64,000 nt of DNA from Xanthocytophaga agilis (lineage in GTDB: Bacteria > Bacteroidota > Bacteroidia > Cytophagales > 172606-1), in the NCBI RefSeq assembly GCF_030068605.1, contig NZ_JASJOU010000001.1:310001-374000 (forward strand), read 5' to 3'. Positions 1 through 64,000 of the stretch are shown here, one piece after another. The translations under genes were made by a program, and so were the position numbers. Below the pieces are notes generated by a model. It was not told the origin of the DNA, searched no databases, and saw nothing but the letters and a program-made list of their open reading frames with translations. Position 1 is the stretch's first letter; the number at the start of each line of letters is the position of its first letter.

Positions 1-1587
1 CTCTGGAAATTCTTCTACTTTACTTAAATCTTTAGAACGTTCTTCTGCTGTTTCTACCATTTCATTCATTAGATCATCTGCATCCACAACAGTCCCTTCC
101 CGTGACTTCATTTTACCTGAAGGCAAATCTACCATACCATAAGAAAGATGATATAATCCTTCTGCATAAGGACGACCTAATTTCTGTAAAATGGAGAATA
201 ATACTTTAAAGTGATAGTCTTGTTCGTTGCCTACTACATAAACAGACTTATCCATTGGAAAATCTGTATGCTTTAAGTCTGCTAAGCCCAAGTCTTGAGT
301 CATGTATACAGATGTTCCATCACCGCGTAGCAGAAGTTTTTCATCCAAACCAACTTCTGTCAGATCAATCCATACAGAACCATTTTCTTTCTTGAAGAAA
401 ATTCCTTTCTCTAGTCCTTCATTTACAATCTCTTTCCCTAGAAGATATGTATTTGACTCATAATAAAACTTATCAAAATCAACTCCCATACGCTTATAGG
501 TGACATCAAATCCTACATATACCCAACCATTCATTTTTTTCCATAAAGCAACTGTTTCCGGATCTCCCTGTTCCCACTTCAAAAGCATTTGCTGAGCTTC
601 TTTCATTATCTCAGTTTTATTCTGAGCTATTCCTTTTATCTCATCCTTCTCATCATTTATTTCTCCTTCCAATTTATTGATTTTCCGTAAAGTAGCTAAC
701 AGTTCCTTTTCAGCACCTTTCAGACCTTCAACAGTTTCTAGTTCTTTGATTATAGATGAGGTTTTTTCTAACCCGGTTTCCCATTCTGTTATTAGTTCTG
801 CCAACTCAGTATTTAATTGAGTCTTATCAATTTTTGCTTTTAGAGGAGGAACAAATCCTTCTAATTTCTCAATTTTCTCCAGTGATTTCTTTATTACAGT
901 CTGTTCTGCTTCACTATAAGATGTAAATGTTTGATTATATGCCTCTTGTAAAAATGGCTGGGTTTGATTTTTAAGTTGTTTATCAAACTCAACATAGTAT
1001 TTTCCAACCAGTTTATCTCCTTTCATATTAGAGCTTTCTGGTGTTTCACCATTGCCAAACTTCTGATACGCTAACATAGACTTACAAATATGAATCCCTC
1101 TGTCATTGACGATATTGGTTTTCATTACCTCGTATCCATTAGCCTTTAGTATCTGAGCAATAGAATAACCCAAAAAGTTATTACGCAAATGTCCCAGGTG
1201 TAATGGCTTATTCGTATTCGGAGACGAATACTCAACCATTACCTTCTGTCCATTTGCGGGTTGAAATCCATAAGATGTATTTGCCTGTATAGATTTGAAT
1301 AACTCAATCCATACAGCATCGGATAGTACCAGATTTAGAAAACCTTGTACTACATTGAAGCGGCTTACTGCAGTTCCTTTCTGCTGAAGATAGTCTCCTA
1401 GTTGCTGACCTACTTCTACTGGGCTTTTTCGAACTTGTTTGGCAATTTGAAAGGTGACAAATGTATGTGAACCTTCAAAGTCTTTCCGGGTTGCCTGTAG
1501 CAACACTTCTTCGGAAGGGACATGAATGGAAAAAAGCTCACTAAGAGCCTGACTAATCTGTGTTTGTAAGGTTTGTTCGAGAGCCAT
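1..1587 (-). CDS. argS: Arginyl-tRNA synthetase, C-terminus beyond window
   Basis: Charges tRNA-Arg with arginine in the cytoplasm. My own reading of the minus strand from ATG at 1587 stays open for 529 codons to base 1, so the tRNA-binding C-terminus is outside the window. The N-terminal Arg-S additional domain comes first, then the class I HIGH-type motif HLGHLR at about residues 130-135, the DRGIHICKSM block at about 162-171 and the KMSKS-type motif KMKSREGT at about 492-499. A Lys/Glu-rich, probably coiled-coil stretch at about residues 207-325 is roughly 100 residues longer than I remember in other Bacteroidota ArgS. The gene is otherwise intact. No other start fits better, because conserved N-terminal sequence begins a few residues after this ATG. 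Confidence 0.95.
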   Translation of the reverse strand, partial: MALEQTLQTQISQALSELFSIHVPSEEVLLQATRKDFEGSHTFVTFQIAKQVRKSPVEVGQQLGDYLQQKGTAVSRFNVVQGFLNLVLSDAVWIELFKSIQANTSYGFQPANGQKVMVEYSSPNTNKPLHLGHLRNNFLGYSIAQILKANGYEVMKTNIVNDRGIHICKSMLAYQKFGNGETPESSNMKGDKLVGKYYVEFDKQLKNQTQPFLQEAYNQTFTSYSEAEQTVIKKSLEKIEKLEGFVPPLKAKIDKTQLNTELAELITEWETGLEKTSSIIKELETVEGLKGAEKELLATLRKINKLEGEINDEKDEIKGIAQNKTEIMKEAQQMLLKWEQGDPETVALWKKMNGWVYVGFDVTYKRMGVDFDKFYYESNTYLLGKEIVNEGLEKGIFFKKENGSVWIDLTEVGLDEKLLLRGDGTSVYMTQDLGLADLKHTDFPMDKSVYVVGNEQDYHFKVLFSILQKLGRPYAEGLYHLSYGMVDLPSGKMKSREGTVVDADDLMNEMVETAEERSKDLSKVEEFPE

Positions 1588-1965
1588 GTCTGTTACTTTT
1601 CGAATCTCATACTCTACGAAATGTTTCTGGAGTATGTACTAATCGGGATAGTGTGTTTGCAAAGTCCTTTGATTAAGCAAAAGACCTATTTGGAGTGCAA
1701 AGATGATAATTTTATATGGATTTATCATGTAGTTGAACCTTTTGCGGTAAAAAATGAGCCTTTGGTCAGGTATTATACCATAATCTTATTTAGGTTTTGG
1801 TAAAAGGTATAAGTAAATGACTATACCTATTAGTGGAAATATCCTGTAATTTGTTTAAAAAGTTGTATTAGTTTGGATACAACTGCCCGTTTTTAGTAAT
1901 ATTGATTGTTTGATTGATTTCCTCTTATCTATGTTTATTATTTCCTTGCAACTTTTCCAATCTCT
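1588..1965. other. Divergent intergenic region, argS / GH88
   Basis: This 378-bp AT-rich gap separates divergent argS and the GH88 gene and should hold both promoters. The only clear structure is a perfect inverted repeat at 1862-1883. I see no convincing small gene; the open frame reaching into argS has no family character. Confidence 0.5.
1862..1883. promoter_or_regulatory. Inverted repeat GTTGTAT-N8-ATACAAC before GH88
   Basis: Perfect 7-bp arms with an 8-nt spacer, about 80 bp before the GH88 start. It resembles the AraR-type palindrome elsewhere in this locus (TTGTGT-N7-ACACAA), but has one changed base per arm and one extra spacer base. It could be a weak or variant operator, or a site for another regulator. 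Confidence 0.4.
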
Positions 1966-3150
1966 ATGAAAAAACTCTCAGTGGTCGTATACTTGTTTTG
2001 CTTGACTCAGTTTGTGGCTGGTCAAAATGCTATTGATGTTAAAAAGCAATTTACGCTGGCTGCTCAGCAATATGAATTGTTGTTAAAGAGCCATCCTGAT
2101 ATTACTAAGTTCCCCCAGTCGTCCAATGCCGATGGCTCACCTCGGGATATGGCTTCTTCCTGGTGGTGTAGCGGATTCTTTGGTGGTTCCCTCTGGTATT
2201 TATATGAATACACCAAAGATCCCAAATGGAAAGATGCAGCTCACAAATGGTCGATGGCTGTAGAAAAGGAAAAGAATAACACAACTACTCATGACCTGGG
2301 ATTTATGTTGTATTGCCCCTTTGGAAATGGCTACCGACTGACTAAAAATGAGACATATAAAGATATCATGCTGACTGGAGCAAAATCACTGGCAACCCGT
2401 TTTCATCCGGAATATGGTGTGATCAAATCATGGGAGAAGTTTGCCAATTATGATTATCCAGTCATTATTGATAATATGATGAATCTGGAGTTCCTTTTCT
2501 GGGCTGCGAAAGAATCTGGTAATAAAGAGTTTTACAACATATGTCTTTCACATGCAGATAGTACTATTAAAAACCATTACCGGAAAGATAATAGCAGCTA
2601 CCATGTAGTATGTTACGACAAAGGAGGAAAAGTACTGGCTAAAAAAACGGCTCAGGGTTATGCAGATGAGTCTGCTTGGGGACGTGGTCAATCATGGGGG
2701 TTGTATGGATATGTGGTCATGTATAGAGAGACCAAAAATCCGGTTTATCTGAAAGAAGCGGAAAATATTGCTGACTTTATTCTCAATCATCCAAACCTGC
2801 CAAAAGATAAGGTTCCTTACTGGGATTATAATGCTCCCAATATCCCCAATGAAGAACGGGATGCGTCTGCGGCTGCCATTGCTTCTTCTGCGTTGTTTGA
2901 ACTGGCAGAGTATTCCAAAAAAGGAGATACGTATGTAAAAAATGCCATAGAAATGCTGAAAAGTCTGTCTTCTCCTGCTTACCTGGCTCCTATAGGGAAG
3001 AATAATAACTTTATTTTGATGCATAGTGTTGGACATAAACCACAACACAGTGAGGTAGATGTACCATTAGTATATGCCGATTATTATTATCTGGAAGGTT
3101 TATTACGCTATAATGCATGGCTTCAGAAGAAAAAAGGTAAAAAGTCATAA
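1966..3150 (+). CDS. GH88-family unsaturated uronyl hydrolase, exported
   Basis: Probably removes the unsaturated uronic acid left at the non-reducing end of oligosaccharides by polysaccharide lyases. The protein has 394 residues: a signal peptide ending near AGQ (about 20), then an alpha/alpha-barrel. Two Asp positions typical of GH88 are visible, D110 in THDLGFM and D169 in IDNMMNL, followed by WGRGQSWGLYGY around residues 230-242. Length matches the family. It is the first gene of the arabinan locus on this strand and is followed by a small hairpin (3150-3167). In this setting it could trim pectic or arabinogalactan backbone fragments once arabinan side chains are removed, which is inference. 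GH105 is the related alternative, but the motifs favour GH88. Confidence 0.82.
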   Translation: MKKLSVVVYLFCLTQFVAGQNAIDVKKQFTLAAQQYELLLKSHPDITKFPQSSNADGSPRDMASSWWCSGFFGGSLWYLYEYTKDPKWKDAAHKWSMAVEKEKNNTTTHDLGFMLYCPFGNGYRLTKNETYKDIMLTGAKSLATRFHPEYGVIKSWEKFANYDYPVIIDNMMNLEFLFWAAKESGNKEFYNICLSHADSTIKNHYRKDNSSYHVVCYDKGGKVLAKKTAQGYADESAWGRGQSWGLYGYVVMYRETKNPVYLKEAENIADFILNHPNLPKDKVPYWDYNAPNIPNEERDASAAAIASSALFELAEYSKKGDTYVKNAIEMLKSLSSPAYLAPIGKNNNFILMHSVGHKPQHSEVDVPLVYADYYYLEGLLRYNAWLQKKKGKKS

Positions 3151-3213
3151 TCAGCTTGTTAGCTGATCGAGTAAAATAAATCCGGGTGAAAAGCATTACT
3201 TCTTATCCGGATT
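3150..3213 (+). terminator. Two hairpins after GH88 gene
   Basis: ATCAGCT-TGTT-AGCTGAT (3150-3167) starts in the stop codon, and AATCCGG / CCGGATT (3179-3185 / 3207-3213) follows. Neither has a clean T-tract. They probably end or attenuate GH88 transcription ahead of the separate operator for the next gene. Confidence 0.4.
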
Positions 3214-3221
3214 GTTGCATA

Positions 3222-3240
3222 TTGTGTGTATATGACACAA
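3222..3240. promoter_or_regulatory. Predicted AraR operator, GH43-like gene
   Basis: TTGTGT-GTATATG-ACACAA, a perfect 6-bp palindrome with a 7-nt spacer, 40 bp before the 3280 start. The same architecture precedes araR and araB. Assignment to AraR is inferred from this co-occurrence. Confidence 0.7.
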
Positions 3241-3279
3241 ATCTATTTTGATCGACCATTTTGATTCTATTGCTTATCA

Positions 3280-4236
3280 ATGACTACTTTTTCAAATCGC
3301 CTCTTTTTGTTTTTGAGTATCTTGTTTCTGCACATTCAATATAGTAATGCACAGAATGAAATCTATTTATTCTCCTATTTTGTTGATAATGGACAAGATG
3401 GATTACACTTTGCCTATAGCCAGGATGGACTAACCTGGCAAAAACTGAATGATGGCAAATCGTTTCTACAACCTACTATAGGAAAAGATAAACTAATGCG
3501 TGATCCTTGTATTACTCAGGGAGCAGATGGAACCTATCATATGGTATGGACAAGTGGATGGAATGATCAGATTATTGGGTATGCATCTTCCAAAGATCTG
3601 ATGCATTGGTCCGAACAGAAAGCAATTCCTGTTATGGAACACGAGCCCACAGCTAAAAACAGCTGGGCTCCTGAAGTATTTTATGATAAAAAAACTAAGC
3701 AGTTTCTGATTTTCTGGGCTACAACCATTCCTGGTCGGCATTCAGATATAGCTGATTCTGAAAATGAAAAAGGTTTAAACCATCGGATTTATTATGTGAC
3801 CACAAAGGATTTTAAAACTTTCAGTAAAACCGAAATGTTTTTCAATCCGGACTTTAGTGCAATTGATGCCACAATCTTCCAGAAAGGCAAATGGTACTAT
3901 ATGTTTGTCAAGAATGAAAACCCCAATCCACCTCAGAAAAATATCCGCATCACCCGTTCCCGAAATGCAGCTGGACCTTATCCAGTAGAAGTGTCAGGAC
4001 CGATTACAGGTAAATATTGGGCTGAAGGCCCTTCCCCCTTACAAGTAGGAGAGTATACGTATTTGTATTTTGATAAATATACACAACATGCTTATGGGGC
4101 TGTTAGATCAACAGATATGGAAAACTGGGAGGATGTATCTGATAAAGTTAGATTTCCTGAAGGTGTACGTCATGGTACTATGTTTACAGTGACTAAGTCT
4201 ACTTTTGACCAGATGAATGCTTCTATTACTAAATAG
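3280..4236 (+). CDS. GH43-like five-bladed beta-propeller glycosidase, exported
   Basis: A 318-residue exported protein with a signal peptide of about 25 residues ending near SNAQ. The three acidic positions expected of a GH43-type propeller are present: Asp in MRDPCI, Asp in SAIDATIF and Glu in YWAEGPS. Blade-like repeats (YAYSQDGLTW, YASSKDLMHW, YVTTKDFKTF) are clear. The likely substrate is an arabinose-substituted glycan, given the locus, but the sequence is distant from the three canonical GH43 enzymes downstream and may belong to another GH43 subfamily. A predicted AraR site sits just upstream, so it is probably induced by arabinose independently of the GH88 gene. It is convergent with the sigma gene. 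Confidence 0.75.
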   Translation: MTTFSNRLFLFLSILFLHIQYSNAQNEIYLFSYFVDNGQDGLHFAYSQDGLTWQKLNDGKSFLQPTIGKDKLMRDPCITQGADGTYHMVWTSGWNDQIIGYASSKDLMHWSEQKAIPVMEHEPTAKNSWAPEVFYDKKTKQFLIFWATTIPGRHSDIADSENEKGLNHRIYYVTTKDFKTFSKTEMFFNPDFSAIDATIFQKGKWYYMFVKNENPNPPQKNIRITRSRNAAGPYPVEVSGPITGKYWAEGPSPLQVGEYTYLYFDKYTQHAYGAVRSTDMENWEDVSDKVRFPEGVRHGTMFTVTKSTFDQMNASITK

Positions 4237-4656
4237 GAACTTTATTTTATAAGAGGGGTCAATCTCAGTCAGATAGAAGAAAAGACATAAGCTATTCAAA
4301 TGTTAAGGGAAGTAAGTTACTGCAATTTGGGAATATTTTTTGCGCATAGCTTACTGCAAATTATTTTTTAGTAAGTGCAGGATTGTATCACTGATTAGCT
4401 GAAAGATTGCTTTTTAATCACAATAGTTTTGTTTCCGTGCATTATTCACCGTAATTTCTATTTTGACCAGAACTCCGATTACTTTTCCTATTACGCTTTA
4501 TTCACGGCAAAATATTTTTCAAACGGAATTCTCGGCAAAACATCTGACTGTTATAGACTATACACACAAGATTTGTCTAACATCAGTTGTAGGGAAAGAA
4601 TAGTCAATCGCATTCATTGAGCAATTGTTTTAGTGTTTTTAACTTTAAACAATTGC
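4237..4656. other. Convergent intergenic region with 28-bp-period repeats
   Basis: This 420-bp gap lies between the GH43-like gene and the ECF sigma gene. It contains a TGCGCATA element near 4338, repeated TTACTGCAA words, and a degenerate 28-bp periodic array at 4444-4540. No believable coding sequence is seen. Confidence 0.6.
4444..4540. repeat. Degenerate 28-bp tandem repeat array, copy 1
   Basis: Units begin at 4444, 4472, 4500 and 4528 (ATTCACCG, ACTCCGAT, ATTCACGG, ATTCTCGG), exactly 28 bp apart. The boundary motif TTTTGACC-A-GAACTCCGATTA matches, mostly with transitions, the array at 58467-58606. The period is not a multiple of three and no coding frame is kept. Confidence 0.65.
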
Positions 4657-4659
4657 TCA
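4618..4659 (-). terminator. Hairpin at end of ECF sigma gene
   Basis: Perfect 13-bp arms (4618-4630 and 4647-4659) with a 16-nt spacer overlap the sigma stop codon. There is no strong T-tract on the minus strand, so termination is only probable. Confidence 0.45.
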
Positions 4660-5241
4660 GGCGAGTTCAGAGTGTAACTTGAAATTGTATAATAATGAAG
4701 ATAAAGACTCTAAGGAACGATAAATTAATGCACGGGTAGATTTTATTTTTCCTATCTGCATTATATCTGTGATCTCCTGATAACTGAGATTTTCGTAAAA
4801 GTAGAGTATTACAGCTTCCCGCTGTTTCGTAGGTAATTTATTAAATGCGTTTTCGAGGGTATGCTTTGTTTCAAAATTGAAGTATTCAGCAAACGCCTCA
4901 TTTTGGACTAGAAACTCTACTCCAAATCCATTACCATCCTCAATCCCATCCAGATAGGAATGCTTTTCATCTTTTTTAATGGCTCTGGTTAGTTTATTAC
5001 GAATACAGGCCAGCAAATAGAACTTTATAGAAGTGGTTTGTCCAAGGTTTTTACGGTTTTGAATTAATTCACAGAATAAATCCTGTATACAATCTCTTAC
5101 CAGTTCACCATTGGAGGTGAACTGCCGACCATAGGTATATAATTTACCCACATATTGACTATATATAGTAGTCAATGCTTCATTACTGCCCATTCTAAAC
5201 TCTTTCCAGAGTTGCTCCTCATCGTGTAAAGGTACTATCAT
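4657..5241 (-). CDS. ECF sigma factor, FecI type, of the arabinan locus
   Basis: An RNA polymerase sigma factor that should drive the neighbouring SusC/SusD operon when released by its FecR partner. Region 2 spans roughly the first 85 residues (EEQLWKEFRMG to SIKFYLLACIRNKL), and region 4 lies near the end (AFNKLPTKQREAVILYFYENLSYQEI). I chose the ATG at 5241 because it leaves the usual ten or so residues before LWxxFRxG. An in-frame ATG at 5271 would lengthen it by ten residues, but an AraR-like palindrome lies across that segment. It is divergent from fecR, whereas such pairs are usually co-directional. The family and partner are clear; the exact target promoters are not. Confidence 0.88.
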   Translation of the reverse strand: MIVPLHDEEQLWKEFRMGSNEALTTIYSQYVGKLYTYGRQFTSNGELVRDCIQDLFCELIQNRKNLGQTTSIKFYLLACIRNKLTRAIKKDEKHSYLDGIEDGNGFGVEFLVQNEAFAEYFNFETKHTLENAFNKLPTKQREAVILYFYENLSYQEITDIMQIGKIKSTRALIYRSLESLSSLLYNFKLHSELA

Positions 5242-5252
5242 ATGCAGTAGGA

Positions 5253-5271
5253 TTGTGTCATTTTTACACAT
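5253..5271. promoter_or_regulatory. AraR-like palindrome at sigma gene start
   Basis: TTGTGT-CATTTTT-ACACAT: same spacing as the perfect sites and one mismatch in the second arm. It lies immediately before the preferred sigma start (5241), suggesting that AraR also controls the sigma factor. Confidence 0.55.
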
Positions 5272-5531
5272 TTTTATGTATAAAAAATAGCCGAAAAGGC
5301 TTACTACAAACCTATGGAATATTTTTTAAAAAAACTATGAATAGTCCTAGAAAAATAATTCCCTTGCTGACCAACGCTATGTAAATAGTTTTATTTCACC
5401 TTGTTAAAGGTCAAATTATTGAACTAGAAATACCCTAAATAAAATTATTTCCTTATACGATAAAATTTTTTTGAGTTTTGGTATGGGCATTTGAACACCT
5501 TGTGTCTTTCTATATATGAAACCGAGAAACT

Positions 5532-6530
5532 ATGTATGTAAATCAGCTAAAAATTGACGAGTTGCTTGTTGATGAATCTTTTGTAAAGTGGGTAAAAAAT
5601 CCGGATGAACAAACGACTGTTTTTTGGGAGCATTGGTGTCTGAAGCATCCCGAATATGAGAAAGAAGTATCAATTGCCAGAAATATAGTTTGTGGAATAA
5701 CCTATGAGAAAACCTATGAACTGACAAAGTATGAATCAGATACTATGCTGGCCAATATTCTTCAGTTCGAGAGGCAAATGAGAATACCGGAAGCTTCAGA
5801 AGACAAAGAAAATAATAACATCTTAAGATTTAGACCTTCTATTTGGGTAGCTGCAGCTTCTATAGTAATTCTGATTGGTTCTGGAGTGAGTTGGTGGATG
5901 TGGTCTATAAGAGATTTGCAGGAACTGACCAGCAAGATTCAGCAAAAGAAAGTACGATTACCTGATGGTTCTGTAGTCACAATGAACTCTCAAAGTAAGC
6001 TGATCTATCCAGCTCGATTCTGGGGAAAGAGACGAGAAGTAAAGATTGAAGGCGAGGCTTTTTTTGAAGTGGAAAAAGATGCAGAACATCCTTTTGTTAT
6101 TCATACAAACCATACAGAGACTACTGTGTTAGGAACTTCCTTTAATGTTCGGGCAAGAAAGAATGAATATTCAGTGGCCGTGATGACAGGTAAAGTACAG
6201 TTTCGAAGTAAACAACAAAAAGTAATTCTACTACCAGGGGAAATTGGTATGGCAGATAATACTATTCGGAAAACCATTTTCAACTCCAAAAAGGTAATTG
6301 GCTGGAAAGATGGAATTCTACTTTTTGAACAAGATAATTTTGAGTATGTATTCAAAACTCTCGAAGAACGATATGGTGTACATATAGTTGTGGCACCTAA
6401 TACCTTATTGAAAGGGCGTTACAGTGGAGAGTTTAAAAATGAAAGTCTGGAAAATGTATTGACAGGAATTGCTTATACTTCCCGCTTTCAGTTCAAGATT
6501 GATAAAGACAAAGTCATTATTTCTAATTAA
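5532..6530 (+). CDS. FecR-type anti-sigma factor
   Basis: An inner-membrane anti-sigma factor that holds the ECF sigma until the periplasmic STN domain of the TonB-dependent transporter signals substrate. The 332-residue protein has a cytoplasmic N-terminus of about 110 residues, one membrane segment at about 113-130 (IWVAAASIVILIGSG), a FecR domain (KKVRLPDGSVVTMNS, GEAFFEV, HTTVLGTSFNVRA) and a C-terminal DUF4974-like domain (LEERYGVHIVV, GRYSGEFKNESLENVL). It is divergent from its sigma gene and 183 bp ahead of susC. The ATG at 5532 is the first one and gives the normal length. Confidence 0.9.
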   Translation: MYVNQLKIDELLVDESFVKWVKNPDEQTTVFWEHWCLKHPEYEKEVSIARNIVCGITYEKTYELTKYESDTMLANILQFERQMRIPEASEDKENNNILRFRPSIWVAAASIVILIGSGVSWWMWSIRDLQELTSKIQQKKVRLPDGSVVTMNSQSKLIYPARFWGKRREVKIEGEAFFEVEKDAEHPFVIHTNHTETTVLGTSFNVRARKNEYSVAVMTGKVQFRSKQQKVILLPGEIGMADNTIRKTIFNSKKVIGWKDGILLFEQDNFEYVFKTLEERYGVHIVVAPNTLLKGRYSGEFKNESLENVLTGIAYTSRFQFKIDKDKVIISN

Positions 6531-6593
6531 ACCCTAGTTTATTCATATCCAGTCTATGCACTATTCCTACTCTTCTGATTCGAGTTAAAAAAA

Positions 6594-6619
6594 GGAGCTA
6601 ACACAAGTGTGTTAACTCC
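6594..6619. other. 12-bp-stem hairpin between fecR and susC
   Basis: GGAGCTAACACA-AG-TGTGTTAACTCC has 11 of 12 pairs and a 2-nt loop. A run of seven A precedes it, so it would terminate minus-strand rather than plus-strand transcription. Its core resembles an inverted AraR half-site. It may be an operator or mRNA-processing structure ahead of susC. Confidence 0.4.
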
Positions 6620-6713
6620 TGATGTATGTCATCTGTAAAGGATTGGCGTCTGATTTATAGATGACAAGTCAAGTGAGATCTACCTATCAGTAAACCAAAC
6701 TCAAAACAAATTT

Positions 6714-9700
6714 ATGAAAAGTTTTATCATATCCCGTCCCTTGTCTCAAAAAGGGTCGGTACTGAGTCTTTTTGCCCTGTTTTTTTTGTTTTTAGGTCTC
6801 TTACAAGCCCAGAGTAAGGATTTAAATGATACCCGACTGACAATAAAGGTTGAAAATGCAACCTTAGGTGAGGTATTTAAGATTATCGAAGATAAGACCA
6901 GCTATCACTTTACGTATAATGATGCTTATCTGAATATTAAGCAACTGGTATCTGTCAATGCAGAAAATAAAACCTTGACAGAAATTCTGAACATACTGGC
7001 TAAAAGTGCCAATTTTCAGTTTAAACAGGTCAACACTTATATTCATGTAACCTCTCAAAACGAATCCAGAAAAACGGAGACTGGTAACAGAGTCTCAAAA
7101 CCAGAGGCAACCGTCATCACAGGAACTATTGTAGATGATAATAACCAGGCTTTACCAGGAGTAAGTGTAGTCCTGAAAGGTACATCAACAGGTACTACTA
7201 CAGATGCTCAGGGAAAATATTCAATCTCTGTACCTGATAATACAGGCAGTGTTGTGTTAGTATTTACTTTTATCGGATATGTAACAGAAGAAGTAACTAT
7301 TGGAAACAGAACGCAAATAGATGTGCAACTGATGCCTGATATCAAGGCATTGTCAGAAGTGGTTGTGATTGGATATGGTACACAAAAGAAATCAGATCTG
7401 ACAGGTTCCATTGCAGTAGTGAAAGCAGATGAAATAAAGAAGTTCTCTACCAATGATGTGGCTCAGTTACTTCAGGGACGTGCACCAGGCGTCGCAGTTA
7501 GTAGTGATGGACAGCCTGGTGCAGCACCAAGTGTCAGAATTCGAGGTGTTGGTACTTTTGGTGATGCAGAACCACTATATGTAATAGATGGTGTACCTGT
7601 AGGAACATCACCTAGGGATTTTAATCCAAATGACGTAGAGTCTGTTCAGGTGTTGAAAGATGCCTCTGCCGGAGCTATATATGGTTCTCGGGCTGCTAAT
7701 GGAGTGGTTATCATTACAACCAAAAGAGGAAAAAGAGATACTCCATTAAAAGTAGAATACAGTGGTTACTTTGGTCTTGATAAAGTATGGCAGATTGTTC
7801 CGGTGACACAACGGGAACAATACCAAATGCTGAACAATGAATCTCAAACCAATGGAGGACAACCTTTAGCACCAGGCAATAATCCGAATGATCCAGCCTA
7901 CATTTCCAATATTGATACAGATTGGCAAAAGGAGGGTTTGAAAACAGGTGTTAGACAGAATCACAGCCTGAACTTTTCCGGTGGTAGTAAAACAACCATT
8001 TACAGTTTTTCGGCAGATTATTTTTCGAGTAACGGAACATTAGTCGGAAAAGGCCCAACCTATGATCGATACTCTATTCGTGCTAATTCAGAATCTGAAA
8101 AAGGTATATTCAAAATTGGTGAGTCACTATACTACACTCATTCGCATGAAAATGCACTCACGAATTCTGCTAATTTTTTAGCAGGTGGTCGTCCTCCTTT
8201 GATTGGTGATTTGGTAATTGCGATCCCAACAATGCCTGTGTATGATTCCAATCGTAAGGGTGGATATGGGGGAACCTCCTCCATTGTTGAGAAAGCAATT
8301 TCTTTGAACGTGATAGGCTTAAATAAGTTAGTTAACAACTTTGTGGATGTAGACCGGACATTTGCTAATGTCTACTCAGAAGTGAAGCTCCTGAAAAACA
8401 ATGGTCATAGTTTAAAATATAAGCTGAATCTGAGCTATGATCGTACTATTACACGTGATTATATATTTCAACCAACTTTTGACTTAGGCTATTTCTTTCA
8501 GTCAGCAGTGGCCAAAATGGATGATGGCTCTCGTATTTTCACAACAGGTTTGGTAGAGAATACATTAAATTATGAGAAAAATTTTGGAAAACATTCGATA
8601 GCTGTTTTAGCTGGGCAAATGTTCCAGAAAGGAGATTACTTATACAGAAACGGTCATGCAGAAGGATTCACCGAACCTTACTTCCCTTCTCTGTCTAATG
8701 GAACAACTCAAACAGTAGCTGAATACATGTCACAGAATACTTTGTATTCTTTTTTGGGTAGATTGAACTATGGTTATGATGATCGGTATTTACTAACAGC
8801 TACTATTCGTAGAGATGGTTCTTCCCGTTTTGCTCCTGCATATAGATACGGAAATTTTCCTTCGGTTGCTTTAGCTTGGAAGTTGCATAATGAGAAGTTC
8901 TTCCAGAATCTTAATCTGTCTTTTATTTCAGAATTAAAACTGAGAGGTAGTTATGGCCAGCTAGGAAATCAAAATATTGGTGAATACTTATATGCAAGTA
9001 GTATCAATTCCAATGTGGTTTATAACTTCGGTGGCACTAAAACAACAGGAGCTACTCAGACACAATTGGTTTCTGAAACAATTAAATGGGAAACCAAAAC
9101 TTCCAGTAACATCGGATTGGATGCTGTTTTTCTAAACGGCAAATTTGATCTGACGGTAGAATACTATCGAAACAAAACGACAGATTTGTTGGTAGGCGTA
9201 CCTATTCCTGCTTCTACGGGAGCCAATAACACCCCAACTGTTAATGCAGGGAGTCTACAGAATTCAGGATTAGAATTCGCTTTAACCTATCATAAAACAT
9301 CAGGTGAATTCACATTTGATGTTTCTGCCAATGCCTATACATTGAAAAATAAAGTGTTAGCTCTGGGTGGAAATAATGAACCTGTCTATGGCGTGGGTTC
9401 TAAAACACAGGTAGGAGGGGAAGTTGGAAAGCACTTTGGGTATCAAGTAGAAGGTATTTTCCAGAATCAGGATGAAGTGACTAATCATGCCAGACAAGAG
9501 GCTGGTACTGCACCTGGAGATCTGAAATATAAGGATCTGAATAACGATGGAGTAATAGATGAAAATGATAGAACATATTTGGGAAGTGCATTACCTCATA
9601 TTTATTATGGATTTAACTTTAATGCCCGTTATAAAAACTTTGATTTGTCACTCTTTGCTTCTGGAAGTGGCGGTAACCTGATTAATAGTCGTTTGTATCG

Positions 9701-10085
9701 TGATTTGATGCATACCACTGATTATATAAACTACCATAAAGATGCCGTAAACCGTTGGACCGCATCTAATCCAAATAATGAATATCCTCGTTTAGTTGCT
9801 GGTGATCCAAATAATAATCAGAGAGATTCCGACCGAAAAGGTTGGTTACAGAATGGTACTTATCTACGTATCAATACGGTATCTTTAGGCTACAAGCTAC
9901 CTGATAATCTGATAAAGGGTATCACTAATGCCCGGGTATATCTTACAGGACAGAATCTATACACTTTTCAGGCATATAAAGGATACAATCCTGACTTTAC
10001 TGCCGGAACATGGAATCCTGGATTTGATTATGGTTCTTTTCCAAAACCTAGAACTCTTATGCTTGGAGTGCAAGTAGGTTTTTAA
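6714..10085 (+). CDS. susC: SusC-family TonB-dependent transporter with STN domain
   Basis: Outer-membrane channel that imports arabino-oligosaccharides, energised by TonB, with the SusD lid encoded next door. The 1123-residue protein has a signal peptide (to about 32), an STN signalling domain (about 40-115, LTIKVENATLGEVFKII), a carboxypeptidase-regulatory-like domain (about 135-212, ITGTIVDDNNQALPGVSVVLKG), a plug starting near VVVIGYGTQKKSDLTGSI, and a long beta-barrel ending with F. The LYVIDGVPVG plug motif is typical of SusC. An STN domain fits signalling to the upstream FecR. Substrate assignment comes from neighbouring GH43/GH51 genes, not from the barrel sequence. Confidence 0.95.
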   Translation: MKSFIISRPLSQKGSVLSLFALFFLFLGLLQAQSKDLNDTRLTIKVENATLGEVFKIIEDKTSYHFTYNDAYLNIKQLVSVNAENKTLTEILNILAKSANFQFKQVNTYIHVTSQNESRKTETGNRVSKPEATVITGTIVDDNNQALPGVSVVLKGTSTGTTTDAQGKYSISVPDNTGSVVLVFTFIGYVTEEVTIGNRTQIDVQLMPDIKALSEVVVIGYGTQKKSDLTGSIAVVKADEIKKFSTNDVAQLLQGRAPGVAVSSDGQPGAAPSVRIRGVGTFGDAEPLYVIDGVPVGTSPRDFNPNDVESVQVLKDASAGAIYGSRAANGVVIITTKRGKRDTPLKVEYSGYFGLDKVWQIVPVTQREQYQMLNNESQTNGGQPLAPGNNPNDPAYISNIDTDWQKEGLKTGVRQNHSLNFSGGSKTTIYSFSADYFSSNGTLVGKGPTYDRYSIRANSESEKGIFKIGESLYYTHSHENALTNSANFLAGGRPPLIGDLVIAIPTMPVYDSNRKGGYGGTSSIVEKAISLNVIGLNKLVNNFVDVDRTFANVYSEVKLLKNNGHSLKYKLNLSYDRTITRDYIFQPTFDLGYFFQSAVAKMDDGSRIFTTGLVENTLNYEKNFGKHSIAVLAGQMFQKGDYLYRNGHAEGFTEPYFPSLSNGTTQTVAEYMSQNTLYSFLGRLNYGYDDRYLLTATIRRDGSSRFAPAYRYGNFPSVALAWKLHNEKFFQNLNLSFISELKLRGSYGQLGNQNIGEYLYASSINSNVVYNFGGTKTTGATQTQLVSETIKWETKTSSNIGLDAVFLNGKFDLTVEYYRNKTTDLLVGVPIPASTGANNTPTVNAGSLQNSGLEFALTYHKTSGEFTFDVSANAYTLKNKVLALGGNNEPVYGVGSKTQVGGEVGKHFGYQVEGIFQNQDEVTNHARQEAGTAPGDLKYKDLNNDGVIDENDRTYLGSALPHIYYGFNFNARYKNFDLSLFASGSGGNLINSRLYRDLMHTTDYINYHKDAVNRWTASNPNNEYPRLVAGDPNNNQRDSDRKGWLQNGTYLRINTVSLGYKLPDNLIKGITNARVYLTGQNLYTFQAYKGYNPDFTAGTWNPGFDYGSFPKPRTLMLGVQVGF

Positions 10086-10123
10086 TTTGATCTTCATACT
10101 ATTCATTCTTTATTAGAAATCAT

Positions 10124-11674
10124 ATGAATAAGATAAAATATTCTTTGTTGCTTTTGTTGGTAATGATGGGTTGTAATGATCGGTTAGATTTGACCAATCC
10201 CAATAGCCAGACAACCGGAACATTCTGGCAAACTGAAAGTCAAGCAATAGCTGGTTGTGATGCGATCTATAACAGTATGATTATTGATGGTAGCTATATG
10301 CGTATGACACCTGCACTTTCAGATGCCCGTGGAGATGATATGAGTGGAGATAGCCCATGGGTTGATTATGTTCAGGTTTCTAACTTTACGATTCCTACAA
10401 CTTCCGCACCTGTACAATGGGTATGGGGTGCATGGTATCAGCTAATCTGGAGAGCTAACCAGGTACTTGAAAATGTACCTGGAATAACTATGGATGAAGA
10501 TCTTAAAAAACGTATTCTGGGGCAAGCTTATTTTTTACGTGGACTGGCTTATTTTAATCTGGCTAATACATACAAAGTGGTGCCTATTATTACTTCTACA
10601 CCTAAGAGTTCAACCGATTACTATCCTGCATCTGCTACCGAAGAGGAAATATGGGCTCAGATATTTTCTGATTTTCAGAATGCAAAAGATAGATTGCCAG
10701 TGTCTTATGGTAATGTTTCTGGAGCAGATATGGGGCAGATTGGCCGTGCAACCAAAGGCGCCGCAACAGGAATGCTGGGAAAAGCCTACCTGTATAGGAA
10801 ACAATGGCAGAATGCCGCAGATCAGTTTAATCTGCTAATTAACGGACCTGAATTAAATATATATAGTCTGGTCTCTAATTATAGAGATAATTTCACTGCC
10901 AGCAATGAAAACAACTCTGAGTCATTATTTGAAGTTCAGTTTGCTGGTCCGAATGAGGTAGGAGGTTCAGTACCAAATTGGGGTGGAGATCCAAGCTCCA
11001 GTTGGAAACAGGTTTCCGGTCAGGCTTGTACATATGCTGCAGATGGCTATGGTTGGTCAGACTTTTTACCCACCACCTGGATTTACAACGAATACAAACA
11101 GGAGAAGACTAAGGATGGTAAAACAGATCCAAGGTTACTGGCAACTATTGCTTCTTATGAGCCAGATGACAATTCTACCACTGTATATGGAAATCCATGG
11201 CCCTATGCTACCAATAAAATTTACCCAAGAAAATATACCAATGATGGATTGGGGGTGGCTAATGAGTATGATTTGAATTCAGGCATTAACTATCGTGTAC
11301 TGCGTTATGCAGATATTCTTCTGATGTATGCAGAAGCTTTGAACGAGTTGGGCCAAACTGCTGCTGCCTATCCATATATTCAGCAAGTGAGAGACAGAGT
11401 AAATCTACCTGATCTGGTTGCTTCAAAACCTAATCTGGCACAAGTACAGATGAGAGATCAGATTGCACATGAGAGAGCACTTGAGTTTGCCAGTGAAGGA
11501 CAACGTATCAACGATATCATTCGTTGGGGATGGTTGTATGATGCAGACAAACTGGCTATGTTAAAAACTCATGATCCGGATTTTAATACATGGACAGCTG
11601 GTAATGAATACTTGCCTATTCCTCAAACAGAGCTGGATGTGAATAAAAACCTATTGCCTAATCCTGCAAATTAA
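10124..11674 (+). CDS. susD: SusD-family glycan-binding lipoprotein
   Basis: Surface lipoprotein that caps SusC and binds the glycan. It has 516 residues, an N-terminal lipoprotein signal with the lipobox Cys in LVMMGCND (about residue 17), the SusD N-terminal helical region (FWQTESQAIAGCDAIYNSM), TPR-like helices (RILGQAYFLRGLAYFNLAN) and the conserved C-terminus (YRVLRYADILLMYAEALNELG, RALEFASEGQRINDIIRWG, NEYLPIPQTELDVNKNLLPNP). It starts 38 bp after susC and is clearly in the same transcript. Confidence 0.95.
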   Translation: MNKIKYSLLLLLVMMGCNDRLDLTNPNSQTTGTFWQTESQAIAGCDAIYNSMIIDGSYMRMTPALSDARGDDMSGDSPWVDYVQVSNFTIPTTSAPVQWVWGAWYQLIWRANQVLENVPGITMDEDLKKRILGQAYFLRGLAYFNLANTYKVVPIITSTPKSSTDYYPASATEEEIWAQIFSDFQNAKDRLPVSYGNVSGADMGQIGRATKGAATGMLGKAYLYRKQWQNAADQFNLLINGPELNIYSLVSNYRDNFTASNENNSESLFEVQFAGPNEVGGSVPNWGGDPSSSWKQVSGQACTYAADGYGWSDFLPTTWIYNEYKQEKTKDGKTDPRLLATIASYEPDDNSTTVYGNPWPYATNKIYPRKYTNDGLGVANEYDLNSGINYRVLRYADILLMYAEALNELGQTAAAYPYIQQVRDRVNLPDLVASKPNLAQVQMRDQIAHERALEFASEGQRINDIIRWGWLYDADKLAMLKTHDPDFNTWTAGNEYLPIPQTELDVNKNLLPNPAN

Positions 11675-11698
11675 GATCTGTCTTTCAAAATTTAGCTC

Positions 11699-11730
11699 CT
11701 GACCAGAATATGCACTTGTACTCTGGTCAG
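11699..11730. other. Hairpin after susD
   Basis: CTGACCAGA-N14-TCTGGTCAG, 9-bp perfect arms, 25 bp after the susD stop and before the GH43 lipoprotein gene. It has no T-tract, so it more likely stabilises the susCD mRNA end or attenuates than terminates. Confidence 0.45.
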
Positions 11731-11839
11731 ATTGTCCTTCAACTCAGAAAGGATAGGTGGTTCTTTGCTTCTTCTCTCAGTACTTATTGAATTGATAAAC
11801 CAGCTAATCAGCTATCCTACATAAACCTATTCAAAGCGT

Positions 11840-13315
11840 ATGAAAAATATACTACTAAAGCAGCTTCTGCTTGTATGGCTTTTGGTTTATAGTTGTTTGT
11901 ATTCCTGTAAAAAAGAAGCCGACGTAACGCCTGGTGGCAAAGATACTACAACTACAACTAACCCAGTCTTTAATATAGACCAGCTTACAGATACCTATGC
12001 CAGTATATCTGCCTATGAATACCGATATAAGTGGGGACCATACAATACGCATGATCCATCCATTATAAAAGAAGGAGATTATTATTACTGTTATAGTACA
12101 GACGCAGGATATGGCATCACTGTTCCTGCTGGAATTCAGGTCAGACGTTCGAAGGATTTGGTTGACTGGCAGTTTGTAGGCTGGGCGTTTGATGGATTAC
12201 CTGCCAAAGGATCTGCCTTTATCTCACAGAACGGAGGAACTCCTTTTCAATCTCTCTGGGCTCCGTATACTATAAAAGTGGGCAGCGAGTTCAGATTGTA
12301 TTACTCTCTTTCCTCTGCTGTTCCCAGATTGAGTGTGATTGGTCTGGCAACTGCTACCTCTCCTACAGGCCCATGGACGGAAAAAGGATTGGTTGTAACA
12401 TCACTGAACACTACTACTATACAAACTAATGCGATTGATCCTACTGTATTAATTGATCAGCAGGGGCAACACTGGATGTATTATGGGTCTGCCTGGGATG
12501 GTATTTATATCCTGAAACTCAATGCCACAACAGGATTAGCGACCAACACGAGTTCGAAAGGTACCCGGGTGGCTCAACGTGGTTTTACAGGAGGAGTGGT
12601 GAATGGAAATATTGAAGGGCCTGAGATTATTTATAACAGTACCTTCAAAAAATATTATTTGTTTATCGCATACGACTGGCTGGAAACCAAGTACAATGTA
12701 CGAGTCGGTCGAGCAGATTCTCCTGAAGGTCCTTTCTTTGATTTCAATGGCAATGACATGAATCTGGAACAGGATAATATCCCAATGATTGTAGCCCCCT
12801 ATAAGTTCAATGGACATAGTGGCTGGCAGGGAACTTCCCATTGTTCCGTTTTTCAAACTGGTGATCAGTTTTATATGGCACATCAGGGACGACCTGGCAT
12901 TGATAAGTACTTTATGGTGCTGCATGTGCGGAAAATGTTCTGGACAGAAGATGGATGGCCGATAGTTTCCCCTGAACGATATGCTGCTACTGAACAGACA
13001 ACCATTGCTAATTCAGAATTAGCAGGAGAATGGGAGCAGATTACGTTAAATTATCAGGTTGTTCCTGGTTATTCAACTGAACAAGTCTCTCCAGATTTTC
13101 AGACTTCTATTTCATTAAAATTAAATGCCGATGGTACCATCAATGATACTTCTGATAACAAATGGGCATACACAGCTCCCTGGCTTTCACTAACTCAGAA
13201 TAGTGTAACTACCAAAGTATATGTGGAACGTGGAAGAGATTGGGAAAACAAAAAAGCTTGCCTCGTATTTACCGGATTAGATGCCAATGGAAAAGCAATC
13301 TGGGGAAAGAAGTAA
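11840..13315 (+). CDS. GH43 arabinanase, lipoprotein
   Basis: Likely endo- or exo-acting alpha-L-arabinanase on the cell surface. The 491 residues begin with a lipoprotein signal whose Cys lies in LYSCKK (about residue 23). Catalytic positions of GH43 are all visible: Asp in YNTHDPSIIK, Asp in TNAIDPTVLI and Glu in GNIEGPEIIYN. The C-terminal 110 residues form the beta-sandwich seen in arabinanases of this type (AGEWEQITLNYQ to GKAIWGKK). It is closely similar in layout to the next gene (WENKKACLVFTGLDANGKAIWGKK versus WENKRPTIVFSGINKQGLGVWGKK), so the two are tandem paralogs. The 165-bp gap from susD suggests a partly separate transcript. Confidence 0.88.
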   Translation: MKNILLKQLLLVWLLVYSCLYSCKKEADVTPGGKDTTTTTNPVFNIDQLTDTYASISAYEYRYKWGPYNTHDPSIIKEGDYYYCYSTDAGYGITVPAGIQVRRSKDLVDWQFVGWAFDGLPAKGSAFISQNGGTPFQSLWAPYTIKVGSEFRLYYSLSSAVPRLSVIGLATATSPTGPWTEKGLVVTSLNTTTIQTNAIDPTVLIDQQGQHWMYYGSAWDGIYILKLNATTGLATNTSSKGTRVAQRGFTGGVVNGNIEGPEIIYNSTFKKYYLFIAYDWLETKYNVRVGRADSPEGPFFDFNGNDMNLEQDNIPMIVAPYKFNGHSGWQGTSHCSVFQTGDQFYMAHQGRPGIDKYFMVLHVRKMFWTEDGWPIVSPERYAATEQTTIANSELAGEWEQITLNYQVVPGYSTEQVSPDFQTSISLKLNADGTINDTSDNKWAYTAPWLSLTQNSVTTKVYVERGRDWENKKACLVFTGLDANGKAIWGKK

Positions 13316-13350
13316 AATTCTTTCTCCACTTGCATTAATCTCTACCTAAA

Positions 13351-14826
13351 ATGACTCTAAAAATTCGAATCATATTTTTATTCTGGTTAGTGGGATCTTT
13401 CATAACAGGCTTTGCACAAACACAAACCTTAGATCCTCAGATAAAAGACGATTATACAGACATTGCCGGATTGGATCATTATAAAGAATGGGCAGGGTAT
13501 AATGTCCATGATCCTTCCTGTATCAAAGTGGGAGAGTACTATTATGTATACTCTACGGATGCTATTTATTTTCCCAGAAATGCTGAACGAAAAAATCCGG
13601 AAGTAAAGCAGGGAAATATTCAAGTGCGTCGTTCCAAAGATCTGGTACACTGGGAATTTCTGGGATGGGCATTGGATAAGATTCCCGATGAGGCTGTACA
13701 GCATATACGATCTGTTAGTGGAGGTAAAGAGCCTCAGAATGTTTGGGCTCCTTATGTATTGAAACAAGGCAATACTTTCCGGATGTACTATGCTGTATCT
13801 CTTTTCGGAAAAAAGACTTCTTATATCGGATTAGCTACCAGTACATCACCTATCGGCCCCTGGACTCAGGCAGGAGATGTAGTAAAAACAGATTCGACAA
13901 GCCTGATGAATGCTATAGATCCAACCATTGTCAATGATGTTGTAAATGGTAAACAGTGGATGCTGTATGGTTCTTATTTTGGTGGGCTATACTGTGTCGA
14001 ACTCAATCCTGTTACCGGACTTCTGGTCAAGGAAGGTGATCAGGGGCATCTGGTTGTGAATAGGGCAGAAGCGAAGAGTCGGGTTGTGGAGGCTCCTGAA
14101 GTGATATACAATTCTCAGTTTAAAAAGTATTACTTGTTTGTTTCCTATGATGCCCTATTTACTCATTACAATGTAAGGGTAGGAAGGGCCGATAAACCGG
14201 AAGGACCATATTTTGATATGAATGGCAAAAATATGGCTGATACTACCAATAACTATCCTATCCTAACCTATGCGTATCGTTTTCAAAATCATGCAGGCTG
14301 GGCTGGAGTAGGACATTGTAGTGTAATTAATGATAACGGAGCCTTTTACATGCTTCACCAGGGACGTCTGGCACCAACCAATCAACCGATGGTATTGCAT
14401 GTACGCAAAATGAACTGGACACAAGATGGCTGGCCTGTGGTTTCTCCTGAACGATATGCAAATGTGCCACAAAGTAAAATAGAAAAGAATGAACTCATTG
14501 GAAAGTGGGAACAGATTGAGTTAACAGAAATCGCTGATAAGACTCAACTCTGGCAGGGACAAATACGTGGTGGATGGAAATATGATACAACCCTATTTAA
14601 TAACTCAAAATCATTGGAATTATTGGCCAATGGAAATGTGAAGAATCAAAAAGATTTGCATTGGAAATTAATCGGGCAATCGCTGGAACTTGTTAACGCC
14701 GCTACAAAAGCGAAACTGGAATTATTGATCTGGCGAGAATGGGATTGGGAAAATAAACGTCCAACCATTGTTTTTTCTGGTATCAATAAACAAGGACTAG
14801 GTGTGTGGGGTAAGAAGACCTTATAA
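13351..14826 (+). CDS. GH43 arabinanase, exported, tandem paralog
   Basis: A 491-residue exported GH43 enzyme with a Sec signal ending near GFAQ (about 23) and no lipobox, so probably periplasmic or secreted. The catalytic set is Asp in NVHDPSCIK, Asp in NAIDPTIVND and Glu in VVEAPEVIYN. The LHVRKMNWTQDGWPVVSPERYA block closely matches the upstream paralog (LHVRKMFWTEDGWPIVSPERYA). It starts 35 bp after that gene and is surely co-transcribed. Having lipoprotein and soluble forms side by side suggests one enzyme acts at the surface and the other on imported oligosaccharides, which is inference. Confidence 0.88.
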   Translation: MTLKIRIIFLFWLVGSFITGFAQTQTLDPQIKDDYTDIAGLDHYKEWAGYNVHDPSCIKVGEYYYVYSTDAIYFPRNAERKNPEVKQGNIQVRRSKDLVHWEFLGWALDKIPDEAVQHIRSVSGGKEPQNVWAPYVLKQGNTFRMYYAVSLFGKKTSYIGLATSTSPIGPWTQAGDVVKTDSTSLMNAIDPTIVNDVVNGKQWMLYGSYFGGLYCVELNPVTGLLVKEGDQGHLVVNRAEAKSRVVEAPEVIYNSQFKKYYLFVSYDALFTHYNVRVGRADKPEGPYFDMNGKNMADTTNNYPILTYAYRFQNHAGWAGVGHCSVINDNGAFYMLHQGRLAPTNQPMVLHVRKMNWTQDGWPVVSPERYANVPQSKIEKNELIGKWEQIELTEIADKTQLWQGQIRGGWKYDTTLFNNSKSLELLANGNVKNQKDLHWKLIGQSLELVNAATKAKLELLIWREWDWENKRPTIVFSGINKQGLGVWGKKTL

Positions 14827-14918
14827 ATACGAGTTATACTTACCTGGATTTCTTCATACAAATGAAGGAAGAAAGGGTTAGTAAGTTTTTAGCATACTAT
14901 CCATTGCCATACAAAACA

Positions 14919-14964
14919 GGAAGTAAGGGAATAGTTGAGACAAACAATCTATTCCCTTACTTCC
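14919..14964. other. 16-bp-stem hairpin between GH43 genes
   Basis: GGAAGTAAGGGAATAG (14919-14934) pairs perfectly with 14949-14964 around a 14-nt loop. No T-tract follows. It probably marks a transcript end or a processing point before the T9SS-tailed GH43 gene. Confidence 0.55.
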
Positions 14965-15017
14965 ATCCTGCAAACCTCGCTGTAGGTTACTGTTTTACTT
15001 CAATTCAGTAAAGTGCT

Positions 15018-16700
15018 ATGTCACACAAATACTTTTTTAACACCTTATTGAGTGTTAGCCTTATCTTAATAACCTTAGTACATGTACACACTGCCTCTGC
15101 ACAGTTGCTGAAAGGATCTATAGGTATACATGATCCCAGTACAATTGTCAAAAGTGGAAGTACGTATTGGATATTTATGACAGGAAGTAAAATTCCGTCA
15201 CGCTACTCAACAGACCTGATTACCTGGACGGATGCATCTGTGGCTATGCCAACACGTCCATCTTGGATAGACACGGCTGTACCTAATTTTAAGAATAATA
15301 ATGATACCTACTGGGCTCCAGATATAGCCTACTTTGGAGGTAAATACTATCTCTACTATTCCTGTTCCACATTTGGATCGCCTGTGTCTGCTATTGGGGT
15401 AGCTACCGCTTCTACTCCGGCTGGTCCATGGACTGATCAGGGGATGGTTGTTCAGTCACAAACTACTTCGAACTTTAATGCCATTGACCCTTCTATTTTA
15501 GTAGATGGCAGTAATGTATTCATGGCTTACGGTTCCTGGTCGGCAGGTATTGCTGTAGTACAGATTGATTCTTCTACAGGAAAGGTAAAATCAGGCTCTA
15601 CCCCGACCCGCGTGGCCGGTGGCAATGGAGCAGACTGGGAAGGCGCTTGCCTGGTCAAAGAAGGAAGTTATTATTACCTGTTTGTAAATAGAGGTTCCTG
15701 TTGCAATGGTACCAGTAGTACCTATTATATTATTGTAGGAAGATCTACCAGTCCTACCGGACCGTTTGTTGACAAAAATGGTACAGATCTAAAAAGTGGG
15801 GGAGGCTCAATATTACTCGGTTCTTCAGGCCGTTTTATTGGACCTGGACATGTTGGGTTATTACGGCAGGCAGGTTCCAACTTTGTTTCCATTCATTTTT
15901 ATGATGGAAATGATAATGGTGCACCTAAGCTAGATATTATCAATATGGGCTTTAGCAGCAATTGGCCTTTTCTGACCCGTGACTGGATTGCAGCCGGAAC
16001 CTATACCATTAAAAACGTCAATAGCGGAATGAACTGGGATGCCTGGGGATGCACAGGAGTGATAGGGCAGGCCGTAGCTCAGGGAACAGCTTCCTCATTA
16101 ACTTGTCAGAAATGGATATTTACTACAACAGGAAATGGGTCCTATCAGATCAAGACAGCTATGTCTACTGGCAATGTAGTGGATATAATCAATTGTGGAA
16201 GTGCAAACGGAACCAAACTTCAGCTCTATAGTGCTCTGAATAATGATTGCCAAAAGTTTAGAGTCTTTCGGACTGCAGATGGAAGCCACATTTTCAATCC
16301 GGTTAATTCCGAGAAAGTAGTAGAGGTACCTGGTGCATCTACAATAGCAGGAACACAACTGGGATTATGGGATTACAATGGCTGTACTTGTCAGAAGTGG
16401 ACTATTACTACTGCATCCAGTTCACGACTGGCTTTTGAGGAGGTGAATTCTGATGATGATATTTCTGTATATCCAAATCCAACTGCCAGAAACAAGGGTT
16501 TTAGTGTAGTTTTGGGCGAGAAAGAGGTAGGAATGTATACCCGGCTAAACCTTATTGATTCAAAAGGAAGTATTGCCAGAAGTAAAAAAATAGAAGGAGG
16601 TGTTATTACATTTTCAGAGTTAAATCTGGCTTCAGGACTTTATATTATTCAACTGGTAAGCGAGAATAAAGTGGTAACCCGAAAAGTAATACTGGAGTGA
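15018..16700 (+). CDS. GH43 with ricin-type lectin and T9SS sorting domain
   Basis: A secreted arabinan-active enzyme. In order it has a signal peptide (to about 29, TASAQ), a GH43 propeller (about 30-325; Asp in GIHDPSTIV, Asp in NAIDPSILV, Glu in DWEGACLV), a ricin-type beta-trefoil lectin/CBM13-like region (about 328-475, with QKWIFTTTGNGSYQI, CQKFRV and CQKWTI, i.e. QxW-type repeats) and a type A C-terminal sorting domain (about 485-560, VYPNPTARN to GLYIIQLVSENKVVTRKVILE). The tail directs export by the type IX system. It is the only T9SS-tailed enzyme in this locus. The 560-residue length equals the sum of the domains. Confidence 0.9.
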   Translation: MSHKYFFNTLLSVSLILITLVHVHTASAQLLKGSIGIHDPSTIVKSGSTYWIFMTGSKIPSRYSTDLITWTDASVAMPTRPSWIDTAVPNFKNNNDTYWAPDIAYFGGKYYLYYSCSTFGSPVSAIGVATASTPAGPWTDQGMVVQSQTTSNFNAIDPSILVDGSNVFMAYGSWSAGIAVVQIDSSTGKVKSGSTPTRVAGGNGADWEGACLVKEGSYYYLFVNRGSCCNGTSSTYYIIVGRSTSPTGPFVDKNGTDLKSGGGSILLGSSGRFIGPGHVGLLRQAGSNFVSIHFYDGNDNGAPKLDIINMGFSSNWPFLTRDWIAAGTYTIKNVNSGMNWDAWGCTGVIGQAVAQGTASSLTCQKWIFTTTGNGSYQIKTAMSTGNVVDIINCGSANGTKLQLYSALNNDCQKFRVFRTADGSHIFNPVNSEKVVEVPGASTIAGTQLGLWDYNGCTCQKWTITTASSSRLAFEEVNSDDDISVYPNPTARNKGFSVVLGEKEVGMYTRLNLIDSKGSIARSKKIEGGVITFSELNLASGLYIIQLVSENKVVTRKVILE

Positions 16701-16752
16701 AATAATTTTCTTTATAAAATGAGTAGTTTGTAAATATAAAATACTCATTATA

Positions 16753-16804
16753 ATCAGATACCTGTTAGGATCTTTCTATAAGATTATCCTGAAAGGTATC
16801 TGAT
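16753..16804 (+). terminator. Hairpin after T9SS GH43 gene
   Basis: ATCAGATACCT (16753-16763) pairs with 16794-16804, and an inner AGGAT/ATCCT extends the structure. The T-tract is poor, so this is a probable terminator before the GH51 gene. Confidence 0.5.
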
Positions 16805-16954
16805 CATTTGGTGAGCGGATAAATAATCTTACGAGTATACTTAGAGATCTTTGGATTGGAGATATTAAATCATATTATTTCTGAGTAGATATCAATTGTT
16901 ATTTGTATTCCTTTATTTTTTATATCGATTGTTAGTTTAACCATTGTACACAAA

Positions 16955-18928
16955 ATGAAAAAATGCCTGTTCTCTGTTTGGGCTCTTATTGTAACGGGAA
17001 CGCAACTATTTGCGCAATCGCCAACCGTATTAACTGTAAAAGCTGATAAACCTACTGCAACCATACAACCTACCATGTGGGGGATATTTTTTGAGGATAT
17101 AAACCTGGGTGCTGATGGGGGGATTTATGCTGAACTTGTCAAAAACCGTTCGTTTGAGTTTAATGCACCGATGATGGGGTGGAAAGAACAAAAAGAAGGA
17201 GAGGCTTTTGGCAGTACGTTGGTAGAGAATCGATTGGAGAAGGGGGCAACCAATCCCCGGTATATCCATGTCACTGCCAATTCTGATAAAGGCAAATATG
17301 GTTTGATTAACGAAGGGTTTCGCGGAATGGGTATTAAACAAGGAGAAACGTATGACTTTTCTGTATGGACACGGAAAACGGACGCTAGTAGCCTTACTTT
17401 GCATATTGAACTAATCAATACAAAAGGAGAGGTAATCGGTAAAGCAGACCTGACTCCTACGGATAAGGACTGGAAAAAACAATCAGTGAGCCTGACCGCT
17501 ACAGCTACAGAGCCTAAGGCCAAGCTGGCTGTATGGTTTGTTGGGACTGGAAATCTGGATCTGGATATGATCTCCCTGTTTCCAAAAAATACCTGGAAGC
17601 AACGCCCCAATGGCTTACGTGCGGATCTGGTGCAGCTACTAGCTGATATGAAACCTGGTTTCCTGCGTTTCCCTGGAGGGTGTATTGTAGAAGGGCGTGA
17701 ATTATCTACTCGTTACCAATGGAAAAAGACAGTTGGAGAAGTACAGAGTCGGGAGATGGTTATCAATCGCTGGAATACAGAGTTTAAACATCGTCCCACA
17801 CCTGATTATTTCCAGACATTTGGATTAGGCTTTTATGAGTATTTCCTGCTAGCCGAAGACATTGGAGCAGAACCTTTGCCTATTCTAAATTGTGGTATGG
17901 CTTGTCAATTCAACTCTGCAGAGGTAGTACCTATGAGTGAAATTGATCCGTTCATTCAGGATGCACTGGATCTGATAGAATTTGCCAATGGTTCTACAGA
18001 TACCAAATGGGGCAAGCTGAGAGCTGATATGGGACATCCCAAACCCTTTAATCTGAAGCTTCTGGGTGTTGGCAATGAGCAGTGGGGACCTCAGTATCTG
18101 GAACGCCTTCCTCTGTTTACCAAAGCAATCAAAGAAAAATATCCTACTATCAAACTGGTTAATAGTTCAGGTACAGACCCGAATGGGGAACGTTTTGACT
18201 ACCTGAACAAAAACCTGCGTAGCATGAACGTTGATATTATTGACGAACACTACTATCGTGCTCCTGATTGGTTTTTACAAAATGCTCATCGATATGATAA
18301 CTATGACCGTAACGGGCCAAAGATTTTTGCAGGAGAATATGCTGCCCAAAGCGTTGCAACAGTAAGTCCTGACAATAAAAATAACTGGAAATGTGCTTTG
18401 GCTGAAGCTGCTTTTATGACAGGTCTGGAACGCAATGCGGATGTAGTACATATGGCATCTTATGCACCATTATTTGCCCATGCAGAAGGTTGGCAGTGGA
18501 CTCCTGATTTGATCTGGTTTGACAATCTACGTTCGTATGGGACACCTAACTATTATGTACAGAAGCTATATTCTGTTCATAAAGGAACACAGGTAGTACC
18601 ATTGGTACAGAAAAACGAAGCTGTTGCTGGGCAGAATGATCTATATGCTTCTTCTGTCTTGGATAAAAATACACAGGAATTGGTTGTGAAGATTGTAAAC
18701 ACTTCTGACAAATCTCAAACAACCAACGTGGTTATTGAGAGTGCTAAAAAGGTAGGGAAAACCGGAAAACTTTGGATACTAAAAAGTGAAAATCTGGAAA
18801 GTGTTAACTCATTTGAAGACCCAACGCTGGTAAGTCCTGCCGAACAATCTGTGACATTGAAAGGAAAACAGATAAGCCTGACACTGGCACCAAATTCATT
18901 CTCTGTAGTAAGAGTGAAATTGAGTTAA
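16955..18928 (+). CDS. GH51 alpha-L-arabinofuranosidase, exported, CBM-containing
   Basis: Releases terminal alpha-L-arabinofuranose from arabinan or arabinoxylan side chains. It has 657 residues: a signal peptide (to about 21, LFAQ), an N-terminal carbohydrate-binding-like beta-sandwich inserted at about 85-210, a TIM barrel with acid/base E375 in GVGNEQWG and nucleophile E461 in FAGEYAAQS, and a C-terminal beta-domain. FLRFPGGCIVEG (about 236-247) is the usual GH51 block. Length fits the larger, CBM-bearing GH51 group, unlike the shorter GH51 at 23351. It is transcribed toward araR and about 250 bp after the previous gene, so it probably has its own promoter. Confidence 0.92.
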   Translation: MKKCLFSVWALIVTGTQLFAQSPTVLTVKADKPTATIQPTMWGIFFEDINLGADGGIYAELVKNRSFEFNAPMMGWKEQKEGEAFGSTLVENRLEKGATNPRYIHVTANSDKGKYGLINEGFRGMGIKQGETYDFSVWTRKTDASSLTLHIELINTKGEVIGKADLTPTDKDWKKQSVSLTATATEPKAKLAVWFVGTGNLDLDMISLFPKNTWKQRPNGLRADLVQLLADMKPGFLRFPGGCIVEGRELSTRYQWKKTVGEVQSREMVINRWNTEFKHRPTPDYFQTFGLGFYEYFLLAEDIGAEPLPILNCGMACQFNSAEVVPMSEIDPFIQDALDLIEFANGSTDTKWGKLRADMGHPKPFNLKLLGVGNEQWGPQYLERLPLFTKAIKEKYPTIKLVNSSGTDPNGERFDYLNKNLRSMNVDIIDEHYYRAPDWFLQNAHRYDNYDRNGPKIFAGEYAAQSVATVSPDNKNNWKCALAEAAFMTGLERNADVVHMASYAPLFAHAEGWQWTPDLIWFDNLRSYGTPNYYVQKLYSVHKGTQVVPLVQKNEAVAGQNDLYASSVLDKNTQELVVKIVNTSDKSQTTNVVIESAKKVGKTGKLWILKSENLESVNSFEDPTLVSPAEQSVTLKGKQISLTLAPNSFSVVRVKLS

Positions 18929-19072
18929 ATAGTAATGTGTTGGCTATGTGGTAGTTGTATCCTTATTGGTAGTAGTTGTTATACAGTACAAGCTAGTAAC
19001 CGATGCTGAGAAACATCCGATGAAAAAAAATGTCATTTAATATTAGAAAAGTAACAAAATAATGTTGTAATA

Positions 19073-19091
19073 TTGTGTCAACTAAACACAA
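19073..19091. promoter_or_regulatory. Predicted AraR operator at araR
   Basis: TTGTGT-CAACTAA-ACACAA, perfect arms and a 7-nt spacer, 130 bp before the araR start. Autoregulation is inferred. Confidence 0.72.
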
Positions 19092-19131
19092 TTCATGTTT
19101 TAGTAAATATGAATCATTTGTTTAGGGGTTA

Positions 19132-19179
19132 TAATACTGAAGTAGGTAGAGCCTTTGGCTCTTCCCCACTTCAGTATTA
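19132..19179 (+). other. Long structured leader hairpin before araR
   Basis: TAATACTGAAGT (19132-19143) pairs with 19168-19179. Inside it AGAGCC-TTT-GGCTCT (19148-19162) forms a second perfect stem, so the 48 bases can fold almost end to end. It lies between the operator and the araR start, with no T-tract after it. It may control araR mRNA stability or act as a terminator for the GH51 transcript. Confidence 0.5.
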
Positions 19180-19220
19180 ACCGCCCGACCTGACACCACA
19201 TACCCTGAAACAAGATATCT

Positions 19221-19922
19221 ATGACAAGATACAACCACCCTACACGCATACTGGTAGCTCTTGATTGTATCATTTTTGGTTTTGATGGTGAGTTTCTCAA
19301 GTTATTGCTCATCAAAAGAAATTTTGAGCCGGAGAAAGGAAAATGGTCGCTGATGGGTGGATTTTTGAACGAAGAAGAAGATCTGGAAGTAGCAGCTGCC
19401 CGTATTTTATATGAACTAACAGGGTTACGGGATATTTATGTGGAGCAACTACAAACTTTTGGAAAGGTAGACAGAGACCCTGTAGAACGGACTGTTTCGG
19501 TAGGTTTCTTTGCACTGATTAATATTGATGATCATGACCCCGAAGCAGTAAAAGCACACAATGCATACTGGATTAGTTTAAATGATATACCTGAACTTAT
19601 CTTTGATCATGCCAAAATGGTTGAGCTTGCCCGAGAACGTTTACGATACAAAGCTGCTTTGCATCCTCTGGGCTTTGAACTCATGCCAGAAAAATTTACA
19701 ATTCCTCAGTTACAAAAACTTTACGAAGCTATTTATGGAATGACATTGGATCGGCGCAATTTTAGCCGTAAACTTTTGTCAACAGGTTTATTGATCGATA
19801 CAGGAGAGAAAAACGAAAATTCTGCTACAAAAAAAGCAACACTCTATAAATTAAACAGAGAGAAATACCAGGATAAGTTTCATGAGTTCTGGAATTTCAT
19901 GCCAGATACTTTTCTGATTTGA
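19221..19922 (+). CDS. araR: AraR-type Nudix/winged-helix transcriptional regulator
   Basis: Probable arabinose-responsive repressor of the locus. Residues about 1-145 form a Nudix-fold effector domain, and about 150-233 a winged helix (FTIPQLQKLYEAIYGMTLDRRNFSRKLL). The Nudix box is degenerate: GFLNEEEDLEVAAARILYEL lacks the REUxEE glutamates, so it should bind ligand rather than hydrolyse it, as known for NrtR-family regulators and the Bacteroides AraR. It sits directly upstream of araBA, and the TTGTGT-N7-ACACAA palindromes lie before it and before araB. Binding of L-arabinose as the effector is by analogy. Confidence in family is high, in effector moderate. Confidence 0.88.
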   Translation: MTRYNHPTRILVALDCIIFGFDGEFLKLLLIKRNFEPEKGKWSLMGGFLNEEEDLEVAAARILYELTGLRDIYVEQLQTFGKVDRDPVERTVSVGFFALINIDDHDPEAVKAHNAYWISLNDIPELIFDHAKMVELARERLRYKAALHPLGFELMPEKFTIPQLQKLYEAIYGMTLDRRNFSRKLLSTGLLIDTGEKNENSATKKATLYKLNREKYQDKFHEFWNFMPDTFLI

Positions 19923-19937
19923 AAGGTTAATTATCAG

Positions 19938-19955
19938 GTTTGTGCACACACAAAC
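19938..19955. promoter_or_regulatory. Second palindrome before araB
   Basis: GTTTGTG-CACA-CACAAAC, 7-bp perfect arms, 18 bp upstream of the predicted AraR operator. The core resembles a compressed version of the same site. It could be an auxiliary operator or a short terminator stem for araR. Confidence 0.4.
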
Positions 19956-19972
19956 TTTTCTTTTGCATAGAA

Positions 19973-19991
19973 TTGTGTCATACTAACACAA
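19973..19991. promoter_or_regulatory. Predicted AraR operator at araB
   Basis: TTGTGT-CATACTA-ACACAA, same arms and spacing as the araR site, 45 bp before the araB start. Confidence 0.75.
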
Positions 19992-20036
19992 AAGTAGAAT
20001 AAATACTTTTTTTAACACCTGAACATTTTTAAACTA

Positions 20037-21707
20037 ATGAAAGACGTATATGTTATAGGCCTGGACTATGGTACTGATTCCGTTCGGGCACTGGTTGTAC
20101 ATGCGGGAACGGGAGAGGTGGCTGGTACGGCAGTACATGAGTACAAACGTTGGAAACAGGGAGCATACTGTGATCCAACTATCTCTCAGTTTCGTCAGCA
20201 CCCATTGGACTACATCGAAGGTTTAGAGGAAACCATTAAAGGGGCTTTGGCTAAGACTTCTGAAGAGGTTCGCAAGAACGTGGTAGGCATCTCTGTCGAT
20301 ACTACAGGATCTACACCTGTAGCCGTAGATGAAAATGGCACTCCGTTGGCTCTATTACCCGAGTTTGCTGAAAATCCCAATGGTATGTTCATTCTATGGA
20401 AAGATCATACAGCCAATGCAGAAGCGGAAGAGATAAATCAACTGGCTTATCACTGGGCAACTGATTTTACCAAATATGTAGGTGGTATTTATTCTTCTGA
20501 ATGGTTCTGGGCAAAGATTCTACGCACATTACGGGTAGATGCAAGTATTCGCTCCAAAGCTTATTCCTGGGTAGAGCATTGTGACTGGATTTCTGCTGTG
20601 TTAACAGGAAATACAAATCCTCGTACGTTGAAGCGTTCACGTTGTGCCGCGGGTCACAAAGCTATGTGGAATGACGAATTTGAAGGGTTGCCATCGGATG
20701 AATTTTTGGTAAAGCTAGATCCATTGTTGGGAGGACTAAGAGATCGTCTTTTTGATGAATCTTATACTTCAGATGTGGCTATGGGCAAGATATCTCCTGA
20801 GTGGGCCGAAAAGCTGGGATTGTCTTCTGATGTTATTATTGGTGTTGGGGCCTTTGATGCTCATATGGGCGCTGTTGGTGCTTGTATTGAACCTTATTCA
20901 TTGTGTAAAGTAATAGGTACTTCTACGTGTGATATTCTTACTGCTCCTTCGGAAGAAGTAGGCCATTTGTTAATCCGCGGTATCTGTGGGCAGGTAGATG
21001 GATCTGTGGTACCAGGTATGCTTGGGATGGAAGCAGGACAATCTGCGTTTGGTGATATTTATGCATGGTTTCAGCGAATCATCACAAAACCTGTTCGTGA
21101 GTTATTGGGTGAGGAAGTAGCTGAGAAACTGAGCCAGCAATTGATTCCCTATTTGGCAGAACAGGCTGCTAAATTACCTGTAAAAGAAACAGATGTGGTT
21201 TCCCTTGACTGGCTGAATGGACGTCGTACACCCGATGCTAATCATACACTGAAAGGGGCTATGGCTGGCCTGAATCTAGGTACAGATACCGTGCGTATTT
21301 TTAAATCTCTTGTAGAATCTACTGCATTTGGGTCAAAAGCTATCGTAGAGAGGTTCCTGCAAGAAGGCGTGGCTATCAAACAGGTAATTGCCATTGGTGG
21401 TGTTGCCAAAAAGTCTCCTTTTGTCATGCAGACATTGGCTGATGTGCTGAATATGCCTATTAAGGTTGCTAAATCCGAACAAACCTGTGCATTGGGAGCG
21501 GCTATGTGTGCGGCTGTAGCTGCAGGAGTTTATGCAACTATGGAAGAGGCGCAGGAGGCTATGTCGTCGGGTTTTGATGCTGTGTATGAACCTCGTCCGG
21601 ATGTTTCTGCTGTGTATCAGAAACTATATGCCAAATATCTTCAGTTTGGCCACTTTATTGAGCATTCTTATCTGAAAAAGCAAGCAGAAGCTTCATTGAC
21701 TGCCTGA
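20037..21707 (+). CDS. araB: L-ribulokinase
   Basis: Phosphorylates L-ribulose to L-ribulose-5-phosphate with ATP, the second step of arabinose catabolism. The 556-residue FGGY-family kinase starts with the phosphate-binding [14 protein letters not shown] motif, has the ribulokinase signatures [27 protein letters not shown] and [14 protein letters not shown], and ends with the ATP-binding block [24 protein letters not shown]. Length fits AraB (about 560). It is followed 52 bp later by araA and preceded by an AraR operator. Confidence 0.96.
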
Positions 21708-21759
21708 TATACAAATACATATTTATTATCCCGACCTATATTTAACCACATATATTTCA

Positions 21760-23256
21760 ATGATTGATTTAAAACAATATGAAGTCTGGTTTGTAACCGG
21801 AAGTCAGCACTTGTATGGAGAAGAAACTCTTCGTCAGGTAGATGAGCATTCTAAAATTATTGCAGATTCTCTGAATTCAGCAAGCCAGATACCTGTTCGG
21901 GTTGTTTTTAAACCTGTGGTAAAAACACCTGATGAAATCTACAAAATATGTCAGGATGCCAATGTTGCTTCGAATTGTGTGGGCATCATTGCCTGGATGC
22001 ATACATTCTCACCTGCTAAAATGTGGATTGGTGGCTTGAAAGCTTTACAAAAGCCATTGTTGCACTTACATACACAGTTTAACCGGGATATTCCATGGAG
22101 TGATATTGACATGGATTTCATGAACCTGAATCAGTCTGCCCATGGTGACAGAGAGTTTGGGTTCATTATGTCTCGTATGCGACTGAACCGTAAGGTGGTA
22201 GTTGGTCACTGGCAGCAGCAGGATGTATTGGAGAAAATCAATAGCTGGAGTCGTGTGGCTACTGCAAAGTACAGAATGCAAACCATGAAAGTGGTACGCT
22301 TTGGCGATAACATGCGTCAGGTAGCTGTAACAGAAGGTGATAAAGTAGAAGCTGAACTGAAGTTTGGCTTTTCAGTAAATACGCATGGAGTAGGTGATCT
22401 GGTGAAAGTAATCAATCAGGTTACAGATGCTGAGATTAATACACTGATCAAAGAATACGAAGATACCTATCAGTTAATGGCTTCCTTGGCCAATGGTGGA
22501 GCTATGCGTGCATCTCTGGTAGAAGCAGCACGTATTGAATTAGGCTTGACCGCATTTTTGAAGGATGGTGGTTTCTCTGCTTACACCAATACATTTGAAG
22601 ACCTGCATGGCATGCGTCAGTTGCCCGGTATCGCTTCTCAGCGATTAATGGCTGCCGGATATGGATATGGAGGAGAAGGAGACTGGAAAACGTCTGCTAT
22701 GGTACATATCATGAAGGTGATGGCAAGTGGATTGAAAGGTGGAAACTCTTTTATGGAAGATTATACTTACCACTTTGATCCTGCTAACCAGATGGTATTA
22801 GGAGCTCACATGCTGGAAATTTGTCCTTCTATTGCCAGTGGTACAGTAAAATGTGAAGTACACCCACTAGGTATCGGTGGCAAAGAAGATCCTGTGCGGC
22901 TGGTATTTAATGGAGCCAGTGGCCCTGCGTTAAATGTCTCTCTGATTGATATGGGCAATCGCTTCCGTTTATTGGTTAATGAAGTAGAAGCTGTTGAAGT
23001 ACAACAAGAACTACCTAAGTTACCTGTTGCACGAGTATTGTGGAAACCTCAACCCGATATGCAAACAGGTTGTGCTGCCTGGATTTATGCTGGAGGAGCT
23101 CACCATACTGTATACAGCCAGAACCTGACCACCGAATACATTGCTGACTTTGCTGAAATGGTCGGAGTAGAACTGGTGGTTATTGATAAGAACACCGAAT
23201 TGCGCCAACTGAAGAATGAATTACGTTGGAGCGAATTATATTATGGAAAGCTGTAA
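21760..23256 (+). CDS. araA: L-arabinose isomerase
   Basis: Converts L-arabinose to L-ribulose in the cytoplasm using a divalent metal. The 498 residues match the family's length. It opens with the typical [14 protein letters not shown], has the FNRDIPW and [14 protein letters not shown] blocks, and contains the metal and active-site region [20 protein letters not shown] to [24 protein letters not shown]. It lies between araB and a GH51 gene in one operon. Confidence 0.97.
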
Positions 23257-23350
23257 GTGAGTATATGGGAGGCAAGGAGTATCCTTATTTCTTGCCTGTT
23301 CTTTGCCTTTTTGCGGTATCGTAATAATCTATTCTACCCATCAATCTCTT

Positions 23351-24889
23351 ATGAAAAAAATCTTTTTAACACTTGTTTTAAGCATAACTGGATACTGGAC
23401 TTTTGCTCAGAATCAGGTTATCATTAATGGGGACTTAGGCAAAACGACTATCAATAAACATATTTATGGTCACTTTGCTGAGCATCTGGGACGTTGCGTC
23501 TATGGCGGGTTTTATGTAGGCGAAAACAATACAAAAATCCCGAACAAAAACGGTGTCCGTACAGATGTAATTGAGGCGCTGAAAAAAATGAAAATCCCAA
23601 ACCTACGTTGGCCGGGAGGTTGTTTTGCAGATACATACCACTGGAAAGATGGTATCGGACCTAAAAAACAGCGTCCTTCTATGGTGAATGCCTGGTGGGG
23701 TGGGGTTACAGAAGACAACAGCTTTGGTACACATGATTTCCTGGATATGTGTGAGCAGTTAGGTACAGAGCCTTATCTGGCTGGTAATGTAGGAAGTGGA
23801 ACTGTAAAAGAACTTTCTGACTGGGTTCAGTATGTAAACCATGAAGGCGTAAGTCCTATGGCTAACCTACGTAAAGAGAATGGTCGTGACAAACCTTGGA
23901 ATGTGCACTTCTGGGGAGTGGGCAATGAAGCCTGGGGATGTGGTGGTAATATGAAAGCTGAATATTATGCTAATATCTATCGCCAGTATGCTACATTCAT
24001 GAGCGATTGGTCTAATACCAGCAAATTGTTCCGGATTGCTTCTGGTGCTAACTCGGCTGACTTCAACTGGACAGAAATACTGATGCGTGATATTCCACAT
24101 AACATGCTGGATGGGTTGGCTTTGCACCATTACTCTGTTATTGACTGGAATAAAAAAGGGCCTGCAGTAAATTATGATGAAGATCTATATTTCAAAACCA
24201 TGAAACAAGCTTTGCTTATGGATGAACTGATTCATAAGCACGCTACCATCATGGATAAGTATGATCCTAAAAAGAAAGTAGCCTTGGTAGTAGATGAATG
24301 GGGGGGATGGTATGAAGTAGAGCCGGGAACCAATCCTGGATTTCTATACCAACAGAATACCATGCGTGACGCTATGATTGCAGGTACTACACTGAATATT
24401 TTCCACAAATACAGTGATCGGGTACGTATGGCAAACCTGGCGCAAACCATTAATGTGCTTCAGGCTGTCATTCTGACCAATGAAGAAAAAATGTTGCTGA
24501 CGCCTACATATCATGTATTAGAAATGTACAATGTGCACCAGGACGCAACCATGCTGCCTGTTGATGTACAAACAGCAGATTATACATTCGGAAATGAAAA
24601 ATTGCCTGCGTTGTCTGTATCTGCTTCCAGAGACAAAAATGGTGTGACCCATATTTCTCTGGTAAATATCGATCCTTCTAAATCGCAGGAAATATCACTG
24701 AACTTGCGTGGGATGAAAGCATCAGGTGTAACAGGTCGTATCCTTACTTCTGCGAAGGTGCAGGATCATAACACATTTGAAAGTCCTGATAAAGTAAAAC
24801 CTGCAGCCTTTAAAGGTGCGTCTATCAAAGGTGATAACCTGAAAGTGACATTGCCTCCGATTTCTGTGGTGGTACTGGAACTGAAATAA
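23351..24889 (+). CDS. GH51 alpha-L-arabinofuranosidase, exported
   Basis: Releases arabinose from arabino-oligosaccharides. I start at ATG 23351, which gives a clean 20-residue signal peptide (MKKIFLTLV to TFAQ). An in-frame ATG at 23303 would add 16 residues before it. The 512-residue protein has GH51 acid/base E193 in WGVGNEAWG and nucleophile E316 in VVDEWGGW, with NLRWPGGCFAD at about 84-94. It is the short GH51 type, whose members are often cytoplasmic; the signal suggests a periplasmic role here. It sits within the araBA-araD operon, unlike the larger GH51 at 16955. Confidence 0.92.
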   Translation: MKKIFLTLVLSITGYWTFAQNQVIINGDLGKTTINKHIYGHFAEHLGRCVYGGFYVGENNTKIPNKNGVRTDVIEALKKMKIPNLRWPGGCFADTYHWKDGIGPKKQRPSMVNAWWGGVTEDNSFGTHDFLDMCEQLGTEPYLAGNVGSGTVKELSDWVQYVNHEGVSPMANLRKENGRDKPWNVHFWGVGNEAWGCGGNMKAEYYANIYRQYATFMSDWSNTSKLFRIASGANSADFNWTEILMRDIPHNMLDGLALHHYSVIDWNKKGPAVNYDEDLYFKTMKQALLMDELIHKHATIMDKYDPKKKVALVVDEWGGWYEVEPGTNPGFLYQQNTMRDAMIAGTTLNIFHKYSDRVRMANLAQTINVLQAVILTNEEKMLLTPTYHVLEMYNVHQDATMLPVDVQTADYTFGNEKLPALSVSASRDKNGVTHISLVNIDPSKSQEISLNLRGMKASGVTGRILTSAKVQDHNTFESPDKVKPAAFKGASIKGDNLKVTLPPISVVVLELK

Positions 24890-24893
24890 TTCC

Positions 24894-24927
24894 AAAAGGA
24901 AGAGGCTTTCTTTGGTCTCTTCCTTTT
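24894..24927 (+). terminator. Hairpin between GH51 and araD
   Basis: AAAAGGAAGAG pairs with CTCTTCCTTTT around a 12-nt loop, 4 bp after the GH51 stop, followed by AT-rich sequence. It probably terminates or attenuates partially, since araD is only 42 bp further. Confidence 0.55.
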
Positions 24928-24968
24928 ACAATATTTTTATAGTTGATCTGTATTTAACTTTTGCCTAC

Positions 24969-25673
24969 ATGTCTATTTATCAATCTTTAAAAGAGCAGGT
25001 ATATGAGGCCAATATGGAGATTCCCAGACAAAAGCTGGCAATCTATACATTTGGCAATGTGAGCGGTATTGATCGCAAAGCAGGTGTAGTTGGTATCAAA
25101 CCCAGTGGAGTGCCCTATGATAATCTGAAGCCCAGCGATATTGTAATTGTAGATTTGGATAATCAACTGGTAGAAGGAAATATGCGTCCTTCTTCAGATA
25201 CCAAAACGCATACACTGCTTTACAAACATTTTGAACATATTGGTGGAGTATGTCATACTCATTCAACTTATGCTGTGGCTTGGGCTCAGGCTATGCGTCC
25301 TATCCCCAACATGGGAACTACGCATGCTGACCATCTGGTGGCAGCCGTACCAGTGACAGATGTAATGACTGATGAGATGATAACCGGAGATTACGAACTG
25401 GAAACAGGTAATCAGATTCTGAATATTTTCAAAGAGTTAAATTTATCTCCAGAAGAAGTAGAAATGGTGTTAGTTGCCTGTCATGGTCCGTTTACCTGGG
25501 GAAAAGATCCTGCAAAAGCTGTATATAACGCTACTGTATTGGAAGAGCTGGCTAAGATGGCCCATCTGACACTTACTATCAACCCCAATACACCCACTAT
25601 CAAACAAACTCTGATCGACAAGCACTACTTCCGTAAACATGGCAAAAACGCCTATTATGGACAAGGTTGTTGA
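24969..25673 (+). CDS. araD: L-ribulose-5-phosphate 4-epimerase
   Basis: Makes D-xylulose-5-phosphate, the entry to the pentose phosphate pathway. The ATG at 24969 (MSIYQSLKEQ) gives 234 residues, the family's usual size; an upstream in-frame ATG at 24912 would add 19 hydrophobic residues not typical of AraD. Motifs include GNVSGIDR, IKPSGVPYD, the zinc-site CHTHSTYAVAWAQ and THADH, and CHGPFTWGKDPAKAV. It completes araBAD with one GH51 gene inserted. Confidence 0.95.
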   Translation: MSIYQSLKEQVYEANMEIPRQKLAIYTFGNVSGIDRKAGVVGIKPSGVPYDNLKPSDIVIVDLDNQLVEGNMRPSSDTKTHTLLYKHFEHIGGVCHTHSTYAVAWAQAMRPIPNMGTTHADHLVAAVPVTDVMTDEMITGDYELETGNQILNIFKELNLSPEEVEMVLVACHGPFTWGKDPAKAVYNATVLEELAKMAHLTLTINPNTPTIKQTLIDKHYFRKHGKNAYYGQGC

Positions 25674-26187
25674 TCTGTTTTTATTTCATGTTTTTTTCTG
25701 AAAAATAAACAAAAAGGTACAAAGAAAGTAAAGTAGACTTCAATCGCGATAGGTAGTATAGGTGCGTGAGGATAAAAATTCCACGGGTCTAGCGTTGGCC
25801 TTGTGGGGCGAAGTTTTGGAATTTTTTGTCCTTTTTTGCGGCTGGCCCACATCCTGGCCCAACAAATTCTCATTTGTTGTTCTTTTTTGGGCAAGCAAAA
25901 AATGAAGAAGCTGGTGGAAGAATGGTGAGCGGAAATCTGAGATAACTTTAGTTGAAGATAACCACATTGCCACAAAATTAGAATAGAAAATATACTGACA
26001 CTTTTGCTCTCTAAACTGAAGTGTCAGTGTTCCTGAACATATATCCCTCTGTTTTGGTTTTTTTGCTCTGTTGTCTGTGGATACATATGGTCAGTTTGAA
26101 ATAGGAATAAAAAAATAATTTGTTGTGAAAATAAAATAACATCTGACAGAAAATAATTAGCTAAATCACTTTGAACCCTGTATTTCT
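25674..26187. repeat. Intergenic region holding an interspersed repeat
   Basis: This 514-bp gap lies between araD and the symporter. Bases about 25725-25980 carry a sequence unlike the neighbouring genes, with words shared (reverse complement) with 44478-44980: a 21-base identity at 25893-25913 versus 44480-44500, and an AAGGCCAACG word followed by CACCTA and ATTGAAGT. Two overlapping minus-strand frames here look spurious. The remainder holds a 10-bp inverted repeat at 25994-26028. Confidence 0.55.
25994..26028. other. 10-bp inverted repeat before symporter
   Basis: ACTGACACTT-N15-AAGTGTCAGT, perfect arms, 160 bp before the symporter start. It could be an operator or the terminator of the preceding operon; no T-tract follows directly. 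Confidence 0.4.
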
Positions 26188-27843
26188 ATGAAACTCGGAC
26201 TAGAGACCACCGATTACATTATTTTCCTTATTTATTTCATCATTGTGGCTGCCTATGGTTATTGGGTATATAAACACAAAGGCAAGCAAACAGCTGATTC
26301 CAAAGATTTCTTCCTTGCAGAAGGTTCTCTTACTTGGTGGGCAATAGGTGCTTCTATTATCGCTTCCAATATTTCTGCTGAGCAGTTTATTGGTATGAGT
26401 GGACAGGCGTTTCAATTGGGGTTGGCTATTTCTGTCTATGAGGTAGTGGGTGGTTTTTCTCTGATCATCATTGCCATTTATTTCCTGCCTATGTATATCC
26501 GAAACAAGATATACACCATGCCGCAGTTTCTACAAATGCGGTATGATAATCGTCTGGCTACCATCATGGCAGTATTCTGGTTGTTCTTGTATATCCTTGT
26601 AAACCTGACTTCTATCATCTATCTCGGAGCCCTGAGTCTGGAGAAAATGACTGGATTTGGGTTTATGCCTTGTGCTATCTTTCTGACCGTATTTGCTGTA
26701 TTTATCACACTAGGCGGGATGAAAGTAATCGGATACACAGATGTAATTCAGGTAGTTTGTCTGGTGATAGGCGGGTTAGCAACTACCTATCTGGCCCTGC
26801 AGTTGTTGTCTGATAAGGTTGGTACAGGAAGTGGAGTTTTTGAAGGACTGAGCCTGATCAAACAAAAAGCAGATAGCCATATGCATATGATTTTTAGTCC
26901 GGGACAATATCAGGTACACAACGGCAAAGGGGGAATGATAGATGCATACAATCAATTGCCTGGCTTACTTATGTTTATTGTAGGAGGACAATGGATTGTA
27001 AACTTTAACTATTTTGGTTGTAACCAATATATTACTCAACGGGCATTGGGTGCTGATCTGACTACTGCTCGTAGTGGATTATTATTTGCCGCTTTCCTGA
27101 AGCTGATGATGCCTTTTATCGTGGTGCTACCAGGTTTGGCTGCTTACGTGTTGTTCCAGGAACAAGCCGACCCTGCTATTATCAAAGGTATTACAGAAAG
27201 TGGAGTAGTAAAGCCTGACAATGCCTATCCAGTGTTGCTGAACCTGTTACCTGTAGGTTTAAAAGGCTTGGCTTTTGCTGCGTTGACTGCTGCGATTGTG
27301 GCTTCTTTGGCTGGCAAGGCTAATAGTATTTCTACTATTTATATGCTGGATATTCACAAGAAGTTTATCAATCCGAATCTGGATGAGAAAAAAACTGTCT
27401 GGCTGGGAAGGGTAGCTATTGTAGTTTCGTTTATTATTGCATTGGCAATTAGCCCACTGTTGAAAAACTTTGGACAAGGATTTGAATACATACAGGAATA
27501 TACAGGCTTTATTTCACCAGGCATCTTGGCTATCTTCCTGTTAGGATTCTTCTGGAGGAAGGCTACGGCAAATGCTGCATTGGTAGCCGCTGTACTAAGT
27601 ATTCCTCTATCAACCTTTTTCAAATATCAGTTTCCGGAAATACCTTTCCTGAATCGGATGGGAATCGTGTTCTGGATCTGTGTAGCTGTTCATGTTACCA
27701 TTAGCCTGATCGAATCCAAAGGAAAAGACAACAAAAATGCACTGGAGGTAAATAAAGACTGGTTCAAAACCACTTCTTCGTTTCGTTTGGGTGCAGCGGG
27801 TATTTTCGCATTAATTATATTGATATATACTTTATTTTGGTAA
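26188..27843 (+). CDS. Sodium/sugar symporter, SSS family
   Basis: Inner-membrane symporter that should bring L-arabinose from periplasm to cytoplasm with sodium. The 551 residues contain about 14 hydrophobic segments, starting with YIIFLIYFIIVAAYGYWVY. Family motifs include FFLAEGSLTWWAIGASIIASNISAEQFIGMSG and GLAFAALTAAIVASLAGKANSISTIYMLDI. It resembles SGLT-type sugar carriers. Arabinose specificity is from context. Its TAA stop (27841-27843) overlaps the next ATG by one base, indicating translational coupling. Confidence 0.92.
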   Translation: MKLGLETTDYIIFLIYFIIVAAYGYWVYKHKGKQTADSKDFFLAEGSLTWWAIGASIIASNISAEQFIGMSGQAFQLGLAISVYEVVGGFSLIIIAIYFLPMYIRNKIYTMPQFLQMRYDNRLATIMAVFWLFLYILVNLTSIIYLGALSLEKMTGFGFMPCAIFLTVFAVFITLGGMKVIGYTDVIQVVCLVIGGLATTYLALQLLSDKVGTGSGVFEGLSLIKQKADSHMHMIFSPGQYQVHNGKGGMIDAYNQLPGLLMFIVGGQWIVNFNYFGCNQYITQRALGADLTTARSGLLFAAFLKLMMPFIVVLPGLAAYVLFQEQADPAIIKGITESGVVKPDNAYPVLLNLLPVGLKGLAFAALTAAIVASLAGKANSISTIYMLDIHKKFINPNLDEKKTVWLGRVAIVVSFIIALAISPLLKNFGQGFEYIQEYTGFISPGILAIFLLGFFWRKATANAALVAAVLSIPLSTFFKYQFPEIPFLNRMGIVFWICVAVHVTISLIESKGKDNKNALEVNKDWFKTTSSFRLGAAGIFALIILIYTLFW

Positions 27844-28508
27844 TGACAGAAAAGAAATTCGGACTTATTTTTGATATGGACGGTACAATGGTGGACAATA
27901 TGATGGTCCACCATCATGCCTGGCAAAAGAAACTGGCAGAAGTGGGATTGGAACTCACGCTGGATGAAGTAGTGGCAAACTGCCACGGCAAAAACGATGA
28001 TATTCTGGTGCGTTTATTCGGAGATAAATATACCTTTGAAGAACGAGATCAGATATCATCTGATAAAGAAGCCCGCTATAGGGAAATCTTTTTGTCTCAG
28101 TTGAAACTGGTAGAGGGATTACCTGAACTGTTGGAAGAAGCATATCAGGCAGGTATACCGATGGGAGTTGGCACAGCTGCCCGTTTTGAAAATGTAGACT
28201 ATGTGCTGGATAATCTGAATATACGTCATTATTTCAAAGCTGTTGTCGTTGACCGGGATGTAACAAATGGCAAACCTGACCCGGAAGTATTTTTTAAAGT
28301 AGCAGACGTGCTGGAGGTACCCTATGCCAATTGTCTGGTATTTGAAGATTCTCCTACAGGTGCTAAAACAGCCCGAAATGCAGGTATGAAGGCTATTATT
28401 CTTACTACAACCCATAAAGCTGAGGAATTTTCATCTATCAGTAGTGTGATGAAGTGTGTAGACAATTATAAGTCTATCAATCTAAAAGAAGAACTGGCTA
28501 AGCTGTAA
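27843..28508 (+). CDS. HAD-superfamily sugar phosphatase / phosphoglucomutase-like
   Basis: A 221-residue cytoplasmic HAD subfamily IA protein. The nucleophile and acid Asp pair is in FDMDGTMVDN (about 9-18), the Thr of motif II in GVGTAARF, motif III Lys in NGKPDPEVF and motif IV in CLVFEDSPTGAKTARNAG. It resembles beta-phosphoglucomutase or yniC-type sugar-phosphate phosphatases. I use the ATG at 27843, overlapping the symporter stop; a TTG two codons earlier is less likely. In this operon it may dephosphorylate or isomerise a dead-end pentose phosphate, which is inference. Confidence 0.85.
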   Translation: MTEKKFGLIFDMDGTMVDNMMVHHHAWQKKLAEVGLELTLDEVVANCHGKNDDILVRLFGDKYTFEERDQISSDKEARYREIFLSQLKLVEGLPELLEEAYQAGIPMGVGTAARFENVDYVLDNLNIRHYFKAVVVDRDVTNGKPDPEVFFKVADVLEVPYANCLVFEDSPTGAKTARNAGMKAIILTTTHKAEEFSSISSVMKCVDNYKSINLKEELAKL

Positions 28509-28550
28509 TTACTATCAATACAAATCCAACAACTAAAGTCCAATACAAAG

Positions 28551-28601
28551 AAGTGGTTGTTCTAATGATACAATAATAAGTGTAGTTAGCTAAAACCACT
28601 T
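28551..28601. other. 8-bp inverted repeat before transaldolase
   Basis: AAGTGGTT at 28551-28558 and AACCACTT at 28594-28601, 53 bp before the transaldolase start. The spacer is 35 bases. Its role is unknown. Confidence 0.3.
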
Positions 28602-28653
28602 CGCTATAAAATGTAGTTCTATTTTTTACCAAAACCCTAATACCAATTTACCA

Positions 28654-29307
28654 ATGAAGTTTTTTATTGACACAGCAAATCTGAAAGAGATTCAGGAAGC
28701 TCAGGATCTGGGCGTGTTGGATGGCGTAACCACAAACCCCTCTCTGATGGCCAAAGAGGGTATTACCGGAAAAGAAAATATTCTGAATCACTACCGGGCT
28801 ATCTGCAATATTGTAGATGGAGATGTAAGTGCGGAAGTAATCTCAACAGAGTTTAAAGGAATGGTGGAAGAAGGCGAATTGCTGGCAGCTCTGGACCCAA
28901 AGATCGTTGTGAAAGTGCCGATGATCAAAGATGGCATCAAAGCCATTAAATATTTTTCACAAAAAGGGATCAAAACCAATTGTACACTGGTATTCTCTGC
29001 CGGACAAGCTTTACTGGCAGCCAAAGCAGGAGCTACCTATGTATCTCCGTTTGTAGGCCGTTTGGATGATGTATCTACAGATGGGTTAAAACTGATCGAA
29101 CAGATTCGTCTCATTTATGATAACTACGGATATGCCACTCAGATTCTGGCCGCTTCTGTACGTCACCCTATGCATATTATCAAGTGTGCAGAACTGGGAT
29201 CTGACGTAATGACCGGACCTCTGAGTGCTATTACTGCATTGATGAAACACCCATTGACAGATTCTGGGTTGGAGAAATTCCTGAAGGATATGGCTGGCAA
29301 ATGGTAA
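28654..29307 (+). CDS. tal: Small transaldolase (TalC/FSA-type)
   Basis: Exchanges three-carbon units between sugar phosphates, linking xylulose-5-phosphate to glycolysis. The 217 residues are those of the short transaldolase subfamily: [10 protein letters not shown] start, [17 protein letters not shown], Schiff-base Lys K87 in [25 protein letters not shown] and [11 protein letters not shown]. Residue 61 is Glu (SAEVIST), where fructose-6-phosphate aldolase has Gln, favouring transaldolase activity. It fits the pathway downstream of araBAD. Confidence 0.9.
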
Positions 29308-29315
29308 AAATACGC

Positions 29316-29354
29316 CTGTAGTGGATGAAAGATAGACATCCACTACAGATTTTT
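29316..29354 (+). terminator. Terminator after transaldolase
   Basis: CTGTAGTGGATG-N9-CATCCACTACAG (29316-29348) followed by ATTTTTAAT: 12-bp perfect stem with a T-tract, 9 bp after the stop. Confidence 0.8.
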
Positions 29355-29389
29355 AATCACTTATACACCTTTACACCTGTTACACCTGC

Positions 29390-30583
29390 ATGAAAACGTT
29401 CTCTCAGATATTTTTTGCTACCCTCTTGCTGGGTAGTATGGCACTGGTATCCTGTGACCAGAAAAGCAAAACTTCAGAAAATCAAGACTCCGTAAATGTA
29501 ATGGAACAAACCCCGAAAGCCGGAATTCAAAAAGATGCTCCTTTTGGCACATTGCCTGATGGCAAAACTGCCGATCTGTATACCCTCCGCAATGCTTCTG
29601 GTATGGAAGTGAAAATTACCAACTATGGTGGTACTATCGTTTCCTGGACTGCTCCTGACAAGGATGGTAAATATGAAGATATAGTATTGGGATGTGACTC
29701 TCTGGGTGGCTATCTGAAAGGTGTACCGTACTTTGGTGCATTGATTGGACGATATGGCAACCGTATCGGAAAAGGTAAATTTACGTTGGATGGAAAAACC
29801 TACACACTCGCTACTAACAATGGCCCCAATGCATTGCATGGTGGTAAAGTAGGATTCGATAAAGTGTTGTGGGATGCAACTCCAGTAGAAGGAGAGGAGC
29901 CATCATTGAAACTGACCTATGTGAGCAAAGATGGCGAAGAAGGATATCCCGGTACATTGACTACCGAAGTAACCTACCAACTAAAGAATGATAACTCTCT
30001 TCAAATCAGTTACAAAGCTACTACCGATAAACCTACAGTTGTCAACCTGACTAACCATACGTACTTCAACCTGACAGGTGGAGTAAAACGTGATATTCTG
30101 GATCATGAGGTAACGTTGTATGCCGATAAACTGGTACCTGTAGATAAAGGCCTGATTCCTACTGGTGAGTTAAAACCTGTAGCCGGAACTCCTTTTGATT
30201 TCAATACGTCTACCAAAATCGGAGCACGTATCAATGATTCTTCGGATGTGCAGATTAAATATGGTTTAGGATACGACCACTGCTGGGTATTGAAAGAGTC
30301 CAAAGATTCTCTGAAACATGTAGCGACTGTTTACGAACCAACTAGCGGACGTGTACTGGATACATACACTACCGAACCTGCTGTGCAGTTCTACACTGGT
30401 AACTTCCTGGATGGTACCATTACTGGTAAAAATGGTATAGTATACAAACACCGCTATGGTTTCTGTCTCGAAACAGAACACTATCCGGATGCTCCAAACA
30501 AGCCTTCTTTCCCAAGTACAGTGCTTCGTCCCGGAGAAACGTATGCAACTACAACTGTATACAAGTTTTCTACTAAGAAATAA
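29390..30583 (+). CDS. galM: Aldose 1-epimerase (mutarotase), lipoprotein
   Basis: Interconverts alpha and beta anomers of free sugars such as L-arabinose. The 397 residues begin with a lipoprotein signal with Cys in LVSCDQ (about 23), placing it in the periplasm or outer membrane. GalM signatures are clear: GRYGNRIGKGKFTLDGKTY, NGPNALHGG, VNLTNHTYFNL (catalytic His), GYDHCWVL and the catalytic Glu near FCLETEHYPDAPN. Anchoring fits a role on sugars released by the extracytoplasmic GH51 enzymes. It is the last gene of the arabinose locus. Confidence 0.93.
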   Translation: MKTFSQIFFATLLLGSMALVSCDQKSKTSENQDSVNVMEQTPKAGIQKDAPFGTLPDGKTADLYTLRNASGMEVKITNYGGTIVSWTAPDKDGKYEDIVLGCDSLGGYLKGVPYFGALIGRYGNRIGKGKFTLDGKTYTLATNNGPNALHGGKVGFDKVLWDATPVEGEEPSLKLTYVSKDGEEGYPGTLTTEVTYQLKNDNSLQISYKATTDKPTVVNLTNHTYFNLTGGVKRDILDHEVTLYADKLVPVDKGLIPTGELKPVAGTPFDFNTSTKIGARINDSSDVQIKYGLGYDHCWVLKESKDSLKHVATVYEPTSGRVLDTYTTEPAVQFYTGNFLDGTITGKNGIVYKHRYGFCLETEHYPDAPNKPSFPSTVLRPGETYATTTVYKFSTKK

Positions 30584-31020
30584 ACTTTGGCAGAGTTTAA
30601 ACATTCTGCTTTACTAAGGAAATACGCGTAGTTTGGTATATAATCTATATACCAAACTACGCGTATTTTTTATTTATATTTCTCCTACCAATAGTTGCTT
30701 CTATTCCAAAAAATTCTTTCCCTATTGAGGAATTTCTGTCTTCATGAAACTATTTAAAGTCTGGTTTGTTGGTGTACCACATACCTTGTTACTTTTTTGT
30801 CATATTACTAGCTGCTAAAATTAATGCAAAGTGGGAATGGCCTAAACATACATGTAGAAAGTATTGCTGGAAGATGGTAAAAATTATTTTATTGAAATTG
30901 AAGAGTCACTTTATTTGAAAATATTTTAACGAAGAGAAATAACTTTTATTGTTTTTTGCAAGTGTATATAAACTACAGAAGTTTCTTGAGTTGCTTCTGG
31001 TTTCACCACTCTAATTTAGT
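30584..31020. other. Intergenic region after arabinose locus
   Basis: A 437-bp gap. The first 90 bases hold a very strong terminator (30620-30673); the rest is AT-rich with no recognised feature and presumably contains the promoter of the LRR gene at 31021. Confidence 0.6.
30620..30673 (+). terminator. Very strong terminator closing the arabinose locus
   Basis: A 23-bp perfect stem (30620-30642 with 30646-30668), 3-nt loop, and a following T-rich tail. The core TACGCGTAGTTTGG makes it GC-richer than its surroundings. It insulates the sugar locus from the LRR gene. Confidence 0.9.
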
Positions 31021-32931
31021 ATGATTGCATCATTTCCTTCGCTGGCAGCTGCTTTTGCTGCATACCCCAATTGTATTGGGATTCAACTCCATGAATATAT
31101 TTATCATTCCCTTGTTATTGAGTATAGGCTGGCTTTAGCTGGCCCGGACAACATTTATTTTCAGGATATTACTATTCTATCAACTGATCAGGATTTGCTG
31201 GAACAAGAGATAATGAGTCAGAAACATTGGCAGGTACTGGTTTTGTTAATGAGGGGTTCAGTAGGATATCTGACAAGAAGAATAGCCCCTCAGATTGGTG
31301 TATTTAAAAATTTAAAGGAACTGACAATTGAATTTGGCTGTCCGGAATATCCGACCTTTCCTGTGTGTTTGAATGGATTACCTATGCTGGAAAAATTATC
31401 TGTTCAGGAGGTAACCGTAGAGCTTAGTGAACAACTAACTCAAGTAAAGAGCTTTTCCCTAAAAAAGGGTAAGCTATCGCAACTGGAAGAACTCCTGTCT
31501 TTCCTCAACCCGGATGTTCTGACCTATCTGGCTATACAAGAAACAACGCTGACTGAGTTGCCTGAAAGTATTGTCCGGTTTACACAATTGGAAGTGCTGA
31601 ATCTTGGTGAAAACAAAATAAAAGTGCTACCGGAAGGAATTATGCAGATGGAAAAGTTGAAAAAGCTTTCCTTGTATAATTCTCCTCTTCAAAATGTAGG
31701 TGGGGTGAGTGGTGCTGCTGTGCTCAAGTTGATTCAGGAATGTAGCAAACGAAAACTTTCACAGTCTGTAAGGGCAGTGTATCTGAATCTTTTCCAGAAT
31801 AATCTGACCAGTGCGGATAGTATGTCAACAGAGGATTTGCTACATGCACTCAGTTTTGGCTTACTAAATGAAAGGGCAATGCCACTGTTGGAAAAGCGGA
31901 TAACATCACCATTCCAGAAGGGAACAGATCTTTCCAGACAGCAGGTGTCTGTACTCGGAAAAATGAAAGGATATTCTTCAGAAGAAATCATAGAGCAATT
32001 CAAAAGAAACAACATCCAAGCTACCGATAGACTTACCCCACAAACTACCCTGGTGTGTATAGGAGAACAGCTCACACAAAAGCAGACTGAAGAGATTTGT
32101 AAACGAAAACTGCCTATTGCGTTGCCTATTCATGTACGTGATTTTTTACAGAAGCTTGAAGTTCCCTATTTGGTTAAATCAGAGGATTCTGTTCATGAAA
32201 ACCTGTTACGGCTGATTAGCTCCCTGGATGAAGACAATACTAAACTAGCTGCTCAGATCATGTTGGCAGGTGGGATTCCGGAGCCATTGTTGTATCCGGT
32301 TTTGTTGCTGAATGCACTGAGAGGAAAGGGGTATAGTATCCATTTTAAAAAAGTGCTGGAAAAATATCTTCCCCGTGAGCACTATGAGGTGATTAAGAAA
32401 CAACAGAAAGCTGGTTTTTATAAGACTGTAGATGAGTTGTTTAAAAATCCTCTTTTTAGTGCCATAGAAACAGCCAAGGCAGGATTGTCTTTGTTTGCAC
32501 TGGATGAGCGGACCCGAAAGGTGGGTAACAATAATCAAAACTTCTACCGGCAATTTCATTATATCGTTAAACGTTGTTTTGTAGCAGGTGGCGATCCTGC
32601 CCGACTGGCTTATCAGGCACAACTGGAAGGTACTACACTCAATGTCTTGTTTTCAGATGACAGCTTCTTTGGCAAATTTAAACTGCCTGTTGAAATTCTG
32701 GAGTTTAAGCAGATTGAAAAAATCATCTGTGCACAGAGTGTGATAAATGAGGTGGCAACAAATCAGAAAACACTGAAGAAAATGAAAAATCTGAAAGAGC
32801 TAACTCTGTTTCATTTTACTGGCAATAGTAGTAACTACTCAGATGTGGCGTATCTTAAAAAGCTAGAGGAAGATGTGGTTTTGCTCAAACAAAACTTTCC
32901 ACATGTACAGATAACCCTACAGACTTATTAA
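31021..32931 (+). CDS. Leucine-rich-repeat protein with BRCT-like segment, paralog A
   Basis: A 636-residue protein without signal peptide or membrane segment, so probably cytoplasmic. LRR units run from about 95 to 225 (LEVLNLGENKIKVLPEGI, LKKLSLYNSPL). A BRCT-like segment follows at about 305-375 (VSVLGKMKGYSSEEIIEQFKRNN, TTLVCIGEQLTQKQTEEI), then an alpha-helical region (IMLAGGIPEPLLYPVLLLNAL) and a short C-terminal LRR (LKELTLFHFTGN). The same order appears in the 934-residue protein at 36310, including a shared cysteine motif (VKRCFVAGGDP versus IKNCFAGDYF). Function unknown; a scaffold or interaction protein is plausible. The BRCT call is by eye. Confidence 0.7.
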   Translation: MIASFPSLAAAFAAYPNCIGIQLHEYIYHSLVIEYRLALAGPDNIYFQDITILSTDQDLLEQEIMSQKHWQVLVLLMRGSVGYLTRRIAPQIGVFKNLKELTIEFGCPEYPTFPVCLNGLPMLEKLSVQEVTVELSEQLTQVKSFSLKKGKLSQLEELLSFLNPDVLTYLAIQETTLTELPESIVRFTQLEVLNLGENKIKVLPEGIMQMEKLKKLSLYNSPLQNVGGVSGAAVLKLIQECSKRKLSQSVRAVYLNLFQNNLTSADSMSTEDLLHALSFGLLNERAMPLLEKRITSPFQKGTDLSRQQVSVLGKMKGYSSEEIIEQFKRNNIQATDRLTPQTTLVCIGEQLTQKQTEEICKRKLPIALPIHVRDFLQKLEVPYLVKSEDSVHENLLRLISSLDEDNTKLAAQIMLAGGIPEPLLYPVLLLNALRGKGYSIHFKKVLEKYLPREHYEVIKKQQKAGFYKTVDELFKNPLFSAIETAKAGLSLFALDERTRKVGNNNQNFYRQFHYIVKRCFVAGGDPARLAYQAQLEGTTLNVLFSDDSFFGKFKLPVEILEFKQIEKIICAQSVINEVATNQKTLKKMKNLKELTLFHFTGNSSNYSDVAYLKKLEEDVVLLKQNFPHVQITLQTY

Positions 32932-32980
32932 TAAAAGTATACTGACAGAGGGATAGATAACAAGTCTGGAATTTTATCTC

Positions 32981-33029
32981 ATGCGCATAGTTCTATGGAA
33001 TTTTTTGTTTTGACCTGAACTATGCGCAT
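32981..33029. repeat. 13-bp inverted repeat ATGCGCATAGTTC
   Basis: Perfect 13-bp arms (32981-32993 and 33017-33029) with a 23-nt spacer, followed on the plus strand by AATATTTTTT. It could terminate the LRR gene. The TGCGCATA core recurs at 4338 and 58609-58654. Confidence 0.6.
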
Positions 33030-33101
33030 AATATTTTTTGCGGTGAATTCTGATCAAACACCACTCATGCGGTGAATTAAACGCATTGACAGTTTTGCGG
33101 T
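32989..33101. repeat. Degenerate 28-bp tandem repeat array, copy 2
   Basis: Units start at 32989, 33017, 33045 and 33074, with lengths 28, 28, 29 and 28. Each unit ends in GACCT or GCGGT, and the last three begin with GAA. TTTGACCTGAA at 33010-33020 is identical to 58551-58561. Confidence 0.6.
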
Positions 33102-33303
33102 TTATTGATGGCAAAAACTTTTTTGATTCGGATGACTTGAATCTCCTCTTCTAATTGTCTTGTGCTTATAACTATGCACAAGTCTTCTTCATGCTACTAA
33201 CTATGCGCAATAAATCTACTATCAAAGAAAAAAGCTGGCTTACCATCTACAAAATGCTGTCAATATAAAGCCAAATACCTCTGAAAAGCCACTTACTGCC
33301 CTC

Positions 33304-33840
33304 TTACCACTCGAAATCCTGTATCTCTACTGTGGTAGGATTACGCTTGATAACCCTGATTTTTTGATTGAATACATCAATTCTCCATTCTGTATCTTTT
33401 CCGAATTCAGTGATTAGGCGTTTTCCCTCTCCATTTTTCCGGAAACTCCATAATTTGTTAATTTCTTTGGTCTTATTAAACTGACAAACCAATAGTCTAT
33501 CCAAAGTTTCACGTTGATCTATGGATGAGTTGTTCTGTATCTTACTGCTACTATAATTAAACTCAATTCGTTTTCCCTCCTCCACATACGACGATTCAAA
33601 CAGGAAATGGGTAATTTCTTCTTCCTCATGTACTGTGTCAAATAAATACCTGGTTTTGCCGGTGTTGATTTCGTAGACAGCAATATTACTCAATAAGGAG
33701 CGGTCATATTCCTCCTCTTTTTTGCCGCCCATTAAGCCTTTGCTTTTTTTGAGAGGGTTAAGTGAGAAATAAAAAATATTAAGTTTTCGATCGTATTCTT
33801 CTATACTGCGAAAATCGGTATATCCCATTTTAAAACTCAT
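33304..33840 (-). CDS. Hypothetical protein, 178 residues
   Basis: I do not recognise this protein. It is charged and soluble, lacks a signal peptide or membrane segment, and has alternating beta-like stretches (NIAVYEINTGKTRYLFDT, RLLVCQFNKTKEINKLW, WRIDVFNQKIRVIKR) suggesting an all-beta fold such as a partial propeller. The codon pattern looks genuine and the frame is uninterrupted. It stands alone between the aminotransferase and a repeat-rich gap. Confidence 0.6.
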   Translation of the reverse strand: MSFKMGYTDFRSIEEYDRKLNIFYFSLNPLKKSKGLMGGKKEEEYDRSLLSNIAVYEINTGKTRYLFDTVHEEEEITHFLFESSYVEEGKRIEFNYSSSKIQNNSSIDQRETLDRLLVCQFNKTKEINKLWSFRKNGEGKRLITEFGKDTEWRIDVFNQKIRVIKRNPTTVEIQDFEW

Positions 33841-33918
33841 GATTTTTGTACAAGTAGCTAGTTGATTTTTGACAAACTAAACAGTTTTCCTGTTACTAGG
33901 CATATTGCCTGGTTATAA

Positions 33919-33951
33919 ACCTTTATTGATAATAGCCTTATCAATAAAGGT
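33919..33951 (-). terminator. Terminator after aminotransferase
   Basis: A 14-bp perfect stem (ACCTTTATTGATAA with 33938-33951), 5-nt loop, 16 bp beyond the aminotransferase stop. Confidence 0.6.
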
Positions 33952-33966
33952 GTTTCTATTTTGAAT

Positions 33967-35127
33967 TTATATCTTCATCAATCGTTCTACTGCCCGTTCC
34001 AGTGTTTCTTCTTTCTTGGCGTAGCAAAAGCGTAAGAGTTTGTTATCAGTTTTGTTATTATAAAAAACAGATAGAGGAATAGTGGCTACGCCAATTTCTT
34101 TGGTCAGACGAATGGCATAATCGGTGTCAGACTCATCCGTAATATGTCCGTATGATGCCAATACAAAGTAACTGCCTCGGCTAGGCAGTAAAGAGAAGCG
34201 GGTTTGTTGCATCAGGTTCACAAAGAAATCCCGTTTCTGCTGATAGAATTGAGGCAAAGACTCATAGGGCTCTGGATTCCTGAGGTATTCGGCCAGAGCA
34301 ATCTGAAGAGGGGTGAAGGACGAAAACGTCAGGTACTGGTGCACTTTCCGAAACTCGGTTGACAGTTCGCGAGGGGCTATACAATAGCCTAACTTCCATC
34401 CGGTAACATGATAGGTCTTGCCGAAAGAAGAGATTACAAAGCTTCGTTCCCGTAATTCTGCATGTCGTAACACACTCTGATGTTGTTGCCCATCAAAGAT
34501 AATATGCTCATATACTTCATCACTGATCAGATAAATGTTCCTATCTCTCAACAGAATTGCCAGGAATTGCAAATCCTTTTGTGTCAGTGTGGTGCCGGTT
34601 GGGTTGTGTGGTGTATTGATAATAATGGCTCGGGTACGGCTGGTAATGGCATTTTGCAGTTGGGAAAAGTTGATTGAAAAATCATCGGATGACAAGGACA
34701 CAAATACCGGAATCCCTCCGTTAAGTTCAATAGCAGGTACATAACTGTCGTAGCAAGGCTCCAATACAATCACTTCATCGCCCGGACTGACAATGGCACT
34801 GATAGCAGCATACAAGGCTTCTGTACCTCCGGAAGTAACTGTAATTTCGGTATCAGGATTAGGAGCATACCCATACATACGTTCTGTTTTGATGGCAATT
34901 TGTTCCCGTAACTCAATGGTACCCGGCATAGGAGCATATTGATTGTATCCATCCTGCATTGCTTTGGTTACTAGCTGAATAATATCCTGAGAAGCGTTAA
35001 AGTCCGGAAAGCCTTGACCCAGGTTAATGGCCTTATGCTCCTGAGCCAGTTTGGACATAACAGTAAAGATGGTGGTGCCTACATTGGGTAGTTTGGAAGA
35101 GAGTATGTTGGATTGTGTATGGTTCAT
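33967..35127 (-). CDS. PLP aminotransferase, methionine aminotransferase type
   Basis: A fold-type I, class I/II aminotransferase, probably acting on methionine or other hydrophobic or aromatic amino acids (YbdL-like). The start at 35127 (MNHTQSN) gives 386 residues; an ATG at 35151 adds eight. Seen: NLGQGFPDFNASQDI near the start, NQYAPMPGTIELREQIA, NTPHNPTGTTLT, SDEVYEHIIFDG, the PLP Lys in SSFGKTYHVTGWKLGY, and the C-terminal Arg in LLRFCYAKKEETL. It is a single-gene unit. Confidence 0.88.
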   Translation of the reverse strand: MNHTQSNILSSKLPNVGTTIFTVMSKLAQEHKAINLGQGFPDFNASQDIIQLVTKAMQDGYNQYAPMPGTIELREQIAIKTERMYGYAPNPDTEITVTSGGTEALYAAISAIVSPGDEVIVLEPCYDSYVPAIELNGGIPVFVSLSSDDFSINFSQLQNAITSRTRAIIINTPHNPTGTTLTQKDLQFLAILLRDRNIYLISDEVYEHIIFDGQQHQSVLRHAELRERSFVISSFGKTYHVTGWKLGYCIAPRELSTEFRKVHQYLTFSSFTPLQIALAEYLRNPEPYESLPQFYQQKRDFFVNLMQQTRFSLLPSRGSYFVLASYGHITDESDTDYAIRLTKEIGVATIPLSVFYNNKTDNKLLRFCYAKKEETLERAVERLMKI

Positions 35128-35414
35128 CAGAAATGAAAAGTTAGTACACAAAAATAATGGTATTTAGCAGATTGTATATAGGCTTATGTTTTCTATAATT
35201 GAATAAGTGGAACGCATCAAATGACCTTCTTTTTATAGATTTGGTAAAAGCTTTCATCTTTGCCTCCTGTAAGTACAAGAATCCATAAAAAGCAATATAC
35301 TTCAACATTCCTCTATATTTCTCCCGAAGGTGTAAAAGTTGTTTTTTAATCTCACTCCATTCTGTTTTAAGTTTTTTATATATTTTCACAAGTTTTAGTA
35401 ATGTGGGGATAGTT

Positions 35415-36044
35415 TTACCGTTTTGTAAACTTATCAATCCAGTATTTTGCTCTCGCAGTATCCAGTAATCCATGAGGTTCTGGGTAATTTTCCTCAAGAA
35501 TACTGATAACAGTATTTCCACAGGGATCAGTTTTTATTCCAGGATACTTTTTTTCTAATGAATCTAATCGTTCTCGATTGATCTGCTTTAATTTTTCAGT
35601 AGGTAGAGAATCTGTTCTAACATAAAATAATGGATCTATATAATTATTGATAAGCACCAGTTTTACATCCACTAATTCATTCACATTTTTGGAATAAATA
35701 TCTTCTTCTTGGGCTAAAATTAATTTTTGAGGGATTTCTTTAAAAAAGAGAACCTTTCGTCTAGTAACGCCATTTCTAGGTAAATGATATGAATAATAAC
35801 ATATCAGGTAAGAATATGAGTTTTTTTTATTAGAGTGTTGCCAGAATTCATTGACGAGTAGCTGCGCCTCAAATGAATCCTTGGATTTTCTAACGGTAGA
35901 GTCCAGATTCAATTCATCCACAGACATAAAATGTAGACTTTTGCGAGAAGAGTCTGTTTCTGCAATGATTTTATCCAGACTATTGGAGGAAGTACAAGAT
36001 GAGAATATTAGTAGAATTATACTTACTGATAGGAATGGTTTCAT
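35415..36044 (-). CDS. Hypothetical lipoprotein
   Basis: A 209-residue predicted lipoprotein with a short signal and lipobox Cys in IFSSCTSS (about 17). The mature part is hydrophilic and has no family I recognise. Notable stretches are YLICYYSYHLPRNGV and DPCGNTVISILEENYPEPHG. It stands between the aminotransferase and the large LRR gene. Confidence 0.6.
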   Translation of the reverse strand: MKPFLSVSIILLIFSSCTSSNSLDKIIAETDSSRKSLHFMSVDELNLDSTVRKSKDSFEAQLLVNEFWQHSNKKNSYSYLICYYSYHLPRNGVTRRKVLFFKEIPQKLILAQEEDIYSKNVNELVDVKLVLINNYIDPLFYVRTDSLPTEKLKQINRERLDSLEKKYPGIKTDPCGNTVISILEENYPEPHGLLDTARAKYWIDKFTKR

Positions 36045-36262
36045 TGATGCAAAAGAATAATCTGATCAGATAGACGTTGTGTTAGATATATACGATTCAG
36101 AGTTATAAAATTTTCCATAAATTTTTTTGGGAGTTTTAAATCTCAAGAATCAATGTTGATATCTGCTTTCATTGTATCTGATTATCCTATAGGTATTTAT
36201 AGAACAGAATAAGTTATCTGTTTAAACCAACAAAAATCAGTTTGAGCAAATATATTTCTGAC

Positions 36263-36301
36263 AGAAGCCAGACATGTTGTTTCTACGTTTGTCTGGCTTC
36301 T
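36263..36301 (-). terminator. Terminator after LRR paralog B
   Basis: AGAAGCCAGACA with TGTCTGGCTTCT, 12-bp perfect arms and a 15-nt loop, just beyond the stop at 36310. The T-tract on the minus strand is weak. Confidence 0.6.
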
Positions 36302-36309
36302 TCTCTTTC

Positions 36310-39114
36310 TTAACGAAATTGACAGGATGGCATTCGTTCTTTTAGGATATCAAGATTTTCAACCCTATTTGTTTTTAATTCCAGAGATTCCAATGGGAGG
36401 GTTGAGAGGCTTAATGGAAGCTTGTGTAAATTATATTGAAAAATTACCAAATGTTTCAGATTTTTCAATTGGGCAATGGATTCTGGAATTTCAAGTATCT
36501 TACTATGGTAGATAGTCAGGTTTGTCAGGGATGTTATATGAAGCATCTCTTCAGGAAATGAAGTCAGGTGATTGCCTTTAAATGTGATTTTCCGGATGGT
36601 CGGTTGTACCTGCTGGAGTAAAGTATTGGCTTCCTCAGTTGTGAGAGCAGCTTTTAGCTCTAGTTCATTCGTTTTTGCAAGCCATTCAGGAGTGGTTTGT
36701 TCAATATAGAGCTGGCGACGGGGATCATTCGCATCTGAGTGTTCCATAAAGTAGTCGCCTGCAAAACAGTTTTTTATCACCTTTTCCTTTTTGAGCCAAA
36801 CCAGAAAGGCCATAGACGCTGTATCCAGACCTGGAAATTCTTGTTGGTATTTGTAGATCTGAAAACGATTGTAACTATACCTGGATGTATCATCAATTAT
36901 CTTTGCCTTGTGAGCAAGTGCCTGAAGAATTACTCCATCTGTTGTATTTTTCTTGATAAGCTGTCTAGCTTTGGCGCGAGTATCTGGATTATCTGAGGTT
37001 TTGGCAATGACCAGTAGATCTATAATCAGTTCAGCTGGTACACCTGTCGATTCAAGTAATTGTACTCCTAGTGCTTCATTGAGCGACTCCGGACTACGCA
37101 AAAGCTTCAGTACAGATTCGGTTGAATTATCTGCCCGCCCTTCTTCGGATAAGAGATACGGTTGTTCAACCTGATTCAGAAAGTCAGTCAGTTCTTTTTC
37201 GCTAAATAGAAAATAATTCTTTTGGGTATTTCCATTCTCCGGAAACTTAGGCGAGCTTCCGACCAGTATATGAGTGACTTTATCAGTTAATGAACTGCTG
37301 TACCCAATATTGGCTGCAGTCAGTTTGTTTTTGATATCTGTCTTTTTATAAGAAGTATTGCCCAGAATGGCTACTATATCTCCTGGTTTTAATGGTTTGT
37401 CTGACAGAGACTGGTACTTTTCATTAAACACAAATATGTTTTCAATTAGTGCCTGATGCATAGGGGCATAATTGATCGAAAAACCTTCAAAAAATACCTG
37501 TTGAGGCCGATTTTCCAGCCGTTCCTGATGGAAGTTATTTAGATACACATGCAGGTAAATTTTGCGCTTTTCCTCGTCCATATCCGAATGCTGGTTTTCT
37601 GCCAGATGTCTAAATGGATAAAACCAGTTAAAAATCTCAGGCTCCAGTTGTCTGGGTGCAAATTGTGTATCTGTGGCATGTGTGCTTACTTTCCATAATC
37701 GGGTAAGTTTGTACAAGTCGATTGATAAACGTTGAATGCCAGTTCTTGAAATTTCTATTGAGCCTAATTGGGTACACTGGCTAATAGTAGAGGGCAGACT
37801 TACAAGTTGTGGACTATCGGGTAGTTCTAAATTTGTCAGATTTTGCAGATTGCCGATGCTTTCCGGAAGTTGAGAAAATATACCGCTAAGAGTCAGAGAC
37901 TGTAGTTTACTTAGTCTACCAATACTTTCTGGAATACGTTGAAGTGATTTTGGGGTTATCACTTTTAGCATTTCAAGGTTTTCACAGTCACCTATTGTAT
38001 CAGGAAGGTCAATAAGTGTTTCATTTATATCAATTGTTTTCAGGTGTTTAAGTTTTCCTATTTCCGATGGTAAAGTGGTAAGTTTATTCTTATCGGTACT
38101 GAAACCGTGTATATAAAGTAATTCCAGGGAGTCGAGTCCGCCTATTTCAGAAGGTAGTTCGGTCAAATCACCAAGGTTAATATAGAGAGTTTTCAGCTTT
38201 TTGAGATTACCTATAGAAGAAGGTAGCGTTTCAATTGGATACCAATCTAGTTTCAGTTCTTCCAGATTGGCTAAGTTTCCTATTGATTCCGGAAAGGGCA
38301 GGACTTCTTTCGTTCCAGGCTTCAGCTTCAGTTTTCTTAACTTCTGTAGCTTGCCAATAGCAGGGGATATACCAAAAGGATCAGATTCCTCACTAGCCCA
38401 CGAACCGGAACGTACTTCTATACTCTCAAGTTCGGTGAGTTCACCTATTACGTCAGGGATTGATTGAATAGGTAGGCGATTATTTATCTCTAATTCCTGT
38501 AATTTTTTTGAAAATGAAAGCTGGGCCGGAAAAGAAGGAAGTTTCGGATTTTCGTACAAAGAGAGTTTTGTAAGCTTGGGTAAACTTTTCAGAATCAACA
38601 GATCCTGAAGTTCGTCACATCCACCGATTTTAAGTTCTTGCAGAGAGGAAAGATCAGATACCAGTGACGGCAGCGAAGTAGCTTGAAAGGATATAATCCA
38701 CAGTTTTCTCAATGAAGTGAGCCTTGGGAGTATTTCCGACAAATGTCCGTCATCCTTGAAACTCCTAAGGGTAAGTTCTTCGAGATTGGAGAGGTTGCCA
38801 AAAGATAACGGAAGTATACAGACAGCTCTGGATTCGATCTGAAGTTTTTTGAGATTTTTTAACTGTCCAATATCCTCTGGTAATGTAAGTAATTGCTCCG
38901 CACGATTAATTTCCAGTTCTTCCAGATTGACCAGTTGACCAATAGGAGGCATCTGCTTGCCTGTGTAACCAGAAATAGCCAGCTTGGTAAAATGAGTAAT
39001 TTCCGGATAGATACTCTCCAGGTCCTGAGAAGAAGCTTTGGTAATAAGTCCTTTGTCATATTCATGAAGTAACTTATCCCGATCTTCCGTATAATAGGGT
39101 TTAATAGAATACAT
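36310..39114 (-). CDS. Large leucine-rich-repeat protein with BRCT-like segment, paralog B
   Basis: A 934-residue, apparently cytoplasmic protein. About 18-20 LRRs of about 23 residues occupy 40-490 (consensus LxxLxxLxLxxxxLxxLPxxIGxL, e.g. LKKLKTLYINLGDLTELPSEIGGL). Then come a linker, a BRCT-like segment at about 588-665 (GDIVAILGNTSYKKTDIKNKL, VTHILVGSSPKF), an alpha-helical region (LLESTGVPAELIIDLLVIAK) and a second LRR block at about 850-934. It is a paralog of the plus-strand protein at 31021, which keeps the order with fewer LRRs. No enzymatic domain is evident. The large LRR number suggests protein-protein recognition. Confidence 0.75.
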   Translation of the reverse strand: MYSIKPYYTEDRDKLLHEYDKGLITKASSQDLESIYPEITHFTKLAISGYTGKQMPPIGQLVNLEELEINRAEQLLTLPEDIGQLKNLKKLQIESRAVCILPLSFGNLSNLEELTLRSFKDDGHLSEILPRLTSLRKLWIISFQATSLPSLVSDLSSLQELKIGGCDELQDLLILKSLPKLTKLSLYENPKLPSFPAQLSFSKKLQELEINNRLPIQSIPDVIGELTELESIEVRSGSWASEESDPFGISPAIGKLQKLRKLKLKPGTKEVLPFPESIGNLANLEELKLDWYPIETLPSSIGNLKKLKTLYINLGDLTELPSEIGGLDSLELLYIHGFSTDKNKLTTLPSEIGKLKHLKTIDINETLIDLPDTIGDCENLEMLKVITPKSLQRIPESIGRLSKLQSLTLSGIFSQLPESIGNLQNLTNLELPDSPQLVSLPSTISQCTQLGSIEISRTGIQRLSIDLYKLTRLWKVSTHATDTQFAPRQLEPEIFNWFYPFRHLAENQHSDMDEEKRKIYLHVYLNNFHQERLENRPQQVFFEGFSINYAPMHQALIENIFVFNEKYQSLSDKPLKPGDIVAILGNTSYKKTDIKNKLTAANIGYSSSLTDKVTHILVGSSPKFPENGNTQKNYFLFSEKELTDFLNQVEQPYLLSEEGRADNSTESVLKLLRSPESLNEALGVQLLESTGVPAELIIDLLVIAKTSDNPDTRAKARQLIKKNTTDGVILQALAHKAKIIDDTSRYSYNRFQIYKYQQEFPGLDTASMAFLVWLKKEKVIKNCFAGDYFMEHSDANDPRRQLYIEQTTPEWLAKTNELELKAALTTEEANTLLQQVQPTIRKITFKGNHLTSFPEEMLHITSLTNLTIYHSKILEIPESIAQLKNLKHLVIFQYNLHKLPLSLSTLPLESLELKTNRVENLDILKERMPSCQFR

Positions 39115-39294
39115 TGTATAGATGTCGTTACGTGCCTAAAATTTTAACCGAGGTATAGTCAATATCCTTGTGCTTACAAGTAACTAAAGTGTGAGATAAA
39201 ATAAAGAGTAAGATGGTAGAAAATATAAGGAGGTAATATTGAGGCAAAAAATAGAGTTAGTTTACCAAAAGAGGGGAATTGGTGAAAATAAAAA

Positions 39295-39330
39295 AACAAT
39301 AAAACCCAGCCTTCTACTGACTGGGTTTTG
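39295..39330 (-). terminator. Terminator after redoxin gene
   Basis: AAAACCCAG-N11-CTGGGTTTT (39301-39329). On the minus strand it is followed by ATTGTTTTTTT, a good T-tract, 23 bp after the stop. Confidence 0.8.
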
Positions 39331-39352
39331 AAAAATAAAAAAGCAAATACCT

Positions 39353-39976
39353 TTAGGCTTTTTTCCATTTTATGCTACATCCGATGGCTTTGGCAGATGG
39401 AGTAGTAACAGCTTTGCCTTGAAGCAATTCATCCACTGCTTCTTCTACATATTTCTTGGTGGCTTGTGAGGCATCCTGGGAGTTATTGTCAATAGCTCCG
39501 ATATAGGCCACTTTAAATTTATCGCCTTCTTTTTTTACCACAAAAACATGTGGGGTATTGGTAGCACCAAAGGTTTGGGCTATAGCCTGTGTTTCATCAA
39601 CCAGGTAAGGGAATGCATATTTCTTGTCTTTAGCGCGTTTCTGCATTAGATCATAAGAATCTCCGGGAGAGATGCCTTGATCGTTGGGTTGGATAGCCAG
39701 TACAGGATAGCCTTTGGACGCATATTTCTGATTCAGTGCAATAATCCGTTCTTCATATAGCTTGGCTACCGGACAGGTATTGCAGGTAAAAGTGATGATA
39801 TAACCCTTAACCTGAGAATTGCTTGCCAGAGAGATCATTTTGCCATCTACATTCTTTAGCGAAAAATCTTGTACTGTGTCACCTACTTTATAGCCAGCAG
39901 GAGCAAAGCGAGCACTGACAAGGCCTACTGCCAGGAGTAGCAGTAAGGCTAACTGAGTTTTGAAAATTGTTTTCAT
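39353..39976 (-). CDS. Exported thioredoxin-like (AhpC/TSA-type) protein
   Basis: A 207-residue exported redox protein with a signal peptide ending near VSARFA (about 25). The thioredoxin fold has the CxxC-type motif FTCNTCPVAKLYEERI (about 67-82) and cis-Pro block TNTPHVFVV. It matches the N-terminal half of the 372-residue fusion at 53094 (FTCNHCPTAQAYEDRV, VATPHVFIF). It lies 21 bp or so downstream of a TlpA-like gene on the same strand, so the two likely act together in periplasmic thiol chemistry. Confidence 0.85.
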   Translation of the reverse strand: MKTIFKTQLALLLLLAVGLVSARFAPAGYKVGDTVQDFSLKNVDGKMISLASNSQVKGYIITFTCNTCPVAKLYEERIIALNQKYASKGYPVLAIQPNDQGISPGDSYDLMQKRAKDKKYAFPYLVDETQAIAQTFGATNTPHVFVVKKEGDKFKVAYIGAIDNNSQDASQATKKYVEEAVDELLQGKAVTTPSAKAIGCSIKWKKA

Positions 39977-39997
39977 ACAAAGTTGTTAGTTAGTGTG

Positions 39998-40498
39998 TTA
40001 TAGATGAAATGATTGAATAATGGTTTCAAGTTCTCCGGCTTTCACTTCTTTTTCCATGAACTTCCGGACATTTCGGGATGTCTTGATAAATAATGTAGCT
40101 GGGATAGAACCAGACCATTCCGGAGAGATTTTATCAATCCAGGTATTGTAGTCTGTTTCGTTTAACAGATAGACAGAAGATTGTAACTTTCGTTTTTGGA
40201 CAAAAGGGATTACTTTGGTCTGGAGGTCTCTTTTGAAGTCAAGGCTCACCAGCAAAACTTTCACTTTCTGATTGGCAAACTTTTTATGCACAGATTCTAA
40301 TAGGGGCAACTCAGTCACACAAGGGCCACACCAGGTAGCCCAGAAATTAACTACATAGAGGGTGTCATTGTTCTGATGTATTCGTTTGTTTAACTGATCA
40401 AACTGAATTACGGGGACATGCTGACTCATAGCGGGTATCATCCATGCCAGAAAGAGCACCGTTAGCCAGAATGATTTGGGTTTATTGGTAATGGTCAT
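39998..40498 (-). CDS. TlpA-like exported thiol-disulfide oxidoreductase
   Basis: A TlpA/ResA-type periplasmic reductase. The start at 40498 (MTITNKPKSFW) gives 166 residues with a normal signal peptide (FWLTVLFLAWMIPAMSQ); an upstream ATG at 40624 would bury the signal. The active site is WATWCGPCVTELP and the cis-Pro is in GSIPATLFI. It corresponds to the C-terminal half of the fusion at 53094 (WATWCGPCVTEFP, GALPYTLLV). It is transcribed just before the redoxin gene. Confidence 0.85.
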   Translation of the reverse strand: MTITNKPKSFWLTVLFLAWMIPAMSQHVPVIQFDQLNKRIHQNNDTLYVVNFWATWCGPCVTELPLLESVHKKFANQKVKVLLVSLDFKRDLQTKVIPFVQKRKLQSSVYLLNETDYNTWIDKISPEWSGSIPATLFIKTSRNVRKFMEKEVKAGELETIIQSFHL

Positions 40499-40610
40499 AA
40501 GACAATTGTTTGCTAACCAATATACTAAGTACGTGAGAAATTGCAAATTGTTTACCGTTTTTGTGTAATTTATCAGGAGAGTCTGTACTCTGAGAAACGA
40601 ATGACTTATC

Positions 40611-40641
40611 TTTGGGGTATTCATTTGTAGAAATATATTTG
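40611..40641 (+). promoter_or_regulatory. Bacteroidota-type promoter before response regulator
   Basis: TTTG-N19-TATATTTG matches the Bacteroidota housekeeping consensus (TTTG-N19-TAnnTTTG) exactly and ends about 58 bp before the 40700 start. Confidence 0.6.
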
Positions 40642-40699
40642 CTGCCTGGAGGTATGCATTTCAGAAATAGATAGTTTGACAGAACAAACCCCTGATACC

Positions 40700-41107
40700 A
40701 TGAGACTAAAGAAGCCCTATATACTAATGCTGGAAGATGATCCGGATGACCGGATGATTACAGATTCTATTGCTTCACAACTGGAGGTTGACATACAGTT
40801 TCTCTACCTGACTTATAGTAACGAGTTGTTTTCTGCATTGGAATCTGGTGAGCAGCCTGCATTGATTATGCTTGATTACAATTCAAAACCACAGAATGGA
40901 TTAGAAATATTGAAAAAGCTGAAGTCAAACCCAGCGTACCGATCCATCCCTGTGATTGTGCTGGGTGAAAGTGCCTCAGATCCACACATAGATGAATGCT
41001 ATCAGTTAGGAGCCAATTCATTTATTCTCAAGCCAGGCACTTATGACCTTACAGTACACAAGATCCGCACATTTTTAGAATATTGGTTCCAGGTTGCAGA
41101 ACTGTAA
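40700..41107 (+). CDS. Receiver-only response regulator
   Basis: A 135-residue CheY-like single receiver domain: acidic pocket LEDDPDDR, phospho-acceptor Asp in IMLDYNSKPQNG, the T/S position in VLGESASD and Lys in FILKPGTYD. There is no output domain. I start at ATG 40700; a TTG at 40676 in frame is possible. No kinase lies next to it, so its partner is unknown. A good promoter lies just upstream. Confidence 0.88.
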   Translation: MRLKKPYILMLEDDPDDRMITDSIASQLEVDIQFLYLTYSNELFSALESGEQPALIMLDYNSKPQNGLEILKKLKSNPAYRSIPVIVLGESASDPHIDECYQLGANSFILKPGTYDLTVHKIRTFLEYWFQVAEL

Positions 41108-41193
41108 GCTTTGTTGATTCATCTTGAGGTTCTGCAAATGAATCTTATCAATACAAATGGTCTATCAATTGTCATCAATTCTCGGACAGTTCG

Positions 41194-41429
41194 GACAGAT
41201 CAGACAGATCTAAAAAACATTTTATGAAACGATAAATTGTAAATTTTTTATATGTATTTGATTAAGGGTTAGTTATGGTAGCTTGATTTTTTAGTCAGTA
41301 TTTCTATTATGGGTATGATGTCCTGTCTATGATTTGGTTATTTAAGTAATTTGTTGATTTTCAGTCTATTAGTGCGTTTTTTGTGCTCTACCTCTCCATA
41401 AAATGTTTTTTAGATCTATCTGATCTGTC
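41194..41429. mobile_element. MITE-like element with 33-bp inverted ends
   Basis: GACAGATCAGACAGATCT... at 41194-41226 is the reverse complement of 41397-41429 at 32 of 33 positions. The interior is 170 bp, AT-rich and non-coding. The left end carries an extra TTCGGACAG duplication; similarity continues outward to an ATTCTC word. This is the form of a small non-autonomous element; no target-site duplication was established. Confidence 0.6.
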
Positions 41430-41497
41430 TGAGAATGTTTGAGGGGTGATTTCTGCGAATAGAAAACAGAGGTTGTAGCATTGTATTATTATCAACA

Positions 41498-41531
41498 AAA
41501 AATCCGAAGCCTTTGGTGACTTCGGATTTTT
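41498..41531 (-). terminator. Bidirectional terminator, flotillin gene
   Basis: AAAAATCCGAAG-N10-CTTCGGATTTTT: A-tract and T-tract on both sides, so it works in either direction. It lies 27 bp after the flotillin stop. Confidence 0.85.
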
Positions 41532-41557
41532 ATAATCTACTAATCTAGTTGATAGAA

Positions 41558-43507
41558 TTAGATCTGAGTTGTTGGATCTTCTGGTTTTTGACTGCCATTG
41601 TGATGGTTGCCATTACCGTTCTGTTGTTTCTGAACTTGTTCCAGTAGTTGTAAACCCAGCAAACCACTGATTGGCCCACCACCCGAACCTTCTGCACCTC
41701 CATTGATCAGTACATCTGGAATGATCTTGATTCGGTCTCTGCCTATGGCTTCGGTTACCTTCAGTTTGGTGAAATTGTCACCACCCATCGCTTCAACGGC
41801 CAGTTTATACGCTTCCGCAGATGATTTACCAATAGCCAGGATCTTGGCTGCTTCTGCATCACCTGTTACACTGATCTTTTCTGCTTCTGCATTAGCCAGC
41901 ATCTTCACTTTTTCTGCCTCTGCTTCCGCCAGTACTTTGGTCTTTTGAGCATCTGCATTGGCAATGGTTTTTAGTCGTTCGGCTTCCGCACCTGCCTGTA
42001 TTTTAACACTGGTAGCTTCCCCTTCGGCTTTCTTTACAGATGCATCTGCAATACGTTGGGCAATCAATACACCCTGGTCGGCTTTTACAATTTCACGTTG
42101 CATATCCGCAATAGAGGTTTCTTTTTCCAGCTTCTGACGAGTTTCCTGAGCCAGTCGCTGAGTTTCAAAGGTCATCTTTTGTTCTTCTGCCAGCTTTCTG
42201 TCTGTCAAGGTTTTCATCAGGGAATCAGGTGGCACAATGTCACCAATCAGGGTGTCGACTCCAAACACGTTGTATTCAGCTAATACCTTTCCAATGTGTT
42301 GTTTGGCTGAATCCTGCCGTTCTTTCCGTGAAGTTAAGAAGTTGATTACATCAGCATCCTGAGCCGAGTTACGGAAGTAGTTACCAATGGTTGGTTCCAG
42401 CACCTGGCTTACCAGGTTATTCATGTTTCCGAAACGGGCAATTACCTTAGGTGCTTCATTGGTAGGAATATGAATGATCTGAGAAACGTCCAAGTTGAAT
42501 GGGAAACCGTCTTTACTACGAACAGTGATGGTACTCAGGTTTTTATCCAATTGGTGTGACTCACTACGTGCTGACGCCCAGTTCAATACCAGGTTAGTAG
42601 TAGGTACTAGTTCAACACGCATGGTGTATTTGTTGATAGGGTACTTACCGGGTCCAAGTGGCTCAGCCCAAACACCTTTAAAGCCTTTGCCTACAATATT
42701 ACCATGTTTGAATTCTGCTCCACTAAGGTCAGCGCCATCTTCACCATAATAAGAGATAACAACACCCACGTTACCGATAGGAATTTCGGTCATAAAGGTT
42801 TCTTCTATTTGGACAAACCAGGGGTTCAGGTTATAGGAACCTGCCAGAATTACCTGAGGCTGCAAACCGCGATTACCCCCATTTTGCAAAAAGGCATCTG
42901 CATCCTGAAAGTTGTTGTGGCCGTGTACATTTGATCCTGCAATTTGCCCGTCTCTCAGTGGCATACCATCCTGAGTAGTCACAATACCTACCTTGTTTTC
43001 ATTAATGTGGGTGATGTCTGCCAGTTCCACTTCAAACAAAAATGCATTGATTCTATACGAACCTGCTGTAATATAAGCTGTCTGTCGACCTTTTTGACCA
43101 TGATTGCGGATAAATTTTTCTGCATCCTGAAAAGAATCACAGTCTACACGGCGTGCCAGAATAGCACCTGTCGGAAGCTCGTTTCCATCTTTGGCGATAA
43201 GCAGACCAATCTTTCCGGGAGGAATAACTGTGAGTGGTTGTAACTTTACTTCATATTGCCATATCCATTTCCATAAGTGTAAACCTGGTGCCAGGGTTTG
43301 AGCCTGAAAGCCAGCTTCGCCGTTTACTGCAATGATACGTCCATCGGGTAAGGCTCGATTCTCGCCTGTCAATACAAATTTTTTGGTAACAAGACCAATA
43401 CGGTCTTCAGGAACAATAACAACACCGAAAATTCTGAAGAAAAAACGGTAAAAGATCAGCAAAACGATAGGTATAAGCACCCACCAGAAAGCTAGTAAAA
43501 GGTTCAT
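41558..43507 (-). CDS. Flotillin-like SPFH-domain membrane protein
   Basis: A 649-residue membrane scaffold. An N-terminal hydrophobic segment (about 3-27, LLAFWWVLIPIVLLIFYRFFF) anchors it, and repeated GxVxxxDG units precede an SPFH/band-7 domain (about 240-430). A long Ala/Glu coiled coil (about 430-580, with AEAEKVKMLANAEAEKI repeats) is typical of flotillins, and a Gly/Asn/Gln-rich tail ends it (QQNGNGNHHNG). Flotillins organise membrane microdomains. Length and coiled coil fit the YqiK/flotillin group. It stands alone. Confidence 0.85.
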   Translation of the reverse strand: MNLLLAFWWVLIPIVLLIFYRFFFRIFGVVIVPEDRIGLVTKKFVLTGENRALPDGRIIAVNGEAGFQAQTLAPGLHLWKWIWQYEVKLQPLTVIPPGKIGLLIAKDGNELPTGAILARRVDCDSFQDAEKFIRNHGQKGRQTAYITAGSYRINAFLFEVELADITHINENKVGIVTTQDGMPLRDGQIAGSNVHGHNNFQDADAFLQNGGNRGLQPQVILAGSYNLNPWFVQIEETFMTEIPIGNVGVVISYYGEDGADLSGAEFKHGNIVGKGFKGVWAEPLGPGKYPINKYTMRVELVPTTNLVLNWASARSESHQLDKNLSTITVRSKDGFPFNLDVSQIIHIPTNEAPKVIARFGNMNNLVSQVLEPTIGNYFRNSAQDADVINFLTSRKERQDSAKQHIGKVLAEYNVFGVDTLIGDIVPPDSLMKTLTDRKLAEEQKMTFETQRLAQETRQKLEKETSIADMQREIVKADQGVLIAQRIADASVKKAEGEATSVKIQAGAEAERLKTIANADAQKTKVLAEAEAEKVKMLANAEAEKISVTGDAEAAKILAIGKSSAEAYKLAVEAMGGDNFTKLKVTEAIGRDRIKIIPDVLINGGAEGSGGGPISGLLGLQLLEQVQKQQNGNGNHHNGSQKPEDPTTQI

Positions 43508-43926
43508 GAAATAATTGATTTAGTTAAAAATAGAGTGTGTAGATTCAATTGTGGAGAGTGTAGATTCAATAGAAATTGAATGTGGTGAAGGTTTTTAATT
43601 TTTGATGTAAATCTTCTAAAAAAGTAACCCAATTACAGGTTTTTATTTTTCAGAAACTGACATCGTAACTATAGACATAAAATTGTATATTCTGCTTCAG
43701 GTATACTATGTTGTTAATTAGTTATTTAAAGATGGAATAGGTAAGCAATTGGATAGGAATTAAGTATATTTTGGATGTGGAAGGTTTGAATGCAATAGTT
43801 TAATTGCTTTTTGGCTAAATGCAGAAGATCATCAGTACTGAAAAGATACTGTCTGGTGATAGATATTTTACTGTCAAACTGCTATACTTGCAGAAAAATA
43901 ATGTTTATTAACTTACAGCTAAGTTT
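43508..43926. other. Divergent intergenic region, flotillin / yqeY
   Basis: A 419-bp AT-rich gap with both promoters. The only structure noted is a two-copy direct repeat GTGTAGATTCAAT at 43537-43549 and 43558-43570 (21-bp period), close to the flotillin start. Confidence 0.5.
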
Positions 43927-44382
43927 ATGTCTCTCAAATCACAGATTGATAATGATATAAAGCAGGCTATGCTTGCCAAAGATAAAGATGCGCTTACAGC
44001 ATTACGTTCTATTAAATCCCTGATCTTACTGGAAGAGACCAAAGAAGGCACTGTTGGAGGAGATCTTAAAGCAGAAGAAGAATTAAAGTTATTGACAAAG
44101 GCTGCTAAACAACGCCGGGAGTCTGCCGATATTTTCAAAACACAGGGACGTGAGGATCTATCCAGTAAAGAATTAGCCGAACTGGCTATTATCGAAAGAT
44201 ATTTGCCAAAACAGTTATCTGCAGAAGAACTGGAAGCTAAGGTAAAAGATATCCTGACTCGTGTGGGGGCCAAAGGACCTGCCGATATGGGCAAGGTAAT
44301 GGGAGTAGCTACCAAGGAATTGGCTGGTCAGGCTGATGGTAAAGTGGTTTCTGAAACAGTGAAGCGATTGCTGGTACAATAG
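43927..44382 (+). CDS. GatB/YqeY domain protein
   Basis: A 151-residue cytoplasmic YqeY protein, related to the helical tail of the GatB amidotransferase subunit. Seen: KSQIDNDIKQAMLAKDKDALTALRSIKS at the start and ELAELAIIERYLPKQLSAEELEAKVKDIL to GKVMGVATKELAGQADGKVVSETVKRLL. Length is exactly the family's. Its function may be tRNA-related. It is followed by a good terminator. Confidence 0.93.
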   Translation: MSLKSQIDNDIKQAMLAKDKDALTALRSIKSLILLEETKEGTVGGDLKAEEELKLLTKAAKQRRESADIFKTQGREDLSSKELAELAIIERYLPKQLSAEELEAKVKDILTRVGAKGPADMGKVMGVATKELAGQADGKVVSETVKRLLVQ

Positions 44383-44391
44383 CGGAAAGAG

Positions 44392-44434
44392 ATTACAGAA
44401 CCTACGCTTTTTAAAGTGGAGGTTCTGTAATTTT
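44392..44434 (+). terminator. Terminator after yqeY
   Basis: ATTACAGAACCT with AGGTTCTGTAAT (44392-44403 and 44420-44431), then TTTG: a 12-bp perfect stem 9 bp after the stop. Confidence 0.75.
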
Positions 44435-44707
44435 GAAATAGCTCTATTTTCTCACATTTTGATTTATTTTTCTGCTTGTAGCTTCTTCATTTTTTGCTTG
44501 TCTATAGAGTTTATTTTTCCAAAGATCACTCTTCCTAAGCTTCTGCTTTTCTTTTGTCACACCATGGGTGATAACCCAAAAAGAGCACTTTTTTCCGATC
44601 CTTCCGCCACAGGCCAAAGGCTAACCCTTATTCTATCCCATATCTTTTCTAGAAATGACTTCTGTAAATAAAGTAAGAACATCTTCATAGAAGAAGAAAC
44701 CCCTTTT

Positions 44708-44822
44708 TGTCCTTCTGAAAGAAACTTGTGACAAATAGAGCGACGTTTCCGACTGGAGAATAATTTTTTCTCTCAGAAAGTAAGCATGACACTATTTGTC
44801 ACAAGTTTCTTTCAGAAGGACA
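44708..44822. mobile_element. 115-bp element with perfect 31-bp terminal inverted repeats
   Basis: Bases 44708-44738 are the exact reverse complement of 44792-44822 (starting TGTCCTTCTGAAAG). The 53-bp centre is non-coding. Its right 51 bp align to 51477-51527 with about 8 mismatches, so it is a dispersed family. A MITE or large REP-type palindrome is likely; no transposase is nearby. Confidence 0.72.
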
Positions 44823-44962
44823 GCGAGGAGGGTTTTAGGAGAAAAGAGAATTTTCCCTAAAACTCTCAAAAATGAAAAATTTATGAGACATGATAAGGAT
44901 AAGAGGCTAACCTCGCATCAGAAAGAAGGCCAACGCACCTACATTCCCACACACAATTGAAG

Positions 44963-45856
44963 TTATCTTTGCTCTCTTTCTAATTGATCAATTTGGGTTT
45001 TGAGGGCTTGATAAAAATTTCCTGGGGCGTCGGGATGATAGGCCAGATATAAGAAAGGTTCGACTAGCTCTAACTCCATTAGCATAAATTGTCCGTCAAC
45101 CATTAATCCATCGACTCGGGCATAAAGTGTTTTTGGGGCAAAGGCTGATAGGTAAGAGGCAGCTTTATCAATGTATGCTTGCTCCGGGTCAATTCGTTCA
45201 ATGGTTCCACCAAAGAATTGTTGTACTCTGAAATCTCCAGCTTTGGGCTTTTTGAGTATGGTGTGACTATAAGATCCATTGAAGAATGTAAATGACCATT
45301 CTCCCTCATTGATCTCTTTCATAAATGGCTGAGCCAGGTAAGCCCCATTAGCAAGGAGTTCTCTAATTGTTGTTGCATCTTCCTGTGCGGATTCTTTTTG
45401 CAGTTTTATTGTGTTTCGTGACCCTCCACTGACACAAGGCTTAACAATAATCTGCCCGGAGTTTAACATATCAAATAATGAGGAAAGTTCGCCATTCCAA
45501 TCCTTTTCCAAAAACACAGAAGAGATGATATTATAGCCAGCATCTGCTATCTGCTGGAGATAATGTTTGTCTATGTTCCATCGTACAATCTGATAATCAT
45601 TGAGCAGCTTTATTCCCAGGCTTTCTATTCTGTCAAGCCAGGATTTGAATTCGTCAAACTTCTGATGATAATCCCATGGCATTCGAAGCAATGCAACATC
45701 ATATACTGTCCAGTCTACCTCAGGATTGTCCCATATTTCATACTTAATGTCAAGACCTTTGCTCTGCAGAAATGGTAGCAAATCCTGAATCTCATCAAAG
45801 CCATTCGCAGCAGTATATTTAACTGAACCTTCGTAAGTAATAAATGCAATTTTCAT
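44963..45856 (-). CDS. ATP-grasp domain protein
   Basis: A 297-residue soluble enzyme. The N-terminal pre-ATP-grasp region (MKIAFITYEGSVKYTAANG, VALLRMPWDYHQK) is followed by the ATP-grasp core: IIVKPCVSGGSRNTIKL (ATP-binding Lys and Gly-rich loop), AYLAQPFMKEI, EWSFTFFNG, and the metal-binding acidic end LMELELVEPFLYLAYHP. It resembles the cycloserine DcsG/RimK-like set that ligates carboxylates to amines. The substrate is unknown. It stands alone with a plausible promoter (-7 box TAGCTTTG at 45887-45894, minus strand). Confidence 0.8.
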   Translation of the reverse strand: MKIAFITYEGSVKYTAANGFDEIQDLLPFLQSKGLDIKYEIWDNPEVDWTVYDVALLRMPWDYHQKFDEFKSWLDRIESLGIKLLNDYQIVRWNIDKHYLQQIADAGYNIISSVFLEKDWNGELSSLFDMLNSGQIIVKPCVSGGSRNTIKLQKESAQEDATTIRELLANGAYLAQPFMKEINEGEWSFTFFNGSYSHTILKKPKAGDFRVQQFFGGTIERIDPEQAYIDKAASYLSAFAPKTLYARVDGLMVDGQFMLMELELVEPFLYLAYHPDAPGNFYQALKTQIDQLEREQR

Positions 45857-46050
45857 TTATGAACAGAATGTAATTTAATGCTGGCACAAAGCTAATTCAA
45901 ATTAGTTGCAAAAAATTGATATTTTCAGGCGATAAACACATTCTTATTCCAGCATCATGCTAGTTGATTCTATCAGTGAACCTTTGGATAATTTTGATTA
46001 TCAAATCCTGAAAGTTTGCAAATGCTGTCTATTTCACTTTTTATACTTAT

Positions 46051-46926
46051 ATGAGCACCAAAAAAGAAGGCAATCAATATGATAAGATATTCAAAGAAAA
46101 TCTGGAGTCTGTTACTCTGGCCCTGATTGAGAAAGTATTTCAGATTCAGGTAGCTTCCTATGAGATGATGTCACAGGAATTGCAACGTACACTTGAGCGA
46201 AAGCCTGACCAACTAATGAAAGTTACAGATAAACAAGGGGAAATCTTTTTATTACAGATCGAGTTTCAGCTTGCAGACGAACCGGATATGGTGTATCGGA
46301 TGCTGGAGTATATGGGTATTCTGTCCCGAAAATACAAGCTGCCAGTTAAACAATATGTGGTTTTTCTCTCCGAACAGAAACCAACTATGGAAACGCATAT
46401 TGAACAGGAAAATCTTACATTTTCATTTTATCTGGTCCAATTTTCTACCATTGACTATGAGCTCTTTCTCTCCTCAGATAAAGGTGATGAAGTGGTCTTT
46501 GCTGTATTAGGGAATTTTGGCAATACTACTCCTGAAACTGCGGCTAGTTTGATTGTACAACGATTAAACGAGACTTCAACTAGTAAAGTAGAACGGGATA
46601 AACACTTGCAACAATTAAGAGTATTGGCTAACTTGCGTAAACTAACACCCTTTGTAGAAATCATGATAGAATCTATATCCCAATATATCAAAGAAGAAGA
46701 TGATATTCTCTTCAAAAGAGGTGAACAAAAAGGCGAAGAAAGAGGTCGTTTGGAAGGCCGTCTAGAAGGCCGTCTAGAAGGCCGTCTGGAGGGAAAACTG
46801 GAAGAGAAGACGGTTACTATTCTCAAATTTCTAAAAGATGGTATGCTGACTACTCAGCAACTGGCTTCTTATTTTGATGTAACAGAAGAATTTGTCGAAA
46901 GTCTACGACAAACTTTGGATAAGTAA
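46051..46926 (+). CDS. Rpn/PD-(D/E)XK-family nuclease-like protein
   Basis: A 291-residue protein of the Rpn-type 'recombination-promoting nuclease/putative transposase' family. The nuclease-like core lies in the first 130 residues (DKIFKENLESVTLALIEKV, KQGEIFLLQIEFQLADEPDMVYRMLEYM), with a GEIFLLQIEFQ strand carrying the likely ExQ active-site residues. The C-terminal third contains GRLE repeated four times plus GKLE (DNA repeats at 46744-46803), then a helix-turn-helix-like tail (MLTTQQLASYFDVTEEFVESL). It occurs alone. The mobile nature is inferred from family knowledge. Confidence 0.8.
   Translation: MSTKKEGNQYDKIFKENLESVTLALIEKVFQIQVASYEMMSQELQRTLERKPDQLMKVTDKQGEIFLLQIEFQLADEPDMVYRMLEYMGILSRKYKLPVKQYVVFLSEQKPTMETHIEQENLTFSFYLVQFSTIDYELFLSSDKGDEVVFAVLGNFGNTTPETAASLIVQRLNETSTSKVERDKHLQQLRVLANLRKLTPFVEIMIESISQYIKEEDDILFKRGEQKGEERGRLEGRLEGRLEGRLEGKLEEKTVTILKFLKDGMLTTQQLASYFDVTEEFVESLRQTLDK
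46744..46803 (+). repeat. 12-bp tandem repeat inside Rpn gene
   Basis: Five 12-bp units, GGTCGTTTGGAA, GGCCGTCTAGAA (twice, identical), GGCCGTCTGGAG and GGAAAACTGGAA, encode GRLE x4 and GKLE. Copy-number change would keep the frame. Confidence 0.9.
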
Positions 46927-46990
46927 TGGTCAGATTCAAAGATTACTCAGATTCCATGCAGAATGATACTGAGGAATTGATGATAGGATT

Positions 46991-47026
46991 AAAAAAGGGG
47001 GCGAAAGTAACTTCGCCCCTTCGTTT
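46991..47026. terminator. Bidirectional terminator, Rpn / gapN
   Basis: AAAAAA, then GGGGCGAA (46998-47005) pairing with TTCGCCCC (47012-47019), then CTTCGTTTTT. Flanking A and T tracts serve both converging genes. Confidence 0.85.
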
Positions 47027-48655
47027 TTAGAAAATATACTTGGTTGACAGAAACTTCGATTTATTGCTTTCTATGATGTCATTCAGAATAGCTTTGTTTT
47101 CGGTAGTTTCTTTGGTTGCCACCAATGTTCGGATTGAGAATGAACGCAAGGCATCTTCGACAGATAAAGTGCCCTCTGCCGAATCTTTGCGGCCTGTGAA
47201 TGGAAATACATCCGGTCCACGCTGACACTGGGCATTGATATTAACCCGAGAGACCTGGTTAACCAATGGGTCAATCAGATTGGCAATCTGATCGGTGTTG
47301 GTTCCAAAGATACTTACCTGCTGACCATGATCTGACTCAATAATATAGTCGATAGGCTCTTCAATATCATCGAATGGTATAACCGGAATAATAGGTCCAA
47401 ACTGTTCTTCCCGATACAGTTTCATATTTCTATTTACAGGGTACACTACTGCTGGATAGAAGAATGAACCTGCCTGTGCCCCTCCGTGTTCGTTGACTAC
47501 CGATGCTCCATGCGCTTTGGCATCTTCAATACATTCAGTCAGATAGGCTGGTTTGTTTGGCTCTGGCAAAGGCGTAAGGTTGACTCCTTTTTCCCAAGGC
47601 ATACCATATTTCATTTTGCTGATCGCATCGGACAGACGTTCCAGAAATACAGGCGCAATAGAACGGTGAACAAAAATCATCTTAATCGCTGTACAACGTT
47701 GTCCATTAAAAGACAAAGTGCCCAGAATACATTCTTTCACTGTCAGATCCAGGTCTGCATTTTTTAGAACAATCGCTGCATTTTTAGCATCCAAACCTAA
47801 CACTGCCCGTAACCGGTTTACCTTTGGGTGCATTTTTTTGAGGTCATTGGCTACACGGCTGGAACCAATCAGTGTTAACACATTGATTCTTCCTGATTCC
47901 ATTAGAGCAGGTACTACACTGCTACCACGGCCATAGATGGTATTTACCACACCTTTCGGGAAGCAGTCGCGGAAAGCTTCCAGCATTGGATAGTGCAACA
48001 ATGAACCATGCTTTGGGGGTTTGAATAGGATAGTATTACCCATCAGAATAGCAGGAATCAGTGTGGTATAGGTTTCATTCAATGGATAATTGAATGGCCC
48101 CATACATAGAACTACTCCCAATGGAGAGCGACGAATCTGACCGATAATGCCTTGTTCGATTTTAAAACGGGAAGAGGCTCTGTCAATATCTTTGAGGCAG
48201 TCAATGGTATCGTAGATATATTCCACTGTCCGGTCAAATTCCTTGATAGAATCAGCCTGAGATTTTCCGATTTCCCACATCAGTAAGCTTACAACCTCCT
48301 GTTTTTTCTCAATCATACGGGCTGTAAACTTTTCCATACAGGCAATGCGTTCAGCTACTGACATGGTAGGCCATTCACCCCGACCATGGTTAAAGGCTTG
48401 TTCGGCTGCTTCCAGAGCCTCCAGTGCTTCTTTTTCAGTAGCAATTGGATAACTGCCTATCAGTGTACGTTTTAAACCCTCTGCTGAACGAATACAAACA
48501 GGAGAGTATACCTCACTGGTAGGGCCATCCCAACGACGTAATTCCCCATTAACCAGGTACTCTTTCTGGTTTACGAGGCTTTTCAATCGGAATTCTTCAG
48601 GGATTTGGTCTTCTTCGGGAAAAATGCTGGTGATTTGTGTTACAAAATCATTCAT
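47027..48655 (-). CDS. gapN: NADP-dependent glyceraldehyde-3-phosphate dehydrogenase (ALDH family)
   Basis: Non-phosphorylating oxidation of glyceraldehyde-3-phosphate to 3-phosphoglycerate, producing NADPH. The 542-residue ALDH has the Rossmann block LGVVLCMGPFNYPLNET, NTILFKPPKHGSLLHYPM, the catalytic Cys C321 in FNGQRCTAIKM and EEQFGPIIPVIPFDD. The segment aligned to the usual ELGGKN reads GLDAKNAAIVL, a variant found in a GapN-like ALDH group that I know from bacteria. GapN is the best fit, but other ALDH substrates cannot be excluded. Single gene, divergent from the stress-protein gene. Confidence 0.8.
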   Translation of the reverse strand: MNDFVTQITSIFPEEDQIPEEFRLKSLVNQKEYLVNGELRRWDGPTSEVYSPVCIRSAEGLKRTLIGSYPIATEKEALEALEAAEQAFNHGRGEWPTMSVAERIACMEKFTARMIEKKQEVVSLLMWEIGKSQADSIKEFDRTVEYIYDTIDCLKDIDRASSRFKIEQGIIGQIRRSPLGVVLCMGPFNYPLNETYTTLIPAILMGNTILFKPPKHGSLLHYPMLEAFRDCFPKGVVNTIYGRGSSVVPALMESGRINVLTLIGSSRVANDLKKMHPKVNRLRAVLGLDAKNAAIVLKNADLDLTVKECILGTLSFNGQRCTAIKMIFVHRSIAPVFLERLSDAISKMKYGMPWEKGVNLTPLPEPNKPAYLTECIEDAKAHGASVVNEHGGAQAGSFFYPAVVYPVNRNMKLYREEQFGPIIPVIPFDDIEEPIDYIIESDHGQQVSIFGTNTDQIANLIDPLVNQVSRVNINAQCQRGPDVFPFTGRKDSAEGTLSVEDALRSFSIRTLVATKETTENKAILNDIIESNKSKFLSTKYIF

Positions 48656-48945
48656 TGTTGTAAGATTGGATAAAAATAAACTGAATGAAAAGGTAGAATA
48701 AAAATTAACTTTTAAAATGAGAAAAAACAGGTGTTAAGGTGTCATATGATTTCAGAAAAAAATAAATTTAGAAATTATATTACTTCAATAATTCTGAAAC
48801 CTTCTGACAGATTTTGGTTTCGATAGTGATTTTTCTACCTTTCAGAGACATTCTGGTAAGCGAATGTAATAAAAGTGCTTTTTCCTGTAACATATTTTTT
48901 CTTAAAATAATTTAATCGTTTATTAATCTCTCTCAATTTTTTCCA

Positions 48946-49791
48946 ATGAAAAAAATATTAATTCCTACAGACTTTTCTGAACAGGCCAATAATGCACTGA
49001 AAGTGGCTATTCAGATTGCTAAAAAATGCGGTGCAGAGATTCATTTGCTGCACATTGAAGAATATGTCGGCAATGTAGGGTTCAGTGCTTTGGGGGATGT
49101 AGAAGCAGATTCTTCTGCAATGGATAAACTATTTATGTTGAAACTGTTGGAGGTAAACAAAAAACGAATGCTGGAATTGATTGATACCATTGATGATGAA
49201 GTTACCGTTTTTCACATGGTTGAGATTGGACAGATGTTTCGGTTAGTACGGGAATATGTAACAGGACAAGGTATTGATCTGGTAGTAATGGGAACAAACG
49301 GTGCCAGCGGATTCTCGGGTGCATTGATTGGTTCGAATACAGAAAAGGTAGTACGTCAGGTAGGATGCCCGGTACTGAGCGTACGTAATCTGCCAGAGGT
49401 GTTCGATATGAAAAAGATTGTATTTGCCACTAACTTTGATGGTGATCAGACAGTAGTGACTGAACAACTGAAACAATTCCAGACTATCTTTGGCGCACAC
49501 TTATATTTGTTGTATGTAAACACCATTTTCTCTTTCTCGTCCAGCCGTACTATCCGGGAAAGGGTAACTCAGTTTGTTACTAAACACGGGCTGACAAACT
49601 ATGAGTTTCATTCATATAATGATGAAACTGAAGAACGTGGTATCATTCACTTTGCAGATGAGGTAGATGCTGACGTGATTGCAGTAGCTACGCATGGTCG
49701 CACCGGATTTTCTCATCTGTTGTTGGGAAGTATTGCGGAAGATATCGTAAACCATGCTTTGCGTCCGGTTCTAACATTCCACCTAGGATAA
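48946..49791 (+). CDS. Universal stress protein, two UspA domains
   Basis: A 281-residue cytoplasmic protein with tandem Usp folds. Domain 1 (about 1-145) begins MKKILIPTDFSEQANNALKVAI and has the ATP-binding loop MGTNGASGFSGALIGSNTEKVVRQVGCPVLSV. Domain 2 (about 155-281) begins KKIVFATNFDGDQ and ends VATHGRTGFSHLLLGSIAEDIVNHALRPVLTF. Both G-2x-G-9x-G(S/T)-like loops are present. It responds to stress by family knowledge only. Confidence 0.93.
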   Translation: MKKILIPTDFSEQANNALKVAIQIAKKCGAEIHLLHIEEYVGNVGFSALGDVEADSSAMDKLFMLKLLEVNKKRMLELIDTIDDEVTVFHMVEIGQMFRLVREYVTGQGIDLVVMGTNGASGFSGALIGSNTEKVVRQVGCPVLSVRNLPEVFDMKKIVFATNFDGDQTVVTEQLKQFQTIFGAHLYLLYVNTIFSFSSSRTIRERVTQFVTKHGLTNYEFHSYNDETEERGIIHFADEVDADVIAVATHGRTGFSHLLLGSIAEDIVNHALRPVLTFHLG

Positions 49792-49837
49792 GTTTTTTTA
49801 TAAATTATCCTATAATATTACAGGCGTATTGCCAGAG

Positions 49838-49873
49838 AAACTTCCTGAAATATTGACTCAGGAAGTTTTTTTA
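49838..49873 (+). terminator. Terminator after universal stress gene
   Basis: AAACTTCCTGA-N9-TCAGGAAGTTT followed by TTTTATTTT: an 11-bp perfect stem and T-tract. Confidence 0.88.
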
Positions 49874-49899
49874 TTTTGGGGAAGCTAATTTATTTTCCC

Positions 49900-50148
49900 A
49901 TGATAGGTATAATTGTTTGTATTATTCTCTTTGTATGTATTTCTCTGCCATTTCTTATGGATTATTTATCTGGAGTGAATACTACACCAGATAATAGAGA
50001 ACTTGTCAAGAATTGTTTTATAGGCCTTTTGACCATTGTAAGTGTAGTAACACTAAATGACAATGCACTGGTATTTAGTTTTGTGTGGCTTTGTTGGATA
50101 ATAGGCAGTGCTGATGCTGTTGAGACAGTTCATTTTCTAAAGAGATAA
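49900..50148 (+). CDS. Small membrane protein, 82 residues
   Basis: Unrecognised. From ATG 49900 it encodes three hydrophobic segments (IIVCIILFVCISLPFLMDYL; NCFIGLLTIVSVVTL; LVFSFVWLCWIIGSA). A TTG at 49876 would place the start inside the preceding terminator tail. It is 3 bp upstream of another small three-segment membrane protein, so the two are co-transcribed and may form a pair. Confidence 0.6.
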   Translation: MIGIIVCIILFVCISLPFLMDYLSGVNTTPDNRELVKNCFIGLLTIVSVVTLNDNALVFSFVWLCWIIGSADAVETVHFLKR

Positions 50149-50151
50149 AAT

Positions 50152-50415
50152 ATGGAATATTGGATTTTGATTGCTTTTTTATGCCTCATTCTGAGTTCGT
50201 ATATTTATGATTTTGTGAAAGGAAAATCCGCTATATATGTACAGGATTTAAAAGATATTTTATCTGTGAGTATACTTCTGGCAGGAATACTGATTTGGAG
50301 TATATTGGATAATGCAGCGCCTGGGACATATATACATGTATTACTTTCGTTTATGGTCTTAAGTGTATTAAGTGGGTATGAGTTTTCAGGAAGTTTATGG
50401 GAATTTAAGAAATAG
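50152..50415 (+). CDS. Small membrane protein, 87 residues
   Basis: Unrecognised. Three hydrophobic segments (WILIAFLCLILSSYIYDFV; ILSVSILLAGILIWSIL; YIHVLLSFMVLSVLSGY). Same topology and size as the upstream protein, though little sequence identity. It starts 3 bp after the previous stop and precedes the lipid kinase by 33 bp, suggesting a three-gene operon. Confidence 0.6.
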   Translation: MEYWILIAFLCLILSSYIYDFVKGKSAIYVQDLKDILSVSILLAGILIWSILDNAAPGTYIHVLLSFMVLSVLSGYEFSGSLWEFKK

Positions 50416-50448
50416 TTATAAGTAGCTAGAAAGTTAAACAGGAAACCC

Positions 50449-51345
50449 TTGAAAAAGAATATTGTTTTTGTCGTCAATCCGCGGGCAGGTACCCGATCCA
50501 AAGCCAGGATTGAAGACCTTATCAATCTATATATTGATAAGCGGGCGATTGAGTATGATATAATCTATACCAAAGCCAAAAGCCATGCAACCGAGATTGC
50601 AGCTCAGGCTGCGAATGATGGTGCACATTGTGTAGTAGCAGTAGGAGGGGATGGAACAATGAATGAGACTGCTGCTGCATTAGTTGGTACACAGACTGCG
50701 TTAAGTATTATTCCTTTGGGATCAGGAAATGGATTAGCCCGACACCTGGGAATCCCGCTGAAAACGGAAAAGGCTATTCAGATGCTGAATACAGCCCGCG
50801 AAAAAATAATCGACAGTTGTACCTTAAACGGCCGTCCGTTTTTCTGTGTAGCAGGAACAGGATTTGACGCTTATATCGGATTAAAGTTTGATCAGCAAAC
50901 ACGTCGAGGGTTTCAAACCTATATAAAGACTACTCTATCAGAGTTTTTTAACTATCGCCCAGATCGCTATCTCATTACACTAAACGGATCAACATTTGAT
51001 TCTGAATCCTTTCTGGTAAGTTTTGCCAATGCAGGGCAGTATGGCAACAATGCCTATATTTCTCCTGAAGCAGATATTACAGATGGACTAGTGGATGTAT
51101 GCCTTATGCGTCCATTTCCGTCACCTATGGCCGTGCCACTGGGAGTGCAGTTGTTTGGCAAGACATTGCATACTTCTTCATATTTAAAAGTGATGCCAAC
51201 TGCAAAAGCTATTATCGAACGTCCGGCAGATGCGCCTGTCCATATTGATGGTGAACCTATGATGATGGATGCTCGTTTGGAAGTGCATATCAAGCCTGGT
51301 AGTTTACGGGTATGGTTACCTGATCTGAGTAAGAGAGGATTCTGA
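50449..51345 (+). CDS. Diacylglycerol/lipid kinase, YegS-BmrU type
   Basis: A 298-residue lipid kinase of the DAGK_cat family. Motifs: NPRAGTRSKARI at the N-terminus, VAVGGDGTMNETAAAL (GGDGT signature, about 66-81), IIPLGSGNGLARHLGIP, and IDGEPMMMDARLEVHIKPGSLRVWLP near the end. The start must be TTG at 50449 (AGGAAACCC-TTG): the conserved sequence begins at the third codon and no ATG is near. It probably phosphorylates diacylglycerol for membrane-lipid recycling. Confidence 0.9.
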   Translation: MKKNIVFVVNPRAGTRSKARIEDLINLYIDKRAIEYDIIYTKAKSHATEIAAQAANDGAHCVVAVGGDGTMNETAAALVGTQTALSIIPLGSGNGLARHLGIPLKTEKAIQMLNTAREKIIDSCTLNGRPFFCVAGTGFDAYIGLKFDQQTRRGFQTYIKTTLSEFFNYRPDRYLITLNGSTFDSESFLVSFANAGQYGNNAYISPEADITDGLVDVCLMRPFPSPMAVPLGVQLFGKTLHTSSYLKVMPTAKAIIERPADAPVHIDGEPMMMDARLEVHIKPGSLRVWLPDLSKRGF

Positions 51346-51430
51346 TTTTTAAGAAATTAGTGATTCTAATGTCTGTTCAATAAGTTCAACTGAAGAAAAC
51401 TTCTGGTAGCCCTCTCTATCTACCCTTGGG

Positions 51431-51527
51431 ATCTCGTGACAAGACCGGCAATCTCTGGCTTTGAGTGTATTTTTCACTCAGAAGGCAAGCATGGCTCTAT
51501 TTGTCACGAGATTTTTTCAGAAGGACA
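51431..51527. repeat. Decayed relative of the 44.7-kb palindromic element
   Basis: ATCTCGTGACAA (51431-51442) pairs with TTGTCACGAGAT (51501-51512). The right 51 bp (51477-51527) align with 44772-44822 at about 43 of 51 positions. The left arm beyond the first 12 bases has diverged. It occupies most of the gap between two convergent genes. Confidence 0.65.
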
Positions 51528-51595
51528 AAAAGAAATAAGAAAGAAAGAGAAAACATTTCCAACGTTTGCGATGGCTAGTATAGGTTTAGCTGGGT

Positions 51596-52120
51596 CTAAT
51601 GAAGTTGCTCTATTGCAAGATGATCGCCTATATAGGTGCCATAATGCACAATCTGTAATCTTCCTTTTTCATCAATAAGGAAGTCTGCCGGAATAGTATT
51701 GGTGTGACCGTCTTGTGAGATTTTTTCTTTATACAATTTCTGGCCTTTCATGGTTTTTCCCAGTATACCATTGAATATACTTTTCAATACTTTACCTGTT
51801 GACCGTTCTACACTATATAAGTGATACAACTTGTTTTCAGGATCTGCAATAAAGGTGAATGGATAACTTTGCTGAGAAAGATATTCTTTCATTTTAGCTT
51901 GAGTAGATTCATATACCAACCAGACCTTTATGTTATGTTTTGCAAAATGATCTGCTTTCTGAAGTAGCTCATGGACTCGCAGGTTACAAACCGGACATCC
52001 GGCATTACGCATAAAGGCAAGATATATTTTATATCCCTGCTGATGTTGCAGACTAACAGTATTTTGCCATATGTCAAGGGTGTTAAACAAGGGAGCTGAC
52101 TGATTTTGAGAGAGTTTCAT
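51596..52120 (-). CDS. Peroxiredoxin-like (AhpC/TSA) protein
   Basis: A 174-residue thioredoxin-fold protein of the Prx-like (AhpC/TSA) group. The active-site motif is RNAGCPVCNLRVHELL (CxxC, about 38-41), with ADPENKLYHLYSVERSTG downstream and IPADFLIDEKGRLQIVHYGTYIGDHLAI at the end. No signal peptide. It follows the 59-residue Cys-motif protein and the ECF sigma on the same strand, so it may be a target of that sigma. Confidence 0.85.
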   Translation of the reverse strand: MKLSQNQSAPLFNTLDIWQNTVSLQHQQGYKIYLAFMRNAGCPVCNLRVHELLQKADHFAKHNIKVWLVYESTQAKMKEYLSQQSYPFTFIADPENKLYHLYSVERSTGKVLKSIFNGILGKTMKGQKLYKEKISQDGHTNTIPADFLIDEKGRLQIVHYGTYIGDHLAIEQLH

Positions 52121-52202
52121 AAATAGTACTGATTAGTTTTGGAAAATAGAGAGCCTGCACAACTTTTGCAGATGCGTTCAGGAAATAATTATGAATATTG
52201 TA

Positions 52203-52382
52203 TTAGTTTTTTAGTGCTCTGACAGCTTTATATAGGGCATAACTTATACTGGCAGTAATGCAGATAGGGCAGAGCCCAAAACGGAAAAAGAATAAAAGGA
52301 ACTCCCGAATGTAGTGCTTCCTGCCGGACTGGTGAATACTTTGTACCGAAGGCGGTAAAGGACATGTTGTTTGTGTAGTCAT
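52203..52382 (-). CDS. Short CPxC protein, 59 residues
   Basis: Read directly from the minus strand: ATG at 52382 (MTTQTTCPLPPSVQSIHQ) to TAA at 52203. It has a basic middle, a hydrophobic FLLFFFRFG stretch and then GLCPICITASISYALYKAV, i.e. a CPxC motif at the edge of a membrane-like segment. AGAAAG lies just before the start. It sits between the ECF sigma gene and the Prx-like gene in the same direction, with gaps of 53 and 82 bp. It could be a membrane-linked thiol partner of the Prx-like protein, or a zinc ribbon-like loop; that is inference. Confidence 0.55.
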   Translation of the reverse strand: MTTQTTCPLPPSVQSIHQSGRKHYIREFLLFFFRFGLCPICITASISYALYKAVRALKN

Positions 52383-52435
52383 TGTACTTTCTGGTATTTG
52401 AAAGTTAATACCAGTGTTCCATTTACAATCACCTC

Positions 52436-52978
52436 TTACAAACTATTTTCTTTTGAATATTTGCGGGCTTGTTGTAGACATTTGTATTTCTGGTTATCAA
52501 AAGAATGTGTGTTTTTATATCCCAACTGACGCATTAAGATCTCCCGTTTGAGTTCACTCAGGAAGATGCTGGACAGCATCTTGATGCAAGGTTTGGTAAT
52601 CCGCATAAATATGCGTTTGATCAGATTTGCTTGAATATAGGAATCTTCCTGCTGTTCCAGCTCAGATAAATAGTCATCAGTTAGTGGAGCAGTTAGAGAG
52701 GATGCAGTTCGATGTGCTTCCCGTAACCGCTTGAGCCAGATATTGGAGGAAATGGAAAAAATATATGTTTTTAAAGAGCTGGTCAATTCGAATTCTTCTT
52801 TGGGGATCTTATCTAATAACACTAGAATAGCTTCCTGAAAAACATCTCTTGCATCATCAGAAGTCCCACTGTTCTTTTTCACAAAGTGCTCTACCATTGG
52901 ATAGTAGAATGTATAGACAATATTAAAGGCAGCATTGTCACGTTCTTTAATTGCTGCAATGATTTCAATGTCCTGCAT
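52436..52978 (-). CDS. ECF-family sigma factor
   Basis: A 180-residue sigma-70 family protein from ATG 52978 (MQDIEIIAAIKERDNAAF). An upstream in-frame ATG (53128) would add 50 residues not typical of the family and run into the upstream gene. Region 2 is at about 10-85 (FNIVYTFYYPMVEHFVKKN, DARDVFQEAILVLLDKI, LKTYIFSISSNIWLKRLRE). The region 4 end is weak: KREILMRQLGYKNTHSFDNQKYKCLQQARK, a helix-turn-helix-like segment. Likely controls the small downstream operon (52382 to 51596). Confidence 0.8.
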   Translation of the reverse strand: MQDIEIIAAIKERDNAAFNIVYTFYYPMVEHFVKKNSGTSDDARDVFQEAILVLLDKIPKEEFELTSSLKTYIFSISSNIWLKRLREAHRTASSLTAPLTDDYLSELEQQEDSYIQANLIKRIFMRITKPCIKMLSSIFLSELKREILMRQLGYKNTHSFDNQKYKCLQQARKYSKENSL

Positions 52979-53050
52979 GGTGTGTTTTTTAGGGTTAATA
53001 CCATTGAGTAAATGGCAATCACCCTGTCTGGCAAAAAATATTTTATTTTC

Positions 53051-53086
53051 TTTCCCAATATGTGCTCTGAAGCACATATTGGGAAA
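53051..53086 (-). terminator. Strong hairpin after redoxin-TlpA fusion
   Basis: TTTCCCAATATGTGCT (53051-53066) pairs perfectly with 53071-53086: 16-bp stem, 4-nt loop, 8 bp after the fusion gene's stop. No T-tract beyond the stem, but the stem itself ends in A/T pairs. Confidence 0.6.
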
Positions 53087-53093
53087 AAGGCTA

Positions 53094-54212
53094 TTAATAG
53101 TAGCGGCCAATGAGATGATTATCAACAATGAGTCGTTTCAATTCCTGAGGATTGATTGGACCTTGTTTGGCATAGACAATTTTACCACCTGGCTCAACCA
53201 GTAATGTATAAGGTAAAGCTCCCTGCCACTTTGGATCAATGATATCAATCATCTTATATACATCTCCGGACTCAAAGATATAGTTAGTATTGGAAGCTTG
53301 TGTCTTTTTCAGGAAAGCCAGTGCTTTTTCTTTCTTATCTGGTTTATCCGCACTAATGGAAACAAACTCAAAATCCCGTCCCCGATACATACGATTTATC
53401 GAAATGAAGTCAGGGAACTCAGTAACACAGGGACCACACCAGGTAGCCCATACATTGATAAGACGTAACTTGTCAGAATCGTTCTTTACTAAAGCTTTTA
53501 AACCATCTTCTGTAATGGTTGCCAGTTTTACTTCTTCTTTGGCCCAGTCTTCAAATCCTTTGGTTACACCATCCCGTTTGTCCATCCATTTGACAGAACA
53601 ACCAAATGTTTTGGTTTTTGCTACAGGTACGGGTTTCCCTGCCAGCATGGCTTCCAATGCATTCCGGGCGTCATCATTTTTGGGGGTACTCCCAGGTTTT
53701 TCGGAGTCATCTATGCGACCAGTATACTGCAGCTTGCGGGCTTTGTCAAAGATAAACACATGAGGTGTCGCTACTGCTCCATATGCCAGTGAGGTTTTCT
53801 GTGTATCACCATCGTAGAGATAGGGGAAGTTATAGCCTTTTTCTTTGGCACGTATTTTCATTTCTTCAAACGTATCACTCATGTCTGTATAGCCTAGCTC
53901 ATCCAATCGGACGGATTTAGGATCATTTGGCGAAATAGCTATCAGTGCTACTCCTTTGCTTTTGTAATCAGCAGCCAGTTTTTTCACCCGGTCTTCATAT
54001 GCTTGTGCAGTTGGACAATGATTACAGGTAAATACAACCACCAGAATAGGGGCATTAGCAAAGCTCTTAAGTGTATACGTTTTTCCATCTGTACCTGGCA
54101 GACTAAAATCTGGGGCTGATGCACCAATTTCCAGTGTATGCGGATCTGTAGCCAGTAAGGTGCCAGGTAGTAGTAATAATGCCAGAAGAAAGGTATAAAG
54201 TGACTTTTTCAT
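53094..54212 (-). CDS. Two-domain fusion: redoxin plus TlpA-like oxidoreductase
   Basis: An exported 372-residue thiol-redox protein. After a signal peptide (about 22, TLLATDP), an AhpC/TSA-like domain has FTCNHCPTAQAYEDRV (about 61-76) and TPHVFIF. A linker (WMDKRDGVTKGFEDW) leads to a second thioredoxin fold with WATWCGPCVTEFP (about 255-267) and LPYTLLV. Both CxxC motifs are intact. The two halves match two adjacent single-domain genes at 39353 and 39998, but in the opposite order. Likely electron relay in the periplasm. Confidence 0.88.
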   Translation of the reverse strand: MKKSLYTFLLALLLLPGTLLATDPHTLEIGASAPDFSLPGTDGKTYTLKSFANAPILVVVFTCNHCPTAQAYEDRVKKLAADYKSKGVALIAISPNDPKSVRLDELGYTDMSDTFEEMKIRAKEKGYNFPYLYDGDTQKTSLAYGAVATPHVFIFDKARKLQYTGRIDDSEKPGSTPKNDDARNALEAMLAGKPVPVAKTKTFGCSVKWMDKRDGVTKGFEDWAKEEVKLATITEDGLKALVKNDSDKLRLINVWATWCGPCVTEFPDFISINRMYRGRDFEFVSISADKPDKKEKALAFLKKTQASNTNYIFESGDVYKMIDIIDPKWQGALPYTLLVEPGGKIVYAKQGPINPQELKRLIVDNHLIGRYY

Positions 54213-54361
54213 ATGATATCAGGTTGAGTTAGGGCTGTTTAAAGTACAAAACTTACTCTAAAATATTATAAAAAAGCTAGAGTTATAAGTTTTTTCCGGA
54301 AAAATGATAGCAGTTATTATTTTTGTGTCTGCTAGTTTTACAAACAGTTATTCTTTTGACC

Positions 54362-54700
54362 ATGTCGAACAAACACAAAGGACGCGAAGGCGTTGTATAT
54401 TCAACCAATGAGGATTTTGAATATACGTACAATCAGGATGAAGAAGCAGAAACTCTGGCTCCGGCTCAACAGAATTTAAAAGTATTGCTAGATAAAAAGG
54501 GACGTGCCGGGAAGCAGGTAACACTGGTTACAGGCTTTGTCGGAAAAGCGGATGATCTGGAGGTGTTAGCTAAGAAGCTAAAAACCAAATGTGGAGTAGG
54601 AGGATCTGTGAAAGATGGTGAGATCATGATTCAGGGAGACTTCAGAGATAAGATTGTGCAGGAATTACAGAAAGAAGGATATAAGGCAAAAAAACAATAA
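54362..54700 (+). CDS. yciH: SUI1/YciH-type translation factor
   Basis: A 112-residue eIF1-like protein. The conserved core [43 protein letters not shown] contains the TLVxGF and CGxGGS motifs. Start [15 protein letters not shown] at 54362; an ATG at 54323 adds 13 hydrophobic residues not seen in the family. A -7 element TATTTTTG lies at 54318-54325. Its bacterial role is in start-codon fidelity by analogy. It ends 18 bp before hemJ. Confidence 0.93.
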
Positions 54701-54718
54701 GGCACCTGTACCAAACGC

Positions 54719-55264
54719 ATGCAATACGAACACCTCAAGGCTATTCATATTATTTTTGTGGTCAGCTGGTTTGCTGGCTTGTTTTATTTGCCTCGTCTTT
54801 TTGTATATCATACCGAGGCTAATCAGAAACCAGATCTGGAACGAGATATCATTCAGGCTCAGTTTCAGAAAATGGAACGGGTACTGTTTAATGCGATTAT
54901 GGTACCTGCTATGTGGCTTACTGTATTATCGGGAGCAGGGTTAGTTTATTGGACCTGGTGGGATAGCTTTGCTGCACATGGCTGGTTGCATCTAAAACTG
55001 GCCTTTGTGGTAGGATTACTCGTTTATCATTTCTTTTGCCGCAAGCTGATCTACGAATTGCGTTCAGGCAAATTCCGGTTCTCCTCCCTACAACTACGAC
55101 TTTACAATGAAGTTGCAACTATTTTTCTGTTTGCTATTGTATTTCTCGTTGTTTTGAAAAATACACTGGATTGGGTATGGGGAGTAGTAGGGCTTATTGC
55201 CTTTGCTGTATTGATTATGATGGCAGTACGAATTGTAAAAACAATCCGCGAAAAGAAGCAGTAA
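54719..55264 (+). CDS. hemJ: HemJ-type protoporphyrinogen oxidase / CopD-like
   Basis: A 181-residue four-helix integral membrane protein. HIIFVVSWFAGLFYLPRLFVYHTEA contains the conserved His/Arg/His of HemJ, and WLHLKLAFVVGLLVYH holds the conserved Lys and His. It oxidises protoporphyrinogen IX for heme synthesis. Length and motifs fit HemJ, though the broader CopD name is often used. Convergent with the cupin gene by 15 bp. Confidence 0.85.
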   Translation: MQYEHLKAIHIIFVVSWFAGLFYLPRLFVYHTEANQKPDLERDIIQAQFQKMERVLFNAIMVPAMWLTVLSGAGLVYWTWWDSFAAHGWLHLKLAFVVGLLVYHFFCRKLIYELRSGKFRFSSLQLRLYNEVATIFLFAIVFLVVLKNTLDWVWGVVGLIAFAVLIMMAVRIVKTIREKKQ

Positions 55265-55279
55265 TACTACTTCTTTTCA

Positions 55280-55606
55280 CTACAACTTCTTAAAATCTTC
55301 CCGAACAGGATTGAACACATCAATCACATAACAAGGTGTAAGTGCTTTGCCAGAATGAACTACATTACTTGGTATAACCCCTACCTGACCTTCTTTTAAT
55401 ACCTGAGTTTTATCTCCTACAGTCATTTCCAGTTCACCAGATATTACTGTAGTAATCTGTTCCTGTGGATGGGAGTGAGGTGGCAGATGTTTGCCTTCTT
55501 CAATGCGAACGTAGGCAATGGTTATTTGGTCAGTGTGAATAAATTTAGCAAAGAAGCCATCAAAGATTGTTTTTTCAGATTGTGCGGAAAGGTCAATAAA
55601 GGACAT
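55280..55606 (-). CDS. Small cupin-domain protein
   Basis: A 108-residue cupin_2 barrel. Metal-binding motifs are visible: EGKHLPPHSHPQEQITTVISGELEMTVGD (His-His-Gln-Glu) and GVIPSNVVHSGKALTPCYVIDVF (second His). Substrate unknown; often in sugar or mannose metabolism, oxalate or quercetinase-like contexts. A single gene. Confidence 0.85.
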   Translation of the reverse strand: MSFIDLSAQSEKTIFDGFFAKFIHTDQITIAYVRIEEGKHLPPHSHPQEQITTVISGELEMTVGDKTQVLKEGQVGVIPSNVVHSGKALTPCYVIDVFNPVREDFKKL

Positions 55607-55733
55607 AAAGCAATAAGTTAAAATAGTTTGTGATAGTTTTACAATGAAAATACCAACTGTAAAGTGGACCCCTAAAAAAAGAACTTACCATAAGCCGAAA
55701 CTTACAATAAGTTCATAGAGTTAATGAAATGAT

Positions 55734-56414
55734 TTATATTTCAATGCTTTCGCCAATTCCAGGCAGATGTAATTTTATGTTTGCTGAGGTGAATTGTTCT
55801 TTTGCATTAGCTGCATCAAGTTTGATAAAACCCCAGGTATCGTAGTGAACACCCACCACAGTAGTTGTCTCTACAAATTGAGCTGCTTGTATAGCATCTT
55901 CTATACCCATTGTCAGCACATCTCCGATGGGAAGGACAGCAAAATCCAGTTTTGCCCATTTAGCTACTAATGTCATATCTAGTGTAAGACCTGTATCACC
56001 ACTATAGTAGAAGTTACCATCAGAAGTTTTTAGGGCAAATCCGCTGGCTACACCAGCATAGTTACCATCCTGAAAACTGCTGGAATGTTGTGCTCCAAAC
56101 GCTTTTACGGTTCCAAAGTCGAAACTTACTTTCCCTCCTGGATTCAGGGGATGTACATTCTTTACACCTTGCTGACCAAAATAGGTGTAGAGTTCCCAGC
56201 TACCTACTATCGTTGCACCTGTACGATTGGCAATACTGACAGCATCCAGCATATGATCAAAGTGTCCATGGGATACAAATATATAATCAGCCTGTATCTG
56301 GTCCACCTGAATGTTTTTGGCCAGTTCATTGCCTGAAATGAAGGGATCAAATAAAATGTGTTTGCCACCTGCTACTACCGAGAAACAGGAATGACCATAA
56401 TAGGTAAGTTTCAT
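55734..56414 (-). CDS. UPF0173 metal-dependent hydrolase
   Basis: A 226-residue metallo-beta-lactamase-fold protein of the UPF0173 family. Metal ligands: YYGHSCFSV at the start, FVSHGHFDHMLDAVSI (HxHxDH), AQHSSSF, YYSGDTGLTLDMTLVAKW (Asp), and VGVHYDTWGFIKLDA (His). Family members act on phosphodiester or lactone substrates; the target here is unknown. Confidence 0.93.
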   Translation of the reverse strand: MKLTYYGHSCFSVVAGGKHILFDPFISGNELAKNIQVDQIQADYIFVSHGHFDHMLDAVSIANRTGATIVGSWELYTYFGQQGVKNVHPLNPGGKVSFDFGTVKAFGAQHSSSFQDGNYAGVASGFALKTSDGNFYYSGDTGLTLDMTLVAKWAKLDFAVLPIGDVLTMGIEDAIQAAQFVETTTVVGVHYDTWGFIKLDAANAKEQFTSANIKLHLPGIGESIEI

Positions 56415-56557
56415 TTTAACAATTAGTTTGTTTTCTGGTTTCTAAAAAAGATTGTTCTTCTGCTTCAAAGAAAGAAAACTTTTTCTGGCTTACCATATTT
56501 GTGTTTTGTTTTTCTCTTACCTATTTCTATTTTCCCTGAATGTCAAGACCAAATACA

Positions 56558-57661
56558 TCAGTTGATTTTTTTCAGTGAGGTTGGTTTCTGATTTGTTTCC
56601 TCATATACAACAGACATTTTTCCTGTTTCTTCTTTGAATGTGAATGTACCTTTCTGATTTTCATACATAAAAAATCCATTTTTGGTATAGGGAACAAGTT
56701 GTGTTGGGCTCTGACCTGATTTAAAATACAGCTTCTCATTTTGAACGAATACAGTATACTTTTCATTCGGTTCGCTTTCGAGGATATACGTTCCTGCATA
56801 TTTTTGCAGTGTTTTGGCCGGTACTGCTATAGGTTTATATTTCTTACAATAAGCAAAGGCAATAGCATTTTGCATAACCTGAGCCAAGGCTGCACCATGC
56901 CCGGCATTGGGTGTAATGGCAGTTTCCAGGTCCAGTTGTTTACAGTTTTGTTTCAACAGGTATGCTTTGAATTTTTCGATATTAGCAGTAGTTTCATGTT
57001 CATAGGAACCAACTCCTACAAATACTTTACTTTTCAGGTCTGTATGACTGGCAAAGTATTTCTGAGCTGGTGCAAGTAATTCATTTCCGTTATTACCAGG
57101 TGCACCTATAAAGATCATATTAAACAATTCCGGATAGGTGAAAAGTACATAGGTAGTAAACATGCCTCCCAGCGAATAGCCATACAAAGCTTTGTTATCT
57201 GTTATACGATAGGTACTCTTTACAAAAGGCATTACTTCATCTGTAATAAATTTCAGAAATGCAGGTCCACCTGTAGAAGGGTTTAAGTCGCGAGACCGTT
57301 TGTTTGGACGATTACCATACCCAATTCCCACAATAAGAGGTTCTGTTGTGGTATAATCTTGCCGCAACATATTAAAGCAATTCATTGCAACGGTCATATT
57401 CCAATCCCCATCTGTCATATACAGGACTGGATAACTGATCTTAGAGGTATCATATCCTGGTGGAAAATGTATATAGATTGTAAAATCATCATTCACTTGT
57501 TTGGAATGATAATCCCAGTTGACAATTTCCTTTTCAATAAAGGGAGACGGTTTTTCGCTTACTAGTTGTGCAAATGCTGGTTGAGAAAGCAGTAGATACA
57601 CTACTAGTATACCCATGAAAAAACTGAGTGAATATTTTGGTTGTTTTCTGGAGTGGTTCAT
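56558..57661 (-). CDS. Exported alpha/beta-hydrolase, IroE/Fes-like esterase
   Basis: A 367-residue exported esterase. Signal peptide ends near FAQ (about 31). The alpha/beta-hydrolase has GYDTSKISYPVLYMTDGDWN, nucleophile Ser in ALYGYSLGGMFTTYVLF (GYSLG), and His in PNAGHGAALAQVM. A C-terminal region of about 90 residues (LQKYAGTYILESEPNEKYTVFVQNEKLYF) resembles a beta-lactamase-like DUF3471-type tail. May cleave siderophore or feruloyl esters; the latter would suit a pectin degrader, but this is only context. Confidence 0.82.
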   Translation of the reverse strand: MNHSRKQPKYSLSFFMGILVVYLLLSQPAFAQLVSEKPSPFIEKEIVNWDYHSKQVNDDFTIYIHFPPGYDTSKISYPVLYMTDGDWNMTVAMNCFNMLRQDYTTTEPLIVGIGYGNRPNKRSRDLNPSTGGPAFLKFITDEVMPFVKSTYRITDNKALYGYSLGGMFTTYVLFTYPELFNMIFIGAPGNNGNELLAPAQKYFASHTDLKSKVFVGVGSYEHETTANIEKFKAYLLKQNCKQLDLETAITPNAGHGAALAQVMQNAIAFAYCKKYKPIAVPAKTLQKYAGTYILESEPNEKYTVFVQNEKLYFKSGQSPTQLVPYTKNGFFMYENQKGTFTFKEETGKMSVVYEETNQKPTSLKKIN

Positions 57662-57866
57662 AAAATCTGGTAAAATGAAATGGTTGGATGAAGAAAGGTA
57701 AGCAAAAAATAATCTATCTGGTTTACAGGATGTGATACCTGGTTACAAGAGTGTATGAATGTACTACTATCTGTTGGTACAAGTTTTGTATCTGTATTAC
57801 TTTGAGTATAAGAGAGTAAAAGAGATTCTTTATAGCTTTTCGGTAACTAATTAACAAGAAATCAGA

Positions 57867-58358
57867 ATGACTATGAAAACGACATATGTACAACCAGGAA
57901 AAGTAGTAAGGCACGTTCCGGAGCTTCAGTGGATTGAAACGACTGCTCACATCATGGATAATGCTTTCCGTATTCCGGGTACTACTATTCGCTTTGGCCT
58001 TGATCCTATTATCGGTCTTATTCCTGGGATAGGGGAGTTGATCACCTTTGGTATTTCCGGAATGATGGTATTGATGATGGCACGTCATGGGGTGAGCCGG
58101 AAAGTGGTACTGATGATGGCAGGAAATGTAATGCTGGATTCTATCTTGGGTAGTATTCCATTACTGGGTGACTTGTTTGATATTGGTTTTAAATCCAATC
58201 AACGTAACCTGAATTTGCTTAGAAAGCATTACCAAGAAGGAAAGTATCAGGGTAACGGTACGGGTATAATCATTATTGTCGCATGTATATTGCTAGCCTT
58301 TCTGTCATTTTTGATCTGGGCATTATGGAATCTGGGTGAATATATTTTCGGTCACTAA
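57867..58358 (+). CDS. DUF4112 membrane protein
   Basis: A 163-residue membrane protein with DUF4112 character: LDNAFRIPGTTIRFGLDPIIGLIPGIGELITF-type block (about 30-62), GNVMLDSILGSIPLLGDLFDIGFKSNQRNLNLL and a C-terminal hydrophobic segment (about 135-155). Function unknown. Start could also be the ATG two codons later. Alone, with a repeat-filled gap after it. Confidence 0.88.
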   Translation: MTMKTTYVQPGKVVRHVPELQWIETTAHIMDNAFRIPGTTIRFGLDPIIGLIPGIGELITFGISGMMVLMMARHGVSRKVVLMMAGNVMLDSILGSIPLLGDLFDIGFKSNQRNLNLLRKHYQEGKYQGNGTGIIIIVACILLAFLSFLIWALWNLGEYIFGH

Positions 58359-58466
58359 TGATTGTAGGCTATCTGCGTTTTAAAACAGGCAAGTTTGCCA
58401 GTGAACGGAATTTTGTTCGTAAATGAAAAATAGCAATGGCGTTCCGTAATCTACTTTCAAATCATT

Positions 58467-58606
58467 TTTGACTGGAGTTCGAATCGATTTTGTGTTTGAC
58501 CGGAATACCGATCACTTTCCAGAAATATTCGAATAATGGTCAATTTTGCGTTTGACCTGAATTTAGTTCAAACTTTTGTTTGACTGGAGTTCCGATTATT
58601 ATTTTA
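58467..58606. repeat. Degenerate 28-bp tandem repeat array, copy 3 (five units)
   Basis: TTTGAC occurs at 58467, 58495, 58551 and 58579, i.e. at multiples of 28 bp; the 58523 unit is diverged. Unit consensus is about TTTGACCGGAATTCCGATCA followed by an A/T-rich 8 bases. Three units start TTTGAC(T/C)GGA. The period is not divisible by three. Confidence 0.75.
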
Positions 58607-58608
58607 GT

Positions 58609-58661
58609 TGCGCATACTTCACGTCAGGAATAAAAATGACGTTAAGTATGCGCATTGCTTT
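58609..58661 (+). terminator. 18-bp-stem terminator with TGCGCATA ends
   Basis: TGCGCATACTTCACGTCA (58609-58626) pairs at 17 of 18 positions with 58637-58654; a 10-nt loop and a T-rich tail (TTGCTTTTTT) follow. It directly abuts the 28-bp array, so it may terminate the DUF4112 transcript. Confidence 0.75.
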
Positions 58662-58799
58662 TTTAAGACATAAACCTCTCGAAAACCTTTTTATATAATT
58701 CCACATTAGAATAGGGAAGTGGCATTTATTTTTATGTAATCATACTGCTTCTTTCGTACCAGAAGTAACGTATATTCGTTTTTTAGTATAAACTGTAGA

Positions 58800-59534
58800 A
58801 TGTATTTTAGTTGTATGATTCCTGTTGGACTTTGTTTAGGAGTATTGATGTCTATTGCTGTTGTAACAGAATGTCTGGAACATTCCACTGAAGCCTGTTC
58901 CGGATACATAGCTAATGTGGTAAAACCACTACCTATTTCTGATACAGAATCAGGTTGGAACCTGGAAAAAGATGCTAATCAGGTACAGATCTATGTGAAA
59001 GCTGCTTCAGGAGGTTCGTATAGACAGGTTAAGGCTGTTACAACTATCTCTACTACACTCAGTGGTATGGTGGCGCTGATCAAAGATGCTTCTGCTTCTC
59101 CTCGCTGGATGGATCGTGTGGTTAAATATGAAACGCTACAAAACATAAATGATAAGGATTGGTATACTTATGCCGAAATAGGCATTCCCTGGCCTTTTAA
59201 GAATGCGGATGTAATTACACACAATGTACTGACGCAGAGTACAGATGGAAAGGTGACTATAGACATTAAAAATGCCCCCTCCTATATAAAAAAATACAAA
59301 GACAAAGCACGTGTATTGCAGGCTGGAGGGAGCTGGGTGTTAACACCCGAAGAAAATGGTGTAAAGGTGGAGTATATTTTTCATGCAAAGCCAGAAGGTC
59401 TTTCCTTACCTGCCTGGTTGGTCAATTCCATCACTGTACAGAGCTTTCATCGGTCTATAGAACGTATGCGACACCTGGCTGAAATGCAGAAGTATAAAAC
59501 AGCTAAACTGGAGTATATCAAACAACCTGTATAG
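58800..59534 (+). CDS. START/SRPBCC-domain exported protein
   Basis: A 244-residue protein with an N-terminal hydrophobic segment (MIPVGLCLGVLMSIAVV) and a START-like lipid-binding domain: WNLEKDANQVQIYVKAASGGSYRQVKAVTTI, ISTTLSGMVALIKDASASPRWMDRVVKYETL, WYTYAEIGIPWPFKNADVITHNVL and a C-terminal helix (LPAWLVNSITVQSFHRSIERM). Binds a hydrophobic ligand by family knowledge. Two bases separate its stop from the convergent gene. Confidence 0.85.
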   Translation: MYFSCMIPVGLCLGVLMSIAVVTECLEHSTEACSGYIANVVKPLPISDTESGWNLEKDANQVQIYVKAASGGSYRQVKAVTTISTTLSGMVALIKDASASPRWMDRVVKYETLQNINDKDWYTYAEIGIPWPFKNADVITHNVLTQSTDGKVTIDIKNAPSYIKKYKDKARVLQAGGSWVLTPEENGVKVEYIFHAKPEGLSLPAWLVNSITVQSFHRSIERMRHLAEMQKYKTAKLEYIKQPV

Positions 59535-59536
59535 GT

Positions 59537-60961
59537 CTATTGTACCGTAGTTTTAATGGTTGTGTAGGGTTTAAGTGTAATTCCTTTTCGACTTTTCAAG
59601 GGTGTCCGAACTTTCCATGCATAGTTTAGAATAAGCCGATTCTGATAACCTTTTACTAGTGGCAGAGTAAAATGTAGTTCAGTGTTCTGGGCTTTCCAAC
59701 GTAGTGAATTTTTCTGCTGTGTTATTTCGAACTTCTGTTGCCGCGACTTACCATCTTGTTCAATGACTCTGATAATATCAAATGAAACCAGATTTTGCAT
59801 AGATTCGGAAAATTGTATCTTGTAAGCTACTAAAGTATCTGAGATAGTTTGATTATCGAGATTGCAGTATGTTATGAGGGGTTTATTTATCGTACGCTGG
59901 AGTTTACCAAGACGTTTGAGTAATGCTGGATACAGATCTTTGATCCTTTGGCCAGATTTGCGATGTTCATACAGATTAATTAATTCCTGAGTAAACAAGG
60001 TGCTGGCATAAAATCCTCTTGTTTCATTCTGTAACGTCCAGTTGGTGCATACTTGTTTGGCTACTTCCGGGAAAAACTTCCGAATATAGATATCATATAC
60101 AGCCCATGTCATGTATTCATTAAACGTGGCCAGACTATCTGTTTCATATCCACTTCCTGCATCCCAGACAGCATTATTGAAATTTTCTTTGAGTAATTGA
60201 CGGTGATGATAGGTAACCGGATTTACAAATGCATGATCCAGTTCGGTAAACAACATATGAATTCCTGTAGCAATATCCTCTTTTGAGGCATTGTTTGCTG
60301 ATTTTCCATTCAGAATAAAAGCTGGTAAGGTAATAAAGTCTGTTTGTACTCCATTGACAACCCGATGGCAATTCATACGCCCCACCAATGGTGACATTAC
60401 AATGGCATAGTGTGCTGTGTTTTGTTCCTGACCAAATTCCTGTTCAAGGAAATGAAATATCTGTGTGTACTGTTGGGATTCCAGATATGTAGTAGCAAGT
60501 GTCTGATAATAGGGGAGATGTTTGGCATAGAACTCACGAAAATTCGTAACCTGGACAAAGTCGTTGATCAGATCCTTATTTTCCTCAAAAGCATTGTGTT
60601 CCTCAATGGTGCGAAAAACTACATTCCTGATCAGACGATTATTTTTATCTAGTGAAAATGCATAGGAGTCTGTCCGGAAACTTAGGTAGCTGTCCCATTT
60701 CTCGCGGGAATAGTTGGCTTTGACAAGTAAGGGATGACTGGCAAATGGTGCAAAATAGGCTCTGACTTCTTTGTAATAGTCTGAATGCTGTTCTACTTCC
60801 CAGGGATCTGTTTTGCCATATTCTGTCAGTGCCAGAATGATATTGGCTAGTTCGTAGGTTTCGGATAGCCTCACCAATTGATTATCTGTTGACTGGGCTT
60901 TGAGTACGATACTCTGTACGAAAAAAAAGAGCATAGGGATAGCTGCTGATAAAGTTTTCAT
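59537..60961 (-). CDS. DUF4932-like exported protein with altered zinc motif
   Basis: A 474-residue exported protein (signal to about 22, VLKAQ). It resembles DUF4932 proteins, which carry a HExxH-type motif before FVNP. Here the segment at about 240-250 reads MLFTELDHAFVNPVTYHH: the first His of HExxH is Thr, so peptidase activity may be lost. GRMNCHRVV and NEYMTWAVYDIYIRKFF are other notable stretches. The C-terminal 90 residues form a separate beta-like domain. The family call is from memory. Confidence 0.65.
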   Translation of the reverse strand: MKTLSAAIPMLFFFVQSIVLKAQSTDNQLVRLSETYELANIILALTEYGKTDPWEVEQHSDYYKEVRAYFAPFASHPLLVKANYSREKWDSYLSFRTDSYAFSLDKNNRLIRNVVFRTIEEHNAFEENKDLINDFVQVTNFREFYAKHLPYYQTLATTYLESQQYTQIFHFLEQEFGQEQNTAHYAIVMSPLVGRMNCHRVVNGVQTDFITLPAFILNGKSANNASKEDIATGIHMLFTELDHAFVNPVTYHHRQLLKENFNNAVWDAGSGYETDSLATFNEYMTWAVYDIYIRKFFPEVAKQVCTNWTLQNETRGFYASTLFTQELINLYEHRKSGQRIKDLYPALLKRLGKLQRTINKPLITYCNLDNQTISDTLVAYKIQFSESMQNLVSFDIIRVIEQDGKSRQQKFEITQQKNSLRWKAQNTELHFTLPLVKGYQNRLILNYAWKVRTPLKSRKGITLKPYTTIKTTVQ

Positions 60962-61065
60962 CAGAATTTTGGTTTAGTATGATGTATAATAGTGGCTAAT
61001 GCTTGCTTTGAGGATATGTAGTTCGCATTAGATTCGGAGATTTATTTAGTTAGATACTAGTATAG

Positions 61066-61812
61066 CTAGAACTGTAAGGCTTTTTTTACTTCTTCTTTTT
61101 TGCCTCGGGATACAGGGATCTCTTTGCCGTTTGTCAATAGCAGAAAATCACCATATTCTTTCTTCCAGCTTCGGATGTATTTTTTGTTGACCAGATGTGA
61201 CTGATGACAACGAATAAAGCCATACTCCTTTAGAATGTCTTCGTACTCATAAATGGGCTTACAAACCAATAATTCTTCCTCATCTGTCAGAGAAAAGGTG
61301 GTGTAGTTGTTTGACGATTCACAACAAATGATGTCACTCACCCTGACAAAGCGCGTCTCTTTGGTGGTTGCCAAGGCTATACGCTGATCTTCCTTAACTT
61401 GTTGGGTTTTGAGCAGGTGCATCAGATTCTCCAGCTGCTGATTATGAACTTTTAGCTGACGTTGTTTCATAGCCCGTTGTACCGCCGATTGGAGTAATGT
61501 AATATCCACAGGTTTAAGCAGGTAATCCACTGCTGCAAACCGGAAGGCTTGTATGGCATGCTGGTCATAGGCAGTAACAAAGATGACCTCAAAATCATAG
61601 TGAGACAAACTTTGTAACAGATCAAAACCTGTCTGACCTGGCATTTGTATATCCAGGAATAACAGGTCAGGTTGGTGTTCATACAAAAGTTTTTTACCAG
61701 TTTCTGCATCCAGTGCTGTAGCACTTACTTCCACCTGTGGACAGTATTGAGCAAGCAGTGCTTTCAGGTTATCAAGATTGTGTTGTTCGTCGTCTATAAG
61801 TACAGCTTTCAT
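61066..61812 (-). CDS. LytTR-family response regulator
   Basis: A 248-residue DNA-binding response regulator. The receiver domain (about 1-120) has MKAVLIDDEQ, phospho-acceptor D54 in LLFLDIQMPGQTGFD, VTAYDQHAI and Lys in YLLKPVD. The LytTR DNA-binding domain (about 148-248) includes RFVRVSDIICCESSNNYTTF and GFIRCHQSHLVNKKYI. I start at 61812 (MKAVLIDDE), two bases after the kinase stop, so the pair is co-translated. Confidence 0.94.
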   Translation of the reverse strand: MKAVLIDDEQHNLDNLKALLAQYCPQVEVSATALDAETGKKLLYEHQPDLLFLDIQMPGQTGFDLLQSLSHYDFEVIFVTAYDQHAIQAFRFAAVDYLLKPVDITLLQSAVQRAMKQRQLKVHNQQLENLMHLLKTQQVKEDQRIALATTKETRFVRVSDIICCESSNNYTTFSLTDEEELLVCKPIYEYEDILKEYGFIRCHQSHLVNKKYIRSWKKEYGDFLLLTNGKEIPVSRGKKEEVKKALQF

Positions 61813-61814
61813 AG

Positions 61815-63449
61815 TTATAAAAACCACTGGTAAAATGTAAGCGTGATAGAGGTACCTGTTCCTTGATTTGTATGAATGGAAAGGTCGATAGGTTGCTCCT
61901 TATTCAGCTTATTTAAAAGTGAAATTCGTTCCTTGGTAAGTTTTAGTCCATATCCTGTAGACAATTGTTCCGAAACAAAACCTTTTCCATTGTCTTGAAG
62001 CGTAATAACCATTGAATCATCCTGTTTGCTGACATCTATCTCAATAATACCTTGTGCATAAAGCGATGACACACCATGTTTGACAGCATTTTCTACCAGA
62101 GGTTGTAATAAAAGCGAAGGAATGCTGGTCTCATATAGGTTGATCTCTTTTTGAACGTTAATCTGATAGGAAAAACCAAACCGGAGTTTTTCCAGTTTCA
62201 GATAAGTTTCCAGCATCTGCACTTCTTCATATAGAGAAATGGTGTCTTTGTTGCTATTTTGAAGCGATTCACGTAAAAGCCTTGCAAAGTCAGACAGATA
62301 CTCGTTGGCACCTTGTACATCTTGCTTGTTGATAAGCCCCTGTATAGAACCCAGTGCATTAAAGACAAAGTGTGGATTTAACTGTGCATAGATTGCTTTC
62401 AGTTCCAGTTGTACCTTTGTTTTGTTTGATAATTCCTGTTGTGTTCTTTGCTTTTGTCTGAGATAGAGAACCAAAGATGTAATAGCACCAAAAAATACAA
62501 TGCTAAACATCCCTATAAAGACCCGGAACCAGGTAGATTGGTACCATACCGGAGCTACTTCAAATTGATAAGATGTAGTATGTTCAGGCTGAACTGTGTA
62601 GCGTATATGAATCTGATACATACCTGGGGGATAATCTTTGATCCATACAAAACTGTTATTATACTCATTTACTTGCCAGGGGATAAATACTGAACCATCC
62701 CGAATAACTTTATATTGTATCTGACTTTTGTCGTAAATGTTTGCTTCCAGTACTAAGATCAGGTTAGTATTTTTATAAGGTAAGACAACTTTGTCCGATA
62801 AAGATAGAGAGGTGTCAGTCGCTTTGCTCATCCATGGATATTGCAGTTTTCGTAAAAAGATATCAAAGTTGGCAGACGTATAGACTTTTGCTATTTGCGG
62901 ACGAATAGATTCCCAGGAGATAAGGCTGGTTGCGACAATGTGATGCATATTCTCCTGGCGAACATCTATAATGAGTGTCTTACCCAATTGTGTTTTGTAT
63001 CCACCCAGATAAGCCATCTGAGGAAGAGTTGATTCTTTGATCAGTACAGAATCTGTAAATGTACTTATTTGGCTCCAGGGTAGCAGAATGCGATTGCCAG
63101 GATATTCACTCAGTCTGTACTGATAGTTGTGAGCATTGGTAGGTGTCACCCCATGAAGGAAAAAGTGTGCTTGAGCTGTATCGAAAGTGGAGCGCGCAAT
63201 AACTTTAGCCCAAAGCCGATCCTTCAGGAAAGCAGAATCTTTTGATAATATGTCGAAGTGTTTGCTGTTTTCATTTGTCACCCAGAAAGAGTTATTCTCT
63301 TTGCGGATAGCCAGAATGAGATCTACTTTAGAGGGATCTTCATAAATGCCTTCATTGTAACTCTGAGAGAACTCTCCCCAGGGAATCTGTGCATAGGTTG
63401 GAGTGATTAGGCACACTACAAAGAACAGGAATAGAAGTAGGTTTTTCAT
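61815..63449 (-). CDS. LytS-type sensor histidine kinase
   Basis: Membrane sensor for the LytTR regulator encoded next. From ATG 63449 it has 544 residues: a signal peptide (to about 20), a periplasmic region of about 280 residues with no recognised family, one membrane segment at about 307-330 (FRVFIGMFSIVFFGAITSLVLYL), and a cytoplasmic His_kinase domain with phospho-acceptor His H360 in YAQLNPHFVFNAL, followed by HATPase (LLLQPLVENAVKHGV, DNGKGF). An upstream in-frame ATG at 63470 would extend it by seven residues. The periplasmic part starts with WGEFSQSYNEGIYED, suggesting ligand binding. Confidence 0.9.
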   Translation of the reverse strand: MKNLLLFLFFVVCLITPTYAQIPWGEFSQSYNEGIYEDPSKVDLILAIRKENNSFWVTNENSKHFDILSKDSAFLKDRLWAKVIARSTFDTAQAHFFLHGVTPTNAHNYQYRLSEYPGNRILLPWSQISTFTDSVLIKESTLPQMAYLGGYKTQLGKTLIIDVRQENMHHIVATSLISWESIRPQIAKVYTSANFDIFLRKLQYPWMSKATDTSLSLSDKVVLPYKNTNLILVLEANIYDKSQIQYKVIRDGSVFIPWQVNEYNNSFVWIKDYPPGMYQIHIRYTVQPEHTTSYQFEVAPVWYQSTWFRVFIGMFSIVFFGAITSLVLYLRQKQRTQQELSNKTKVQLELKAIYAQLNPHFVFNALGSIQGLINKQDVQGANEYLSDFARLLRESLQNSNKDTISLYEEVQMLETYLKLEKLRFGFSYQINVQKEINLYETSIPSLLLQPLVENAVKHGVSSLYAQGIIEIDVSKQDDSMVITLQDNGKGFVSEQLSTGYGLKLTKERISLLNKLNKEQPIDLSIHTNQGTGTSITLTFYQWFL

Positions 63450-63543
63450 GCCGTTTGATTTCTCTATCAAAAATCGGCTTTTTTCTTTTATAAATCAGTG
63501 TTACTGTGAATCTGGTAGAATGGACTGTGAATTGAGAACTTCC

Positions 63544-64000
63544 TCATTTCATAAATGAATGTTCTGTTTTTTGCATTTCTGCAACAAGGGTCTTTTTAAA
63601 GTCTTGATAGATAGTGGGAGATCCTAAAACTGTCGTTGTATTTTTGTCAATAATCAACATGCTATCAGGATAACCACCCCAGTAATAACCATAGCCATAA
63701 TGGTTTTCAAGCTTTATTTTTGTGGTATTGCCAATAAAGTAGATACTTTCTTCTTTGCATAGAATAGCCTGGAAATCTTCTTCAATGCGAGTATAACAAA
63801 TGCCTAGAAAAGTTTTTTTTACGATTATTCTATTGTTTTCAATCTTAATTAATGAGTAAGGTGCAAGAAATGATATAAGTAAAATAAGCGTGTTATATAT
63901 AACTAATTGTGTCAGATCAACATACTTTCTTAAAAAAAGGAAAGTAATAATTGAAAGGATAAGTAATAGATAGAATAGAAGAAGACCATCTATAGTGTTT
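63544..64000 (-). CDS. Hypothetical membrane protein, N-terminus beyond window
   Basis: Read directly: open from the right edge to TGA at 63544, about 152 residues visible. Two hydrophobic segments (GLLLFYLLLILSIITFLFL and TLILLISFLAPYSLI) are followed by a soluble beta-rich tail (IIVKKTFLGICYTRIEED, NHYGYGYYWGGYPDSMLII). No family recognised; a bacterial PH-like or DUF tail is possible. It is upstream of the kinase on the same strand, 94 bp away. Confidence 0.6.
   Translation of the reverse strand, partial: NTIDGLLLFYLLLILSIITFLFLRKYVDLTQLVIYNTLILLISFLAPYSLIKIENNRIIVKKTFLGICYTRIEEDFQAILCKEESIYFIGNTTKIKLENHYGYGYYWGGYPDSMLIIDKNTTTVLGSPTIYQDFKKTLVAEMQKTEHSFMK

Follow-up and report, generated by a model that had tools for sequence, protein, structure and literature searches.

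Two LRR-BRCT genes on opposite strands

The window analysed here is a 64,000-nucleotide stretch of the 9.77 Mb genome of Xanthocytophaga agilis (Cytophagales). It contains two intact ORFs encoding LRR proteins, here designated A and B, located 3.4 kb apart on opposite strands in agreement with a preliminary description of this DNA. Protein A (636 aa) is encoded on the + strand from 31021 to 32931 and consists of LRRs, best recognized by Pfam at residues 167-226 (31519 to 31698), a BRCT domain (residues ~304-378; 31930 to 32154), a helical block that contains GGIPEPLL (residues ~389-453; 32185 to 32379) and a C-terminal part, all on this strand. Protein B (934 aa) is encoded on the - strand from 36310 to 39114 and, in the same orientation, has a long N-terminal LRR array (residues ~41-475; 37690 to 38994), a BRCT domain (residues ~577-652; 37159 to 37386), a helical block that contains GVPAELI and is HEAT/ARM-like in a model (residues ~662-727; 36934 to 37131), and terminal LRRs recognized by Pfam (residues 839-891; 36442 to 36600).

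The common order of LRRs, a BRCT-like segment and a helical block, first proposed from inspection of the sequence, is borne out by Pfam and by a profile of the family. The N-terminal LRRs score above Pfam cut-offs in both proteins, and BLASTP aligns A with B (E 6e-11, 24% identity) over 376 columns that run from the LRRs through the BRCT into the first portion of the helical region. The earlier limits of the BRCT segment, 305-375 in A and 588-665 in B, are close to those given above, and the GxP motif is present at residue 417 in A and residue 691 in B, and in 24 of 33 family cores. Two further shared features stood only in part. The Cys motif is found in both proteins (CFVAG at 519 in A, CFAG at 783 in B) but a paralog alignment revealed that some paralogs lack it, and a terminal LRR region is present in B whereas the C-terminal part of A has no Pfam LRR match and is LRR-like by eye only. 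With NCBIfam, A and B have LRR matches only, all below their cut-offs; the type III effector names XopL, XopAE and XopAC that appear there are such matches, and were rejected. Neither PADLOC nor NCBIfam assigned A or B to a family.

Homology of the shared core to BRCT domains

The core of the family is defined as the BRCT, a domain typical of DNA-repair enzymes, plus the helical block with the pattern RLLxS..N..LA..M..GGIP. Two core alignments were used, one of nine proteins from this genome and one of 33 proteins from several genera. An HMM built from 20 of the 33 rows, none from Xanthocytophaga, detected A (8.7e-34) and B (1.8e-31). None of the remaining ORFs of the window (147 in total), the 2 reversed proteins or the 400 shuffled ones was matched at E<=10. 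As a profile from other genera retrieves only A and B, the core that they share is real.

When applied to whole proteins, the Pfam BRCT model gives a weak match to B (14.3 bits, E 0.048, cut-off 21.3) and none to A. Applied to the 33 single cores, this model (PF00533) matches 21 at E<=0.1, the best at 1.1e-11, and some family members pass Pfam's curated BRCT cut-off. A search of PDB sequences with the own-genome profile had a DNA ligase BRCT as its top match (E 0.0052, positions 9-76), and hhalign aligned the multi-genus profile over 75 columns with 16 BRCT sequences of LigA, the NAD-dependent DNA ligase (97.8%, E 1.1e-12). The corresponding value for the own-genome profile is 96.8%, and control alignments of the core with MoxR and VWA gave 2.0% and 0.5%, respectively. 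The LigA set comprises 16 of 19 matched stretches (two from locus L123 and one from L125 were left out) and was collected by searching with the core profile, so that the multi-genus comparison is partly dependent on it, whereas the PDB search and the per-core Pfam matches are independent. NCBIfam confirmed both ORFs of this set that were submitted as LigA. In the reverse direction, a LigA-BRCT HMM run against the same window, reversed and shuffled sequences placed A (0.024) and then B (0.058) at the top, ahead of the next sequence at 0.27, although all of these are weak scores. The per-core Pfam, PDB and LigA profile matches together identify the segment previously called BRCT-like as a BRCT domain, a homology established at the level of sequence profiles. 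The fold check proposed with the preliminary description was undertaken with AlphaFold2 on input limited to proteins of the window and their two X. flavus orthologs from locus L004. The mean pLDDT values were 48.6 and 49.1, with the BRCT part mostly <50, and because both models are of such low confidence no BRCT claim is based on them. With residues 110-189 of the B-core model as query, the 50 VIA-align matches listed included HEAT, ARM, alphaRep and other helical chains with Z values of 7.4-9.5, which is below the tool's own telling level for helical repeats; this suggests that the helical block of B may be HEAT-like.

As also stated previously, there is no ligase or polymerase domain beside the BRCT in the LRR-BRCT members scanned with Pfam. 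The match to the LigA BRCT extends over its full length, but the family differs from LigA in having no ligase domains and in a residue of the phosphate pocket. In phosphate-binding BRCTs, an S/T before the conserved glycine contacts the phosphate. This S/T is present in all 16 LigA rows but in only 4 of the 33 family cores, so that the family as a whole does not have the phosphate-binding signature, and its loss from 29 cores favours protein docking over binding of phosphate or DNA ends. The same count bears on a reading in which the BRCT serves these proteins to bind DNA ends or repair complexes, and their association with MoxR and VWA genes, described below, is incidental. The LigA BRCT is the closest relative among the comparisons made, and one member, from genome G410, is fused to a WGR domain, a domain predicted to bind nucleic acid in the passages of PMC4275035 that deal with it. 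Nevertheless, given how few cores retain the pocket S/T and that no repair genes were seen among the operon partners, we regard this reading as very improbable.

Paralogs of A and B

The preliminary description recognized two proteins, but at least 10 full-core LRR-BRCT proteins are encoded in the X. agilis genome; member counts are lower bounds, obtained from the best 10 of 74 or 32 of 65 own-genome candidates. The closest relatives of A are found among these other paralogs, leaving the duplication and inversion suggested as the origin of the A/B pair unsupported. A is 45% identical to L026b, a paralog encoded within an operon, versus 24% to B over the matched stretch. In a tree of the cores, A falls within clades of 3 rows (98/90), 5 rows (100/99) and 14 rows (95/84), with B outside all three, and its companions in the two smaller clades are same-genus operon paralogs. 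A/B duplication-inversion was therefore rejected. With A closer to the operon paralogs than to B, A and B appear to be old, separate members of the family that are now neighbours. Elsewhere in this genome (contig C15, L027 10336-14500), there are tandem LRR proteins that open with a block-like motif, ENIxRLLLSGxxxNIxLGLQL, so that the helical block is also present by itself ahead of LRRs.

Operons with MoxR and DUF2201-VWA genes

A feature missed by the preliminary description is the tie of the family to genes encoding MoxR and DUF2201-VWA proteins, evident both in operons and in co-occurrence. Five of the at least 10 own-genome members are encoded in two operons whose other products include a MoxR AAA+ ATPase and a protein of the DUF2201 type, which has a zincin-like domain plus a VWA domain. 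The L026 operon, with all genes on the + strand, has the order LRR-BRCT, lipoprotein-like ORF, LRR-BRCT, LRR-BRCT, DUF2201-VWA, LRR-BRCT, MoxR. In the L087 operon, the VWA gene (995-2200) and the MoxR gene (2272-3381) are followed by an LRR-BRCT gene (3385-6285), with 3 bases separating the last two. Neither a MoxR nor a VWA gene was found beside A and B in the window.

LRR-BRCT and VWA genes are grouped in genomes G001, G002, G053, G079, G197, G203 and G209, with MoxR present too in all except G002, where the contig ends. G410, from a different order of the same class, has an LRR-BRCT gene with WGR and TPRs, a shorter LRR-BRCT gene, a 317-aa ORF, MoxR and VWA. Among the 24 VWA-positive Cytophagales genomes, 8 have a full core in the sequence retrieved with the VWA gene; in G097 and G152 this sequence encodes a block-LRR-TPR protein. 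The WGR domain of the larger G410 member (L138 6320-9790) is N-terminal (E 7.1e-15) and accompanied by TPRs, and the combination of WGR and BRCT in one protein recalls PARP1. In the G002 operon, one LRR-BRCT gene (L086 4241-6221) is split inside the core into two ORFs. A distant DUF2201-like VWA gene in G150 (contig C9, L107) lies amid many short ORFs, an arrangement like that of a phage or mobile element.

The metal-site and ATP-site motifs of the partner proteins are conserved. In the loci retrieved, 25 of 26 VWA ORFs have HExxH, all 26 have a match to DxSGS and 23 have FTDG, one of the three without FTDG being a split frame. The G410 VWA protein has HQILH in place of HExxH, so that peptidase activity cannot be general. 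All 14 MoxR ORFs of the fetched loci have a Walker A motif, and in all 14 the Walker B motif is DDVN (for example, L026 14281-15417). Walker B motifs usually have DE here, with Glu where these MoxR proteins have Asp, a substitution that, judged from the motif, could slow hydrolysis.

Co-occurrence of the core with VWA and MoxR

Of 390 Cytophagales genomes, 19 encode both the core and this VWA subfamily, one the core only (G140), five the VWA only and 365 neither (Fisher p 9e-27, in a test that ignores shared ancestry). Here, the core means a match over BRCT plus block at E<1e-18, found in 20 of the 51 genomes with any match. The other 31 have BRCT-only matches (26 genomes, in 25 of which the frames are 675-727 aa, as for LigA) or block matches without a full core (5 genomes). 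The VWA threshold (E<1e-80) retained 24 of the 26 genomes matched at 1e-10, with G150 and G233 dropped as weak. All five VWA-only genomes (G064, G089, G152, G169 and G177) have block-only matches, and the carriers belong to four families (f1, f14, f18 and f22). The phyletic association of the LRR-BRCT core with the VWA subfamily is thus a direct observation. At the level of the phylum (395 genomes), the core was found in three (X. agilis, G410 and G657) and the VWA search identified six, with strong matches in X. agilis and G410, a partial match in G426 and three weak matches. In G140 and G657, the core is accompanied by neither VWA nor MoxR.

MoxR of this type, searched for in 36 genomes in all, is present in G410 and in 23 of the 24 VWA-positive genomes, the one without it being G002 (72% complete), and in none of 11 VWA-less genomes chosen for the search. 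Twelve of the 24 have the MoxR match and the VWA gene on different contigs, including G020 and G059, which have ~10 contigs each; MoxR and VWA therefore occur together even when unlinked. Similarly, for 11 of the 19 genomes having both core and VWA, the sequence retrieved around the VWA gene contained no full core, although some of these contigs are short.

Relation to known MoxR-VWA systems

In the sections of PMC7159879 and PMC8195603 that describe them, MoxR-vWA ternary conflict systems have VMAP, iSTAND, FtsH or a beta-propeller protein as the third component, with iSTAND2 and TERNS3 added later. The operons of X. agilis and its relatives, although not the A/B locus, have the same plan, in which a MoxR AAA+ ATPase gene adjoins a vWA gene and a third component. 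They differ from the systems in those sections in that the third component is an LRR-BRCT-helical block protein, in many copies, and the vWA protein is a DUF2201 protein with a zincin-like domain. The members scanned with Pfam (E<=0.1 or 0.01) contain LRR, BRCT, WGR and TPR domains only and by this domain content have no VMAP, iSTAND, FtsH, beta-propeller, iSTAND2 or TERNS3, and an approximate pattern for the N-terminal motif of VMAP-type MoxR proteins (WxhapG) matched none of the 14 MoxR ORFs. In the main texts, BRCT and DUF2201 have no occurrence in PMC7159879, and BRCT has none in PMC8195603. No effector domain was detected on the VWA or companion proteins scanned, although the DUF2201 zincin-like domain itself might be an effector.

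The yeh region of E. coli K-12 encodes YehF (WGR), YehI (DUF4132), YehL (MoxR), YehM (DUF5682), YehP (VWA_CoxE) and YehQ (SWIM), and so resembles the present operons, in which large companions are likewise encoded alongside AAA_5 MoxR and VWA proteins. The WGR domain shared by YehF and the G410 member is a further but thin link. The VWA domain is, however, DUF2201 here and VWA_CoxE in YehP, and the yeh region has neither LRR nor BRCT. Homology of the core to YehI was not seen with single-sequence hhalign, a weak test that also failed to match MoxR with YehL, both AAA_5 by Pfam, and VWA with YehP. A MoxR ring with a VWA partner is also characteristic of chaperones of the NorQ-NorD and RavA-ViaA type (for NorQ-NorD, parts of PMC13036017). 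As far as seen, these have one dedicated target and no LRR family, whereas the LRR-BRCT set is multi-copy. NorD is not known to have a zincin domain.

In the portions of PMC4275035 concerned with such fusions, BRCT is fused to the YwqG family and LRR to another TYPP family, never both in one protein, and no description of an LRR-BRCT architecture or system was found in open-licence PMC full text. It is the coupling to MoxR and DUF2201-VWA that gives the observation of A and B its meaning; the MoxR-vWA plan is known, and an LRR-BRCT third component appears, from these sequence comparisons, to be new. Through this coupling, a BRCT domain is found in a context other than that of ligases and polymerases, and the tie of a multi-copy LRR family to one engine subfamily makes target choice by MoxR-VWA testable in a single lineage. 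The DUF2201 zincin-VWA proteins, scarcely mentioned in open-licence PMC text, gain a partner and a possible job.

A candidate recognition component of a MoxR-VWA machine

We propose, with a probability of about 0.5, that the LRR-BRCT family is the multi-copy recognition or adaptor component of a MoxR-VWA machine of Bacteroidota, with A and B as orphan members. Because the family accompanies an ATP-driven remodelling pair, its members are probably interchangeable target-recognition parts. The engine would be the MoxR-type AAA+ ATPase with the DUF2201 protein, in which a zincin-like HExxH domain is combined with a MIDAS-containing VWA domain. Each member would bind a client through its LRRs and would itself be docked onto the VWA/MoxR pair by its BRCT and helical block. 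The MoxR ring would hydrolyse ATP to remodel the client, which may also be clipped by the zincin domain. One or two engines would be shared by several members. As A and B have no adjoining engine gene, they would act in trans with the engines encoded at C1:235-237 kb and C1:1577-1581 kb. The complex itself, client binding, remodelling, any proteolysis and the action in trans are inferred.

The encoding of members beside the MoxR-VWA pair would also be expected if the LRR-BRCT proteins were substrates, matured or assembled by the pair and then doing something else, much as NorQ-NorD acts on its target enzyme in the relevant parts of PMC13036017. We consider this unlikely. One genome has at least 10 members for two engine pairs, and Pfam identified no catalytic or cofactor domain in the members scanned; together with the presence of LRRs, this favours adaptors over substrates. 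A bolder form of the adaptor proposal, in which about ten LRR-BRCT adaptors per genome act as recognition arms that supply one or two common MoxR/zincin-VWA engines with different clients for unfolding and cleavage, is doubtful, although marginally less so than the substrate reading. If true, its logic, although not its ancestry, would be like that of F-box proteins on one ubiquitin-ligase core, and like that of sensor NLRs with common helper NLRs.

Comparison with X. flavus and the possibility of an immune function

A search of genome contigs with B identified a single locus (L004), in X. flavus (X. flava in taxonomy), at which both orthologs (B 95%, A 86%) are present in the same arrangement. 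Synonymous divergence is uneven across this region. Comparison of A with its syntenic ortholog (window 31021-32931 versus L004 15124-17031) gave a dS of 0.54, ~3.7 to 7.6 times the values for four neighbouring genes (0.07-0.15), and B has a dS of 0.17 that varies from 0.03 to 0.36 along the gene. The high dS of A and uneven dS of B look as if segments had been swapped in, and recombination may have replaced A. For this pair of Xanthocytophaga genomes, dN/dS is 0.14 for A and 0.15 for B, with reported 100-codon windows from 0.03 to 0.48, and positive selection on the LRRs was therefore rejected; in some windows of other members dN/dS is 0.6-0.8, on few changes.

A dS of this kind, as after gene replacement, is one of the observations that would fit an immune (conflict) system in which LRR-BRCT members sense an invader and trigger a MoxR-VWA switch, a role suggested earlier for the MoxR-vWA ternary systems. 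The distribution across genomes is patchy, and the plan of MoxR, vWA and third component is that of the conflict systems in the sections of PMC7159879 and PMC8195603 cited above. Several results point the other way and make an immune role improbable: no effector domain was found in the members and engine proteins scanned, the low dN/dS of A and B gives no sign of positive selection, and plasmids searched with the core of B, and phages with the core of A, had no match. PADLOC likewise had no match for A, B, L026c or the VWA and MoxR proteins of L026, its sole match being a weak one of the L087 MoxR to PDC-S01 (4.5e-4). An adaptor role remains the preferred reading for A and B. Within the region shared with X. 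flavus, the flanking genes agree, and the lipoprotein-like ORFs located between A and B (window 35415-36044; L004 10940-12282) differ between the two genomes.
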